From: Chloroflexota bacterium | Lineage (GTDB): Bacteria; Chloroflexota; Dehalococcoidia; UBA2979 | NCBI GenBank assembly: GCA_009840945.1 | Contig: VXMU01000122.1 | Location: forward strand, 9,330 to 56,346 | Direction of reading: 5' to 3' | Length of the DNA stretch: 47,017 bases | Part shown: positions 1 to 47,017 of the stretch, piece by piece | How positions within the stretch are numbered: the first letter of the stretch is position 1 | How the letters are laid out: each line of letters begins with the position of its first letter | Translations under genes and position numbers: made by a program | Notes under the pieces: generated by a model | Databases searched by the model: none | What the model saw: only the letters and a program-made list of their open reading frames with translations | What the model was told of the DNA's origin: nothing

Positions 1-26
1 GCCGTGTGCGGGGTGGGGCGTGCGCA

Positions 27-119
27 GACCCCCTCACCCTGGCCCTCTCCCCCGCGGACGGGGGCGAGGGGATCAGAATCCGGCTCCCTCTCCCGCTTGC
101 GGGAGAGGGTTGGGGTGAC
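27..119. repeat. Dispersed intergenic repeat, copy A (simple form)
   Basis: The block contains CTCACCCTGGCCCTCTCCC, then a G-rich complement, then an inverted unit with the hairpin CTCTCCCGC-ttgc-GGGAGAG near 88-106. Related blocks occur near 175-290, 16770-16830, 22945-23030, 31666-31795 and 31846-31898, always outside genes. The open frames running through it are repeat-derived and I do not treat them as coding. Confidence 0.8.
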
Positions 120-174
120 GATCCGGCGGGGCTCCGCGATGGCTCCGTGCCATATGCGAGGTTGGGTGTGCGCA

Positions 175-290
175 GACCCCCTCACCCTGGCCCTCTCCCC
201 CGCAGCATGGCTGGGCCGGAGAGCCGAGGACACCGGCCTCGACTCTCCTCGACGCGGGGATACCCCGCAGGGCGGGGGCGAGGGGATCAG
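175..290 (+). repeat. Dispersed intergenic repeat, copy B, with nested module
   Basis: The flanks match copy A, but about 67 bp (204-270) is inserted between CCCTCTCCCCCGC and GGCGGGGGCGAGGGGATCAG. The module begins near ATGGCTGGG and ends with GCGGGGATACCCCGC. The reverse complement of the same module, inside the same flanks, is at about 31683-31795. A partial copy of its end (GCGGGGATACCCCGC) recurs at 318-332. Confidence 0.75.
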
Positions 291-384
291 AGGCGCGGGC
301 GAGAGGATCTGGTACCTGCGGGGATACCCCGCTCGCCGCCGAGAGCGCCCGAACGCGTGGCCGGGCACTCGACGCCGTGCTACC

Positions 385-510
<126 letters not shown>

Positions 511-563
511 GAGGACAGGCGACGGCATGCCGCGCGGCCTCGGCCGGCCGGCATCGCTTCCAC

Positions 564-586
564 CGCCCCTCGCACCCGGAGGGGCG
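564..586 (+). promoter_or_regulatory. Ribosome-binding-site-sequestering hairpin of the riboswitch
   Basis: A perfect 8-bp stem (CGCCCCTC 564-571, GAGGGGCG 579-586) with a 7-nt loop ends 5 nt before the GTG start at 592. The right arm contains the Shine-Dalgarno GGAGGGG (578-584). No T-tract follows, so this reads as a translational expression platform and not a terminator. Confidence 0.72.
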
Positions 587-591
587 TCTTC

Positions 592-1692
592 GTGACCCGC
601 GAGTCCTTCGGCGCATCCGTCCGCGAGGCGGCGGCCATCCTGCCGTCGGGCACGACGACGTTCCTGCGCCTGCCCACGCCCGGGCCCGCTCTCGCGGGCG
701 TCACGCTCCTCGTCGTCGTCGCGCTCGTCGCGCTGACGCAGGGCGCGGCCGACATCCCGCCGGCGACCGTGGTGCGCATCCTCCTCGACAGCCTGCCGCT
801 GGTGAGCGTCGACGTCACCGTGCCGGTCACGCAGGAGACGATCGTGCTCGACATACGGCTGCCGAGGGTGATCGCGGCGGGGGCGGTGGGCGCGGCGCTC
901 GCGCTGTCCGGGGCCTCGTACCAGGGGGTGTTCCGCAACCCGCTCGCCGGGCCGTTCCTGCTCGGCGTCGCCTCGGGCGCCGCGCTGGGTGCGGCGATCG
1001 CGATCATCTCGCCACTCTCGGCCGACGCCTACGGCTTCGGCTGGGTGCCCGTCTTCGCCTTCGCCGGTGCGCTCGGGACGGTGGTCCTCGTCTACCTGCT
1101 CGCGACGGGCGGAGGCGGCGTGGACAGCACGACGCTGATCCTCGCCGGCGTGGCGCTCTCGGCCGTCTTCGGGGCGGCGACGGCGTTCATCCTGCTCACC
1201 GGCGGCGAGCAGGCGCGGCCGATCTTTTCGTTCCTCTTCGGCGGCTTCAATACCTCGAACTGGGAGCGCATCGCCTGGGCCGCGCCATACATGCTCGTCG
1301 GCACGGTCCTCGTCGCGATGCATGCACGGGTGCTGAACGTGCTCCAGCTCGACGAGGAGCAGGCCGCGCAGCTCGGCGTGTCCGTGACGCGCACCAAGCT
1401 GATCGTGCTCGCCGCGGCCTCTCTGACCGCCGCGACGGCGGTGGCGATGGCCGGGGTCATCGGGTTCGTGGGGCTGATCGTGCCGCACGCGGTGCGGCTC
1501 GCCTTCGGCGGCGATCACCGGCGGCTGCTCCCGCTCGCGGCGCTGTTCGGGGCCTCGTTCCTCATCCTCGTCGACCTGCTGGCGAGGACCATGCTGTCGC
1601 CGCAAGAGGTCCCGGTCGGGGTGCTCACGGCGCTCCTCGGCGGCCCGTTCTTCCTCTGGCTGCTCCGCACGCGACGGGCGGCGGCGCTATGA
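592..1692 (+). CDS. btuC: Vitamin B12 ABC transporter permease (BtuC/FecCD family)
   Basis: A 366-residue multi-spanning inner-membrane permease that forms the translocation channel for corrinoid import. The FecCD signature is visible: RLPR followed by QGVFRNPLAGPFLLG, and later the cytoplasmic loop and helix around GVIGFVGLIVPHAVRL that contacts the ATPase. The open frame continues upstream to position 4 but runs through repeats and the riboswitch. I chose GTG at 592 because GGAGGGG lies 7 nt before it. The stop overlaps the ATG of the ATPase gene (ATGA). No binding protein (BtuF) gene is seen. The family also carries iron-siderophores, but the riboswitch and neighbours make corrinoid the likely substrate. 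Confidence 0.92.
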   Translation: MTRESFGASVREAAAILPSGTTTFLRLPTPGPALAGVTLLVVVALVALTQGAADIPPATVVRILLDSLPLVSVDVTVPVTQETIVLDIRLPRVIAAGAVGAALALSGASYQGVFRNPLAGPFLLGVASGAALGAAIAIISPLSADAYGFGWVPVFAFAGALGTVVLVYLLATGGGGVDSTTLILAGVALSAVFGAATAFILLTGGEQARPIFSFLFGGFNTSNWERIAWAAPYMLVGTVLVAMHARVLNVLQLDEEQAAQLGVSVTRTKLIVLAAASLTAATAVAMAGVIGFVGLIVPHAVRLAFGGDHRRLLPLAALFGASFLILVDLLARTMLSPQEVPVGVLTALLGGPFFLWLLRTRRAAAL

Positions 1693-2531
1693 CCACCTTC
1701 ACCCCCCGGGCTGCCCCCGCCGCCGCAACCGCCGAGGCCGCCTCGACGCCCCCGCTGCTGGCGGCGTCGGGCATCCACGTCGAGCTCGGCGGGGCGACGA
1801 TCCTGCGCGACGTCGAGGTCGCCGTTGGGCGCGGCGAGGTCGTAGGGCTCGTCGGCCCGAACGGGGCCGGCAAGAGCACGCTGCTGCGCGTCGTGACCGG
1901 CATGCTGCGGCCCGCCGCGGGCGACGTGGCGGTCGCGGGCGATGCGCTCGAGGCGCTCCCGCGCCGCGAGCTGGCGCGCCGCGTCGCCGTCGTGCAGCAG
2001 CTCCCCGAGGCGCCCGCGACGATGCGCGTGCGCGACCTCGTGGTGCTGGGACGCCACCCGCACCTCGGCCTCCTCGCGCGCGAGTCCCGGCACGACTTCG
2101 ACGTGGCGGACGCCGCGATGCGGCGTGCGGGCTGCGACCAGTTCGCGGACCGCGAGCTGGGCTCCCTCTCCGGCGGCGAGCGGCGTCGCGCCTTCATCGC
2201 GCGTGCGCTCGCGCAGGAGGCGCCATTGCTGCTCCTCGACGAGCCGACCTCGAACCTCGACGCGCACGCGCAGGTCGAGATCCTCGAGCTGGTCGCGGAG
2301 CTGGCCGCGGGCGGGGCGGGCGTGCTGCTCATCGTCCACGACCTCACGCTCGCCGCCGCGTACTGCGACCGCGTCGTGCTGCTCGACCGCGGCGAGGTGG
2401 TCGCCGAGGGCGCGCCGTCGGAGGTGGTCACGTCGGAGCATGTGCAGCGGGTCTACGGCGGCGGGGTCACGGTGCTGCCGCACCCCGCGTCGGGCGCGCC
2501 GGTGGTGATCCCCTCGCGCCTGGAGTCGTGA
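1689..2531 (+). CDS. btuD: Vitamin B12 ABC transporter ATP-binding protein
   Basis: A 280-residue ABC ATPase. An Ala/Pro-rich leader of about 25 residues precedes the nucleotide-binding domain. Visible motifs are Walker A GPNGAGKST (56-64), signature LSGGE (159-163), Walker B LLLLDEPTS (Asp183, Glu184) and the switch histidine in IVHD. The start overlaps the permease stop by 4 bp, implying translational coupling. It would energise the BtuC permease. FecE or HmuV-type substrates cannot be excluded from sequence alone, but the following five genes are all B12-related. Confidence 0.92.
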   Translation: MTTFTPRAAPAAATAEAASTPPLLAASGIHVELGGATILRDVEVAVGRGEVVGLVGPNGAGKSTLLRVVTGMLRPAAGDVAVAGDALEALPRRELARRVAVVQQLPEAPATMRVRDLVVLGRHPHLGLLARESRHDFDVADAAMRRAGCDQFADRELGSLSGGERRRAFIARALAQEAPLLLLDEPTSNLDAHAQVEILELVAELAAGGAGVLLIVHDLTLAAAYCDRVVLLDRGEVVAEGAPSEVVTSEHVQRVYGGGVTVLPHPASGAPVVIPSRLES

Positions 2532-2532
2532 G

Positions 2533-3129
2533 ATGACGACCGAGAAGTGGAGCGAGCCGACGGAGGACGTCGAGCCCGGCGCGCAGCCCGGCGAGGGCGG
2601 CCTGTTCCCGAAGCGGAACCCGCTGGTGCTGCTCTATACGGGCGACGGCAAGGGCAAGACCTCCTCGGCGCTTGGGGTGACGATGCGCGCGTGGGGGCGC
2701 GGCTGGAAGATCTGCTGGCTGCAGTTCATCAAGTCGAAGACCGCCAACTACGGCGAGACGCGTGCCGCGAAGCGCATGGGCATCGAGATGATCCCGCTGG
2801 GCGACGGCTTCACGTGGCTCTCGAAGGACATCAACAAGGACATCGCCCTCGCCCGCGAGTGCTGGGCGCTGGCCCGCGAGAAGATCGAGTCGGCCGCGTA
2901 CGACCTCGTCGTGCTCGACGAGATCACGTACCCCATCACGTACGGCTGGCTGCAGGCGGACGAGGTGATCGGCGCGCTGCGCGACCGCCCCGCAGACGTG
3001 CACGTCATCATGACCGGGCGCAACGCCGTCCCCGGGCTGGTCGAGTTCGCCGACCTGGTATCGGAGATGACCGAGGTGAAGCACCCGTACCAGCAGGGCA
3101 TCAAGGCGCAGCGCGGCATCGACTTCTGA
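2533..3129 (+). CDS. cobO: Cob(I)yrinic acid a,c-diamide adenosyltransferase (CobO/BtuR type)
   Basis: This 198-residue enzyme transfers the 5'-deoxyadenosyl group of ATP to Co(I) corrinoids. The P-loop GDGKGKTS at residues 37-44, followed by LGVTMRAWGRGWK and the VVLDEITYPI segment, is characteristic of CobO/CobA(BtuR), and the length is typical. It starts one base after the btuD stop and ends one base before cbiB, so it is within the operon. It supplies adenosylated substrate for cobQ downstream. Confidence 0.95.
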   Translation: MTTEKWSEPTEDVEPGAQPGEGGLFPKRNPLVLLYTGDGKGKTSSALGVTMRAWGRGWKICWLQFIKSKTANYGETRAAKRMGIEMIPLGDGFTWLSKDINKDIALARECWALAREKIESAAYDLVVLDEITYPITYGWLQADEVIGALRDRPADVHVIMTGRNAVPGLVEFADLVSEMTEVKHPYQQGIKAQRGIDF

Positions 3130-3130
3130 G

Positions 3131-4057
3131 ATGCGGCGCGCGCTGACTCTCGCCCTCGCCGTGGCCATCGACGGTGTCGCCGGGGATCCGCCGACGCGGC
3201 TCCACCCCGTCGGCGCGATCGGCTCGCTCGCCCGCCTGCTCGAGACGCGGGCGCCCGACGGCGCGACCGAGCGGCGCACGTACGGCCGAGGGGTCGCCGC
3301 CGCGCTCCCGCTCGTCGCGGCGCTGGCGGCGTGGCAGCTCTCCGCGCGGCTCGGCGGCTCCGGCCCGCGCCGTGTGGCCGTCGACGCCGGGGCGCTCTCG
3401 CTCAGCTTCGCGCTGCGCACGCTCCTCGGCCGCGCAGGCGAGGTGGAGGCCGCGCTCCGCGAGCACGACCTCGCCGCCGCGCGGTCGCTCCTCGGCACCC
3501 ACCTCGTGAGCCGCGACGTGGGCGACCTCGACGCGTCCGAGCTGGCCGCGGCGACGATTGAGTCGGTGGCGGAGAACCTCAGCGACGGGGTGATCGCGCC
3601 GTGGCTCTGGTACGGCGCCGGCGGCCTGCCCGCCGCGTGGGCGTACCGCGCCGTCAACACCCTCGACGCGATGTGGGGGTACCGCGACGAGCGGTGGCGC
3701 GACCTCGGCGAGGCCGCCGCACGAACGGACGACGTGCTCAATCTCGCGCCTGCGCGGCTGACCGCGCTCTCGCTGTGCGCCGCCGCGTATCGGCACGGCG
3801 ACGGCGCACGCGCGCTGCGACAGTGGCGGCTCGACGCCGGACGGACGGCGAGCCCGAACGCCGGGCACCCGATGGCCGCGATGGCGGGCGCGCTGGGCGT
3901 GCAGCTCGGCAAGCACGGCGAGTACGTCCTCGGCGCGGGCCTGCGCGCCCCGGCGCACGAGGACATTGGGCGGGCGTGCACCCTCGCGACCGAGGCGGCG
4001 CTGATCGCCGGCGGAGCGCTGGGGGTCGTGCTCGCGGGCGTGGGGAGCCGCTCGTGA
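3131..4057 (+). CDS. cbiB: Adenosylcobinamide-phosphate synthase (CbiB)
   Basis: A 308-residue integral membrane protein joining adenosylcobyric acid to an aminopropanol (phosphate) arm. Family hallmarks are the N-terminal DGVAGDPPTRLHPVGAIG, the central ATIESVAENLSDGVIAPWLWY and VNTLDAMWGYRDERW, and the later NAGHPMAAMAGALGVQL. Length matches the family. The stop overlaps the GTG start of the aminotransferase-fold gene (GTGA), which makes the aminopropanol donor that this enzyme uses. Confidence 0.94.
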   Translation: MRRALTLALAVAIDGVAGDPPTRLHPVGAIGSLARLLETRAPDGATERRTYGRGVAAALPLVAALAAWQLSARLGGSGPRRVAVDAGALSLSFALRTLLGRAGEVEAALREHDLAAARSLLGTHLVSRDVGDLDASELAAATIESVAENLSDGVIAPWLWYGAGGLPAAWAYRAVNTLDAMWGYRDERWRDLGEAAARTDDVLNLAPARLTALSLCAAAYRHGDGARALRQWRLDAGRTASPNAGHPMAAMAGALGVQLGKHGEYVLGAGLRAPAHEDIGRACTLATEAALIAGGALGVVLAGVGSRS

Positions 4058-5040
4058 CCAGCGCCGACGACACGCTCGACCTCGCCTCGAACCTGCACCC
4101 GCACGGGCCGCACCCGGCGGTCGTCGAGGCGGCGCGCCGGGCCGAGCTTGGCCGGTACCCGGCCGACACCTCGACGCTCGCCGCCGAGGTGGCGCTGTCG
4201 GTCGGCGTCTCGCGGGAGCAGGTGCTCATCACGGCCGGGGCGACCGAGGCTGTCCACCTCGCGCTGCGCGCCCTCCTCGGACCCGGCGATGCCTGCACCG
4301 TCTTCACGCCCGCGTTCGGCGAGTACGAGCGCGTCGCGCAGGGCGCGGGCTTCACGGTCGAGCGCCACGAGGCGCTCCCGCCCGGCTTCGCGCCGCCCCC
4401 CGATGACCCCCCTCGAGCGTTGCTCACGGTCGTCGCGAACCCGAGCAGCCCGGCCGGCGTCTACGTCGACGAGTCGGTGATCCGCCGCGTGCTGCGCGTG
4501 GCGCGGGGCGTGGTGCTGGTGGACGCGGTGTACGAGCCGTTCGTGGAGGACGCGTGGGACGCGAACAAGCTCGTGCGCGACGGCCTGCCGGTGCTCGTGA
4601 TCCACTCCTTCACCAAGCTCCACGCCATACCGGGGCTGCGCGTCGGCTACGTCACCGGACCCGCGCCGCTCATCGGCGGGCTGGCGGCGCTGCAACCGAA
4701 GTGGTCGGTGAGCTCGCCGGCCATCGAGGCCGCCCACGCCGCACTCCCCCTCGACGCCGAGCGCCGCGAGGTGGTGGGCGAGGTCGCCGAGACGCGCGAG
4801 GCGATGCACGACTTCTTCGCGTCGCGCGGTATCGCGGTCAGCCCGTCGCGGGCGAACTTCGTGCTCGCTCAGACCGGCGACGCGCCCGCGATGCGCGCGG
4901 CGCTGCTGCGCCGGGGCATCGAGGTGCGCGACTGCACCTCGTTCGGCCTGCCCGATTGGGTGCGCATCGCGACGCCGCCCGCGGCCGAGCTGCGGAGAGT
5001 CCTCGATGCGCTCGGCGGGGTGCTGGAGGAGCTCGCGTGA
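4054..5040 (+). CDS. cobD: PLP-dependent L-threonine-O-3-phosphate decarboxylase-like protein (CobD/CobC; HisC-related)
   Basis: This 328-residue fold-type I PLP protein begins with DLASNLHPHGPHPAVVEAA, the segment typical of CobD/CobC proteins. The PLP lysine is in SFTKLHAIPGLRVGY, the cofactor-binding aspartate/tyrosine in DAVYEPF, and substrate arginines near VRIATPP. It is related to histidinol-phosphate aminotransferase, but its place between cbiB and cobQ, with 4-bp overlaps on both sides, favours production of (R)-1-aminopropan-2-ol phosphate. The GTG start at 4054 is fixed by the overlap. HisC activity is the main alternative. Confidence 0.85.
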   Translation: MTSADDTLDLASNLHPHGPHPAVVEAARRAELGRYPADTSTLAAEVALSVGVSREQVLITAGATEAVHLALRALLGPGDACTVFTPAFGEYERVAQGAGFTVERHEALPPGFAPPPDDPPRALLTVVANPSSPAGVYVDESVIRRVLRVARGVVLVDAVYEPFVEDAWDANKLVRDGLPVLVIHSFTKLHAIPGLRVGYVTGPAPLIGGLAALQPKWSVSSPAIEAAHAALPLDAERREVVGEVAETREAMHDFFASRGIAVSPSRANFVLAQTGDAPAMRAALLRRGIEVRDCTSFGLPDWVRIATPPAAELRRVLDALGGVLEELA

Positions 5041-6551
5041 CGGGCGAGGGCGGGCTCGCGCCGGTGCTGATGGTGGTCGGGACCGCGTCGTCGGTCGGGA
5101 AGTCGGTGGTAGTGACGGCGCTCTGCCGCATCTTCCGCCAGGACGGCGTGCAGGTGGCGCCGTTCAAGGCGCAGAACATGTCCAACAACGCCGCCGTCAC
5201 CGCCGACGGCCTCGAGATCGGCCGCGCCCAGGCCGAGCAGGCGGCGGCGGCCGGCCTCGAACCGCACGTCGACATGAACCCCGTGCTGCTGAAGCCGCAA
5301 GGCGACCGCACCTCGCAGCTTGTGCTGCGCGGCCGCCCCGCCGGGCTGCTGCACAGCCGCGACTTCACGGGCCGCAAGCGCGACCTCTGGCCCGACGCCG
5401 CCGAGGCCCTCGACGCGCTGCGCGCCCGCCACGACCTCGTCGTGGCCGAGGGGGCGGGCAGCCCCGCCGAGCCGAACCTGCGCGCGGGCGACATCACGAA
5501 CATGCGCGTGGCGCGCCACGCGGATGCGCCGACGCTGCTCGTCGGCGACATCGACCGCGGCGGCGTCTTCGCGCACCTGCTCGGTACGCTCGAGCTGCTG
5601 CCGCCCGAGGACCGGGCGCTGGTGCGCGGCTTCGTCATCAACCGCTTCCGCGGCGACCCCTCGCTGCTCGGCCCGGCGATCGAGGAGATCGAGCAACGCA
5701 CGGGGGTGCCGGTGCTCGGCGTGATCCCGTGGATCGATGACATCGGTGTCGCCGAGGAGGACGCGGTCGCCCTCGAACGCCCCGAAGGGGGCGCCGCCGG
5801 CGAGGCGGCCGAGGTCGACGTGGCGGTCTTGCGCCTGCCGCGCATCGCGAACTTCGACGACTTCGACCCGCTCATGCGCGAGCCGCGCGTGCGCGTGCGC
5901 TGGGTGCGGCACGCCGACGAGCTCGGCGCGCCCGACCTCGCGGTGCTGCCCGGCACGAAGGCGACGGTCGCCGACCTCGCGTGGTTGCGCGGGCAGGGCC
6001 TCGACCGGGCGGTCGAGGAGCACGCCGCGCGCAGCGGCGCGGTGCTCGGGATCTGCGGCGGCTTCCAGATGCTCGGCGAGCGGCTCGTCGACGAAGAGGG
6101 CGTCGAGGCCGCGCCCGGCACCGAGGTTCCGGGCCTCGGGCTGCTGCCGGTCGAGACGCGCTTCGTGGCGGAGAAGACGACGCGGCAGGCCTCGGGCGAG
6201 GTGCGTGCGGCGGCCGGGCCGTGGGCCGGCGCGACGGGCCTGCCGGTGAGCGGCTACGAGATCCACATGGGGCAGCACACCGGCGAGGCTGGCGCGCGGC
6301 CGCTGCTCGACCTCGACGGCCGGCCCGACGGCGCCGTCTCGCCCGACGGGCGGATCGCCGGGACGTACCTCCACGGCCTGCTGCACAACGATGGCGTGCG
6401 CGCCGCGCTGCTGCGCGCCCTCGGGCGCCACGAGGCGGGCGAGGCGGCCGTGGCCTTCGACGAGCGGCGCGAGGCGGCGTTCGACCGGCTGGCGTCGGTC
6501 GTGCGGGAGCACCTCGACATGGCGCGCGTGAACGCGCTCGTCCGGCGCTGA
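5037..6551 (+). CDS. cobQ: Cobyric acid synthase (CobQ/CbiP)
   Basis: A 504-residue glutamine-dependent amidase that amidates side chains b, d, e and g of adenosylcobyrinic a,c-diamide. The N-terminal dethiobiotin-synthetase-like P-loop GTASSVGKS (15-23) is followed by APFKAQNMSNNA, the family signature. The C-terminal GATase domain has the nucleophile Cys340 in GICGGFQMLG and the catalytic His446 in GTYLHGL. GTG start at 5037 overlaps the previous stop by 4 bp. It is the last gene of the operon and converges on the CoA-transferase gene with 12 bp between stops. Confidence 0.96.
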   Translation: MTGEGGLAPVLMVVGTASSVGKSVVVTALCRIFRQDGVQVAPFKAQNMSNNAAVTADGLEIGRAQAEQAAAAGLEPHVDMNPVLLKPQGDRTSQLVLRGRPAGLLHSRDFTGRKRDLWPDAAEALDALRARHDLVVAEGAGSPAEPNLRAGDITNMRVARHADAPTLLVGDIDRGGVFAHLLGTLELLPPEDRALVRGFVINRFRGDPSLLGPAIEEIEQRTGVPVLGVIPWIDDIGVAEEDAVALERPEGGAAGEAAEVDVAVLRLPRIANFDDFDPLMREPRVRVRWVRHADELGAPDLAVLPGTKATVADLAWLRGQGLDRAVEEHAARSGAVLGICGGFQMLGERLVDEEGVEAAPGTEVPGLGLLPVETRFVAEKTTRQASGEVRAAAGPWAGATGLPVSGYEIHMGQHTGEAGARPLLDLDGRPDGAVSPDGRIAGTYLHGLLHNDGVRAALLRALGRHEAGEAAVAFDERREAAFDRLASVVREHLDMARVNALVRR

Positions 6552-6563
6552 CGGGCGTCGCGG

Positions 6564-9086
6564 CTACGGGATGTCGGCGTCGTACTCCGTGCCGACGTGG
6601 CCGCGGTCGACGAAGCCCTGGTACTCGGCGTCCGAGTAGCCCATGACCTCCTTGTAGACGTACTCGTTGTCCTGCCCGAGGTGTGGCGCGTGGCGCGAGA
6701 CGGCCTGCGGCGAGCGGCTCGCCTTCCACGCGCGGCCGACCTGGCGCTGGATGCCCGTGTCGGGGTTCTCGATGGTCTGGAAGAAGTCGCGCGCCGCGTG
6801 CTGGCGGTCCGCGTAGACGTCGGCCTCGCTCATCACCACGCCCGCGGGGATCCCGAGCGCCTGCAGGCGGTGCATGATCCAGTATGGGTCGAGGGGGCGC
6901 GTCCACTCCGCGATGACCTCGTCGAGCTCCCGGCGGTTCGTGTAGCGGTCCGCCATCGTCGCGAAGCGCGGGTCCTCTGCCAGCTCGGGCATGCGCATCG
7001 AATCGCACAGGGCGCGCCACTCGCGCTCGTTGCGGACGGCGATCGTGACCCAGCGGTCGACGCCGTGGACCGGGTAGACGTTGTGCGGCGCGAGGAAGAA
7101 ATGGTCGTTCGCCATGTACTCCCACTGCCGGCCGTTCATCGAGTAGTCCATGATGAACTCGCCGATGTACCCGACGAAGTTCTCGGCGGTCGCGAGCTCG
7201 ATCATCAACCCCTTGCCGGTCTGCTCGCGGTAGCGCAGCCCGTTCATGAAGGCGAACGCGGAGCCGACGCCCGACGCGGCGTCGGACGGCACGCCGCTCG
7301 GCGCGTACTCGAGGCTGTAGCCGGGGTAGGCGCGGATCACGGGGTGCCCGCAGAGCGCCTCCATGTGGTTCCCGAAGGTGCGGTACCGGCGGTACGGCCC
7401 CGTGATGCCGAAGCCGGGCGCGCGCACCATGATGATGCGCGGGTTCACGCGCGAGAGGCGCTCCCACGTGATGTCGTTGCGCTCGACGTTGGGCGGCAGG
7501 TTGTTCTCGATCAGCCCGTCGGAGACCTCGAGCAGCCGGTCGAGGACCTCCTGGCCCTCGGGCGAGGCGTAGTCGATGGTGACGGACTTCTTGTTGCGGG
7601 CGTGATGGGTGAAGCCGGCCCAGCGGTTCCACGGGCGCTCGCCCGGCTCGTTGTTGGGGTAGGTGATGTTGGTGGAGGCGGTGCTCTGCACCATCTCCAG
7701 CGGCGGCCGCACCATGAACCCGCGGGACGTCGAGGGCGCGAAGTGGACCGACTCCACGCGGATCACCTCGGCCCCCCACTCGGCGAGGTGCATCGTCGAG
7801 TACGGGCCGGCCCACACCACCGTGAAGTCGATGACGCGCAGGCCTTCGAGGGGCAGGCGCCCCGCGGTGGGCGTCAGCACGGGCGTCGGCTCCGGGTTCG
7901 ACCGCACCACGGGGGCGCGCGCGGGCGGGGCGGCGTCGAGGACGTCCCGGGTGTGCTCGCCGAGCGCCGGCGCGTGCCGGCGCGGGGGCATCGGGCCCTC
8001 CTCGCGGTGGAGCTTGAAGTGGTAGCCGGGGTAGGTCAGCGGTCCCGTCTCGGGGTGGTCGATGGTCTGGAAGAACTCGCGCTCGACGAAGCTCGGATCC
8101 CGGAAGAGGTCCTCGATCGTGTTGATCGGCCCGGCGAGGACTCCGAAGTCCTCGCACGCCTGGCGCAGCTCCGCCTTGGTGTGCTGGAGCGTGAACGGCA
8201 GGAGCTCGGCCGTGAACTCCTCGATGCGCTCGGGCGCGGAGCGCGCCTCGACGGTGGCGTAGTCGGGGTGCTCAAGCAGGTCCTCGCGACCGATCATGCG
8301 GATCACGCCGGGCAGCCGTGAGGGCCCCGAGCTGATGATGAAGAAGCCGTCGATGCACGGGAACACGCCCGACCCGACCTGCGAGACCACGCCCGCGCGC
8401 TGCGCGATGTGGCCGGTGTACTGGTGGCCCATGAGCTGCGCGAGCCGCGCGTCGATCGAGTGCGTCGCCGTCTCGAAGAGCGAGAGGTCGACGTGCTCGC
8501 CCTCGCCGCGCTCCTTCGAGCCGTGCAGCGCGACCATCGTGGCCAGCGCGCCGACGAACCCGCCGTGGTAGCCGGTCATGCGTCCCGCCGTCTTCGCGGG
8601 TCCCAGGTCGTAGTCGCCGGCGGACTGGAGGTTGCCACCCATCCCGAAGATCGTGAGGTCGGTCGCCTCGTAGTCGCGGTACGGCCCGTCCTGCCCGAAG
8701 TTCGTGAGCGAGGTCAGCACGACCATCGGGTTCACCTCGTGCAGCACGTCGTAGCCGATCCCGAGGCGTTCGAGGGTGCCGGGCCGGAAGTTCTCGATCA
8801 CCGCGTCGGCGTCCTGCACGAGCCGCAGCAGGTCGTCGCGGCCCTCGTCGGTCTTGAGGTCGAGCACGACGCTGCGCTTGTTGGTGTTGAGGAACATGAA
8901 GAGGCCGGAGCGCTCGGGACCGGGCTCGTCCTGGTGGAACGGCGGCGTGTGGCGCGAGGGGTCGCCCTCGAGGGGCTCGATCTTGATGACGTCGGCGCCG
9001 TAGTCGCCGAGCAGGCGCGTGCAGAACGGTCCGACCGTCCCCCGCGTCAGGTCGATCACCCGCAGGCCGTCGAGTGGCATCGTCAT
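6564..9086 (-). CDS. Tandem-fused family III (CaiB/BaiF) CoA-transferase
   Basis: An 840-residue protein made of two complete CaiB/BaiF (family III) CoA-transferase halves, about 4-405 and 428-840. Each half begins with the typical L(D/E)GLRVID(L/F)T segment and carries GADVIKIE or GAEVIRVE, and FRPG-like or PPNVER motifs. Normal family members are about 400 residues and form interlocked dimers, so this polypeptide may be a fused heterodimer. The usual catalytic Asp position is Asp602 (SDAASG) in the second half but Gly168 (AGRMTG) in the first. ATG at 9086 was chosen over the longer frame because the coding similarity begins there and a GAGGTG motif precedes it. Substrate unknown. Confidence 0.9.
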   Translation of the reverse strand: MTMPLDGLRVIDLTRGTVGPFCTRLLGDYGADVIKIEPLEGDPSRHTPPFHQDEPGPERSGLFMFLNTNKRSVVLDLKTDEGRDDLLRLVQDADAVIENFRPGTLERLGIGYDVLHEVNPMVVLTSLTNFGQDGPYRDYEATDLTIFGMGGNLQSAGDYDLGPAKTAGRMTGYHGGFVGALATMVALHGSKERGEGEHVDLSLFETATHSIDARLAQLMGHQYTGHIAQRAGVVSQVGSGVFPCIDGFFIISSGPSRLPGVIRMIGREDLLEHPDYATVEARSAPERIEEFTAELLPFTLQHTKAELRQACEDFGVLAGPINTIEDLFRDPSFVEREFFQTIDHPETGPLTYPGYHFKLHREEGPMPPRRHAPALGEHTRDVLDAAPPARAPVVRSNPEPTPVLTPTAGRLPLEGLRVIDFTVVWAGPYSTMHLAEWGAEVIRVESVHFAPSTSRGFMVRPPLEMVQSTASTNITYPNNEPGERPWNRWAGFTHHARNKKSVTIDYASPEGQEVLDRLLEVSDGLIENNLPPNVERNDITWERLSRVNPRIIMVRAPGFGITGPYRRYRTFGNHMEALCGHPVIRAYPGYSLEYAPSGVPSDAASGVGSAFAFMNGLRYREQTGKGLMIELATAENFVGYIGEFIMDYSMNGRQWEYMANDHFFLAPHNVYPVHGVDRWVTIAVRNEREWRALCDSMRMPELAEDPRFATMADRYTNRRELDEVIAEWTRPLDPYWIMHRLQALGIPAGVVMSEADVYADRQHAARDFFQTIENPDTGIQRQVGRAWKASRSPQAVSRHAPHLGQDNEYVYKEVMGYSDAEYQGFVDRGHVGTEYDADIP

Positions 9087-9142
9087 CGCCGCACCTCGCT
9101 CCCGGCGCCGCGGTACTGCCCCGTGCAACACGACGCGGCGCG

Positions 9143-9186
9143 ATGATACAGGCGAACGGGACGGGCGCGGCGAGTAGAATCGGTAA
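9143..9186. promoter_or_regulatory. Divergent promoter region, CoA-transferase / MFS
   Basis: On the + strand TAGAAT (9175-9180) ends 6 nt before the ATG at 9187, so transcription would start at or next to the A of ATG, giving a leaderless mRNA. On the - strand TATCAT (complement of 9143-9148) with an upstream TG is a plausible -10 for the CoA-transferase gene. The two genes share about 100 bp and could be co-regulated. Confidence 0.5.
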
Positions 9187-10710
9187 ATGACCACCAGCGC
9201 GCCCGCGGCGCGGCCACGCATCTTCTACGGCTGGTACATGGTCGGCGGCGGAGTCGTCGGCTCCTTCGTGGCCGTCGGCGCCGGCTTCGCGTCGATGAGC
9301 GTCTTCCTCAGCCCCGTCACGCAGGACATGGGCTGGACCGTCGCGGCCTTCACCATCGCGACCGCCGGGGCGAACGCCGTCAACGGCATGTCCGGCGTCA
9401 TCGTCGGCCCGCTCGTCGACCGCCACGGGCCGAGGCCGCTCATGCTCGTCGGCGCGGTCGCGCTCGCGGCGGCGATGTTCCTCACCTCGCAGGTGACGGC
9501 GCTGTGGCAGTTCATCGTGCTGCAGGCGTTCGGTGTCGGGCTCGGCATGGCGCTCGTCGGGCCGCTGGTCGTGAATATCGCGCTGTCGAAGTGGTTCGTG
9601 CTCGGCCGCGGCTGGGCGATCGCGCTGGGTTCGACAGGCATCTCGTTCGCCGGGGTGTTCGTCCCGTTCGCGATGACCCGCGTGGTCGACGGCCTCGGGT
9701 GGCGCGAGGGCTACCAGATCCTCGGCGTCGCCGTGCTCCTGCTCGCGTTGCCGACAGCGCTGATCATGCGCCGCCAGCCGGAGGACTATGGCCAGCTCCC
9801 CGACGGGCGGACAGAGGGCGGCGCGGGCGTCTCGGCCGCGGACACCGAGGCGCTGAACCTCGACCGCCTCAACTCATACACGCGCAGCGAGGCGCTGCGC
9901 ACCCGCGCCTTCTACCTGCTCACGCTCTCGTTCGCGTTCTTCGGGGCGGCGGCCTTCACGCTGCTCATCCACGGCATCCCGTTCGTGACCGAGGCCGGCT
10001 TCACGCGCACCGAGGCGGCCCTCGCGGTCGGCGTTGCCGGCGTCGGCAACTTCGCCGCGAAGATCCTGTGGGGCTGGGCGCTGGGGCGGTGGCACCCGCG
10101 CATCCTGTGGGCGATGTGCTACGCGCTGTTGTGCATCGGCTCGGTGCTACAGCTCGTGGCGGGCGGGCTCGGCCTGCTGATGCTGATGCACGTCGCGTTC
10201 TTCCTGTGGGGCCTGGGCTTCGGCGGCGGGGTGCCGCTGGGCGAGTTCATCTGGGCGAAGTACTTCGGCCGCGTCCACATCGGCGCCGTCCGCAGCGTCG
10301 GGATGCCGGCCGGGATCCTCTTCGGCGCAGCCGGGCCGCTAGTCGCCTCGCTGCTGTTCGACGCGAGCGGCAGCTACCTCGCCGCGTGGGTCCTGATGAT
10401 CGCGCTCTACTGCCTCGGCGCAGCCGCCGTCCTGACCTCGCGCGAGCCGCCGCAGAAGGTCACCGCCGCCCAGCTCGCCGCGATGGCTCCCCCTGCGCCG
10501 GCGCCCGTCGCCGCGGTCGTCCCGGCGCCCACCGCCGCGGCCGTCCCGGCGTCACCCGTGGCTACGCCCCCGGCGGCAGCCGCCCCCGCGCTCGCGACGC
10601 CCGGCGCGGCTCTCACGCACGGTGGGCTGAGCCTGTGGGACGGCAACCGCGACGGCGTGACGCCGCCCGTCAACGGGGCTGCGGCGCCAACCCGAAGCGC
10701 TGCTCGATAA
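9187..10710 (+). CDS. Major facilitator superfamily transporter (oxalate/formate antiporter-like, monocarboxylate type)
   Basis: A 507-residue membrane carrier with about 12 predicted helices between residues 12 and 415. It starts with FYGWYMVGGG, typical of MFS monocarboxylate and OxlT-like carriers, and has the loop-2 motif GPLVDRHGPR. The last 80 residues are a Pro/Ala-rich tail of low complexity, probably cytosolic. Divergent placement from a CoA-transferase suggests uptake or exchange of an organic acid that is then activated with CoA, as in oxalate or formate metabolism; this is inference. The 3' end overlaps the convergent SRPBCC gene by 41 bp. The ATG is preceded by a leaderless-type promoter. 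Confidence 0.85.
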   Translation: MTTSAPAARPRIFYGWYMVGGGVVGSFVAVGAGFASMSVFLSPVTQDMGWTVAAFTIATAGANAVNGMSGVIVGPLVDRHGPRPLMLVGAVALAAAMFLTSQVTALWQFIVLQAFGVGLGMALVGPLVVNIALSKWFVLGRGWAIALGSTGISFAGVFVPFAMTRVVDGLGWREGYQILGVAVLLLALPTALIMRRQPEDYGQLPDGRTEGGAGVSAADTEALNLDRLNSYTRSEALRTRAFYLLTLSFAFFGAAAFTLLIHGIPFVTEAGFTRTEAALAVGVAGVGNFAAKILWGWALGRWHPRILWAMCYALLCIGSVLQLVAGGLGLLMLMHVAFFLWGLGFGGGVPLGEFIWAKYFGRVHIGAVRSVGMPAGILFGAAGPLVASLLFDASGSYLAAWVLMIALYCLGAAAVLTSREPPQKVTAAQLAAMAPPAPAPVAAVVPAPTAAAVPASPVATPPAAAAPALATPGAALTHGGLSLWDGNRDGVTPPVNGAAAPTRSAAR

Positions 10711-11143
10711 CCCCTCGGCGGAAGTCGAAGATGCCCTGCAGGCGCGGGGCGATGACGCGCTCGTTGACCACGCCGCCGAGGGGGCCGAACGGCAGCGCGT
10801 AGTGGACGATGTCCCGCACCTCGGTGCCGCCCGGCGCGTCGCGGAAGTGGTGCTGGTGGTGCCAGAAGCGGTACGGTCCGATCCGCTGGTCGTCGACGAA
10901 CAGCTCGCCCTCGACGACCGCCGTGATCTCCGTCACCCACGTCACCGGGATGCCGAGCAGCGGCCGCACACGGTAGACGACGATGAGGCCCGGATGGACG
11001 CGCTCCGGGATCTCCTCGGTGATCTCGAAGCCCATGTCGGGCGGCGTGATCACCGACAGGTTGCGAGGGTTGGAGAAGAACTCCCACGCCTCGGCGCGGC
11101 TCACCGGTAGCACCTGCACCGCTTCCAGTCGGTGGAGGCTCAT
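10670..11143 (-). CDS. SRPBCC family (START-like) protein
   Basis: A 157-residue protein with the helix-grip fold pattern: an early SRAEAWEFFSNPRNLSVITPP segment, strands with VVYRVRPLLGIPVTWVTEIT, and FRDAPGGTEVRDIVHYALPFGPLGG before the C-terminal helix. Such proteins (CoxG or YfiR-like ligand binders, DUF1857-like or cyclase-like) bind hydrophobic ligands; the specific role is unknown. ATG with GGGAG 8 nt upstream. Its 3' end lies inside the end of the MFS gene on the opposite strand. Confidence 0.8.
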   Translation of the reverse strand: MSLHRLEAVQVLPVSRAEAWEFFSNPRNLSVITPPDMGFEITEEIPERVHPGLIVVYRVRPLLGIPVTWVTEITAVVEGELFVDDQRIGPYRFWHHQHHFRDAPGGTEVRDIVHYALPFGPLGGVVNERVIAPRLQGIFDFRRGVIEQRFGLAPQPR

Positions 11144-11177
11144 CGGGGACTCCCTTCACGCGGTGGGAGCGTGCTGG

Positions 11178-12341
11178 CTATTCGGGGTCGTCGAGGGCGG
11201 CGCTCGCGATCGTCTCCAGCGCGCGCGCCTCGATCGGGGGGTTGATCAGCCCGCTGCGCACGTCGCGGAAGTAGCGTTCGAGGGGCTCCGAGCGGTGCAT
11301 GGCGACGCCGCCGACGATGCGCATCGCGACCTCGACCACCTCGACGGCGGTGTTCGTGGCGAGGCGCTTCGAGGCGGCGACCTGCGGCCCGAGCCGCGGA
11401 CGGGCGTCCGGGTCGCGCTCCCACGCCTCCGAGGTCTGCATGAGCAGCGCGGTCGCGGCCATCAGCGCGGCGTCCATGCGGCCGACCTGCTCGCGCACGT
11501 GCGGCACGGTCGCGACCGGTCCCGGCGCGCCGATCGGCCGGCGCTCGCGCGCGAAGCGCACGGCGTAGTCGCGCGCGGCCGACGCCACGCCGAGACTCGT
11601 CGCGCCGACGAGGATCGCGAACCACGCGGCCGGACGCTCGCGCTGGCGCTCGGGGTCGGAGCGCGTCAGGAAGTCCTCGTCGGTCACGAGCACGTCCTCG
11701 AAGCAGACGTCGTGGGAGCCGCTGGCGCGCATGCCGAGCGCGTCCCACGTCTCCTCGACGCGCACGCCGGGGAGGTCGCGGTGGATGGCGATGCGGCCGA
11801 CCTGGCCGCTGCCGTCCTCGACGGCGACGTAGGTGATGAAGTGGGTGAGGACCGGCGCGGCGGTGGTGTACGTCTTGCGGCCGCTCACGCGCCAGCGGCC
11901 GGGGCCGTTCGGCGTGGCGGTGGTCTCGGGGCGCCCGCCGCCCTGCGGTGAGCCGAGGTTCGCCTCGGCGGCGGCGTTGTTGAGCAGCGCGCCGTCCTGC
12001 ACCGCCGCGCGGAAGATGCGCTGGCGGGCGGCCTCGGGCCACTGGCGAGCCTGGCCCTCCGTACCGCACATCATGAGGTGCATCGCGAGGCCGAGCGCCG
12101 TTGAGCCGTCGCCCTTCGCGAGCTCGATCTGCGCGAGCGCGACGTCGTCGAGGCCGTACCCGCCGCCGCCGTATGCCTCGGGGACCGCGGCGGCGGTGTA
12201 GCCTGCGCGGCGGGCCGCCTCGAAGTGGTCGTGCGGGAAGGAGCCTGCGCGGTCATGCTCGGCCGCGCGGACCGCGAAGAGCGCGGCAAGCTGCCGCGCC
12301 TGCGCCACGAGGTCGGCTTGCCGGTCGGTCTTCGGCTCCAC
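11178..12341 (-). CDS. Acyl-CoA dehydrogenase family protein
   Basis: A 387-residue FAD flavoprotein of the acyl-CoA dehydrogenase fold. The N-terminal helical domain has AYGGGGYGLDDVALAQIELAKGDGSTAL. The middle beta domain includes the WRVSGRKTYTTAAPVLTHF stretch, then WDALGMRASGSHDVCFEDV. The C-terminal helical domain includes ARERRPIG and MRIVGG. The sequence is nearer to the hydroxylase or acyl-CoA oxidase-like branch than to short-chain dehydrogenases. The GTG start at 12341 has TACGCT 6 nt upstream on its strand, a leaderless layout. Substrate unknown; nearby CoA-transferase and carrier suggest carboxylic acid catabolism. Confidence 0.88.
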   Translation of the reverse strand: MEPKTDRQADLVAQARQLAALFAVRAAEHDRAGSFPHDHFEAARRAGYTAAAVPEAYGGGGYGLDDVALAQIELAKGDGSTALGLAMHLMMCGTEGQARQWPEAARQRIFRAAVQDGALLNNAAAEANLGSPQGGGRPETTATPNGPGRWRVSGRKTYTTAAPVLTHFITYVAVEDGSGQVGRIAIHRDLPGVRVEETWDALGMRASGSHDVCFEDVLVTDEDFLTRSDPERQRERPAAWFAILVGATSLGVASAARDYAVRFARERRPIGAPGPVATVPHVREQVGRMDAALMAATALLMQTSEAWERDPDARPRLGPQVAASKRLATNTAVEVVEVAMRIVGGVAMHRSEPLERYFRDVRSGLINPPIEARALETIASAALDDPE

Positions 12342-12403
12342 GTATCGAGCGTAGCACCGCCGCGTGGCAGGCGGTCGCGAGACGCGACGGGCGCCAGACG
12401 TGA

Positions 12404-12430
12404 CGAGGGGCCGGCGGAGCCGGCCCCTCG
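12404..12430. terminator. Terminator hairpin downstream of groEL
   Basis: A perfect 12-bp stem (CGAGGGGCCGGC 12404-12415; GCCGGCCCCTCG 12419-12430) with a 3-nt loop, 26 bp after the groEL stop. A T-tract is weak on the - strand, as often in high-GC DNA. Confidence 0.75.
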
Positions 12431-12455
12431 GTGTGGTCGCGGACTGCGTCCGGGC

Positions 12456-14081
12456 CTAGTACATGCCCTGCGCAGCAGCCTGCGCGGCCGCCAGCGCCGC
12501 CGCGTCGTTGGCGTCGGGCTTGTCAGTCACGAGGCAGTTGGTGGTCAGCACCATGCCGGCGATGGAGACGGCGTTCTCGAGCGCGGCCTTCGTGACGAGG
12601 GCCGGGTCGATGATGCCGAACTCCACCATGTCGCCGTAGCGCTGGCTCGCCGCGTCGTAGCCCTGGCCCTTCTCGAGCCGGCCGATCTCGCGGACGATCA
12701 CCGAGCCGTCCTCGCCGGCGTTGGCGGCGATGCGGCGCAGCGGCTCCTCCAGCGCGCGGCGCAGGATGCGCACGCCCGTGGCCTCGTCACCCTCGAGCTC
12801 GACCTCGTCGAGCACGTGCAGGGTGTTGAGGAACGCGACGCCGCCGCCGGGGACGATGCCCTCCTGGACGGCCGCGCGGGTCGCCGAGAGCGCGTCCTCG
12901 ACACGGTGCTTCTTCTCGGTCAGCTCCACCTCGGTGGCCGCGCCGACCTTGATGACAGCGACGGAGCCGGCGAGCTTGCCCATCCGCTCCTGCAGCTTCT
13001 CGCGGTCCCAGTCGGAGGTGGCGTTGTCGAGCGCCGCCTTGACCATGGTGATCCGCTCTTCGATCTGGTCCGAGGTGCCGTAGCCCTCGATGATCGTCGT
13101 CTCGTCCTTGGTGGAGACGATGCGGCGGGCGCGGCCGAGGTCCTCGGGCTGCGTGGACTCGAGGCTGCGGCCGAGCTCGGGGCTGATCAGCTGCGCGCCA
13201 GTGATGGCCGCGATGTCGCCCAGGTTGTCCTTGCGGCGGTCGCCGAAGCCCGGCGCCTTCACGGCCAGGGCGTTCATCGTGCCGCGCAGGCGGTTCAGCG
13301 CGAGCGTGGCGAGCGCCTCGCCGTCTACGTCCTCGCCGATGACCACGATCTCCTTGGAGCGCTGGAGCTGCCGCTCAAGCAGCGGGAGGATGTCGTTGAC
13401 GGCCGAGATCTTCTGGTCGGTGACCAGGATGTACGGCTCGTCGATGACGGCCTCCATGCGCTCCGGGTTGGTGACGAAGTACGGCGAGATGTAGCCGCGG
13501 TCGAAGGCCATGCCCTCGACGTACTCGATCTCGGTCTGGATGCCCTTGGACTCCTCGACCGTGATGACGCCGTCCTTGCCGGCGGCCTCCATGACGTCGC
13601 CGATGAGGTTGCCGATCTCGCCGGAGGCGGCGGAGATGGAGGCGACCTGCGCCATCTGCTCACGCGTCGTGATGGTGGTCGAGTCCTTGCCGAGCTGGTC
13701 GACGATGGCGCGGGCGCCGGCCTCGATGCCGCGCTTGAGCGCCATGGGGTCGGCGCCGGCGGCGACGTTCTTGAGGCCCTCGTGGACGATCGCCTGGCCC
13801 AGGACCGTGGCGGTCGTGGTGCCGTCACCGGCGATGTCGTTGGTCTTGGAGGCGATCTCCTTGGCCAGCTGCGCGCCGATGTTCTGGAACTCGTCGCCGA
13901 GGTCGATCTCCTTGGCGATGGTCACACCGTCGTTGGTGATGGTGGGTGCGCCGAACTTCTTGTCGAGCACGACGTTGCGGCCGCGGGGTCCGAGCGTGAT
14001 GCGGACCGCGTCGGCGAGCTGGTCGATCCCGGTCCGGAGTGCGTGACGAGCCTGCTCGTCGAACAGTAGATGCTTGGCCAT
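12456..14081 (-). CDS. groEL: Chaperonin GroEL (Hsp60)
   Basis: A 541-residue class I chaperonin forming the ATP-driven folding ring. Typical segments are [32 protein letters not shown], the ATP-binding [21 protein letters not shown] and PGGGVAFL. The C-terminus ends in AQGMY instead of the usual GGM repeat. No groES is next to it, unlike the common groES-groEL operon, so this may be a second groEL copy or the genome may carry groES elsewhere. ATG at 14081 follows GAGGGAG. A CIRCE operator lies 95 bp upstream, implying HrcA control. Confidence 0.97.
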
Positions 14082-14175
14082 GCGCTTCAGCTCCCTCTCG
14101 CTGGATACACCGAGGGCCGTACAGGAGCGCCGCGGACTGCCCTCCGAGTCCCGCGACGCCGACTTGCTGCCTTCG

Positions 14176-14202
14176 TTAGCACTCTCACCTGCCGAGTGCT
14201 AA
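14176..14202 (-). promoter_or_regulatory. CIRCE operator (HrcA binding site)
   Basis: A perfect inverted repeat, TTAGCACTC at 14176-14184 and GAGTGCTAA at 14194-14202, separated by exactly 9 nt. This is the consensus CIRCE element, placed upstream of groEL. HrcA repression relieved by heat stress is the established mechanism. Confidence 0.97.
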
Positions 14203-14318
14203 ACGTTTGTACCCAATCGCGCCCCACAGCGCAAGTGCCCGCGCCGCTGATCCCGTCTGATCCCCTCGCTCCATCTGCGGGGCGAGGATGAGAGTGCCGG
14301 GGGTCTGCCGGGTGCTTG

Positions 14319-15023
14319 CTAGCGCTGGAGCAGCGGGACGCCGCCGCTGCGCCGCATCGGGTCGTCGAGGCCCTCGTACGGCGGGAACAGGGACTCGAGC
14401 TCGGTGCGGATCGGGTCGCCCTCGGGCAGGTAAGGCGAGAAGTCCCCGTCGGGCTCGAGACGCTCACGCACGCCGTGCGTGCCGAACTCGCGGATCTTGT
14501 CCTGGAGCATCATCAGGCCCTGCAGCAGCGACTCCGGCCGCGGCGGGCAGCCGGGCACGTACACGTCGACCGGCGAGACGAGGTTGACGCCGGGGAGCAC
14601 CGAGTACCCGTAGGCGAACGGGCCGCCCATGATGGCGCAGCCGCCCATCGAGATGACCCACTTCGGCTCGGCCATCTGCACGTACACGCGCCGCACGGCC
14701 GGGGCCATCTTCCAGGTCACCGTGCCGGCGACGATCATCAGGTCCGCCTGCCGCGGCGACGCGCGGAACACCTCGGAGCCGAAGCGCGCGATGTCGTAGC
14801 GCGAGGTCGCGCTGGCGATCATCTCGATGGCGCAGCAGGCGAGGCCGAACATCGCGGGCCACAGCGAGGAGGAGCGCGCCCAGTTCATGACCTGGTCGAC
14901 GGAGGTGAGGAGGACGTTCTTGCGCAACTCCTCCTCGAGGTCGGCCGGGGCCACGTCCCTCGACGTGTCGAAGAGCTGAAGTCGCTGCCGGGTCTCGGGG
15001 CTGAGGTCCCCATTGCTCACCAC
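14319..15023 (-). CDS. nuoB: NADH-quinone oxidoreductase subunit B (NuoB)
   Basis: A 234-residue peripheral subunit of complex I that carries iron-sulfur cluster N2 and passes electrons to quinone. The four ligands are in GLACCAIEM (two adjacent Cys), [10 protein letters not shown] and [10 protein letters not shown]. The C-terminal 55 residues, rich in acidic residues and proline, extend beyond the core. The GTG start at 15023 has GAGGAG 8 nt upstream; a second GTG directly follows. nuoA, nuoC and nuoD are not adjacent, so the gene is isolated from the rest of complex I in this window. Confidence 0.94.
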
Positions 15024-15160
15024 GGCGTCACTCCTCGCTCCGCACCTTCGATCGGGCTATCCGCCCGGGGGCGCTCGGTCGCGGCGATCGTAGCGGAACG
15101 CGCCGAGGGCGTCGAGGCGGCAATCCTGCGGGACATTATTGCTTAGCGAACAGGCGTGTT
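15024..15160. other. Intergenic stretch, no gene seen
   Basis: I see no convincing gene, RNA or terminator here. The GC content drops toward the hypothetical gene at 15161. Confidence 0.5.
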
Positions 15161-15481
15161 TCAGTCCGCCAAGAAGTCGAACGTTGCGAGCAAGTAGCTC
15201 GCGTTCCAGTAGCTCGAGAGAGCACCTCGCTTCACCGCTAGGTCCCTAAGCCACCTAGCTTTTGTTGGCATCCCTGCCGCGACCCACTCGTCGAACAGTT
15301 CGGGGACGGATGTGCGCCAGTTCCACTGTTTGCCGTCCCAAGGCGTGCGTCGCATCTTGCCGGTCGCCGGCATGAACACCAGTCCGAATTCTTCGACCTG
15401 CAGATCGAAGCCGATCCCTTGACTCAACGTCTGGAGTCGGACTCCCGCACCGATCTTCGCCACCATCTCGGACTTAGTCAT
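15161..15481 (-). CDS. Hypothetical protein, 106 residues
   Basis: I do not recognise a family. The protein has mixed composition (MTKSEMVAKIGAGVRL at the start, several Trp residues in TPWDGKQWNWRT, and a helical C-terminus ending TFDFLAD) and no membrane segment or metal motif. It starts 10 bp after the cysteine desulfurase stop on the same strand, so it may be co-transcribed with it. Base composition is clearly less GC-rich than the neighbours, suggesting recent acquisition. The ATG at 15481 follows AGGGTGTTGA; the real-gene call rests on its codon-like composition and position. Confidence 0.6.
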   Translation of the reverse strand: MTKSEMVAKIGAGVRLQTLSQGIGFDLQVEEFGLVFMPATGKMRRTPWDGKQWNWRTSVPELFDEWVAAGMPTKARWLRDLAVKRGALSSYWNASYLLATFDFLAD

Positions 15482-15491
15482 TCAACACCCT

Positions 15492-16727
15492 TCACGACGA
15501 GGACGACGCCCCGTTCGCGAGCCACGGCCCCCACTCGGCGGGCGCCTCCGTCACCGGCACGGGCGAGAGCGCGCGCATGCGCTCGATGATGCCGGGCAGC
15601 ACCTCCAGCAGGCGGTCGACGTCGGCGTCGGTGTTGTCGCGGCCGAGGGTGAAGCGCAGCGAGCCGCGCGCCAGCTCGTCCGGCACGCCCATCGCCACCA
15701 GTACGTGGCTCGGCTCGACGGCCCCGGTCGTGCACGCGGACCCCGACGACGCCGCGACGCCCGCGAGGTCGAGCGCGAGGAGGATCGACTCGCCCTCGAC
15801 GTACCCGACGACGGCCGAGACGTTGCCCGGCAGGCGGTGTTCGAGGTCCGTGGGGCCGGTGATGCCGAGCATCGGCACGCGCTTCGGCAGCTCCTCGATG
15901 AGGCGCTGCTGGAGCGCGCGCTCGTGCGAGAGGTCGGCCTCGCGGCGCTCCGCGGCAAGCTGCACGGCGCGAGCCAGCCCGACGATGGCGGGCGTGTTCT
16001 CCGTGCCGGCGCGGCGGTTGGACTCCTGCCCGCCGCCGAGGATCTGCGGCGCGAGCGGCGTGCCGGTGCGCGCGTAGAGCACCCCGGCGCCCCTCGGGCC
16101 GTAGAACTTGTGGGCCGTCAGCGTCAGCAGGTCCACGCCGAGGCGGTCGACGTTCACGCCCATGTGCGCCGCCGACTGCACGGCGTCGCTGTGGACGACG
16201 GTGCGCGGGTTGCGCTCGTGGACGGCGCGGCTGATCGCCGCGATGTCGTTCATCGCGCCGACCTCGTTGTTGGCGTGCATGATCGAGACGAGGACGGTGT
16301 CCTCGCGCACGGCGTCGGCGACGGCGGCCGGGTCGATGCGCCCGTCCGGGCCGACGTCGACGAGCGTGACCTCGGCGCCCTCGCGTTCGAGCTGCTCGGC
16401 GGTGTCGAGGACGGCGTGGTGCTCGGCGGCGTTCGTGATCAGGTGCCGGCCGCGCGCCTTGCTGGCGGCGAGCACGCCGCGCAGCGCGAGGTTGTCGGAC
16501 TCCGAGCCGCCCGACGTGAAGATGATCTCCTCGGGTTGCGCGCCTATCCACGACGCGACGGTCGCGCGCGCCTCGTCGATGGCCCCGGCGGCGCCCTGCG
16601 CCTCGACGTAGATCGACGAGGGGTTGTGCCACACCTCGCCGAGGTACGGCAGCATCGCCTCGACGACCTCCGGGGCGGGGGGCGTGGTGGCGGCGTGGTC
16701 CAGGTAGACGCGTCGGTCTTCTGTCAT
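15492..16727 (-). CDS. iscS: Cysteine desulfurase (IscS/NifS family)
   Basis: A 411-residue PLP enzyme that removes sulfur from L-cysteine for Fe-S cluster and thio-cofactor synthesis. It starts VYLDHAATTPPAPEVVEAM. Further marks are the AEHHAVLDT histidine, HSDAVQSAAH, the PLP lysine in LTAHKFYGPRGAGVL and the catalytic cysteine in SSGSACTTG. I chose ATG at 16727, not the upstream frame at 16781, because the family begins there; TATGCT lies 8 nt before it, giving an almost leaderless message. It is divergent from a SufR-like regulator and near an A-type carrier, so a Fe-S biogenesis role is likely. Confidence 0.94.
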   Translation of the reverse strand: MTEDRRVYLDHAATTPPAPEVVEAMLPYLGEVWHNPSSIYVEAQGAAGAIDEARATVASWIGAQPEEIIFTSGGSESDNLALRGVLAASKARGRHLITNAAEHHAVLDTAEQLEREGAEVTLVDVGPDGRIDPAAVADAVREDTVLVSIMHANNEVGAMNDIAAISRAVHERNPRTVVHSDAVQSAAHMGVNVDRLGVDLLTLTAHKFYGPRGAGVLYARTGTPLAPQILGGGQESNRRAGTENTPAIVGLARAVQLAAERREADLSHERALQQRLIEELPKRVPMLGITGPTDLEHRLPGNVSAVVGYVEGESILLALDLAGVAASSGSACTTGAVEPSHVLVAMGVPDELARGSLRFTLGRDNTDADVDRLLEVLPGIIERMRALSPVPVTEAPAEWGPWLANGASSSS

Positions 16728-16769
16728 CGCATCCCAGCATACCGCGCGGGCGATGGGGCCGGTGCGCGC

Positions 16770-16830
16770 CGGACCCCTCACCCCAACCCTCTCCCCAGGG
16801 AGAGGGGGTCAGAGTCTGGGTTAGGGGCTC
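16770..16830. repeat. Dispersed intergenic repeat, copy C
   Basis: CCCCTCACCCCAACCCTCTCC followed by its G-rich complement AGGGAGAGGGGGTCAGAGTC. It lies in the space between the divergent cysteine desulfurase and SufR-like genes. Confidence 0.75.
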
Positions 16831-16921
16831 TGCGGGGTGCAGCCACCCATCGAGGACTCCTCGTACCCGCACGTGCCGGACGCGTGGCCGAGACGTTGCC
16901 GTGTGCGTTAACGTGGTGGGG

Positions 16922-17776
16922 ATGACGCTGCAGCGCCGGGCCGGGAACACGCGCGAGGCGATCCTCGAGATCCTGCGGCGCTTCGACGCGCGCTCCGTCG
17001 AGGAGCTGGGCGGCGGCGCGGCGGCCGCCCGCGCGCCCCCCCGCCCCCCCCGCGCCCGGCGCCCGCGCGCCGCGGGGGGGGGCGGGGGGCACGGGGGGGG
17101 TCGCCCCCGCGGGTGTGGCTCGTTCTTTGGGGCGGCGCGGGGGGTGGGGGGGGGTGTGGGGGGGGGGGGGGGCCGTCGCGCCGCCCCCCCCCCCGCGACC
17201 GTCCGCCGCCACCTCGACGTCCTCATCCGCGACGGTTACGTCTCCGTCTCGCAGGTGCGAGGCCGCACCGGGCGGCCGCGCTACGCATTCTCGCTGACCG
17301 AGGCGGGCGCGGACTTCTTCGGCCACCACTACGTCCGCATCACCCGCCGCCTGCTCCACGAGATCGCCTCGATGAGCGCCGACGACACGTCCGGCCTCGA
17401 CGGCCCCGGGCTCGCCGAACTCGTCTTCGACCGCATCAGCGACCGCCTCGCCGGCGAGTACGCGCCGCTGGTCGACGGGGCGACGGCGGCGGAGCGGGCG
17501 CACGACACCGCCCGGCTGCTCGAGGAGGAAGGGTTCGACCTCGAGGTGGTCGAGGACAACGGCGACGTGCATGTGATGTGTCGCGACTGCCCCTGCAAGC
17601 GCCTGCGGCAGACCGCGGACAGCGCGCTGTTCGAGCGGGCGCACGCCGGTGGCTGCGACCACGATCGACGGCTCCTCGAGGCGCTGATCGGCGCCAGCCT
17701 GGAGCCGTACGAGGGCGGCGAGCTGCCCGCGGAGTTCTCGTGCGCGTACGTGGTGCCGGGGGGCGTGAGCCGTTAG
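16922..17776 (+). pseudogene. SufR-like / ArsR-type winged-helix regulator interrupted by a low-complexity block
   Basis: The frame encodes 284 residues. The N-terminus (QRRAGNTREAILEILRRFDARSVEEL) and ATVRRHLDVLIRDGYVS with GRTGRPRYAFSLTEAG form a COG2345-type winged helix. The C-terminal half has clustered cysteines (CRDCPCKRL, then GGCDHDRR, then FSCAYV) like Fe-S-binding SufR proteins. Between VEEL and TVRRHL there should be about 11 residues, but there are about 63, nearly all Gly, Pro, Arg and Ala, encoded by G- and C-homopolymers at about 17010-17195. This destroys the recognition-helix region. It stays in frame. I think an assembly or sequencing artefact in a real regulator gene is most likely. 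TAACGT lies 7 nt before the ATG (leaderless type). Confidence 0.7.
17010..17195. repeat. Low-complexity poly-G/poly-C block
   Basis: The block contains a 15-G run at 17158-17172, an 11-C run at 17184-17194 and several shorter runs. Nothing similar occurs in the window except at its right end (G-run 46974-46984). Confidence 0.9.
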
Positions 17777-17791
17777 ACGCGCCCGCCGCGA

Positions 17792-17807
17792 CCCACTATC
17801 ATGTGGG
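17792..17807 (+). promoter_or_regulatory. Inverted repeat overlapping the -10 of the Fe-S carrier gene
   Basis: CCCAC (17792-17796), TATCAT (17797-17802) and GTGGG (17803-17807) form a 5-6-5 palindrome whose spacer is a good -10 hexamer, 45 bp before the ATG at 17852. A repressor bound here would block RNA polymerase. The adjacent SufR-like protein is the natural candidate; this is inference. Confidence 0.5.
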
Positions 17808-17851
17808 CAGAGCCGTGCGGCGTTGCCGCGCGCTGCCCTGAGGGGATAGCC

Positions 17852-18247
17852 ATGACCACCCTGTTCGAGCCGCTGACCGGCCTCGTCACCATCACCGACC
17901 GCGCCGCCGAGAAGGCGCGCGAACTGCTTGTCGAGAAGGAGCTGCCGGAGGGCGCGCTGCGCGTCTTCGTCGTCGGCGGTGGCTGCTCGGGCTACCAGTA
18001 CGGCATGGCGCTCGCGCGCAAGGCCGAGGCCGACGACACCGAGATCGAGGCCGCCGCCGGGGTCCGCATCCTCGTCGACCCGGAATCGGTGCCGCTGATC
18101 CGCGGCGCCGAGGTGGACTACGTGGACGAGCTGATGAAGTCCGGGTTCACCATCTACAACCCGAACGCCGCCGCCTCGTGCGCGTGCGGCTCCTCGTTCC
18201 AGGCGCCGCAGGGCCAGCCGCAGGGGACGCCGAGGGCCTGCACCTAG
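17852..18247 (+). CDS. A-type iron-sulfur carrier/assembly protein (IscA/ErpA/SufA)
   Basis: A 131-residue protein of the HesB/IscA family. ITDRAAEKARELL is followed by the three conserved cysteines, in VGGGCSGYQYGM and in ASCACGSSF near the C-terminus. It accepts or delivers Fe-S clusters to target proteins. The ATG at 17852 is preceded by GAGGGGATAG. It follows the SufR-like gene by 75 bp and has its own likely promoter. The last 15 residues (PQGQPQGTPRACT) extend past the usual family end. I cannot tell which A-type subgroup it belongs to. Confidence 0.92.
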   Translation: MTTLFEPLTGLVTITDRAAEKARELLVEKELPEGALRVFVVGGGCSGYQYGMALARKAEADDTEIEAAAGVRILVDPESVPLIRGAEVDYVDELMKSGFTIYNPNAAASCACGSSFQAPQGQPQGTPRACT

Positions 18248-18274
18248 GCGGACGAGCCGGCTACTGATGACCGG

Positions 18275-18292
18275 GGCCCCGCTTGCGGGGCC
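18275..18292 (+). terminator. Rho-independent terminator after the Fe-S carrier gene
   Basis: Stem GGCCCCGC (18275-18282) and GCGGGGCC (18285-18292), with a very tight loop, followed by TCTTGGTTT. It begins 27 bp after the stop at 18247. Confidence 0.8.
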
Positions 18293-18346
18293 TCTTGGTT
18301 TCCCGCACGATCGACTGCAGTCCCGACGCTGCGGAAGGAGCACGCG

Positions 18347-18799
18347 ATGCAGGCATGGATCGTCGTCGGCTCGGCCGACAATTTCGAGTTGCTGCGTGAG
18401 CGGGGCTTCGACGTCGCCGCCTTCAAGGCGTCGCGCACGAAGCAGGCGTCGGAGATGGAGCCCGGTGACCGCATCGTCTTCTACCTGACGAAGGTGGTGG
18501 AGTTCGGAGGGGTCGTCGAGGTGACCGGCGAGGCGTTCGAGGACGACTCGGACATCGGGCTGCGGTCCGACTCGAAGGAGGACGAGGCGTTCCCGAACCG
18601 CATCCACACGAAGCCGCACCTCATCCCCGAACAGGGCGACTACGTCGACGTGCGCGAGATCACGGACCTGCTGGACAAGACCCGGAAGTTCGGGCCGAAG
18701 AAGCTCGGCATGGCGTTCCGCGGCAACCTCCACAAGATCTCGCAGGGCGACTACGACACCATCGAGGGGCTCTTGCGGGAGCGCGCGCCCGTCGCCTGA
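18347..18799 (+). CDS. EVE domain-containing protein
   Basis: A 150-residue protein consisting of one EVE domain, a PUA-like fold related to YTH and ASCH domains that reads modified bases in nucleic acids. AWIVVGSADNFELLRERGFDVAAFK, the MEPGDRIVFYLTKVVEFGGVVEVTGEAFED core and the FRGNLHKIS C-terminal segment fit the family. The ATG at 18347 follows GGAAGGA. EVE proteins in bacteria are often found with restriction or toxin modules, but here the neighbours are ordinary metabolic genes. Confidence 0.82.
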   Translation: MQAWIVVGSADNFELLRERGFDVAAFKASRTKQASEMEPGDRIVFYLTKVVEFGGVVEVTGEAFEDDSDIGLRSDSKEDEAFPNRIHTKPHLIPEQGDYVDVREITDLLDKTRKFGPKKLGMAFRGNLHKISQGDYDTIEGLLRERAPVA

Positions 18800-18832
18800 G
18801 CGTGACGGGTCCGCGCCGGCGCAGCCCGTCAC
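18798..18832 (+). terminator. Stem-loop between EVE gene and homocysteine methyltransferase gene
   Basis: GCGTGACGGG (18798-18807) pairs perfectly with CCCGTCACGC (18823-18832). The 15-nt loop contains the palindrome GCGCCGGCGC. There is no clear T-tract, so it could be a terminator or an mRNA-stabilising structure. It starts at the EVE stop codon and ends 20 bp before the next ATG. Confidence 0.5.
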
Positions 18833-18851
18833 GCGGTCCATCGGAGCAGCC

Positions 18852-20759
18852 ATGACGCGGCCGCGCCACCCCTTCCTCGACGCGCTCGACCGCGGCGTTG
18901 TGCTGGCCGACGGCGCGACCGGCACCGAGCTGCTCTCGCGCGGCTGGACGGGCCTGCCCGCTGCCGCAGTGCTCGATGCGCGGGACCTCGTGCGCGAGCT
19001 GCACGAGGACTACATCGAGGCCGGTGCGGACCTCATCCTCACCGACAGCTTCGCCGCCAACCCCATCCACCTCGAGAACGCAGGCCTCGCAGACCGCACG
19101 CGCGACGTCAACTTCAACGCCGCCCGCGTGGCGCGCGACGCGCGCGAGATCCGCGGGGTCGACGTGCTGGTCGGCGGTTCGGTCGGCGCCATCGGCCGCA
19201 GGTTCGCGGTCGGCACGGTCGCGCCTGAGCAGGCGTACGACGCGTTCGCCGAGCAGATCGGCGCACTGGTCGAAGGCGGCGTCGACCTGCTCGTGTTCGA
19301 GACCTTCCTCTCGCTGGCCGAGGCGCGCATCGCGCTTTCGGCAGCGCGGGCAATCACCGACATGCCGGTGGTCGTCGGGCTCAACTTCGTCTCTGCGCTC
19401 ACGACCTCGGCCGGCGAGGCATTCCCCGAGGTGCTCGCGGAACTCACCGCCGGAGGCGCCGACGTGGTCGGCGTCAACTGTGGCGTCGGCCCGCGCGCCG
19501 CCCTCGACGTGCTCGAGCAGGTCGCGGCCGCCGACCCCTCGGCGCGGCTGTTTGTCGCGCCGAACGCGGGGCTGCCGCGCATCACCGGCGGGCGGCCGTT
19601 CTATCCCTCGTCGCCCGAGTACTTCGTCGACTTCGCGCTGCGTGCGAAGGACCTCGGCGCGGCGATCGTCGGCGGGTGCTGCGGCACCACGCCCGCGCAC
19701 ACGCGCGCGATGCGCGCCGCACTCGACTCCGCCGAGCGCATGCCCGCGACCGTCGAGGTGCTCTCGCGCGGGCCCGCGCTCGCCGTCAGCGACACGCGGG
19801 GTGGCTTCGATGTCACCGCCGCGCCGCTCGCCGAGGAGCCGCCGGAGCCCGATGAGCCCTCGCGCCTGCGCGACAAGCTCGCCGCCGGGCAGTACGCGGT
19901 CTCGGTGGAGATCGACCCCCCGCGCGGGCACAACCCGCGCAAGGCCGTCGAGGGCGCCCGGTTGCTCCGCGACGCGGGCGCGGACGCGATCAACATCGGC
20001 GACTCGCCGATGGCGCGCGTGCGCATGAGCGCGCTCGCGCTCGCGCTCCGCATCGAGCGCGAGGTGGGGATCGAGACGATCATTCACCAGACCACGCGCG
20101 ACCGGAACCTGATGGCGCTGCAGTCCGACCTGCTGGGCGCGCACTCGCTCGGCATCCGCAACGTGATCGCGCTGACCGGCGACCCGCTGCCCGAGGCGTC
20201 GGAGTCCTCGGCCGTGTGGGACGTCGACTCCATCGGCTTCGTGCGCATCCTCAAGCGGCTCAACGAGGGCGTCGACTTCGCCGGTAACTCGCTGGGCCGT
20301 CCCACGGACTTCTTTGTCGCCTGCGCGGCCAACCCCACCGCCGACGACATCGACATCGAGCTGCGGCGCGTGCGCGCGAAGCTCGACGAGGGCGGCGACA
20401 TGCTGATGACGCAGCCCGTCTACGACCTCGCCACGCTCTCCGAGTTCTTCGAGCGCCTGGGACCGGTGGACGTGCCGGTGCTGCTCGGCATCCTGCCGCT
20501 GATGTCGTCGCGGCACACGGAGTTCATCCACAACGAGCTCGCCGGCGTGGTGGTCCCCGACGCCGTGCGCGCGCGCATGCGCGAGGCGGGCGACGCCGGA
20601 GCGGCGGCCGGCCTGGAGATCGCGTACGAGCAGATCGAGGAGACGCGCGACTTCGAATGGGTGTCGGGCATCTATATCATGCCGTCGTTCGGCCGCTACG
20701 AGGTGGCGGCGGAGCTGATTGAGCGCGTACGCGCTACCGCGCCGGTGACGACGCGGTAG
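18852..20759 (+). CDS. Bifunctional homocysteine S-methyltransferase / methylenetetrahydrofolate reductase
   Basis: A 635-residue fusion. Residues about 1-300 form a homocysteine methyltransferase domain: DGATGTEL near the start and zinc ligands Cys210 (GVNCG), Cys276 and Cys277 (GGCCGTTPAH). Residues about 335-635 form a MTHFR domain: VSVEIDPPRGHNP, the NIGDSPMARVRMS segment, HQTTRDRN, ALTGDPLP and TQPVYD. The architecture matches Bacillus YitJ and couples reduction of methylene-THF with methylation of homocysteine to methionine. ATG at 18852 follows GGAGCAGCC. No SAM riboswitch is visible upstream. Confidence 0.93.
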   Translation: MTRPRHPFLDALDRGVVLADGATGTELLSRGWTGLPAAAVLDARDLVRELHEDYIEAGADLILTDSFAANPIHLENAGLADRTRDVNFNAARVARDAREIRGVDVLVGGSVGAIGRRFAVGTVAPEQAYDAFAEQIGALVEGGVDLLVFETFLSLAEARIALSAARAITDMPVVVGLNFVSALTTSAGEAFPEVLAELTAGGADVVGVNCGVGPRAALDVLEQVAAADPSARLFVAPNAGLPRITGGRPFYPSSPEYFVDFALRAKDLGAAIVGGCCGTTPAHTRAMRAALDSAERMPATVEVLSRGPALAVSDTRGGFDVTAAPLAEEPPEPDEPSRLRDKLAAGQYAVSVEIDPPRGHNPRKAVEGARLLRDAGADAINIGDSPMARVRMSALALALRIEREVGIETIIHQTTRDRNLMALQSDLLGAHSLGIRNVIALTGDPLPEASESSAVWDVDSIGFVRILKRLNEGVDFAGNSLGRPTDFFVACAANPTADDIDIELRRVRAKLDEGGDMLMTQPVYDLATLSEFFERLGPVDVPVLLGILPLMSSRHTEFIHNELAGVVVPDAVRARMREAGDAGAAAGLEIAYEQIEETRDFEWVSGIYIMPSFGRYEVAAELIERVRATAPVTTR

Positions 20760-20762
20760 CGC
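20731..20762 (+). terminator. Hairpin overlapping the stop codon of the methyltransferase/MTHFR gene
   Basis: GCGCTACCGCG (20731-20741) pairs perfectly with CGCGGTAGCGC (20752-20762), loop 10 nt. The TAG stop (20757-20759) lies inside the right arm. No T-tract follows. Confidence 0.5.
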
Positions 20763-20790
20763 GGCGCTCCGGGGCCGAGGGGAGGCGATC

Positions 20791-21465
20791 GTGGGACTCC
20801 GCGTACACAGGCTGGAGGCGTGGGGGCTCATCGTCGGGCCCACGCTGGCGCTGGCGTTCTTCCTCCTCGAACCCGGCGCGCTGATCTTCGACCCGGTCGA
20901 CTTCGGAGACGCCGAGGGTACCGTGGATGCGATGGCGTCGAACGGGGCTGTCGCGCTGCTCGTGGCGCTGATGGTGTCGCTCGGCCTGATCCTGATGCTC
21001 TACGGGCTGTCGGGCATCAACCGCTCGATCATGGGCGACACGATGGCGCCTGCGCTGTCGCGACTGGGCATCCTGTTCATGACCGTCGGGGTGTTCGGCT
21101 GGATCGTCTCGCAGGGACTCGCGCTCGTGATGGCGGGCACGGACCTTGACTCGGCCCGCGAGGTGGACCAGGCGCTCGCCGTCTACCGGGTGGACTCGGG
21201 CATCGCGATCCTGTCGACCATGGCGGTCGCGTCCGGGTTCCTCGCCTTCAACCTGGGGCTGTGGGCGCTGTTCCGCCGGGGGATTCGGAGGCAGGTGGCG
21301 CTCGCTGTGGCGGCCGTATCCGTCGTCTCCCTCGTGGCGCTCATCATCGGCCATAGCCAGACCGAGCCCGCGATGATCACGGTGTCGCGGCTCTGCTACT
21401 TCCCGTGGGTGGCGTGGACCGCCGCCCTCGGCGTCGGCTTCCTGCAAGGGCGGGAGCTCGAGTAG
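20791..21465 (+). CDS. Six-helix membrane protein of unknown function
   Basis: A 224-residue protein with about six hydrophobic segments: 10-31, 50-70, 87-108, 133-155, 164-183 and 195-215. The loop between the first two (FDPVDFGDAEGTVDAM) is acidic. It resembles uncharacterised DUF4386-like membrane proteins in layout, but I recognise no diagnostic motif. GTG start at 20791 has GGAGGCGAT directly upstream. It stands between the MTHFR fusion and a DUF488 gene on the same strand and gives no clear hint of function. Confidence 0.75.
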   Translation: MGLRVHRLEAWGLIVGPTLALAFFLLEPGALIFDPVDFGDAEGTVDAMASNGAVALLVALMVSLGLILMLYGLSGINRSIMGDTMAPALSRLGILFMTVGVFGWIVSQGLALVMAGTDLDSAREVDQALAVYRVDSGIAILSTMAVASGFLAFNLGLWALFRRGIRRQVALAVAAVSVVSLVALIIGHSQTEPAMITVSRLCYFPWVAWTAALGVGFLQGRELE

Positions 21466-21505
21466 GGCACGCGAGCCCGGGCCTCCGAGGGGACACGGCA
21501 CCACG

Positions 21506-21979
21506 GTGACGACGATCCTGACCGTGGGTCACGGCAACCTGTCGCAGGACGCGCTTCTCCGCAACCTGCTCGACGCGGGCGTCGAGCGCGTCGTCGACGT
21601 GCGGTCGAGGCCGTATAGCCGCTGGCACCCGCACTTCAACCGTCGCCGCATCGCCGAGGCGCTGACCGAGGCGGGCATCGCGTACGAGTGGGAGCCCGCC
21701 CTCGGCGGCAAGCCCGAGGGCCCCGCGCTCCACATGGCCGGCGGCGAGCCGGACTACGCGCTGATCGCCCAACACCCGCCGTTCCTCGACGCCCTCGACC
21801 GCCTCGTCGCCACCTCGGCTGAGGCCAGCACGGCGATCATGTGCGCCGAGGGTGACCCGGCGGGATGCCACCGCACCGTGCTCATCGTGCCGCTGCTCGT
21901 CGAGCGTGGCGTGACCGTGCGGCACCTGCTCAAGGACGGCTCCGTGGTCGACCACGCGGCGATGGCGCGGCTGCTCTAG
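21506..21979 (+). CDS. DUF488 domain-containing protein
   Basis: A 157-residue DUF488 protein. Family features are the N-terminal ILTVGHGNLS, VVDVRSRPYSRWHPHFN, ALGGKPEGP and the C-terminal IMCAEGDPAGCHRTVL with conserved Cys and His. The fold and activity of the family are not established. GTG start at 21506 was chosen because it directly precedes TTILTVGH; GAGGGGAC is upstream. The stop overlaps the stop of the convergent ion channel gene by 4 bp. Confidence 0.85.
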   Translation: MTTILTVGHGNLSQDALLRNLLDAGVERVVDVRSRPYSRWHPHFNRRRIAEALTEAGIAYEWEPALGGKPEGPALHMAGGEPDYALIAQHPPFLDALDRLVATSAEASTAIMCAEGDPAGCHRTVLIVPLLVERGVTVRHLLKDGSVVDHAAMARLL

Positions 21980-22821
21980 CCGCCCGAGACTTCGCCCCCG
22001 GCGGGCGAGCGGCCACCCTCGTTCTGCACCTCCACGAGCCGCCGTTCGAGGCGGGTGAGTGACTCGCGCGCGGCCCTGAGCTCCGCGATCACCTCGTCGG
22101 CCGTGGTCGCGGTCTCGAGCTGGCGCAGGCGCTCCTGCTTCGCCTCGTCGAGGTTGTTGATGACGACGGCGATGAAGAGGTTGATGGTCACGAACGAGCC
22201 GAGCACGACGAAGCTGAGGAAGTACACCCAGGCGAACGGGTGCAGGTCCATCGCCACGTACATGATGTCCGTCCAGTCCTCGAGCGTGACGACGCGGAAC
22301 AGCGAGAGCAGCGAGATGCCGAGGTTGTTCCAGTGCTCCGGGTCGTGCTCGTGGAAGAGGTGGAAGCCGAGGATCGCGTAGATGTACGTCAGCAGGCTCA
22401 TGACGGCCACGATGTGCAGCATCCCCGGGATCGACCGCACCAGCGTGCTCACGATCAGGCGCAGCTCCGGCAGCGCGGAGATCAGTCGCAGCACTCGCAA
22501 GAGGCGCGCCATGCGCGCGACCACCGCGAACGGCCCCACCGCCGGGACCAACGAGAGCACGATGATCGAGAAGTCGAAGACGTTCCAGCCGTCCTTGAAG
22601 TAGCGGTCCGAGCGTGGCGCCAGCGCCAGCATCTTCATCGCCGCTTCCACGATGAAGACCGCCAGCGTCACGTTATGCGCCAGCTCGAACCAGTGGAGGA
22701 ACCGCTCCCCGATCCCCTCGACGGTCTCCAGTCCCAGCACCACCGCGTTGGCGACGATCAGCGCGATGATGAAGTACTCGAACGGCCTCGATCCGCTGAT
22801 CCGTCCCGCAAGCTCCCGCAT
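21976..22821 (-). CDS. Voltage-gated cation channel, bacterial NaChBac/NavAb family
   Basis: A 281-residue single-repeat six-helix channel that should form tetramers. S1 is about 14-31, S2 46-66, S3 79-95. S4 carries four arginines every third residue (Arg103, 106, 109, 112). The pore loop has the filter TLEDWTD (179-185), then S6 about 198-222 ending INNL. The C-terminal 225-270 is a polar helical segment that probably forms the tetramerising coiled coil. Sodium channels of this family have TLESW-type filters; the acidic residues at 182 and 185 resemble positions that make engineered CavAb calcium-selective. ATG with GGGGGA upstream. Confidence 0.9.
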   Translation of the reverse strand: MRELAGRISGSRPFEYFIIALIVANAVVLGLETVEGIGERFLHWFELAHNVTLAVFIVEAAMKMLALAPRSDRYFKDGWNVFDFSIIVLSLVPAVGPFAVVARMARLLRVLRLISALPELRLIVSTLVRSIPGMLHIVAVMSLLTYIYAILGFHLFHEHDPEHWNNLGISLLSLFRVVTLEDWTDIMYVAMDLHPFAWVYFLSFVVLGSFVTINLFIAVVINNLDEAKQERLRQLETATTADEVIAELRAARESLTRLERRLVEVQNEGGRSPAGGEVSGG

Positions 22822-22944
22822 GGTCCATCCCCCGCTGCCGGGCCGCTGCCCTGGTCATCACGATGCCCGCGTCGCCGATGCGGCGCAGCGCAGCGCATTC
22901 TACGAACCGCCCGCGACGGACCGCGTCGATGCTGTCAGGGGAGT

Positions 22945-23030
22945 CTGGTTCCCTCTCCGCCCGCGGGGGGAGAGGGCCAGGGTGAGGGGGGTCTGCGGGG
23001 TGCGAACACCCATCGAGGAGCCGCTGGGCG
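22945..23030. repeat. Dispersed intergenic repeat, copy D (inverted)
   Basis: CCCTCTCC at about 22952 pairs with GGAGAGGG, followed by CCAGGGTGAGGGGGGTCTGC, the reverse complement of copies A and B. It occupies most of the 216-bp gap between the channel gene start and the epimerase stop and could act as a terminator for the epimerase. Confidence 0.75.
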
Positions 23031-23037
23031 TGGCGTG

Positions 23038-23964
23038 CTACCCGCCCGCGCGGAACGACTCCACCGTGGCCGCGAGGCCGTCCTCGAGGCGCGTGCTCGC
23101 CTCCCACCCCCACCGCTCGCGGGCGCGCGAGGGGTCCAGGTAGACGGCCTGCGGGTCGCCGGGGCGCTCGGGTGCGAAGACCGGGTCGCGGGCGTAGCCC
23201 GTAAGCGCTGCGATGTGGCGGAAGATCTCGAGGGTGGATGTACCAACGCCCGAGCCGACCTCGCACGTGGCGGGCTCGCCGCTCGCCGCGAGGAGCGCCG
23301 CCTCCACGACGTCGTCGACATAAACGTAGTCGCGCTGCTGGCTCCCGTCGCCGAAGACCCGCGGCGCGACGCCGAGCAGCATGCGCGTGGCGAAGATGGC
23401 GACGACGCCGGACTCCCCCGCCGCGTCCTGGCCGGGCCCGTAGATGTTGCCGGGACGCAACACCGAGAGCTCGAGGCCGAGGTGGCGGCAGAGCGCGCCC
23501 AGCTCGTGCTCGGCTGCGATCTTCGAGGCGCCGTAGACGGACTGCGGCTCGACGGGCGTGTGCTCGCCCGCCGGGAGCACCTCGGGCTGGCCGAAGAGCG
23601 CGCCGCCCGTCGAGAAGAAGACGAGCCGACTCGCGCCGGCCGCGTGGGCGGCCTGCGCGACGTTCACGCTGCCGATCACGTTCACGAGGATGTCGGCGAC
23701 CGGGTTGCGCATCGAGACGGGCACGGAGGCCTGCGCCGCGAGGTGGAAGACGACGTCCGGCCGGGCGTCCGCGATCAGCTGCCGGACCGCGTCGGCGTCG
23801 CGGATGTCGGCGAGGTGCTCCGTGACGCCCTCGGGCGGCTCCCGGCGGGGCGGCGTGTTCGAGATGCCGGTGACAGCGCACCCGCCGGCCGCGAGCCGGG
23901 CGGCGAGGTGGCTCCCCACGAAGCCCGAGGAGCCCGTGACCACCGCGCGCGCGATCGTGGTCAC
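23038..23964 (-). CDS. NAD-dependent sugar-nucleotide epimerase/dehydratase (extended SDR)
   Basis: A 308-residue extended short-chain dehydrogenase. The Rossmann motif GSSGFVGSHLA is near the N-terminus, FHLAAQASVPVS follows, and the catalytic YGASK and RPGNIYGPGQ motifs lie in the middle. It resembles UDP-glucose 4-epimerase or GDP-mannose dehydratase relatives; the exact sugar is not deducible. The GTG start at 23964 overlaps the glcF stop (GTGA), so it is translated as the fourth gene of the glycolate oxidase operon, which is unusual company. Confidence 0.88.
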   Translation of the reverse strand: MTTIARAVVTGSSGFVGSHLAARLAAGGCAVTGISNTPPRREPPEGVTEHLADIRDADAVRQLIADARPDVVFHLAAQASVPVSMRNPVADILVNVIGSVNVAQAAHAAGASRLVFFSTGGALFGQPEVLPAGEHTPVEPQSVYGASKIAAEHELGALCRHLGLELSVLRPGNIYGPGQDAAGESGVVAIFATRMLLGVAPRVFGDGSQQRDYVYVDDVVEAALLAASGEPATCEVGSGVGTSTLEIFRHIAALTGYARDPVFAPERPGDPQAVYLDPSRARERWGWEASTRLEDGLAATVESFRAGG

Positions 23965-25301
23965 GCGCGCGCCTCCTCGAAGCCCGCAGCGTACGAGCGG
24001 TCGAGCAGCTCGATGAGGTGCAGCACCTCGCCGGGGCGGCGCGCGCGTCGCAGCCCCGCCTGGATCTGCATCGTGCAGCCGGGGTTCGAGGTCACGACCG
24101 TCGACGCGCCGGTGCCGGAGATGTCGGCGACCTTCGCGTCCAGCACTTCGCGCGACATCGCCGCCTGCACCGTCGAGTAGAGGCCGGCCGCGCCGCAGCA
24201 GCGGTCGGGCGTCGCCTGCTCGTGGAGGTCGACGCCGGGAATGGCGTCGAGGATCGCGCGCGGCGCGGCGAGGATGCCCTGCCCGTGCGCGAGGTGGCAG
24301 GCGTCCTGCAGCGTCACGTCCGCCTCGACGCGCCCGAGGCCGCGCTCGAAGTCCAGCGTGGCGACGAACTCCAGCACGTCCCGGACCGTCGACGCGAAGC
24401 GTTCGGCGCGCTCGGCCCACTCCTCGTCGTTGCGCAGCAGGCGGCCGTACTCCTTCATCGCCGCGCCGCAGCCGGCGGCGTTCACGATCACGGCGTCGAC
24501 GCCGGCCTCCTCGAACGCCTCGATGTTGCGGCGCGCGAGCCTGCGGGCAGCCTCGGCGTCGCCCGCGTGCGCGTGGAGCGCGCCGCAACACGCCTGCTCC
24601 GGCGGTGCGATGACCTCGCAGCCGAGATGGCCGAGCACGCGCACGGTCGCCTCGTGCGTCTGCGGGTACAGCTCGCCGTGCACGCAGCCGGTGAGGAGCG
24701 CCACGCGCGGGCCGTCGCCGCGCCGCTCGACCAGCTCCCCGGAGCGCCGGAACGGCGCGCGGTCGAGCGTGGGCGCCTGTGCTTCGAGGTTGGCGAGGGG
24801 CTCCGGCAGGAGCCGCCCGAGTGGTCCTCGCAGCAGGCGCTGCAGGCCGGAGCGCGTGTAGACGCGGCCGAACCAGAGCGCGGCGCGCAGCACCCGCGGC
24901 CGCGCCACGACGTTGCGCAGCAGGCGCGCGCGCATCGCCCACTCGCGCGGGCGCGTTGAGCGGTCGGCCATCACGGAGGCGCGCGCGTCCTCCATGATGC
25001 GCCCGTACGGCACCGACGACGGGCACGCTGTCTCGCACGCCCGGCACTGCAGGCACAGGTCGAGGTGGGAGAGCAGCCGCGGCGTCGGCTCGACCTTGCC
25101 CTCGACCACCCCTCGGATCAGGTGCAACCGCCCGCGGGGCGACTCGAGCTCCTGGCCGGTGGCGATGTAGGTGGGGCAGGCGGGCAGGCAGAAGCCGCAG
25201 TGGATGCAGTTCTGGAGGTCGCTCAGCGCGGGCGCGTCGGGGCCTGTGAAGCCGCTCGCGCGCGGCACCTCGGGCACGTCGGGCGGTGTGGCGGCGCTCA
25301 C
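23961..25301 (-). CDS. glcF: Glycolate oxidase iron-sulfur subunit (GlcF)
   Basis: A 446-residue electron-transfer subunit. Two 4Fe-4S motifs are present: Cys32, 35, 38, 42 (CIHCGFCLPACP) and Cys83, 86, 89, 93 (CLQCRACETACP). Two CCG domains follow, with QACCGALH and DRCCGAAGLY. The subunit passes electrons from the flavoproteins to the membrane quinone pool. The GTG start at 25301 overlaps the glcE stop by 4 bp. It could also serve a D-lactate dehydrogenase, since the subunits are similar. Confidence 0.93.
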   Translation of the reverse strand: MSAATPPDVPEVPRASGFTGPDAPALSDLQNCIHCGFCLPACPTYIATGQELESPRGRLHLIRGVVEGKVEPTPRLLSHLDLCLQCRACETACPSSVPYGRIMEDARASVMADRSTRPREWAMRARLLRNVVARPRVLRAALWFGRVYTRSGLQRLLRGPLGRLLPEPLANLEAQAPTLDRAPFRRSGELVERRGDGPRVALLTGCVHGELYPQTHEATVRVLGHLGCEVIAPPEQACCGALHAHAGDAEAARRLARRNIEAFEEAGVDAVIVNAAGCGAAMKEYGRLLRNDEEWAERAERFASTVRDVLEFVATLDFERGLGRVEADVTLQDACHLAHGQGILAAPRAILDAIPGVDLHEQATPDRCCGAAGLYSTVQAAMSREVLDAKVADISGTGASTVVTSNPGCTMQIQAGLRRARRPGEVLHLIELLDRSYAAGFEEARA

Positions 25302-26542
25302 AGCCCCACCTCCCAGCGGCCCGGGCTCAGCGTGCCGGTGGGGTCGAACTGCCGCTTCAACGCGCCCACGAGGTCGCGCGTCGAGGCGCCGAGCGGGTCG
25401 ACCACCGCGCGCAGCGCGGGCGGGCCGGACTCGACGACGAGGAAGCCGCCCTCGGCCTCGACGTTGCGGCGCAGCACGCGCACCGAGGTCACATCGATCG
25501 CCGGGGCGTGGATCACCACGCTCCCCGCCGCGACGTGCCCCCACGCCGTCCCGCGGAGCCCGCGGGCCGCCTCGATGGTTGCGGCGATGCGCGTCGCCGG
25601 GACGCCGAGCCGCAGTACGACGCCGTCCGTGGCGCCCGTGAGGGCGCGCAGCGCGTCCCACGCGCCCGACGGGGCGTCACCGAGGCCGCCGCCCGATCGC
25701 TCCGTCACGTCGCGGATGCGCGTGGTCGCGGCGTCGAGCGCGGACTCGTAGCCGGCGAGCTCGAGCAGCACGTGCGCGTCGTCGGGCAGTCCGAGCCGCA
25801 CGGCGGCCTCGGGGGCGAGGACGGAGAGCGCGCGCCCCGGAAGCGCGGCGTCGCGCAGCTCGATGGCGAGGCGGGCGGCGTCGCGCACGCTCGGGCGGCG
25901 CACGGCGAACGAGCGCGTCGCCGGTGGCAGCGGCACGAGCTTGAACGAGGCCTCGACGATCACGCCGAGCGTACCGAGCGCACCCGTGTGGAGGCGGTGC
26001 AGGTCGTAGCCGCTGACGTTCTTCACCACCCGCCCGCCGGAGCGCACGAGGCTGCCGTCGGGCAGCGCGACCTCCATCCCGATCACGAGGTCGCGCGCGG
26101 CCGGCATGTGGCCTCGCCACGCGCCGGGGCGCGCCGTCGCGAGCAGCCCGCCGATGGTCACGTCGTCGCCGGGTGGGGGGTCCGCCGGGAGGTACTGGCC
26201 GTGCTCGGCGAGGTGCGCGCGCAGCGCGCGGAGCGTCATCCCGGCGCCGACCTGCACGGTCATGTCGGCCGGCTCGTAGTCCACGATGCCGTCGAGTCCG
26301 CGCATGTCGAGCGCGACGTCGTAGCGGTCGATAGGTCGGCCGAGGTCGAGCGCGCTGCGGCTCCCCTGCGGCACGACGGCGAGCCCGGCCTCGGTCGCCG
26401 AGGCGAGGAGGCCCGCGAGCTCCTCGCGCGTGCGGGGCTGCTGCGCGATCTGCGGTGCGGCGCCGTCGATCGGGTAGTCGGGAGCCTCGCGCCGGCCGTC
26501 GGCGGGCAGCGCCTCGCGCAGGTCGGCGGTTCCCGAGGTCAT
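25298..26542 (-). CDS. glcE: Glycolate oxidase FAD-binding subunit (GlcE)
   Basis: A 414-residue flavoprotein with a PCMH-type FAD domain: VVPQGSRSALDLG, then YEPADMTVQVGAGMTL, DDVTIGGLLATARPG and the GRVVKNVSGYDLHRLHTGALGTLGV segment typical of GlcE. It is smaller and more divergent than GlcD, as expected. ATG at 26542, 5 bp after the glcD stop. Together GlcD, GlcE and GlcF oxidise glycolate to glyoxylate. Confidence 0.92.
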   Translation of the reverse strand: MTSGTADLREALPADGRREAPDYPIDGAAPQIAQQPRTREELAGLLASATEAGLAVVPQGSRSALDLGRPIDRYDVALDMRGLDGIVDYEPADMTVQVGAGMTLRALRAHLAEHGQYLPADPPPGDDVTIGGLLATARPGAWRGHMPAARDLVIGMEVALPDGSLVRSGGRVVKNVSGYDLHRLHTGALGTLGVIVEASFKLVPLPPATRSFAVRRPSVRDAARLAIELRDAALPGRALSVLAPEAAVRLGLPDDAHVLLELAGYESALDAATTRIRDVTERSGGGLGDAPSGAWDALRALTGATDGVVLRLGVPATRIAATIEAARGLRGTAWGHVAAGSVVIHAPAIDVTSVRVLRRNVEAEGGFLVVESGPPALRAVVDPLGASTRDLVGALKRQFDPTGTLSPGRWEVGL

Positions 26543-26547
26543 CGTGG

Positions 26548-27993
26548 CTAGATGTAGACGCCGGGGGCGGCGAGGTGCCCGCGCAGCTCGGCCGCGTGGC
26601 CGGAGGCGCAGCCGTGGCCGGTGGGGAGCACCTTGCAGGGGTTGAAGCGCTCGCCCGCCCCGAAGGCGAGCCGGAGCCGCTCCATGGAGTCGAGGTCGGC
26701 CTCGCCGAAGACCCACTCCATGTACGAGCGCTTCTCCAGGCCGATGCCGTGCTCGCCGGTGATCGAGCCGCCTGCCTCGACGCAGACGCGCATGATCTCG
26801 CCGCCGAGCTCGAGCACGCGCTCGGTGGCGCCCTCGTCGAGTTCGTTGAACATGATGTTCGGGTGCAGGTTGCCGTCGCCGGCGTGGAAGATGTTCGCGC
26901 AGCGGAAGCCGTACTCGTCGGCCAGCGCATTGACCTGCGACATCACCTCGGGCAGACGCGTGCGCGGCACCACGCCGTCGAGGATGTAGAAGTTCGGCGA
27001 GCTGGCGCCGATCGCGCCGATGCCGCCCTTGCGGCCCTCCCAGAGCCCCTCGCGCTCCTCGGCCGACTCGGCCACGCGCAGCTCGCGCGCGCCCGCCGCG
27101 TCGCAGGCCGCGACGACGCGCTCGGCGTCCGCGGCGACGGCCTCCGGCAGCCCCTCGACCTCCAGCAGCAGCACGGCGCCCGCGTCGAGCGGGTAGCCGA
27201 CGTGCATCTGCGGCTCGACGATGCGGATGATCTCCTGGTCCAGCATCTCGACCGCGACGGGCACGACGCCCCCGCTGATGATCGCCGAGACCGCCTCCGA
27301 CGCCGCCTCGACGCTGTCGAAGATGGCGAGCATCGTGCGCACTTCGTGTGGGAGCGGGGTGAGGGCGACGCAGATCTGCGTGACGATCCCGAGCGTCCCC
27401 TCGGAGCCGCAGAAGACGCCGCGCAGGTCGGGGCCGGGCACGTCGGGCTGACGCCCGCCGAGCCACGTCGCGGTGCCGTCGGCGAGGACTACCTCGACGC
27501 CGAGCACGTGGTTGACCGTGCTGCCGTGCGCGAGCGTGTGCGGCCCGCCGGCGTTCGTGCCGACGTTGCCGCCGATGGTGCAGATGCGCTGCGAGGAGGG
27601 GTCGGGCGCGTAGCGCAGCCCGTGGGGCTCGCACGCGGCCTGCAAGTCGAGGTTGATGACGCCGGGCTCGACGACGGCGATGCGGTTCGCGGCGTTCAGC
27701 TCGACGATGCGCCGCATCCGCGTCATCGCGACCACGACGCCACCCTGCACGGGCACCGCGCCCCCGGCCAGCCCCGTGCCGGACCCTCGAGGCACCACGG
27801 GCACGTCGTGCGTGTTCGCGATGCGGACGGCGGCGGCGACGTCGGCGGTGGAACCGGGGAAGACGACCGCATCGGGCCGGGCGCGCTCGATCGTCGCGTC
27901 GTACTCGTACGCGATCAGGTCCTCGGGGAGGTGCAGCACGTGCGCATCGCCGAGGGCGTCGCGGAGCTCGCGGATCAGCACTTCGTTCGTCAT
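26548..27993 (-). CDS. glcD: Glycolate oxidase catalytic FAD subunit (GlcD)
   Basis: A 481-residue FAD enzyme. The PCMH domain shows VVPRGSGTGLAGGAVP and the SSQRICTIGGNVGTNAGGPHTLAHG segment; the C-terminal FAD-oxidase domain has FHAGDGNLHPNI and ITGEHGIGLEKR. Family members oxidise glycolate or D-lactate. The C-terminus continues about 25 residues beyond the usual end (GHGCASGHAAELRGHLAAP). ATG at 27993 has TACACT 7 nt upstream on its strand, so the operon message starts leaderless at this gene. Confidence 0.95.
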   Translation of the reverse strand: MTNEVLIRELRDALGDAHVLHLPEDLIAYEYDATIERARPDAVVFPGSTADVAAAVRIANTHDVPVVPRGSGTGLAGGAVPVQGGVVVAMTRMRRIVELNAANRIAVVEPGVINLDLQAACEPHGLRYAPDPSSQRICTIGGNVGTNAGGPHTLAHGSTVNHVLGVEVVLADGTATWLGGRQPDVPGPDLRGVFCGSEGTLGIVTQICVALTPLPHEVRTMLAIFDSVEAASEAVSAIISGGVVPVAVEMLDQEIIRIVEPQMHVGYPLDAGAVLLLEVEGLPEAVAADAERVVAACDAAGARELRVAESAEEREGLWEGRKGGIGAIGASSPNFYILDGVVPRTRLPEVMSQVNALADEYGFRCANIFHAGDGNLHPNIMFNELDEGATERVLELGGEIMRVCVEAGGSITGEHGIGLEKRSYMEWVFGEADLDSMERLRLAFGAGERFNPCKVLPTGHGCASGHAAELRGHLAAPGVYI

Positions 27994-28038
27994 GGCGTCG
28001 AGTGTAGCAGCGGGAGCACGCGCCGGTTGCGGCGTGCG

Positions 28039-29013
28039 CTACCCCTCGACGCCCGGCCCGCAGACCTCGCCCGCGGGGGTCACGACCACGTCCGCGTACT
28101 CGCCGCCGCGCAGTGTCGCGCCCGGCGCGACGAGTGCGCGGCGCAGCGTCACGCCCTCCAGCGTCGCACCGTCGCCGACTACCACCCCCGCGAGGTCGGA
28201 GGCCTCGACGCGCGCGCCCGCTCCGACGATCGCCGGGCCGAGCAGCGTCGAGGCGGTCACGACGGCGTCGGCCGCAACTTCGACCTCCTCACCGGTGCCC
28301 GCGAGGAGCCGCGACTGCGCGTGCAGCAGGCCCTCCAGCGTCCCCCCGTCGAGCCACTCGCCGTCGAGGAGCCAGCCGCGCACCTCGTGGCCCTCGGCGA
28401 GCATCGCGGCGACCGTGGCGGTGAGGTCGGACTCGCCCTTCGCGTTGATGTACGGGTCCGTGCGCACTCGCTCGACGGCGGCGGGCGCGAGCATCCACAG
28501 GCCGACCAGCGCGAGGTCCGAGCGTGGCCGCTCGGGCTTCTCCTCGAGGTCCACGACGCGGTCGCCGTCGAGCACGGCCACGCCGAACGCGCGCGGATCC
28601 TCGACCGACTGGAGCAGCAGCCCGGCCGCCGCGCCGCTCGCCTCGAGGCCGTCGAGGAGGGTGCGGTCGACGCCGGTCAGCACCGTGTCCACCGCCAGCA
28701 CCACGACGGTGCGGCCGTCGAGCGCATCGCCCACGGAGGCGACGGCGTCGCCGGGGCCGCGCGGCTCGTGCTGCACGGCGACCGAGACGCGCAGGCCGCG
28801 CGGCGCGCCCGCCTCGACGTACTCGCGCGTGCGGCCGTCGTCCGGGCCGGTGACGACGGCGACCTCGCGCATACCGAGGTCGCGCATGAGGTCGAGCGCG
28901 TAGGCGATCAGCGGGCGGTTGAGCAGCGGGACGAGCGGCTTCGGGGTGCCGGGCGTGAGCGGCCGCAGGCGCGTGCCGAGCCCGGCCGTGAGCACCACCC
29001 CGAGCGGCTCCAT
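28039..29013 (-). CDS. Sugar-1-phosphate nucleotidyltransferase (RmlA/GlmU-like)
   Basis: A 324-residue protein. The N-terminal nucleotidyltransferase domain has VVLTAGLGTRLRPLTPGTPKPLVPLLNRPLI, the NTP-binding signature. The C-terminal third (from about residue 235) has hexapeptide-type beta-helix repeats (VVTASTLLGPAIVGAG, VVVGDGATLEGVTL), as in long RmlA and GlmU proteins. It likely makes a dTDP- or UDP-sugar. I chose ATG at 29013, 82 codons inside a longer frame, because the family begins there and GAGGAG lies upstream. It precedes the glc operon by 45 bp. Confidence 0.88.
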   Translation of the reverse strand: MEPLGVVLTAGLGTRLRPLTPGTPKPLVPLLNRPLIAYALDLMRDLGMREVAVVTGPDDGRTREYVEAGAPRGLRVSVAVQHEPRGPGDAVASVGDALDGRTVVVLAVDTVLTGVDRTLLDGLEASGAAAGLLLQSVEDPRAFGVAVLDGDRVVDLEEKPERPRSDLALVGLWMLAPAAVERVRTDPYINAKGESDLTATVAAMLAEGHEVRGWLLDGEWLDGGTLEGLLHAQSRLLAGTGEEVEVAADAVVTASTLLGPAIVGAGARVEASDLAGVVVGDGATLEGVTLRRALVAPGATLRGGEYADVVVTPAGEVCGPGVEG

Positions 29014-29097
29014 CGAGGACTCCTCGTGCGCCTTGACAGCATCGCACCGCCCGCGCGTGGGCGTCGACGCGCAACGGTCCGCCGTGGTGGCCGCTGG

Positions 29098-29103
29098 TAT
29101 GCT
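29098..29103 (+). promoter_or_regulatory. Leaderless-type -10 box of the DUF1802 gene
   Basis: TATGCT ends 7 nt before the ATG at 29111, and there is no Shine-Dalgarno. Confidence 0.45.
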
Positions 29104-29110
29104 GCTCGTG

Positions 29111-29764
29111 ATGGCGAACCCGGCGCTGGAGCTGACGGCGGACATCGAGAACCCTGCGCTCAAGGAGTGGGCGGCGGTCAACCGCGCGCTGCTCGAAGGC
29201 CGGCAGATCATCGACCTGCGCAAGGGCGGCATCCGCGAGGAGGGCCACCGCTTCCGCATCCGCGCGCTGCGCTTCTGGCTCTACGACAGCTTCGAGCACC
29301 AGCGCGCCGAGCTGCTCCTCCCCGCCGCCTCGGACCTCCTCGACGCGGCCGTCGTCGCCTCGCCGCCCGCGGGCAGGCTCCGCTTCGACGGCTGGGCCGA
29401 GATCGTCGAGAGCGCCGCGCTGACCGAGCCCGGTCAGGTCGAGGCGCTCCACGGGCTGCACATCTGGACGCCCGACTATGCGGTGCAGCGCTTCCGCTGG
29501 CGGCCCAAGGCCCCGCTGCTCGTCCTCGTGCTGCGCGTCCACCGCCTGGACGAGCCGATCGAGGCGCCCCTGCGCAGCGAGTACGCGAGCTGCACCTCGT
29601 GGGTGCCGATGCTCGACGTGCCGCCCGACCCCGGCGCGCTCGCCTCGACGCCGGTGCTCGACGACGTGGCGTTCGCGCGGCGCGTCGAGGAGCTGCATGC
29701 CGCGCTCCCGGGCGTCGCGTTCGAGGCGCCCTCGGCCCCGGTCGAGGCGGGCGCGGGCCGGTGA
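29111..29764 (+). CDS. DUF1802 family protein
   Basis: A 217-residue protein with the DUF1802 pattern: KEWAAVNRALLEGRQIIDLRKGGIREEGHRFRI then RFWLYDSFEHQ near the N-terminus, and later a basic RFRWRPKAPLLVLVLRVHRL strand. Function of the family is unknown. The ATG at 29111 is chosen over the longer frame because a -10 box and the family start coincide there. The stop overlaps the GTG of the NTF2-like gene. Confidence 0.8.
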   Translation: MANPALELTADIENPALKEWAAVNRALLEGRQIIDLRKGGIREEGHRFRIRALRFWLYDSFEHQRAELLLPAASDLLDAAVVASPPAGRLRFDGWAEIVESAALTEPGQVEALHGLHIWTPDYAVQRFRWRPKAPLLVLVLRVHRLDEPIEAPLRSEYASCTSWVPMLDVPPDPGALASTPVLDDVAFARRVEELHAALPGVAFEAPSAPVEAGAGR

Positions 29765-30183
29765 CGGCAGACACCGACGCGGCGGTCCTCGCCGCGAACG
29801 CGGCCTTCTACAGCGCCTTCGCCACGCGCGACATGACGGCGATGTCCGAGCTGTGGGCCGCCGAGGCCCCCGTCGCCTGCACGCACCCGGGCTGGCCGGT
29901 GCTGCTCGGCCGTGACGACGTGCTGGCGAGCTGGCGCGGCATCCTCGAGAACCCGGCCGCGCCGAACATCCAGGTGACCGAGACCGTCGTGCACCGCGTC
30001 GGCGACGCGGCGCTCGTCTTCTGCCTGGAGGTGGTCGACAGCGCCCCCGTGGCGGCGACCAACGTCTTCGTCATCGAGGACGGGGCGTGGCGCATGGTCC
30101 ACCACCACGCCGGCCCGGTGACGACGGTGATGCGCACCCGCTTCGCGGGCCCGGTCGCGCCGGCTCCCGACCGCCGGAACTAG
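29761..30183 (+). CDS. SnoaL/NTF2-like family protein
   Basis: A 140-residue cone-shaped alpha+beta barrel protein. AANAAFYSAFATRDMTAMSELWA at the start, VACTHPGWPVLLGRDDVLASWRGIL in the middle and WRMVHHHAGPV near the end are typical of SnoaL_3 or calcium/calmodulin kinase-associated type domains, often of unknown ligand. The GTG start overlaps the DUF1802 stop (GTGA), so the two are coupled. Confidence 0.85.
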   Translation: MTADTDAAVLAANAAFYSAFATRDMTAMSELWAAEAPVACTHPGWPVLLGRDDVLASWRGILENPAAPNIQVTETVVHRVGDAALVFCLEVVDSAPVAATNVFVIEDGAWRMVHHHAGPVTTVMRTRFAGPVAPAPDRRN

Positions 30184-30210
30184 CGAGGGCGCCCCGCTAC
30201 TCGATCGCCG

Positions 30211-30723
30211 CTATCCGACTGGCTGGGCGAGGTCCGTGACCACCTCGGCGTTCGGGAGGCGCGCCAGCGCTTGCGGCGAGACCTGGAGCTTGGTCGAGCG
30301 GTCGCCGCCGCCGACGATGACCGACTCGACCTCCATCACGCGCGCGTCGATGTAGATCGGCAGGCCGTCGGGCAGGCCGAACGGCGTGACCCCGCCGATG
30401 AGCATGCCGGTCAGCTCGGCCGTCTCCTCGGCCGATGCGAACGAGGCCTTGCGGGTCTCCAGCAGCGGCCGCACCGCGTGGTTCACGTCGAGCCGGGTGT
30501 TGGCGAGCACCACGCACGCGCAGTACCGCCGCTCGCCGCGCTTCGTCACGACGACGATGGTGTTGCCCGACACCTCGAGCGGGTAGCCGTAGTGTTCGGA
30601 GAACGCGGCGGTGTCGGCGAGTTTGGGGTCGACCTCGATCACCTCGTACGGCTCGCCGGCGGCATCGAGGGCTGCGCGGGCGCGGGCGCCGGGGTCGATC
30701 GAGGTGGTCGTGGCGTCGGTCAT
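30211..30723 (-). CDS. YbaK/EbsC family aminoacyl-tRNA deacylase
   Basis: A 170-residue protein of the YbaK/ProX/INS superfamily, which hydrolyses mischarged tRNAs. Visible family features are the early ARAALDAAGEPYEVIEV, VVVTKRGERRYCACVVLANTRLDVN, and the GGVTPFGLPDGLPIYIDARVM loop. ATG at 30723 shares 4 bp with the stop of the upstream small zinc-motif gene. The exact tRNA substrate cannot be assigned. Confidence 0.88.
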   Translation of the reverse strand: MTDATTTSIDPGARARAALDAAGEPYEVIEVDPKLADTAAFSEHYGYPLEVSGNTIVVVTKRGERRYCACVVLANTRLDVNHAVRPLLETRKASFASAEETAELTGMLIGGVTPFGLPDGLPIYIDARVMEVESVIVGGGDRSTKLQVSPQALARLPNAEVVTDLAQPVG

Positions 30724-30869
30724 CCGGTGTAGTCCTTGTGCGGGAACTCGGCGTCGTGCCGTTCCTGGCAGTCCTGGCAGACATTGTGGGCGCAGCGCAT
30801 GCACGCGCCGGTCGTCATCGCCCGGCAGTGGTGGCAGCGGCCCTCGCGCGGCGTGTCCCGGTACGGCAC
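30720..30869 (-). CDS. Small three-CxxC zinc-ribbon-like protein, 49 residues
   Basis: A short gene read by hand translation. It has GRCHHCRAM, GACMRCAHN and VCQDCQERHD, that is CxxC at 12-15, 23-26 and 31-34 plus several histidines, so it could bind one or two zinc ions in a B-box or ribbon-like fold. GTG at 30869 is favoured because TATCGT ends 7 nt before it (leaderless layout); GTG at 30878 is possible. Its TGA overlaps the ATG of the YbaK-like gene, so it is translationally coupled to a tRNA-editing enzyme. Function unknown. Confidence 0.7.
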   Translation of the reverse strand: MPYRDTPREGRCHHCRAMTTGACMRCAHNVCQDCQERHDAEFPHKDYTG

Positions 30870-30958
30870 GAGGGCCACGATAGCAGAGCGGCCCGGAGCC
30901 GCCCGAGCGATTCGGCGATAGCCGCCGGTGCCCCCTCGATACAGCGCGGAAGCGCGGA

Positions 30959-30964
30959 TAAGAT
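30959..30964 (+). promoter_or_regulatory. -10 box of the DUF2795 gene
   Basis: TAAGAT lies 24 bp before the ATG at 30989 and is followed by the strong Shine-Dalgarno AGAAGGAGG. Confidence 0.45.
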
Positions 30965-30988
30965 GGGCAGCGAGAAGGAGGCGCCTCG

Positions 30989-31225
30989 ATGGTCATTCAC
31001 GCAGGCAAGGCCGACTACCGCTCCGCATTCGCCGGTCTGGAGTTCCCCGCGTCAAAGATCGAGGTCGTGCGCCGCTCCCGGATGCAGGGCGGCATCGACC
31101 GCGAGGTCTTCGCCGTGCTCGACTCGATCCCGAACCGCTCGTACCGCCGCATGGAAGAGCTCGAGGAGGCCGTGCGCTCGGTCTACGTCGCTCGCGGCGA
31201 GCCGGCCGAGGAACTCCCCGTCTAG
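30989..31225 (+). CDS. DUF2795 domain-containing protein
   Basis: A 78-residue protein. The second half (VFAVLDSIPNRSYRRMEELEEAVRSVY) fits the DUF2795 pattern, in which a short helical domain is built around a conserved L..LP....S...L..A. No enzymatic motif is present. The ATG has one of the clearest ribosome-binding sites in the window (AGGAGG). Confidence 0.72.
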   Translation: MVIHAGKADYRSAFAGLEFPASKIEVVRRSRMQGGIDREVFAVLDSIPNRSYRRMEELEEAVRSVYVARGEPAEELPV

Positions 31226-31250
31226 CCGTCGGGGCGGCCGGGGCACCCCT

Positions 31251-31646
31251 GTGAGCGAGGACGCGCCACGCGACATCGGCGCCATCATTGGCGTCATCCT
31301 CGGCGTCGACCCGGACCGCTTCGAGACGATCCGTGACTTCTACGTCGAGACACTCGGGCTGCCGCCGCGCGTCGACCGGCCCGGGCACATCAACTTCCAG
31401 TGGGGCGACACCCGCCTCACCATCAGCGCCCACAGCGAGGTCCACGGCGCCAGCGACGAGCCGCGCCGCACGATGCTCAACCTCGCCGTCGAGGACATCG
31501 ATGCCGTCGCCGCGCGGCTGCGCGCTGCGGGTGTGACGTTCATCCGCGAGCCGAGCGCCGAGCCGTGGGGCGGCAGCATCGCCACGTTCGAGGACCCCGA
31601 CGGCAACACCCTGCAACTCATGCAGCGCCCGCCGGGCATGGCGTAG
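31251..31646 (+). CDS. VOC family (glyoxalase/dioxygenase-fold) protein
   Basis: A 131-residue protein with two beta-alpha-beta-beta-beta modules of the vicinal oxygen chelate fold. FYVETLGLPPRVDRPGHINFQ is in the first; MLNLAVEDIDAVAARLRAAGVTF and the closing SIATFEDPDGNTLQLMQ are in the second. The final Glu of classical glyoxalases is replaced by Gln (TLQLMQ), so metal binding is uncertain. GTG start at 31251, 25 bp after the DUF2795 stop. Confidence 0.85.
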   Translation: MSEDAPRDIGAIIGVILGVDPDRFETIRDFYVETLGLPPRVDRPGHINFQWGDTRLTISAHSEVHGASDEPRRTMLNLAVEDIDAVAARLRAAGVTFIREPSAEPWGGSIATFEDPDGNTLQLMQRPPGMA

Positions 31647-31929
31647 GGCCTCTCGCTCCCTCACGGCCCGGATCCTCGCCCCTGCTGTCCCGTCCCCTCG
31701 CCCCCGCCCGCGGGGCATCCCCGCGTCGAGGCGAGTCGAGGGCCTGCCCTCGGCTTGCCGACCCAGCCATAGAGTGGGGGAGAGGGTTAAGGTGAGGAGT
31801 CAGGCTCCGCCCGAGCACACATGGCGTGGAGGCATCGAGTAGCCCCCAGACCCTCACCCCAACCCTCTCCCGCAGTGCGGGAGAGGGGGCCAGAAGGGAG
31901 AGGGTGCCGGGCCTTGATCCCGTCGTCTC
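31647..31929. repeat. Intergenic repeats, copies E (with nested module, inverted) and F
   Basis: Copy E (about 31683-31795) is the reverse complement of copy B including its nested module. Copy F (31846-31898) is a simple unit with the hairpin CTCTCCCGC-agt-GCGGGAGAG. No gene is seen in this 283-bp gap, which lies between the 3' ends of two convergent genes. The F hairpin may terminate transcription. Confidence 0.75.
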
Positions 31930-32832
31930 TCAGCGCACCAGCGTGATGAGCACCGTCAGCGTCAGCACGCTCAGCAGCGTCGAGGTGACGACGGAGCGCG
32001 TGACGAACTGCGGGCGCGCCGAGAACTCGGTCGCGAGGATCGTGGCGAACACGGCCGTTGGCATGCCGCCAAGCACGATCAACACGCGCTGCGTCATCCC
32101 GTCGATGCCGAGCAGGTACGTCGCGCCGAGGGCGACTGCGGGACCCAGGGCGAGGCGCAGCACCGTCGCCGCTCCGGTGTCGACGAGGTCACCGCGCCCG
32201 CCCAGCCCTCGCCCCAGCTGCAGCCCGAGCACGACGAGCATCACGGGCACCGCCGCGCCGGCCAGCGACTCGGCCGGCGCGGCGATCGTGACGGGCAGCT
32301 CGACGCGGAAGCCGCTCACCGCGAGGCCCGCCGCGGCCGCGTAGAGCACGGGGAAGCGGAACGGGGCGATCAGCGCGTCGCGCGCCGACCCGCCGGCCAT
32401 CGAGGCGACCGCGACGCTGGCCGAGGCGGCGAGCGTGGCGACGGTGATGAAGTGCACCACGGCCACCTCGAGCCCGGCGTCGCCGAAGGCGAGCAGCGTC
32501 ACGGGCAAGCCCATGTTCCCGGCGTTGATCGAGGTGACGGACAGCGCGAGGCCCGCGCGCAGCGAGGGGTCGTGCCGCCGCGCCGCCGACCACGCGACGG
32601 AGAGCGCGTAGCCGGCGACGAAGGCGATCACGGCGACGCCGACGATGCGGATCGAGAGCGCCGCCGGCAGCTCCGTGTTCGAGAGGGAGTGGAAGACGAG
32701 CGAGGGCGTGAACAGGAAGAAGACGATCGACGCGATCGGCTCGACCGGGACGGGCCGGTAGCGGTCCAGCGCGGCGGCGAGGGCCGCCACGAGCACGACC
32801 GGCAGGATCACGTTGAGGAAGACTTCGACCAT
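31930..32832 (-). CDS. AEC family (auxin efflux carrier-type) transporter
   Basis: A 300-residue integral membrane protein with about 10 helices. [25 protein letters not shown] at the start, the [17 protein letters not shown] motif (family hallmark with the crossover Pro) and [16 protein letters not shown] near the end place it in the AEC/BASS-type carrier group. Substrates are usually small organic acids. I chose ATG at 32832; the upstream alternative is TTG at 32868 and adds 12 residues. Confidence 0.85.
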
Positions 32833-32907
32833 CGGGCCGAGCGTCAACGCCTCGGACGCTGCGGGCAAGCACCCGGGCGACGGGGCGAGCGTGCGCGCCG
32901 CGGGTGC

Positions 32908-32913
32908 TACAGT
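32908..32913 (+). promoter_or_regulatory. -10 box of the CDGSH gene
   Basis: TACAGT lies about 40 bp before the ATG at 32955; the Shine-Dalgarno GGGAGGGA follows at 32941. Confidence 0.4.
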
Positions 32914-32954
32914 GCGGGCGACGCGAACCGAATCCGCTCCGGGAGGGACCGACG

Positions 32955-33152
32955 ATGGACGTCAGCGTGCGCGACAACGGGCCGTACGTGATCCGAGGCG
33001 AGGACGTGAAGATCCTCGACGCCGAGGGCAACGAGTTGCCGTGGGAGGGCCGGGGCGTCGCCCTGTGCCGCTGCGGCCAGTCCGACATGAAGCCGTTCTG
33101 CGACGGTACGCACAGCCAGGTCGGCTTCGAGAGCGCCCCGCGCCCCTCGTAG
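32955..33152 (+). CDS. CDGSH iron-sulfur domain protein
   Basis: A 65-residue single CDGSH (mitoNEET-type) domain. The 2Fe-2S ligands are Cys38, Cys40, Cys49 and His53 in [22 protein letters not shown]. Such proteins may handle iron-sulfur clusters or redox signals; the precise role is unknown. ATG with strong ribosome-binding site. Confidence 0.93.
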
Positions 33153-33177
33153 CCCCGGACCGCCTGGCGACGTCCTC

Positions 33178-33561
33178 GTGAGCGACGAGCGCGGGCCGAT
33201 CGAGACCATCAGTGCCGTCACGCTGGCCGTGACGGACATGGCCCGATCGTTCGCGTTCTACGAGTCACTGGGGTTCCGGCTGCGGTACGGCGGGCCGGAC
33301 GCCGCGTTCACGAGCTTCGAGCTGCACGACAGCTACGTGAACCTGCAGCCCACGCAGGCCCCGCCCACACCCGGGTGGGGCCGTGTCATCCTCCACGTCG
33401 AGGACGTCGACGCCATCCACGCCCGCGCGCTCGAGCTGGGGTACGAGCCTGAGATGGAACCGAGGGACGCGAGCTTCGGCGAGCGCTTCTTCCACCTCCG
33501 CGACCCGGACGGCCACGAGCTGAGCTTCGCGCGCCTGCTGAGCAAGATCCGCAGCGAGTAG
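33178..33561 (+). CDS. VOC family (glyoxalase-like) protein
   Basis: A 127-residue protein with the VOC fold: AVTLAVTDMARSFAFYESLGF, then HDSYVNLQ, VILHVEDVDAIHARALELGYE and FFHLRDPDGHELSFAR at the end. The final Glu expected at the metal site is present (HELSF). GTG at 33178, 25 bp after the CDGSH stop. Substrate unknown. Confidence 0.87.
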   Translation: MSDERGPIETISAVTLAVTDMARSFAFYESLGFRLRYGGPDAAFTSFELHDSYVNLQPTQAPPTPGWGRVILHVEDVDAIHARALELGYEPEMEPRDASFGERFFHLRDPDGHELSFARLLSKIRSE

Positions 33562-33572
33562 GGGCGCGCCCG

Positions 33573-34355
33573 CTACCCCTCGTGCGCGACGACGAGCCCG
33601 GCGAGCTCGCCGGGGCGCTCCAGCTCGACGAGGTGGCCCGCGCCCTCGATGACCTCAAGGCGCGCGTTCGGCAGGCAGTCCGCGTACATCCGGCCCGCCT
33701 CCAGCGGCACGATGCGGTCCTGAGAGCCCCAGACGAGCAGCGTCGGCGTCTCGACGGTGGGGAGCAGGTGCGGCAGCGCCGCGTTGTGCATGTAGGGCTT
33801 CCACGTCACGCGGGTCGTCATCTCGCGGCAGAGGTCCCAGGCCAGCAGCTGCTCCAGCTCGACCTCCACGCCGAAGTGCTCCTCGAACGCCTCATCGCTC
33901 GCGAAGCCCTGTCGCACGTAGTCCTGGTGGTTCACGAGGAACTGGTCGAAGATCTCGCCCTCATCGGGCTTCACGCCCATCGCGCCGACGAGGGTGAGGC
34001 GGCGGATCCGCGCCTGCGCGACGGTGGCGAACTCAGCCGCGACATAACCGCCGAATCCGAACCCGAGGACGCTCGTCCGGTCGAGGCCGAGCGCATCGAG
34101 GAGCGCACCGGCGAGCACGGCGATGTCGCGGACGCTGCGGGCCCACTCGGGCCTGTCGGACGCGCCCCAGCCGGGCAGGTCCGGGACGTATACGGTGAAG
34201 CGCTCGGCGAGGCGGTCGAAGCACGGAGTCCACGCGTGTACGCCGATGTCGTGGTGCAGGACGACGAGGGGGTCGCCCGAGCCGGCGCTGCGGACCAGCA
34301 CGTCGCCGCCGGCGACGGTCACGGTGCGCTCCTCGTGCGTGGTCGCCGTCGTCAT
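33573..34355 (-). CDS. Alpha/beta hydrolase fold protein lacking the nucleophile serine
   Basis: A 260-residue alpha/beta hydrolase of the meta-cleavage-product hydrolase or haloalkane-like branch. The oxyanion segment HHDIGVHAWTP, the DLPGWGASDRP strand, WGSQDRIVP (Asp213) and GAGHLVELE (His241) are all normal. At the nucleophile elbow the motif reads GFGFGG, so Gly100 stands where Ser, Asp or Cys is required; the codon is GGA. The rest of the protein is intact, so it may be a pseudoenzyme or use an unusual mechanism. Confidence 0.86.
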   Translation of the reverse strand: MTTATTHEERTVTVAGGDVLVRSAGSGDPLVVLHHDIGVHAWTPCFDRLAERFTVYVPDLPGWGASDRPEWARSVRDIAVLAGALLDALGLDRTSVLGFGFGGYVAAEFATVAQARIRRLTLVGAMGVKPDEGEIFDQFLVNHQDYVRQGFASDEAFEEHFGVEVELEQLLAWDLCREMTTRVTWKPYMHNAALPHLLPTVETPTLLVWGSQDRIVPLEAGRMYADCLPNARLEVIEGAGHLVELERPGELAGLVVAHEG

Positions 34356-34370
34356 GGCTTCACAAGCAGG

Positions 34371-34559
34371 TCAAGCCGCGATAGCCGCCACGGCTGCTGC
34401 AATGGCAGCAGCCGCTGCCATACCGGCGAGCATCGCCGCGACGGTCCAGCGAGTCATGCGGGCTTCCATCTGAGCGAGGTCCGCCTTCGTCGCCATGTGT
34501 TCGAGGATCGACTCGATCCGTGTGACACGATCACTGAGCTGGTCGGCCTGGGTGGTCAT
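34371..34559 (-). CDS. Small coiled-coil plus single-helix membrane protein
   Basis: A 62-residue protein. Residues 6-36 form a heptad-like helix (LSDRVTRIESILEHMATKADLAQMEARM), and 38-62 is an Ala-rich hydrophobic helix. This architecture is common among small bacterial proteins annotated as DUF1640-like or hemolysin XhlA-like; I do not assign a function. It lies 15 bp upstream of the alpha/beta hydrolase gene on the same strand. Confidence 0.65.
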   Translation of the reverse strand: MTTQADQLSDRVTRIESILEHMATKADLAQMEARMTRWTVAAMLAGMAAAAAIAAAVAAIAA

Positions 34560-34700
34560 GCAGTTCGTCCCATTTCACCGCGTGTGGGAGCGGTTGGCGC
34601 AAGGATACGCCATCCGTCTGCCGTCGGCGCTCACCGAGGCTGCGCTCAGGCGCGCCCGGCGTTGCGCGGTCGCGTACACTCCCACGGGCGGAGGCGGACC

Positions 34701-35930
34701 ATGACCACTGGCGACGTGACACGCGAGACGACGGCGGCGCACGCGGGCGAGGCGTCCGCGGACACCGGCGGCGCGGTCACGGTGGCCGCCGTGCACTCCG
34801 GGCCGGACTGGAAGAGCGCCACCGACGCCGTACTCGCCTCGCTCGCCGACGCCGCCACGCCCGACCTCGGCCTCGTCTTCATCGACTCGCGCTTCGCCGA
34901 CCACTACGGCGACGTGCTCGCGCGACTCCGCAAGGGCACCGGGGTCTCCAACCTCGTCGGCGCGAGCGGCGAGGCCGTGATCGGCCCCGGTGTCGAGGCG
35001 CAGATCGAGCCCGCCGTCTCGTTCCTTGGCGTCTCGCTCCCAGGCCTCGAGGCGACCACGATCTCGCTGCCCACCGGCGCGCCGCTCGAGCCCGCGATGG
35101 AGCGCGTCGCCGCTGCCGGCGCGCGCGCGTGGCTGATCTTCGCCGACCCGTTCAGCATCGACGCCGAGCCGCTGGTGCGGGCCATGGAGGCCCGCGCGCG
35201 CGACGTGCCGCTGCTCGGCGGGCTGGCCTCCTCGCACGACATGCGGGGCGGGGCCGCCGTGTTCGCGGGCGGCGAGGTGCAGGCCGGAGGCGCGGTGCTC
35301 GTCGGGCTGAAGGGCGAGTTCAACCTCCACTCGATCGTCGCGCAGGGCGCCGAGCCGATCGGCCAGCCGTGGACCGTCACCGCGTGCGAGGGAAACATCG
35401 TGCGCGAGCTCGGCTCGCGGCCGGCGCTCGAGGTGCTGCAGGACACCCTAGCCTCGCTCGACCCGGAGACGCGCGCGCGGGCGCAGCGCAACCTCCTCGT
35501 CGGCCTCGCGATGGACGAGTACCGCTACCAGCACGGGCGAGGCGACTACCTGGTGCGCAACGTGATGGGCGGCGACCGCGAGAGCGGCGCGATCTCCGTC
35601 AACGCCATCCCGCGCGTCGGCCAGACGTTCCAGTTCCAGTTCCGCGACGCGGCCGCCGCCGACGAGGACCTGCGGGCGCACCTCGCGATCCTCAAGCAGC
35701 GGCTGCTGCCCGGCGAGACGGTGGTGGGCGCGGTGCTCTGCGCCTGCAACGGCCGCGGCCAGGGCCTGTTCGGCACGCCGCACCACGACGCGCAGGCGCT
35801 CGCCGACGCCCTCGGGCCGGTGCCGACGGCCGGGATCTTCGCCAGCGGCGAGATCGGCCCCGTGGCCGGCACGACGTTCCTGCACGGCTTCACGGCGAGC
35901 ATCGCGCTGCTCACCGCGCGCGCCCGCTAG
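34701..35930 (+). CDS. FIST N- and C-domain protein
   Basis: A 409-residue protein. The N-terminal FIST domain has GLVFIDSRFADHYGDVLARLRKGTGVSNLVGASGEAVIG; the C-terminal FIST_C part has RNVMGGDRESGAISVNAIPRVGQTFQFQ and CACNGRGQGLFG. FIST is a sensory input domain proposed to bind amino acids or other small ligands. There is no kinase, cyclase or chemoreceptor domain in this protein nor next to it. ATG at 34701 with GAGGCGG upstream and TACACT (34675-34680) as likely -10. Confidence 0.9.
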   Translation: MTTGDVTRETTAAHAGEASADTGGAVTVAAVHSGPDWKSATDAVLASLADAATPDLGLVFIDSRFADHYGDVLARLRKGTGVSNLVGASGEAVIGPGVEAQIEPAVSFLGVSLPGLEATTISLPTGAPLEPAMERVAAAGARAWLIFADPFSIDAEPLVRAMEARARDVPLLGGLASSHDMRGGAAVFAGGEVQAGGAVLVGLKGEFNLHSIVAQGAEPIGQPWTVTACEGNIVRELGSRPALEVLQDTLASLDPETRARAQRNLLVGLAMDEYRYQHGRGDYLVRNVMGGDRESGAISVNAIPRVGQTFQFQFRDAAAADEDLRAHLAILKQRLLPGETVVGAVLCACNGRGQGLFGTPHHDAQALADALGPVPTAGIFASGEIGPVAGTTFLHGFTASIALLTARAR

Positions 35931-35965
35931 CCGCACTCGCACGCTACGGACGGCGTCGAGGCGCG

Positions 35966-36997
35966 ATGGTGCAGGTCACGGTCACGTTCGCCCTCGAACC
36001 CGAGGTCGCCGACCGCATCCGCGCCGTCGACCCCTCGGTGCGCGTGCGCGTGCTCAACGAGGCCGGGATCGGCGACCTGCACGGCGCCGGCCGCTTCCCG
36101 AGCCAGCGCCAGGCGGCGACGCCGTTCGAGGAGATCGAGGCCGCCCTCCCGGACACCGAGGTGCTCTTCGCGTACTGGGGCGACGCGCTGGAGCGGCTCG
36201 TGCGGCCCGACGCGTTCCCGCCCTCGCTGCGCTGGGTGCAGCTCTTCACCGCGGGCGCGGAGCGCGTCGACCCGGCGCTGGTCGACGACTGCGGGCTGAC
36301 GGTCACGACGGTGAGGGGGATGCACGCCGTCCCGATCTCCGAGTTCGTGCTGACCTACATGCTGATGTTCGCCAAGGGCTGGCCCGCGCTGCTGCGCAAC
36401 CAGCTGGCCGTCTCGTACGACCGCTCCGTCGTCCCGGAGGACATCGAGGGCAAGACGGTCGGGATCATCGGCATGGGCGCCATCGGCGCGGCCGTCGCGA
36501 CGCGTGCGCGCGCCCTCGGCTGCCGCGTGCTGGGGATGCGCCGCTCGTTCACGACGCGCGGCCCCGACGCCGTCGCCGACGAGGCGGTCCCGCCGTCGGA
36601 CCTCGACTACCTGCTCGAGGAGAGCGACTTCGTCGTGCTGGCCGCGCCGCTGACCGAGGAGACGCGCGACATGATCGGCGCGGAGCAGCTACGGCAGATG
36701 GGCCCACGGTCGTACCTGCTCAACATCGCGCGCGGCGAGCTGGTCGAGGAGCAGGCGCTCATCGACGCCCTGCGCGACGGCGTCATCGGCGGCGCAGCCC
36801 TCGACGTGTTCCACCGCGAGCCGCTGCCGCCCGAGAGCCCGCTGTGGGGGCTCGACAACGTGATACTGACGCCCCACCTCACCGGCGGCCCCGGCGACTA
36901 CGCCGCCCGCGCCACGGCCATGTTCTGCGACAACCTCGCCCGCTACCTCGCCGGCGAACCCCTCCACAACGTCTACGACCCGGCGCGGGGGTACTAG
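35966..36997 (+). CDS. D-isomer specific 2-hydroxyacid dehydrogenase
   Basis: A 343-residue NAD(P)-dependent dehydrogenase. The cofactor motif GMGAIG follows KTVGI, and the catalytic set is Arg256 (NIARGELV), Glu285 (FHREPLP) and His304 (TPHLTGG). The catalytic domain is split around the Rossmann domain in the usual way. Substrate is probably a 2-oxo acid such as glyoxylate or hydroxypyruvate, which would fit the glycolate oxidase operon, but this is inference. Its stop overlaps the stop of the convergent DUF3892 gene. Confidence 0.92.
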   Translation: MVQVTVTFALEPEVADRIRAVDPSVRVRVLNEAGIGDLHGAGRFPSQRQAATPFEEIEAALPDTEVLFAYWGDALERLVRPDAFPPSLRWVQLFTAGAERVDPALVDDCGLTVTTVRGMHAVPISEFVLTYMLMFAKGWPALLRNQLAVSYDRSVVPEDIEGKTVGIIGMGAIGAAVATRARALGCRVLGMRRSFTTRGPDAVADEAVPPSDLDYLLEESDFVVLAAPLTEETRDMIGAEQLRQMGPRSYLLNIARGELVEEQALIDALRDGVIGGAALDVFHREPLPPESPLWGLDNVILTPHLTGGPGDYAARATAMFCDNLARYLAGEPLHNVYDPARGY

Positions 36998-37257
36998 CAG
37001 TCCGGCAAGTCGTCGAGGTTGTTCCGCGTTGTCGAGTCGTGGTCCGTGCGCAGGTACTTGTCTCGTACACCGTTCACAACGTAAATCCGCGTCCGCGAGC
37101 CGTCCGTCCACGGTACGTGGTAGGAGTGCAGGCCCGTCTCGATATCGGTGATGACGAGGTGCTTCGGCCGTGGGGACCACACCGCAGACCCATTGCACAG
37201 GGCAAGGATGTCTCCGTCGCTATCCTTGCGAGTTCTCGTCACCGCTCGCTCAGCCAT
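36994..37257 (-). CDS. DUF3892 domain-containing protein
   Basis: An 87-residue protein with a DUF3892-like pattern: AVTRTRKDSDGDILALCN, the SAVWSPRPKHLVITDIETGLHSYHV middle and the ending KYLRTDHDSTTRNNLDDLPDC. Function is unknown. ATG at 37257 was chosen because the Shine-Dalgarno GGGAGG lies 7 nt upstream. Its lower GC content is shared with the divergent XRE-ImmA genes, suggesting one acquired unit. Confidence 0.75.
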   Translation of the reverse strand: MAERAVTRTRKDSDGDILALCNGSAVWSPRPKHLVITDIETGLHSYHVPWTDGSRTRIYVVNGVRDKYLRTDHDSTTRNNLDDLPDC

Positions 37258-37419
37258 AGTGGCCTCCCGTCGTGCTGGGACGCCAAACGATAGACGTTCC
37301 CGATAGAGAACGATACGGTGTCCACTGTTCGGTGTCAATACGACGGTCGTTCCGTTTCCGGCACGATGGGGTACAGTGCGTGCGGCGGGACGAGCTCAGC
37401 GGGAGAGAGAGCACGAACC
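37258..37419. promoter_or_regulatory. Divergent regulatory region between DUF3892 and XRE genes
   Basis: CGTTC (37295-37299) and GAACG (37308-37312) form an inverted repeat with an 8-bp spacer, and CGGTGTC occurs twice just downstream (about 37315 and 37332). These are candidate operators for the XRE regulator. No promoter hexamer is convincing. Confidence 0.4.
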
Positions 37420-37809
37420 GTGGAATCACCGGGCGAACGGATCAGGCAGATACGCGGGGAACAGGGGCTCTCGCTTAGTGAGCTTTCCCGGCTGTCCGGC
37501 GTGTCCAAAGGCTACCTGTCGCAGATCGAACGCTTACCCGACACGCGACCATCGGCAACTACCCTCTTCGCGCTCGCACGAGCCCTAGGAACGTCCATTG
37601 GCGCCCTACTGGAGGATGGCGAAGTCGACGCCGAGCAAGAAGATGTCCAGAGAGTGCCTGCTTCGCTCCGCGAGTTCGCAGAGGACGCCGCGCTGCCCCC
37701 AGCGGATGTTCAGATGCTCGCGAGCATCCACTATCGTGGAGAGGCGCCCCAGACGAAGGAAGACTGGCGTTTCCTGTACGAGTCCATACGCCGCAGCGTG
37801 AATCGCTAG
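37420..37809 (+). CDS. XRE-family helix-turn-helix regulator
   Basis: A 129-residue protein. Residues about 5-62 form a Cro/CI-type helix-turn-helix: GERIRQIRGEQGLSLSELSRLSGVSKGYLSQIERL with a clear recognition helix. The rest is a short acidic linker and a helical tail. GTG at 37420 has GGGAGAGAG upstream and is preferred over the longer frame from 37318. It is followed 10 bp later by an ImmA/IrrE peptidase, the arrangement of ImmR-ImmA pairs in which the peptidase cleaves the repressor. Confidence 0.88.
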   Translation: MESPGERIRQIRGEQGLSLSELSRLSGVSKGYLSQIERLPDTRPSATTLFALARALGTSIGALLEDGEVDAEQEDVQRVPASLREFAEDAALPPADVQMLASIHYRGEAPQTKEDWRFLYESIRRSVNR

Positions 37810-37819
37810 GGACCTCGCC

Positions 37820-38710
37820 GTGCCGCCGCCCCACCCTGACTCGGCCGCTCTCATGACTGGCGCAACGGTCACGGCTGAAGCCGCCGTCCGCGCAGCAGTT
37901 GATCAGCTCCTCCAAGAGGCCCAGGTTCGTGAACCGCCTGCCCCCCTCGACCTCCTTGGTTCCATCCGTCGGATTGTCCGAATCGAGACCGTCGAGATGA
38001 CTGCGGCCGGGCGCCTTGTGCCGACAGGCACTAACGGCTACATCGTACAGGTCAGGGATGCTGACTCAGCGGGTCGACAACGATTCAGTATTGCCCACGA
38101 GATAATGCACACCTTCTTCGATGGCACTAGCGGCACCCGACGCCTGCGCGAGGATCAGGTCACAGGGGCCTTTGGGACGGTTCGCGAGGAGTACCTCTGC
38201 GATGTTGGTGCCGCGCACATGCTCCTTCACCCTAGCTGGCTCCATGAGCTGACCCTCAGTCGCGAGCAGTCGCTTGATCAGCTATTCGCGGTTGCTTCGT
38301 CCTGCGGAGCATCAGTCGAGGCCTCCGCTCGGCAACTCGCCCAGCTTGGCATGCCGCAGTGCTCGTTTCTCTTCTGGGAGCTCGGCTATAGGAAGGAAGA
38401 ACAGGCACGGGTGGAGCATGTGGCGCTGCCTGGGCTCGAGGAACTCGCAGCCCGACCCACACCGAAGCTGCGTGCCTCCCGTGTCTATGCCTCTCCCGGT
38501 TCACCGTTCTTCCCGCCCAACAAGTCGGTGGGAGATGACACGTCCATCGCGGAGGCGCTGCGCAGCCAGAATCGAACGCGGGCGGTCGAGGAATTCGAGA
38601 TCGGGACCAACGTGCTGCGCGCAGACTGCGAGTCGCAAGCCGTCGGCTACCGGGGAAGTGGCGGGCGGCTGGTAGAACGCGTGATTACACTCGCGCGCTG
38701 GAAGCAATAG
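37820..38710 (+). CDS. ImmA/IrrE family metallopeptidase
   Basis: A 296-residue protein. The zinc-binding HEIMH motif is at residues 93-97 (RFSIAHEIMHTFF), and the third ligand is probably Glu in REEYLCDVGAAHMLL. The remaining C-terminal 120 residues, with the segment FLFWELGYRK, are typical of long ImmA proteins and contain several cysteines. Family members cleave phage- or ICE-type repressors or, in Deinococcus, the regulator DdrO. GTG at 37820 is taken; an internal ATG at 37853 is possible. Lower GC than flanking genes. Confidence 0.88.
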   Translation: MPPPHPDSAALMTGATVTAEAAVRAAVDQLLQEAQVREPPAPLDLLGSIRRIVRIETVEMTAAGRLVPTGTNGYIVQVRDADSAGRQRFSIAHEIMHTFFDGTSGTRRLREDQVTGAFGTVREEYLCDVGAAHMLLHPSWLHELTLSREQSLDQLFAVASSCGASVEASARQLAQLGMPQCSFLFWELGYRKEEQARVEHVALPGLEELAARPTPKLRASRVYASPGSPFFPPNKSVGDDTSIAEALRSQNRTRAVEEFEIGTNVLRADCESQAVGYRGSGGRLVERVITLARWKQ

Positions 38711-38801
38711 TCCCGCTCAGTACGACCGTCAGTTTGATCCTTGGAGGCTATCACGATGCTGTCACGCGCATCCGGCCGTCGCGCGCGGTAGGCTGGCGGC
38801 C

Positions 38802-39425
38802 ATGGTCGACCCGGAACTCCTCGCACGCCTCGCGAATGCCGACTCGCTGCACATCGGGCTGGTGTCAGACACGCACATCCCCGAGGCCGGGGAGACGTTA
38901 TACCCGCAGGTCTTCGAGGCGTTCGCGGACGTCGACTGCATCCTCCACGCCGGGGACATCCACGACATCTCGCTCATCGATCTGCTCTCCGAGGTCGCCC
39001 CCACGTTTGTCGCGCGCGGCAACGGCGACGACGGTTCGGGCGGGCGGCCCGTGCAGCCCGAGGACCCGAGGCTGCGCGAGGGGTGGTTCCTCGAGCTGGC
39101 CGGGCTGCGCGTCGGCATCGCCCACACCGTGCCGGTGCCGGACATCGGCCGCTGGACGCTGGAGGCCGCGATGGAGCGTTACTGCGGCCGCACCGACCTC
39201 GACGTGATGGTGTTCGGCGACACCCACACCGAGCAGGTCGAGGAGGTGCGCGGCGTGCTCTGCGTGAACCCCGGCTCGCCGACGCTGCCCCGCAACTACG
39301 AGCGCCGGCTCGGCACCATCGCCTTCCTCGACATCGCCGACGGCAAGGCGACCGTGGATATGCGACAGCTCACCGAGGACGGCCACGCGCCGTACGACTG
39401 GTCGAACTGGAAGCGCATCACCTGA
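38802..39425 (+). CDS. YfcE/MJ0936-type metallophosphoesterase
   Basis: A 207-residue metal-dependent phosphodiesterase. Motifs in order are GLVSDTHIPE, LHAGDIHD, RGNGDD (family usually GNCD), the FGDTHTEQ histidine and NPGSPTLPRN. It acts on phosphodiester bonds of unknown natural substrate. ATG at 38802 lies 7 nt after TAGGCT (38789-38794), a leaderless promoter arrangement. Confidence 0.9.
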   Translation: MVDPELLARLANADSLHIGLVSDTHIPEAGETLYPQVFEAFADVDCILHAGDIHDISLIDLLSEVAPTFVARGNGDDGSGGRPVQPEDPRLREGWFLELAGLRVGIAHTVPVPDIGRWTLEAAMERYCGRTDLDVMVFGDTHTEQVEEVRGVLCVNPGSPTLPRNYERRLGTIAFLDIADGKATVDMRQLTEDGHAPYDWSNWKRIT

Positions 39426-39504
39426 CCCAGGCTCCTCGGGCCGTCGCCCCGCCGCCCGCGCACGCGGTATACCCTGCACGCCGGGGCGAGCGGGGAGGCG
39501 CACG

Positions 39505-40095
39505 ATGGTGGACTACGACGCACGCACGGCGCTCGTCGTCGTCGACGTGCAGAACGACTTCGCGCACCCGGACGGGTCGCTGTACGTGAACGAGGCGGCC
39601 GACGCCATCGTCGCCGTCAACGAGGAGATAGAGCGCGCCTCGGCGGCGGGCGCTGTCGTCGCCTACACACAGGACTGGCACCCCGAGCACACGCCGCACT
39701 TCGCGCAGGACGGCGGTATCTGGCCCGTCCACTGCGTCGGCGACTCGTGGGGCGCGCAGCTCCACGACGACCTCGCCGCGCTCGAAGGCGCGCCACGCGT
39801 CCGCAAGGGCGTGGGCGGCGAGGACGGCTACTCCGGCTTCACCGTCCACGACGTCGAGCGCGACGAGGACGCGCCGACCGAGCTGGAGGGTCTGCTGCGC
39901 GATCGCGGCGTCGAGCGCGTCGTCGTGGTGGGGCTGGCGACCGACTACTGCGTGCGAGACACGGCGCTCGACGCGGCGCGGCTCGGCTTCGGGACCACCG
40001 TGCTGACGCGCGCGATCCGCGCGGTGAACCTCGAACCCGGCGACGGCGAGCGGGCCATCGAGGCGATGCGCCTGGCAGGCGCGAGCATCGAGTGA
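39505..40095 (+). CDS. pncA: Nicotinamidase (PncA)
   Basis: A 196-residue enzyme that deamidates nicotinamide to nicotinate. The catalytic triad is Asp14 in VVVDVQNDF, Lys in RKGVGG and Cys in TDYCVRDT. The metal site is in QDWHPEHTPHF together with WPVHC. ATG follows GGGGAGG; a TATACC -10 is at about 39468. It overlaps pncB by 4 bp, so the two form an NAD salvage operon. Confidence 0.95.
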   Translation: MVDYDARTALVVVDVQNDFAHPDGSLYVNEAADAIVAVNEEIERASAAGAVVAYTQDWHPEHTPHFAQDGGIWPVHCVGDSWGAQLHDDLAALEGAPRVRKGVGGEDGYSGFTVHDVERDEDAPTELEGLLRDRGVERVVVVGLATDYCVRDTALDAARLGFGTTVLTRAIRAVNLEPGDGERAIEAMRLAGASIE

Positions 40096-41447
40096 GCCCC
40101 GCCCACGACCGCGAGGCGGCCGCGGGCGTCGACCTCGCGCTGTTCACCGACCTCTACGAGCTGACGATGCTCCAGTCCTACCAGGAGCACGGCCTCCGCG
40201 CGCCCGCGACGTTCGAGCTCTTCGCGCGCACGCTGCCCGAGGGGCGCAACTACCTGCTGGCGTGCGGCCTCGACTCTGCCCTCGCGTACCTCGAAACCCT
40301 CGAGTTCGGGGCCGAGTCGCTGGCGGCGCTGGAGCGCGTGGGCTTCCCGGCGAGCTTCCTCGACTGGCTCGGGGAGCTGCGGTTCACCGGCGACGTGTGG
40401 GCCATGCCCGAGGGGACCCCGGCGTTCGGGGACGAGCCGCTGCTCACCGTGGAGGCGCCGCTGCCCGAGGCGCAGGTCGTGGAGACCTACCTCATCAACC
40501 AGGTGCACTTCCAGACGCTCGTCGCCTCGAAGGGTGCGCGCGTCGTGACCGCCGCGGCCGGGCGGCCCGTCGCCGACTTCGGCGGGCGGCGCGCGCACGG
40601 CACGGACGCCGGGCTGACGGCGGCCCGCGCGCTGTACCTCGCGGGCATGGCGTCGACGTCGAACGTGGCGGCGGGGGCGCGCTACGGCATCCCGGTGACC
40701 GGCACCATGGCGCACAGCTACGTGCAGGCTCACGGCGACGACCATGCCGCGTTCCGCGACTTCGTCGCCACGCACCCCGAGACCACGCTGCTCGTCGACA
40801 CCTTCGACACCCTCGAGGGCGTGCGCACGGTCGTCGCGCTCGCCAGGGAGCTCGGCGACGCCTTCCGGGTGCGCAACATCCGCCTCGACTCGGAGCCGCT
40901 CGGCGAGCTCGCGGTCGAGGCGCGGCGCATCCTCGACGCCGCGGGGCTCGCCTTGGTGCGCATCATCGCGAGCGGCGGCCTCGACGAGCACAGCGTCGCC
41001 GACCTCGTCGCCTCCGGCGCGCCGATCGACGCCTTCGGCGTCGGCACGCGGGCGGTGACCTCCTCGGACGCGCCGACGTTCGACGCGGTCTACAAGCTCG
41101 TCGCGTACGACGGCGAGGGCCGGATCAAGCACTCGACGGGCAAGGCGACGCTGCCGGGCCGCAAGCAGGTCTTCCGCCAGCGCGACGCCTCGGGCCTCGC
41201 GCTCCGCGACGTCCTCGCCCGCGCCGACGAGCGCCACGACGGCGAGCCGCTGCTCGTCCAGGTCATGCGCGGCGGGGAGCGCCTCCCGGCGGGCGAGGAG
41301 TCGCTGGAGCACGCCCGCGAGCGGGCCGCCTCGGGGGTCGAGCGGCTGCCGGAGCGCCTACGAGCGCTCCAGGACGCCTCGCCGCCGTACGAGGTGGTGG
41401 TCAGCGACGCGCTGCAGGAGGACGCGGCGCGCCTCGGGCGGGCGTGA
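40092..41447 (+). CDS. pncB: Nicotinate phosphoribosyltransferase (PncB)
   Basis: A 451-residue enzyme forming nicotinate mononucleotide, the second salvage step after PncA. Features include LFTDLYELTMLQSY, ADFGGRRAHGTDAG, GTMAHSYVQAH, and the loop IRLDSEPL with IASGGLDEHSV further on. GTG at 40092 overlaps the pncA stop. NAD salvage here may matter for the NAD-using TIR proteins located 1.5 kb downstream. Confidence 0.95.
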   Translation: MSPAHDREAAAGVDLALFTDLYELTMLQSYQEHGLRAPATFELFARTLPEGRNYLLACGLDSALAYLETLEFGAESLAALERVGFPASFLDWLGELRFTGDVWAMPEGTPAFGDEPLLTVEAPLPEAQVVETYLINQVHFQTLVASKGARVVTAAAGRPVADFGGRRAHGTDAGLTAARALYLAGMASTSNVAAGARYGIPVTGTMAHSYVQAHGDDHAAFRDFVATHPETTLLVDTFDTLEGVRTVVALARELGDAFRVRNIRLDSEPLGELAVEARRILDAAGLALVRIIASGGLDEHSVADLVASGAPIDAFGVGTRAVTSSDAPTFDAVYKLVAYDGEGRIKHSTGKATLPGRKQVFRQRDASGLALRDVLARADERHDGEPLLVQVMRGGERLPAGEESLEHARERAASGVERLPERLRALQDASPPYEVVVSDALQEDAARLGRA

Positions 41448-41452
41448 GACGA

Positions 41453-41761
41453 CTAGCTCTCGGCGTCCTCGCCGCCACGTAGCTCCACGCGCGCCTCGAC
41501 GCCGTCGATGGCCCGCAGCCGCTCGTCGAGCTCGCGGAATGTCGAGGAGGCGCGCCATGCGAGCGCGGCGTCGCGGGACTCCCACCAGCTCGTGAGCAGG
41601 ACCGAGCGGCGTGAGATCCATCGGTGCATCCGCACGCAGCCCGGGGCCGCGCGGCCGTCGCGGTCGAGGCGGCGTGCGAGCCAGAAGGCGCGGGGCATCG
41701 AGCGCACGCGCGGGAGGTGCCATGCGGTCAGCAGCAGCACGGGCGCCGTCGGCTGGGTCAT
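41453..41761 (-). CDS. Small antibiotic-biosynthesis-monooxygenase-like (dimeric barrel) protein, uncertain
   Basis: A 102-residue protein. The pattern LLLTAWHLPRVRSMPRAFWLARRLDR, then CVRMHRWISRRSVLLTSWWESRDAALAW, resembles a ferredoxin-like dimeric alpha/beta barrel of the monooxygenase or spheroidene-monooxygenase type, but it lacks a diagnostic catalytic signature. ATG at 41761 has TACCTT 6 nt upstream on its strand, a leaderless layout, and the longer frame to 41848 is therefore rejected. Confidence 0.65.
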   Translation of the reverse strand: MTQPTAPVLLLTAWHLPRVRSMPRAFWLARRLDRDGRAAPGCVRMHRWISRRSVLLTSWWESRDAALAWRASSTFRELDERLRAIDGVEARVELRGGEDAES

Positions 41762-41777
41762 GCGCCGAAGGTAGCAC

Positions 41778-42860
41778 TCATCCGAACTCGCCGAGGATGT
41801 GCGCGAGCAGCCGCAGCAGCCGCCACCCGTCCCGCAGCGCGTAGCCAAGGTTGCCCGGGTCCGGCTCCACGTGGTCGAAGAGGTCGAGGCGGTGATACAG
41901 CGCCGGCTCGTGGTCTGCCACGAGCGCCTCGGACTCCACCCACGGGACGAACCGGTCGGCGCGGTCGTGCAGCAGGTAGAGCGGCGCGCGTAACCCGTCG
42001 ATGTGCCCGCTCGGGCTCACGCCTTCGAGGTTCGCGCGCGCAGCCGGACCGAGGCTCGCGAGGAACGCCTCGGCCTCCTCGATCGTCGCCCCATCGCCGA
42101 GGGCCTCGAAGGCCGCGGCGCCAGCGTCGTCGAGCGAGGCGAGGAGCGTGTTGCGGACGGCGCGCTCGGAGATGCGTGCGGGGTCCCACTCCTCGACGGC
42201 CTCGGGGCCGCGGAAACGCTCCGAGAGCACCGCGGCGGCGAGGCTCGCGGCGTCGTAGTACGGCCCGATGGCGACGACGAACCCGACGTCGCGCGCGACC
42301 TCCGGCTGCGCGGCCGCGACGATGGTGAGCGAGCCGCCCGCGGAGAGCCCGACGTAGCCGACGCGGTCGTCGCGCACGCGCGGGTGCGCGGCGAGCGCCT
42401 CGAACGCCGCGGTGAGGCGCCCGATCTCCACGGGGAGCACGACGGCGGCGTCGAGCTCCTCGGACTGCGTGAGCAGCACGGCGAAGCCGATGCGCGCGAG
42501 GCCCTCGGTGAAGCGCACGACGCGCTCGTCATCGGCCGCGGCGGGGTCGGCGCCGAGCGCGAGGATCAGCCCGGGGACCTCGCCGTCGCCGGCGGGGAGT
42601 GTGAGCACGCCGCGTCCGCCCTCGGCGTACTCGAGCGTACCGGTCGAGGGGTCGCCGCTGAACCACGTGATGGGGCGGCCGGGGAGGCCGAAGACCACGT
42701 CGGCGGTGAACGTAGTCGCGCGCCACCAGTCGTGGGCGGTGGGCAGCGCGGCGAAGACCATCAGCACCGCCACGACGCGCGCAAGGAACCGCAGCCGGTG
42801 AGGGATGGTCCACCCGTCCATGCGTCGGGGCGCGAGTCTGCGGGGGTCGAGGCGGCGCAT
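41778..42860 (-). CDS. Secreted or membrane-anchored alpha/beta hydrolase
   Basis: A 360-residue protein. Residues about 24-42 form one hydrophobic helix after a basic N-terminus, so it is probably anchored with the catalytic domain outside. The nucleophile is in VGLSAGGSL, the acid likely in LHDRADRFVPW, and a histidine in LFDHVEP. The family is dienelactone-hydrolase or peptidase-like. ATG at 42860 has TACCAT 6 nt upstream (leaderless), which supports this start over the internal ATG at 42821. Confidence 0.83.
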   Translation of the reverse strand: MRRLDPRRLAPRRMDGWTIPHRLRFLARVVAVLMVFAALPTAHDWWRATTFTADVVFGLPGRPITWFSGDPSTGTLEYAEGGRGVLTLPAGDGEVPGLILALGADPAAADDERVVRFTEGLARIGFAVLLTQSEELDAAVVLPVEIGRLTAAFEALAAHPRVRDDRVGYVGLSAGGSLTIVAAAQPEVARDVGFVVAIGPYYDAASLAAAVLSERFRGPEAVEEWDPARISERAVRNTLLASLDDAGAAAFEALGDGATIEEAEAFLASLGPAARANLEGVSPSGHIDGLRAPLYLLHDRADRFVPWVESEALVADHEPALYHRLDLFDHVEPDPGNLGYALRDGWRLLRLLAHILGEFG

Positions 42861-42909
42861 GGCACGATGGTACGTCGAGGGGCGGTGCGCCGGGGCCTCG
42901 TGCGGGGTA

Positions 42910-42937
42910 GAACGCGCGTTCGCAGAAGCGCTATACT
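42910..42937 (+). promoter_or_regulatory. SOS box (LexA operator) and -10 of TIR gene 1
   Basis: GAACGCGCGTTC at 42910-42921 is a perfect palindrome fitting GAAC-N4-GTTC, the Gram-positive-type LexA box. TATACT at 42932-42937 is a good -10; the box covers the expected -35. The ATG is at 42972. Confidence 0.7.
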
Positions 42938-42971
42938 CCCGCTCGGCGGGGTTGGTCGGGGGGGATCACCG

Positions 42972-43355
42972 ATGGCTCGAACCGTCTTTCTCAGCTTTGC
43001 GGCCGAGGACCAGTGGCTGGCGAACGCGTTGCGTGCCGAGGCCGAGCACCGGGGTGGAGGCCTCGAGTTCCGCGACTCGGCGGTCTGGGAGCCGTTCGGA
43101 CGCGCGCGGCGAGCCCACGTCGAACGCCTGCTGCGGGCGTGCTCGGCGACGATCTGCCTGGTCGGCCAGACGACGTGGCGCAGCGACGCGGTGAACTGGG
43201 AGATCCGCAAGAGCCGCCAGCTCGGCAAGCGGGTCGTCGCGGTGCGGCTCTCGCCCGATGTCTCGCGGTTCCCGGAGGCGCTGATCAAGCCGGGCGTGAC
43301 GGTGCTCCCTCGGGACATCGAGCAGGTCGCCCGAGCGCTGGGGGCGGCGGCGTAG
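42972..43355 (+). CDS. TIR-like (ThsB/MTH538-type) domain protein 1
   Basis: A 127-residue single-domain protein. RTVFLSFAAEDQWLANAL, FRDSAVWEPF, CSATICLVGQTTWRSDAVNWEIRKSRQLGKRVVAVRL is the TIR-like pattern of DUF1863/MTH538 proteins, the group that includes ThsB of Thoeris. The Glu77 in NWEI occupies the position expected for the NAD-hydrolase catalytic glutamate. Such proteins make NAD-derived signals after infection. About 80 of 127 positions match the next gene. GGGGGATC precedes ATG at 42972. No ThsA gene is present; the candidate effector is 0.5 kb downstream. Confidence 0.86.
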   Translation: MARTVFLSFAAEDQWLANALRAEAEHRGGGLEFRDSAVWEPFGRARRAHVERLLRACSATICLVGQTTWRSDAVNWEIRKSRQLGKRVVAVRLSPDVSRFPEALIKPGVTVLPRDIEQVARALGAAA

Positions 43356-43394
43356 GGGTGGCGGTCGAGAGACGGTGCGGTCGGCCGTACTCTA

Positions 43395-43421
43395 GAACGA
43401 GCGTTCGCGGTGAGGTATAGT
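43395..43421 (+). promoter_or_regulatory. SOS box (LexA operator) and -10 of TIR gene 2
   Basis: GAACGAGCGTTC at 43395-43406 fits GAAC-N4-GTTC. TATAGT at 43416-43421 is the -10. The spacing from box to -10 is 9 nt, against 10 nt at the first TIR gene, and the surrounding TAGAACGNGCGTTCGC is shared, so the promoter was duplicated with the gene. Confidence 0.7.
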
Positions 43422-43448
43422 CCAACCTCGGGCGGGAAGGTGGCCGGG

Positions 43449-43835
43449 ATGCCGAGGAACGTGTTCCTCAGTTTCGCGATGGAGGATCAGCGGCTGGCCA
43501 ATGCGTTTCGTGCGCAGGCCAGGAACGGCCGGTCCGACCTTGAGTTCCGTGACTACTCCGTCAAGGAGCCGTTCGAGCGCGCCTGGAAGACGAACGTCGA
43601 GCGGCTGATCCGCATGTGCTCCGCCACCATCTGCCTGGTGGGTGAATCGACATGGTCGAGCGACGCGGTCGACTGGGAGATTCGCAAGAGCATTCAACTG
43701 GGCAAGAAGGTCGTCGCCGTCCGGTTGGGGCCCGATGTGCGTGAGGTTCCGGGCGCCTTGCGTGAGTTGCGGGTGCCCGTCGTGCCCTGGGACATCGAGG
43801 CGATCATGCGGGAACTCGGCGGTGTTGCGGCGTGA
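43449..43835 (+). CDS. TIR-like (ThsB/MTH538-type) domain protein 2
   Basis: A 128-residue paralogue of the preceding gene: VFLSFAMEDQRLANAF, FRDYSVKEPFER, SSDAVDWEIRKSIQLGKKVVAVRL. Putative catalytic Glu77 is conserved. Divergence is concentrated at residues 25-30, 46-49 and 98-122, while the core around 57-97 is almost identical. ATG at 43449 follows GGGAAGG. The stop overlaps the GTG of the membrane protein gene by 4 bp, so the two are made together. Confidence 0.86.
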   Translation: MPRNVFLSFAMEDQRLANAFRAQARNGRSDLEFRDYSVKEPFERAWKTNVERLIRMCSATICLVGESTWSSDAVDWEIRKSIQLGKKVVAVRLGPDVREVPGALRELRVPVVPWDIEAIMRELGGVAA

Positions 43836-44365
43836 CGACCGGTGACGCGGCCCTGGAGCGTCGACTCTTCCCGGGAGGCTCGCCAGCCTCGGACGAACGC
43901 ACGACTCAGTCCCTCCTCGACCAGTACCGGCTGCTCGTCGAGTCGTCGGAGCGCGTGGTCGCACGTCGTCAGACGGCCAATACGTTCTTCCTGTCGATCA
44001 ACTCCGCGCTGCTGATCTTCGCGGGTGTACTCCTTCGCGAGGGTGACGCGTTCGCCCTCGTGGGTGGCGCCGCAACTGCGGGCTTGGGCCTGATGGGATT
44101 CTTCATTTGCTTCGTCTGGTGGCGCATGGTGACGTCGTTCCGCCAGTTGAACACGGCGAAGTTCCAGATCATCCACCTGCTGGAGAGGTACCTCCCGGCA
44201 GCGGTCTTTGAGGCAGAGTGGAGCGCGCTCGGCGAAGGGCACGATCCGTCGCTCTATCGCCCCTTCACTCGCCTCGAGACACGGATCCCGGTAGCGCTCA
44301 TGGCGCTGTATGGAGTCGCAGCCCTGATTGGGGTCCTTATGGCGCTGGCGAGCGGCCTGCGCTGA
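43832..44365 (+). CDS. Three-helix membrane protein (RipA/SLATT-like), candidate effector
   Basis: A 177-residue protein. Residues 20-50 form a polar helix (QSLLDQYRLLVESSERVVARRQTAN). Hydrophobic segments lie at 52-68, 75-96 and 152-174, with a conserved-looking WWRMVTSFRQLNTAKFQIIHLLERYLP linker. This resembles the RipA-type octameric membrane proteins and the SLATT 2TM effectors that accompany nucleotide-signal defence systems; the resemblance is from memory of the pattern, not a search. The GTG start overlaps the TIR gene 2 stop. It is the natural candidate for a membrane-disrupting effector. Confidence 0.72.
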   Translation: MTTGDAALERRLFPGGSPASDERTTQSLLDQYRLLVESSERVVARRQTANTFFLSINSALLIFAGVLLREGDAFALVGGAATAGLGLMGFFICFVWWRMVTSFRQLNTAKFQIIHLLERYLPAAVFEAEWSALGEGHDPSLYRPFTRLETRIPVALMALYGVAALIGVLMALASGLR

Positions 44366-44376
44366 GCGTCAGGTGC

Positions 44377-44811
44377 CTACCCGCCAAGTATCGCGTCCGC
44401 CGAGATGGGACCGGCGCCGCCGATCATGAGGGCGAGGAGGGCGGCGAGGATGAGGATGTCGAGCTCGTAGCCCTGCGCGTTCTCGTTGCCCGCGAACGGC
44501 AGGCGCAGCTTCACCGCGTTCACCCACGTCGCCACCAACATGCTCACCGCCAGCGGGATCGCGACCCACGACGTGAACAGGCCGACGACCAGTGCGAGGC
44601 CCCCGACGACCTCGAGCGCCGCGACGACGGGCGCGGCGACGCGGGGCAGCGGAATGCCGACCTCCCCGAGCCACAGGCTGAAACCGCCGATGCCGCGCCG
44701 GAGCTTGCCGTAGCCGGCGTGCACGAAGATGACGCCGAGGACGATGCGCAGGGGCACCATCGCCCACCCGGCGGAGCACCAGTCGCAGAGGGGTTCGGTC
44801 AGCGTTTCCAC
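44377..44811 (-). CDS. DoxX family membrane protein
   Basis: A 144-residue, four-helix DoxX/DoxD-like protein. PLRIVLGVIFVHAGYGKLRRGIGGF is the family start; VAAPVVAALEVVGGLALVVGLFTSW and the C-terminal YELDILILAALLALMIGGAG follow. Often linked to quinone or thiosulfate redox chemistry, but function is unassigned here. GTG at 44811 has GAGGCGATCC upstream; an internal ATG at 44760 would cut off 17 residues. Confidence 0.85.
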   Translation of the reverse strand: METLTEPLCDWCSAGWAMVPLRIVLGVIFVHAGYGKLRRGIGGFSLWLGEVGIPLPRVAAPVVAALEVVGGLALVVGLFTSWVAIPLAVSMLVATWVNAVKLRLPFAGNENAQGYELDILILAALLALMIGGAGPISADAILGG

Positions 44812-44857
44812 GGATCGCCTCGCCTCGCGCGGCCGGGCGCCTGCTCGGGAAGCACGA

Positions 44858-44887
44858 CGCCGGTGCAGGGCATACCCCGCACCGGCG
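44858..44887. terminator. Terminator-like hairpin after the MaoC operon
   Basis: CGCCGGTGC (44858-44866) pairs perfectly with GCACCGGCG (44879-44887); the loop has GGG and CCCC that extend the stem. It begins 18 bp after the MaoC stop on the - strand. Confidence 0.6.
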
Positions 44888-44905
44888 CGTGTTGGAGGTC
44901 CGTCG

Positions 44906-45373
44906 CTAGCGCCTCGGCAGCTGCACCACCGCGGTGCCCTGCAGCGGCCGCTCGCCTCGCTCATTTTCGAGGTAGATGTCGAGCTTGACGGTGCCCGCGC
45001 CGTCGCCTTCCTCGGTGTCGGTCACCAGTCCCTGCACCTTGAGGGCGTCGTCGTGGAGCACCGGGCGGCGGAAGTTCACGTCGACGAAGTCGACCGAGCC
45101 GCCGGTCCCGACCCAGTCGGTGACGAGCTTCGTCAGCTTCGAGAGGCTGAACGCGCCGGGCACGATGGGCTTCGGGAAGCCGAGCTTCCTGGCGCCCTCA
45201 GGGTCCGTGAAACGACCGTCGCCGGTGGGACCGCCGCCCTCACCGAGCGCGTCGCCCTCGAGGCCGAGGTATCCGAGGACCTGCTCCATGTCCGGGGTCC
45301 ACTCGTCCTCGAACTCGTCGCCGAGGTCGATGTCGTCGAAGTAGGTCTGCGTGGTGGGGTCGACGGTCTTCAT
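44906..45373 (-). CDS. MaoC-like hydratase/dehydratase domain protein
   Basis: A 155-residue hot-dog fold protein. Features are YFDDIDLGDEFEDEW at the start, PIVPGAFSLSKLTKLVTDWVG as the hot-dog helix and VNFRRPVLHDDALKVQGLVTD. The typical hydratase Asp/His motif (usually D....H) is not clear; the sequence has DPEGARKLGFPKPIVPG instead. The ATG overlaps the stop of the partner gene by 4 bp, implying that the two halves assemble together as a pseudo-heterodimer. Confidence 0.82.
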   Translation of the reverse strand: MKTVDPTTQTYFDDIDLGDEFEDEWTPDMEQVLGYLGLEGDALGEGGGPTGDGRFTDPEGARKLGFPKPIVPGAFSLSKLTKLVTDWVGTGGSVDFVDVNFRRPVLHDDALKVQGLVTDTEEGDGAGTVKLDIYLENERGERPLQGTAVVQLPRR

Positions 45374-45801
45374 TCGCCCACCTGCCTGCGCACCATGAGC
45401 TGGTCGGAGTGGGCAACCTCGTCGCCGTTCTCGTCCCGGTAGGTGAGGCGGCTGACCTGGAAGACCATGGTGCCGCTGCGGCCGGTCTTGGCGTAGACCT
45501 CCTTGGCCTGCGCCCAGCCGGTGAGGGTCTGGCCGACCTTCACGGGCTTGAGGAGCTCCATCCGCGAGCCCGCGTGGAACCCGGTGTTGCCGAACTTCAC
45601 CTTCGGGTCCGGGCCGCCGCGGAAGCGCATGCGCTGCAGGTAGCTGGGCGGCACGAAGCCCTGCTCCGTGTAGAGCGGGTTGGTCTCGCCCATCAGCTCA
45701 CAGTAGCGCGCCACCGTCTCGGCCTCGACCGTGATGGTGCCGACCTCTTCCTCGACCCCGATCACGCTCTCGTCGTACTCGAATACCGCTTCTTCGCTCA
45801 T
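45370..45801 (-). CDS. MaoC dehydratase N-terminal-like (FAS1-type hot-dog) protein
   Basis: A 143-residue hot-dog fold protein. VEAETVARYCELMGETNPLYTEQ, the VPPSYLQRM helix segment and FHAGSRMELLKPVKVGQTLTGWAQAKEVYAKTGRSGTMVF fit the N-terminal MaoC_dehydratas_N family. Together with the next gene it probably makes an enoyl-CoA hydratase of hydroxyacyl-CoA or 3-methylfumaryl-CoA type. ATG overlaps the stop of the PHP gene by 4 bp. Confidence 0.84.
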   Translation of the reverse strand: MSEEAVFEYDESVIGVEEEVGTITVEAETVARYCELMGETNPLYTEQGFVPPSYLQRMRFRGGPDPKVKFGNTGFHAGSRMELLKPVKVGQTLTGWAQAKEVYAKTGRSGTMVFQVSRLTYRDENGDEVAHSDQLMVRRQVGE

Positions 45802-46475
45802 ACCGCCTCTTCCTCGAGCGTCTGCTCGATAGTCACCGGATAGTAGTCTCCCGACGCCAGTTGCTCCACCAGGTCCTCGATGGTGGCGATCGGCCGGGCG
45901 AATGCGGTCAGACAGCGGCCGATGGCGCTGACGTAGTGGGCGTCGCTGCCGCCGACCAGGTGGAGACCGTGGGCCTTCGCGAACTCGGTCCCGATCTCGT
46001 TCTCCTGGTCCGAGCTGCCGCCGTTGAGCGACTCGACCGCCTCCACGTACTCGGGGTCGTACCCGTTCGCAACGTGCTCGGCCATGCCGATGCTCGGCCG
46101 TCCCGCGTGCGCCGCGACGGCGAAGCCGCCGGTCTCGCGCGCGATGCGGAAGACGTCGGCCGGCGGAAGCCGCGTCGAGGAGAAGTCGAAGTGGCGCGCG
46201 AACTCGGGGGTGATGCCGAAGACGAGCACGTGGCCGACGGTGGTCTCCAGCTCCGCGCCCCGCAGCACGGCCGTCTCGTACTGCTCAGCGAGCGCGTCGT
46301 AGCTCACGCTGGGGTCGAACTGGCGGTGCTCGGTCAGCACGAAGCCGTCGACGTGGAAGCCGCGCCGGCGCCGCGAGGCGATCCACTTGAGGTAGCCCTC
46401 GACTGTCCCGCCGGCATCGTCGGATGCGTCGGTGGAGTGGGAGTGCAGGTCGAGGTAGAAGCGGCGTCCGGCGAT
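45798..46475 (-). CDS. PHP domain metal-dependent phosphoesterase with an apparent ATC start
   Basis: A 225-residue PHP protein. Metal ligands are in FYLDLHSHSTD, the Glu of GAELE, AAHAGRP and GSDAH. Upstream of FYLDLHSHS there is no in-frame ATG, GTG or TTG back to the stop of the previous gene at 46557. The best start is ATC at 46475-46473, which lies 7 nt after the Shine-Dalgarno GGAAGGA. A GTG at 46340 would remove the HxH metal site. An error in the sequence (ATG read as ATC) is possible. The gene heads the MaoC operon. Confidence 0.8.
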   Translation of the reverse strand: MAGRRFYLDLHSHSTDASDDAGGTVEGYLKWIASRRRRGFHVDGFVLTEHRQFDPSVSYDALAEQYETAVLRGAELETTVGHVLVFGITPEFARHFDFSSTRLPPADVFRIARETGGFAVAAHAGRPSIGMAEHVANGYDPEYVEAVESLNGGSSDQENEIGTEFAKAHGLHLVGGSDAHYVSAIGRCLTAFARPIATIEDLVEQLASGDYYPVTIEQTLEEEAV

Positions 46476-46556
46476 GACACGTTCCTTCCGCGGGTGTGGG
46501 CGGGCTCGCCATTCTCCGCAGCACCCGGCGCGGGCGTCAATGCGACCGGGTACCGG

Positions 46557-47017
46557 TCACCCGCCGAGCTCGACCCAGGGCGCGGTGGCGGCCCGGCCGA
46601 GCTTCACGATGTCGAGGTCGACTCCGAGGCCGGGTTGTGGCGGCAGGGCCAGCGCCCCGCCGCGCGGACGCGGAGGGTCGATCACGATGTCGGCTTCGAG
46701 GTGGTCGGCCGTCGCGAGGCCATGTGCGGGGTCGGGAAGCGCTTCGACGGACGGCACGGCGGCGGCCAGGTGGAGCGCGGCGGCGACGCCGACGCCGGCG
46801 TCGAACGTCGTGGTCACGATGCACGGCACCCCCCGCGCCGCCGCCGCGCGCGCGAGGCCGAGCGCCGGTCGCAGGCCGCCGAGCCGCATCGGCTTCAGCA
46901 CCAGCGCGCCGACGGCGCCCCCCGGATCGCCGCGGCGGCCCACGGAGCCCGGTGGGGAGCGGTAGTAGGCCGCGGGGGGGGGGGCAGGTTCGCGGGGCCC
47001 CCCCGGGAGGTTGAAAA
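46557..47017 (-). CDS. MenC-like enolase-superfamily protein, partial
   Basis: Only the C-terminal part (about 129 reliable residues) is in the window; the 5' end runs off the right edge. LVLKPMRLGGLRPALGLARAAAARGVPCIVTTTFD, GVAAALHLAAAVP, HGLAT and LPPQPGLGVDLD fit the o-succinylbenzoate synthase or muconate-cycloisomerase-like family. The last 45 bases of the window contain G- and C-runs and are not reliable. Its stop lies 81 bp upstream of the PHP start. Confidence 0.72.
   Translation of the reverse strand, partial: FNLPGGPREPAPPPAAYYRSPPGSVGRRGDPGGAVGALVLKPMRLGGLRPALGLARAAAARGVPCIVTTTFDAGVGVAAALHLAAAVPSVEALPDPAHGLATADHLEADIVIDPPRPRGGALALPPQPGLGVDLDIVKLGRAATAPWVELGG
46974..47017. other. 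Poly-G contig-end block
   Basis: An 11-G run (46974-46984) is followed by CAGGTT, CGCGGGG, a C-run and TTGAAAA. It resembles the 17010-17195 block and looks like low-quality sequence. Confidence 0.7.

Follow-up and report, generated by a model that had tools for sequence, protein, structure and literature searches.

A Chloroflexota voltage-gated channel gene with the selectivity filter of NavPp and a sister channel with that of CavMr

Ancestor-like bacterial channels and their filters

The one-domain prokaryotic voltage-gated cation channels (BacNavs) measured so far are homotetramers. A set of ancestor-like members, the AnclNavs, was described by Shimomura et al. (2020), who measured two of them, NavPp and CavMr (PMC7041947). 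In NavPp, which comes from Plesiocystis pacifica, the filter is TLEDWTD; this channel prefers Na+ while letting some Ca2+ pass (PCa/PNa 0.308), and external Ca2+ blocks it with low affinity, whereas CavMr from Meiothermus ruber (ZP_04038264), with the filter TLEGWVD, is highly Ca2+-selective (PMC7041947). In both backbones, high Ca2+ selectivity is set chiefly by the glycine at filter position 4. The CavMr filter placed in NavPp gave a PCa/PNa of 215, and the NavPp filter placed in CavMr brought the ratio down to 13.8, which is not Na+-selective, and discrimination between K+ and Cs+ was lost (PMC7041947). The two backbones in which TLEDWTD has been measured thus gave opposite preferences, and selectivity is not decided by the filter letters alone. 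The predicted ancestral BacNav filter is TLED(or S)WTD (PMC7041947). Channels with similar filters from H. elongata and T. turnerae gave no current (PMC7041947), so that function is not to be assumed for a newly found relative such as the one described here.

A channel gene in a Chloroflexota genome

The window, a stretch of 47,017 nucleotides from a Chloroflexota bacterium, holds an intact open reading frame at 22821..21976 on the minus strand, with an ATG start, 281 codons and no internal stop. Its product has one Ion_trans domain (PF00520, residues 12-230, E 4e-52) and six transmembrane helices within about 280 residues. As in other BacNavs, arginines occupy every third position of S4 (R103, R106, R109 and R112, none of which varies in an alignment of 11 members), and a re-entrant pore loop carries a T-x-E/D-x-W filter rather than TVGYG, here TLEDWTD between the P1 and P2 helices. 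The original prediction of a bacterial voltage-gated channel with four S4 arginines is thus confirmed, and so is the placing of TLEDWTD at residues 179-185, coded exactly by 22287..22267. Its acidic residues Asp182 and Asp185 are also present, but they lie one and four residues after Glu181, not two and five. The features, all on the minus strand, are as follows.

21976..22821, minus strand: gene for a BacNav voltage-gated cation channel, probably of AnclNav type, 281 aa (open reading frame, PF00520, AlphaFold2 model, PDB fold match)
22726..22788, minus strand: S1 helix, residues 12-32 (AlphaFold2/DSSP)
22624..22698, minus strand: S2 helix, residues 42-66, with E59 and K63 conserved (AlphaFold2/DSSP)
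22552..22590, minus strand: S3 helix, residues 78-90, WNVFDF motif, with W79 and D83 invariant (AlphaFold2/DSSP)
22474..22536, minus strand: S4 voltage-sensor helix, residues 96-116, with R103/R106/R109/R112 (alignment and AlphaFold2)
22354..22470, minus strand: S4-S5 linker and S5, residues 118-156 (AlphaFold2/DSSP)
22288..22323, minus strand: P1 pore helix, residues 167-178 (AlphaFold2/DSSP)
22267..22287, minus strand: selectivity filter T179-L-E-D-W-T-D185 (codons 179-185; same letters as the NavPp filter)
22108..22233, minus strand: S6 helix and neck, residues 197-238, with the G208 hinge (AlphaFold2; comparison with NaChBac, PDB 6vwx)
22015..22101, minus strand: C-terminal helix, residues 241-269, a possible coiled coil for tetramer assembly (AlphaFold2/DSSP)

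An AlphaFold2 model, built from 40 sequences with plasmid-record rows left out, has a mean pLDDT of 86 and contains S1-S4, S5, P1, the filter, P2, S6 and the C-terminal helix, the last of which may tetramerise by analogy with other BacNavs. Its best fold match in the PDB is the engineered CavAb (Foldseek, E 9e-14; PDB 5klb), followed by NavAb (PDB 5yua). This is a match of fold and not of ion preference, because three filter residues separate CavAb from NavAb; identity to them is about 35%, and their filters are TLDDWSD and TLESWSM, respectively. By sequence, the protein matches NaChBac, NavAb and 4bgn, and no prokaryotic channel nearer than these three is found among the PDB matches listed. 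NaChBac from Bacillus halodurans (PDB 6vwx) shares the fold, the S4 arginines and the glycine hinge in S6, with 42% identity over the part aligned in the fold match, but its filter is TLESWAS. In S6, Ser209 stands at the position of NaChBac T220, where NavPp has Thr232, and Ala218 stands at the position of NaChBac G229. Since the G229A mutation slows inactivation of NaChBac, one may guess that inactivation of the window channel is slow as well.

Two copies from the same genus, compared over 270 codons by the NG86 method, gave dN 0.052/dS 0.219 and dN 0.062/dS 0.327, i.e. dN/dS of about 0.24 and 0.19, and the gene is therefore kept by purifying selection. Together with the intact frame and the Ion_trans match, this rules out a chance reading frame. 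The stop codon overlaps the 3' end of a convergent DUF488 gene by 4 bases.

Distribution and phylogeny of the filter

Two censuses were made of the filter in related channels. Among the best 80 relatives, taken from contigs with one genome per species, 57 have TLEDWTD, and they come from Nitrospirota, Nitrospinota, Acidobacteriota, Pseudomonadota and Chloroflexota. Because the best 80 are biased towards the query, a second sample of 299 Pseudomonadota genomes was evenly drawn; 118 had a match at E<=0.001, and the filter could be read in 100 channel genes. The EDWTD block is present in 52 of these (26 TLEDWTD and 26 TFEDWTD), the NavAb-type TLESWSM in 29 and Gly4 in 14. Both censuses thus overturn the earlier view that a natural channel of this type is rare: TLEDWTD is already known, has been measured in NavPp, and is the commonest filter among the relatives. 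Across all 203 filters read, 111 of 112 channels with Asp at position 4 (D4), from several phyla, keep EDWTD even where identity falls to 33%, and four positive S4 charges are present in every one of the 112, although these rows are not 112 independent events because some genomes are near-identical. In contrast, channels with Gly at this position (G4) vary freely, with 19 filter versions among 55. A plasmid-borne relative from Streptomyces (L037) has an odd pore for the family, with the filter TLDGIGD and no tryptophan.

A phylogeny of the filter within the family had been suggested as a check on the original prediction, and a tree of 98 relatives was built without the filter columns. The four sequences of the window genus are sister, with support 99/98, to an uncultured Dehalococcoidia channel (L043), which shows 63% identity to the window protein and carries TLEGWVD, the exact filter of CavMr. 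The two sister filters differ at D4/G4 and T6/V6. Gly4 is found in most other Chloroflexota. Both filter types occur among the near kin of the window channel, and the tree requires no fewer than six changes between D4 and G4. In another tree, with NaChBac and NavMs as outgroup, neither of the sampled NavAb-like channels (NavMs, L038) falls within the part that holds the window gene; NaChBac, NavMs and a plasmid channel with TLESWSM fall outside the 101 other rows, on a root split that was imposed, weakly supported (71) and joined by long branches. Membership of the AnclNav group consequently rests mainly on the filter, which is acidic, TLESW-like and identical to that of NavPp, and on the near kin, which suggest that the window gene is a further member of this ancestor-like kind.

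Ion selectivity

On balance, we think that the gene encodes a homotetrameric, depolarisation-activated channel of AnclNav type that passes Na+ best and some Ca2+, with a partial block by external Ca2+ in the millimolar range. Its product would be one subunit of the tetramer in this SAR202-type Chloroflexota bacterium; upon depolarisation, the four S4 arginines would move and the S6 gate would open, and ions would cross the TLEDWTD filter with the preference and the partial block seen in NavPp, providing voltage-triggered Na+ entry. The preference for Na+ is argued for by the filter, which agrees letter for letter with that of NavPp (ZP_01909854), another one-domain, six-helix BacNav likened here through its published filter. 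It is further argued for by the behaviour of NavPp with engineered filters, since NavPp carrying TLEDWSD or TLEDWAD did not become a Ca2+ channel and remained blocked by Ca2+ (PMC7041947). The AnclNav-type reading is also in line with the place of the gene in the tree among D4 and G4 channels and with the frozen EDWTD block.

Two observations count against a Na+ preference, namely the behaviour of TLEDWTD in the CavMr backbone and the CavMr filter of the nearest relative outside the genus. They support a different and less probable reading, although one to be taken seriously, in which a preference for Ca2+ comes from the backbone and is no more than relaxed by D4, giving a Na+/Ca2+ channel that is non-selective or weakly prefers Ca2+, with a PCa/PNa of about 1-20. 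The NaChBac mutants LEDWAS and LEDWAD, described as non-selective (PMC8002053), are also in its favour. However, the only native channel with TLEDWTD that has been measured prefers Na+. In addition, the pore of CavMr is built differently between filter and S6: by residue numbering, filter position 7 and the G229 site of S6 are 51 residues apart in CavMr, about 18 more than in the window protein (33), and 34 apart in NaChBac. CavMr shares the TLExWxD pattern and probably the AnclNav group with the window protein, and has G4 and V6 in place of D4 and T6.

A strongly Ca2+-selective channel, made so by three acidic filter residues as in CavAb, is improbable. The TLEDWSD mutant of NavAb and the TLEDWAD mutant of NaChBac are listed as Ca2+-selective, and CavAb proper is TLDDWSD, in which Glu is replaced by Asp as well (PMC7041947). 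Nevertheless, the likeness to engineered NavAb filters put forward in the original prediction does not carry over to an AnclNav backbone: the same two filters gave no Ca2+ permeation in NavPp, where T6A even deepened the block (PMC7041947), and the window filter has neither the Gly4 of CavMr, decisive for high Ca2+ selectivity, nor the TLDDW(S/A)D of CavAb, its positions 3 and 4 being Glu and Asp. Of the proposed Ca2+ permeability, some is plausible and strong selectivity is disfavoured by the NavPp data; a minor or mixed Ca2+ component is possible, and likelier than a strongly selective current. The least probable reading, a decaying or silent gene with no working channel in its host, could draw on the patchy distribution of the gene (found in two of the three other genomes of the genus, thus three of four with the window's own, and in none of the 20 genomes searched elsewhere in the family) and on the lack of a promoter-like site in a search that covers high-GC promoters poorly, but it is contradicted by the intact frame, a dN/dS of about 0.2 and the retention of all pore and S4 residues.

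Host and neighbourhood

Two further genomes of the genus carry close copies (88-92%), as does Chloroflexi isolate SB0661_bin_43 (L039); other near relatives come from SAR202 and Dehalococcoidia, and the window is therefore assigned to a SAR202-type Chloroflexota. A second BacNav paralogue occurs in some SAR202-type genomes (L119, L120, L121); it shows about 45% identity to the window protein, has the filter TLDGWS(D/E) and retains just two of the four S4 arginines. The host genome, 92.5% complete, has no second copy of the channel, the only other Ion_trans match being a TVGYGD potassium channel, and it contains two loci of the Na/Ca-exchanger family. No flagellin gene was found in it, so a role in motility is unlikely.

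No partner gene travels with the channel among 83 flanks; instead, lineage-specific housekeeping neighbours recur, such as TrpE-like (17 loci), FtcD-like (13) and NifS-like (11) genes, named by eye from sequence. Two large flank clusters were left out of this comparison as they combined reading frames that overlap in high-GC DNA. At 22968-22988 (genome C115:32297-32317), upstream of the channel, GGGAGAGGGCCAGGGTGAGGG is a dispersed repeat with 41 copies in the genome at <=1 mismatch, against 0 for a reversed control. Elsewhere in the window, 18852-20759 on the plus strand encodes a fused homocysteine S-methyltransferase / methylenetetrahydrofolate reductase, a known fusion.

Tandem channel genes in Pseudomonadota

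Four of the 299 sampled Pseudomonadota genomes have two adjacent BacNav genes on the same strand (L231:265-2046, L232:2902-4608, L233:53-1743 and L234:4091-5809), with gaps of 3, 24, -4 and 3 bases. The order is constant, the first gene having the filter TTEGWP(T/S) and the second T(M/S)EGWPD. As judged from the genes, such a pair would seem to encode a heteromeric voltage-gated channel with two kinds of subunit. Searches of papers gave no description of tandem BacNav pairs, and they may outweigh the TLEDWTD finding in worth.

Implications

The finding of TLEDWTD in one more channel matters little in itself, and what deserves further attention is the sister pair, together with the frozen EDWTD block. 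The filters of the window channel and L043 differ at exactly the two positions whose swap in the laboratory made NavPp a Ca2+ channel. Tentatively, the two may form a natural Na+/Ca2+ selectivity pair; in that case, switching between D4 and G4 could be a way in which channels have repeatedly moved between Na+ and Ca2+ entry in nature. Such a close D4/G4 pair would offer a clean natural test of a bacterial channel shifting between sodium and calcium.

What the first reader, a model, noticed from the sequence alone, without database searches (positions are those of the whole stretch)
42910..44365. Tandem TIR-like proteins plus a coupled membrane protein: candidate compact signalling/defence module
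Seen in the sequence: two adjacent ThsB/MTH538-type TIR-like proteins and a three-helix membrane protein whose start overlaps the second TIR stop. Known: Thoeris pairs a TIR signal maker with an NAD-depleting or membrane effector, and CBASS-type systems use 2TM/SLATT effectors. The combination here lacks ThsA and any cyclase. Inference: infection or damage activates the TIRs, and their NAD-derived product opens the membrane protein to arrest the cell.
Basis: partly seen in the sequence, partly recalled or inferred. Interest (0 to 1): 0.85.

Follow-up and report, generated by a model that had tools for sequence, protein, structure and literature searches.

The report
Damage-inducible TIR–membrane protein defence module
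A Chloroflexota bacterium carries two TIR immune-type enzymes and a small membrane protein, a gene pairing found scattered through bacteria and archaea, and here it is wired to the switch that turns on DNA-repair genes, so DNA damage probably arms this cell-arrest system.

Summary
The window carries two ThsB-type TIR proteins (Pfam PF08937, catalytic Glu77 kept) and, overlapping the second, a membrane protein. That protein is not SLATT or RipA: it belongs to Pfam 8xMP (PF24838, 'octameric membrane protein family'). A TIR gene directly upstream of 8xMP recurs in Chloroflexota, Proteobacteria, Cyanobacteria, Actinobacteria and a haloarchaeon, twice inside or beside type I restriction loci. The TIRs involved are polyphyletic, and 8xMP also follows SLOG-type proteins, so it behaves like an exchangeable effector. 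PADLOC holds no model of the membrane protein.

The new point is regulation. Each TIR gene has its own perfect GAAC-N4-GTTC LexA box beside a -10 element. In this genome the same box precedes recA, ruvB, a recQ-family helicase and a Y-family polymerase, and it precedes recA in 30 of 30 family loci. A sister species keeps TIR1 and its box under purifying selection but has a toxin–antitoxin pair in place of TIR2–8xMP.

Best reading: a LexA-repressed, Thoeris-like module in which DNA damage raises TIR levels and a NAD-derived signal opens or assembles 8xMP. Regulation is well supported; signal, pore and phage defence are inferred. A preprint surveying TIR systems could not be read.

The parts
42910..42921 (.). 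LexA/SOS box 1, GAACGCGCGTTC (perfect Cheo-type palindrome), 50 bp upstream of the TIR1 start
   Evidence: one of nine perfect GAACGNNCGTTC sites in the genome; same box at recA, ruvB, recQ and a Y-family polymerase; retained in sister species G002
42932..42937 (+). -10 element TATACT of the TIR1 promoter, just downstream of the box (the ruvB box also has TATACT just downstream)
   Evidence: Sequence; the composite box + TATANT pattern occurs only at TIR promoters in 45 genomes; no -35 consensus found
42972..43355 (+). TIR1, ThsB-type TIR protein (127 aa), catalytic Glu77
   Evidence: PF08937 E 4e-14; PADLOC ThsB 1e-12; ortholog in G002 94% identical, dN/dS about 0.1 by NG86
43395..43406 (.). 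LexA/SOS box 2, GAACGAGCGTTC, 42 bp upstream of the TIR2 start
   Evidence: 15 of 16 bp shared with box 1 inside a diverged flank; identical to the recA boxes of this genome
43416..43421 (+). -10 element TATAGT of the TIR2-8xMP promoter
   Evidence: Sequence; composite pattern match
43449..43835 (+). TIR2, ThsB-type TIR protein (128 aa), catalytic Glu77, translationally coupled to 8xMP
   Evidence: PF08937 E 9e-16; AlphaFold2 model pLDDT 88, best PDB match 8fz9 E 6e-8
43832..44365 (+). 8xMP-family membrane protein (177 aa, three predicted TM helices), proposed effector; start overlaps the TIR2 stop by 4 bp
   Evidence: PF24838 E 6.9e-36; 13 of 13 relatives hit the same family; TIR directly upstream in other genomes

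Best explanation
This is a LexA-controlled, Thoeris-like module with a duplicated TIR. At rest LexA sits on both boxes and keeps both TIR genes, and the coupled 8xMP gene, low. When DNA damage, replication stress or phage attack on DNA activates RecA, LexA is cleaved and TIR1, TIR2 and 8xMP are made along with recA, ruvB and a repair polymerase. The TIRs use NAD+ through Glu77 to make an ADP-ribose-type signal. That signal assembles or opens the 8xMP complex in the inner membrane, depolarising and arresting the cell (abortive infection or damage-triggered dormancy/death). Shown here: TIR and 8xMP family membership, catalytic Glu, overlapping TIR2/8xMP genes, recurrent TIR-8xMP linkage, LexA-type boxes shared with SOS genes, purifying selection. 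Inferred: LexA binding, NAD cleavage, a diffusible signal, 8xMP as the effector, octamer/pore activity, phage defence.
For: Boxes: the only two GAACN4GTTC sites in 47 kb precede the two TIR genes. The same perfect box lies at recA (twice), ruvB, a recQ-family helicase and a Y-family polymerase. It precedes recA in 30/30 family loci. The genome encodes LexA (TIGR00498, over cut-off), and the motif equals the B. subtilis Cheo box (PMC9700832). A composite box + -10 pattern gives 3 hits in 45 related genomes, all at TIR promoters, with none in the reversed control. Effector role: a TIR lies directly upstream of 7 of 35 Chloroflexota 8xMPs, including all six best, and of 8xMP in Polaromonas, Synechococcus, Novosphingobium, Paenarthrobacter and Natronosalvus plasmids. 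The partner TIRs are polyphyletic and keep Glu. 8xMP also follows SLOG-type proteins. Defence setting: within or next to type I restriction genes and near a TIR-caspase pair.
Against: No LexA-type box was found at other TIR-8xMP loci, so SOS control looks lineage-specific. Sister species G002 keeps TIR1 and its box without 8xMP (none found genome-wide), so TIR1 has some 8xMP-independent use or a partner not found. The 8xMP model is only moderate (pLDDT 77.6) and matches no solved structure. No sigma-70 -35 consensus was found. lexA itself has only a one-mismatch site. No biochemistry or phage data exist for this pair in what I could read.
Confidence: 0.58

Rival explanations
1. The TIRs are the killers. 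SOS-induced TIR1/TIR2 directly deplete NAD+, and 8xMP is a membrane anchor, infection sensor or restraining partner rather than a signal-gated effector.
For: TIR1 is kept with its SOS box and under purifying selection in G002 without 8xMP. Stand-alone TIR NADases such as SpbK exist (abstract of PMC12847820).
Against: 8xMP pairs with several unrelated TIR lineages and with SLOG-type proteins, the pattern expected of an exchangeable effector. The TIRs are short single-domain ThsB-type proteins, closest to signal makers.
Confidence: 0.25
2. The boxes are bound by LexA, but the module's role is damage-induced dormancy or programmed death, not phage defence.
For: SOS-type promoters at both TIR genes. 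In sister genomes the same site holds an HTH/Gp49 toxin-antitoxin-type pair. SOS-induced membrane toxins such as TisB are a known theme (own knowledge).
Against: Relatives without SOS boxes sit in restriction loci and on plasmids, a defence pattern.
Confidence: 0.3
3. The palindromes are chance, or bind another regulator, and the genes are an ordinary constitutively expressed Thoeris-like pair.
For: About 2.6 perfect GAACGNNCGTTC sites would be expected by base composition in 2.5 Mb (my estimate); no -35 consensus.
Against: Nine were found, five of them at recA/ruvB/recQ-family/Y-polymerase genes and two at TIR genes; footprint conserved between paralogs and between species.
Confidence: 0.08
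4. Two unrelated acquisitions lying side by side: TIR1 is an old resident and TIR2-8xMP a later arrival, with no joint function.
For: TIR2 and 8xMP have lower GC (0.64-0.65) than TIR1 and the window (0.72); G002 has TIR1 without TIR2-8xMP.
Against: TIR1 and TIR2 are close paralogs sharing promoter layout and box; several ThsB genes per effector gene is a normal Thoeris layout (PMC11204291).
Confidence: 0.2

Closest known systems
Thoeris (types I and II: ThsB TIR with ThsA SIR2-SLOG, or ThsB with TM-macro ThsA)
   Same: ThsB-type TIR with catalytic Glu, one or more TIR genes next to one effector gene; the type II effector also acts at the membrane (PMC11204291; PMC12948488)
   Different: No SIR2-SLOG and no macro domain; the effector is a 177-aa 8xMP protein without a recognised ligand-binding domain; LexA-box promoters
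Caspase-type Thoeris (TIR next to a caspase-family protease)
   Same: Small ThsB-like TIR directly upstream of an exchangeable effector; related TIRs
   Different: Effector is a protease, not a membrane protein
SLATT / DUF4231 membrane effectors linked to TIR or SLOG
   Same: Small membrane protein coupled to TIR or SLOG genes; proposed nucleotide-gated membrane effector (PMC9503650)
   Different: The 8xMP proteins hit no SLATT model; three predicted TM segments with a cytosolic loop between TM2 and TM3
8xMP (Pfam PF24838)
   Same: Family membership, E 7e-36
   Different: No paper naming the family was found; the octamer claim is only in the Pfam name and was not tested
LexA/SOS regulon of Cheo-box type (CGAAC-N4-GTTCG)
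   Same: Identical box, shared with recA, ruvB and a Y-family polymerase; LexA present
   Different: Members here are TIR immune-type genes, a wiring I found at no other TIR locus examined

Membership tests
Thoeris | ThsB: TIR domain of PF08937 type with catalytic Glu | tested here: met
Thoeris | ThsA effector (SIR2-SLOG or TM-macro) encoded next to ThsB | tested here: not met
   Neighbours are an alpha/beta-hydrolase-like protein, DoxX and 8xMP; PADLOC gives no hit for 8xMP. Not filed as Thoeris type I or II
Thoeris | Phage-triggered ADPR-type signal activating the effector | not testable with these tools
   Needs biochemistry
Caspase-type Thoeris | Caspase-family effector next to the TIR | tested here: not met
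   seen instead in L068, L122, L123
SLATT effectors | Match to a SLATT Pfam model | tested here: not met
   None of 13 relatives matches SLATT at E up to 10, while a true SLATT protein (L120) does
8xMP (PF24838) | Full-length match over the gathering score | tested here: met
   123.5 bits against cut-off 30, profile 1-133 of 136
8xMP (PF24838) | Octameric membrane assembly | not testable with these tools
   Monomer model only
LexA/SOS regulon | Lineage-specific LexA box in the promoter, shared with recA | tested here: met
LexA/SOS regulon | LexA encoded in the genome | tested here: met
   TIGR00498, 169.9 bits against cut-off 110.95
LexA/SOS regulon | Induction by DNA damage | not testable with these tools
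   Needs expression data

The most novel reading that the evidence does not exclude
An undescribed TIR-8xMP signalling system, spread across bacteria and archaea, in which an ADPR-type signal gates an octameric membrane pore; and a Chloroflexota lineage that has placed this immune system under LexA, joining the SOS response to TIR immunity.
Probability: 0.42. Interest if true: 0.78.

Novelty: new variant of a known kind. Interest (0 to 1): 0.62.

Why it matters
TIR systems are usually pictured as waiting for a phage cue. A TIR module whose two promoters carry the same LexA box as recA would make DNA damage an arming signal for TIR immunity, and this can be tested with one binding assay and one induction assay. 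The recurrent TIR-8xMP pair also points to a membrane effector class that PADLOC does not hold, with an obvious question about which signal opens it.

Tried and rejected
SLATT/RipA identity: rejected. Solved relatives of 8xMP: none by sequence or fold. 8xMP in phages or viral contigs: none found, and none for TIR2 in viral contigs. LexA boxes at other TIR-8xMP loci: none. The box at recA of the six distant Chloroflexota genomes checked: none, so the motif belongs to this family. [quoted passage not shown]

Full report
What is there. Both TIRs exceed the Pfam cut-off for ThsB_TIR PF08937 and match PADLOC ThsB models. A model of TIR2 (pLDDT 88) matches B. cereus TIR 8fz9, ThsB and SARM1 in the PDB. 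Glu77 is kept in all 16 TIRs compared. The two TIRs are 64% identical with dN/dS about 0.2, so neither looks decayed. The membrane protein belongs to Pfam 8xMP PF24838 (E 7e-36), not to SLATT or RipA. It has three hydrophobic segments. Across 13 relatives the invariant residues include R45, R46, E118, E129 and E149, which the predicted topology places on the cytosolic side (inference).

The conserved unit is TIR plus 8xMP. Among 400 Chloroflexota genomes, a TIR lies directly upstream on the same strand of 7 of 35 8xMP genes, including all six best matches. The TIR profile used was built from five of these loci plus the window, so TIR scores there are circular; the adjacency is not. On plasmids the same pair occurs in Polaromonas (after a type I restriction R subunit), Synechococcus, Novosphingobium, Paenarthrobacter (near a TIR-caspase pair) and the archaeon Natronosalvus. 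In G337 the pair sits between hsdS/FRG-type and hsdR genes. The TIRs that pair with 8xMP fall in separate clades, and related TIRs pair with caspases or SLATT proteins. 8xMP also follows SLOG-type proteins, including a TRPM-type SLOG. Interchange on both sides is what signal-maker/effector modules show. I therefore read 8xMP as the effector; this is inference.

The SOS link. The only two GAACN4GTTC sites in the window lie 50 and 42 bp upstream of the two TIR starts. In this genome nine perfect GAACGNNCGTTC sites exist: two at recA, one each at ruvB, a recQ-family helicase and a Y-family polymerase, two at the TIR genes, and two at ORFs of unknown role. All 30 recA loci examined from the family carry GAACN4GTTC upstream. 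The motif is the Cheo box of B. subtilis LexA (PMC9700832), and LexA is encoded. Between TIR1 and TIR2 upstream regions, 15 of 16 bp around the box are identical while the flanks are much less conserved. A composite pattern of box plus -10 has three matches in 45 related genomes, all at TIR promoters, and none in the reversed control. Caveats: lexA itself has only a one-mismatch site, and no -35 consensus was found.

A natural comparison. Sister species G002 has the same locus at 90% DNA identity, with TIR1 (94% identical, dN/dS about 0.1) and its box. In place of TIR2-8xMP it has an HTH/Gp49 toxin-antitoxin-type pair. In G001 the same site has a similar HTH/Gp49-type pair and no TIR. The site is thus a small variable spot. 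TIR1/TIR2 divergence (dS 1.3) predates the species split (dS 0.43 for TIR1 by NG86), so TIR2-8xMP was either lost in G002 or came in separately. TIR1 is selected without 8xMP, which is the main difficulty for a strict one-pathway model.

Mechanism. My best reading is LexA derepression on damage, TIR synthesis of an ADPR-type signal, and gating or assembly of 8xMP in the membrane, ending in arrest. The regulatory step is supported by sequence. The chemistry and the pore are inferred from family knowledge. The strongest rival on mechanism is that the TIRs act directly on NAD.

Novelty. It meets the ThsB feature of Thoeris but not the ThsA feature, so it works like Thoeris without being filed as type I or II. 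PADLOC has no model of the membrane partner, and no paper naming 8xMP was found. A 2025 preprint surveying TIR systems is not held, and Thoeris types up to VI are already cited (PMC13232231), so TIR-8xMP may already have a name. I found no report of LexA control of TIR immunity in the library. I rate it a new variant of a known kind, with the SOS wiring as the surprising part.

Noticed in passing
39505-41447: Nicotinamidase and nicotinate phosphoribosyltransferase genes (NAD salvage) end about 1.5 kb upstream of TIR1 on the same strand. The phosphoribosyltransferase is also at this site in G001, which has no TIR, so this may be coincidence, but it suits an NAD-consuming module.
   Followed up: partly
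37820-38710: IrrE/ImmA-like M78 peptidase gene with lower GC than the window, possibly a separate mobile or stress gene.
   Followed up: no
L076:1501-1512 and L080:1501-1512 (G000 C11 and C42): Two more perfect LexA-type boxes, next to small membrane-protein ORFs of unknown function; candidates for further SOS-regulated membrane proteins.
   Followed up: no
L071:328-4435 (Rhizobium plasmid): An 8xMP gene follows a large NB-ARC/WD40 protein gene directly, a possible NLR-like sensor with the same membrane effector.
   Followed up: no
L018:1453-2743 (G281): 8xMP follows a gene with a TRPM-type SLOG domain (LSDAT_prok).
   Followed up: no
L120, L121, L156: TIR genes with HhH-GPD and QueC-like (7-cyano-7-deazaguanine synthase) genes, plus SLATT or caspase partners, on rhizobial plasmids and in a genome of the window's class; looks like a larger TIR-based locus.
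   Followed up: no
L050:7588-8095 and G376:C146:4446-4858: In G376 two 8xMP genes next to TIRs are broken by frameshift or stop, suggesting frequent decay or assembly error.
   Followed up: no
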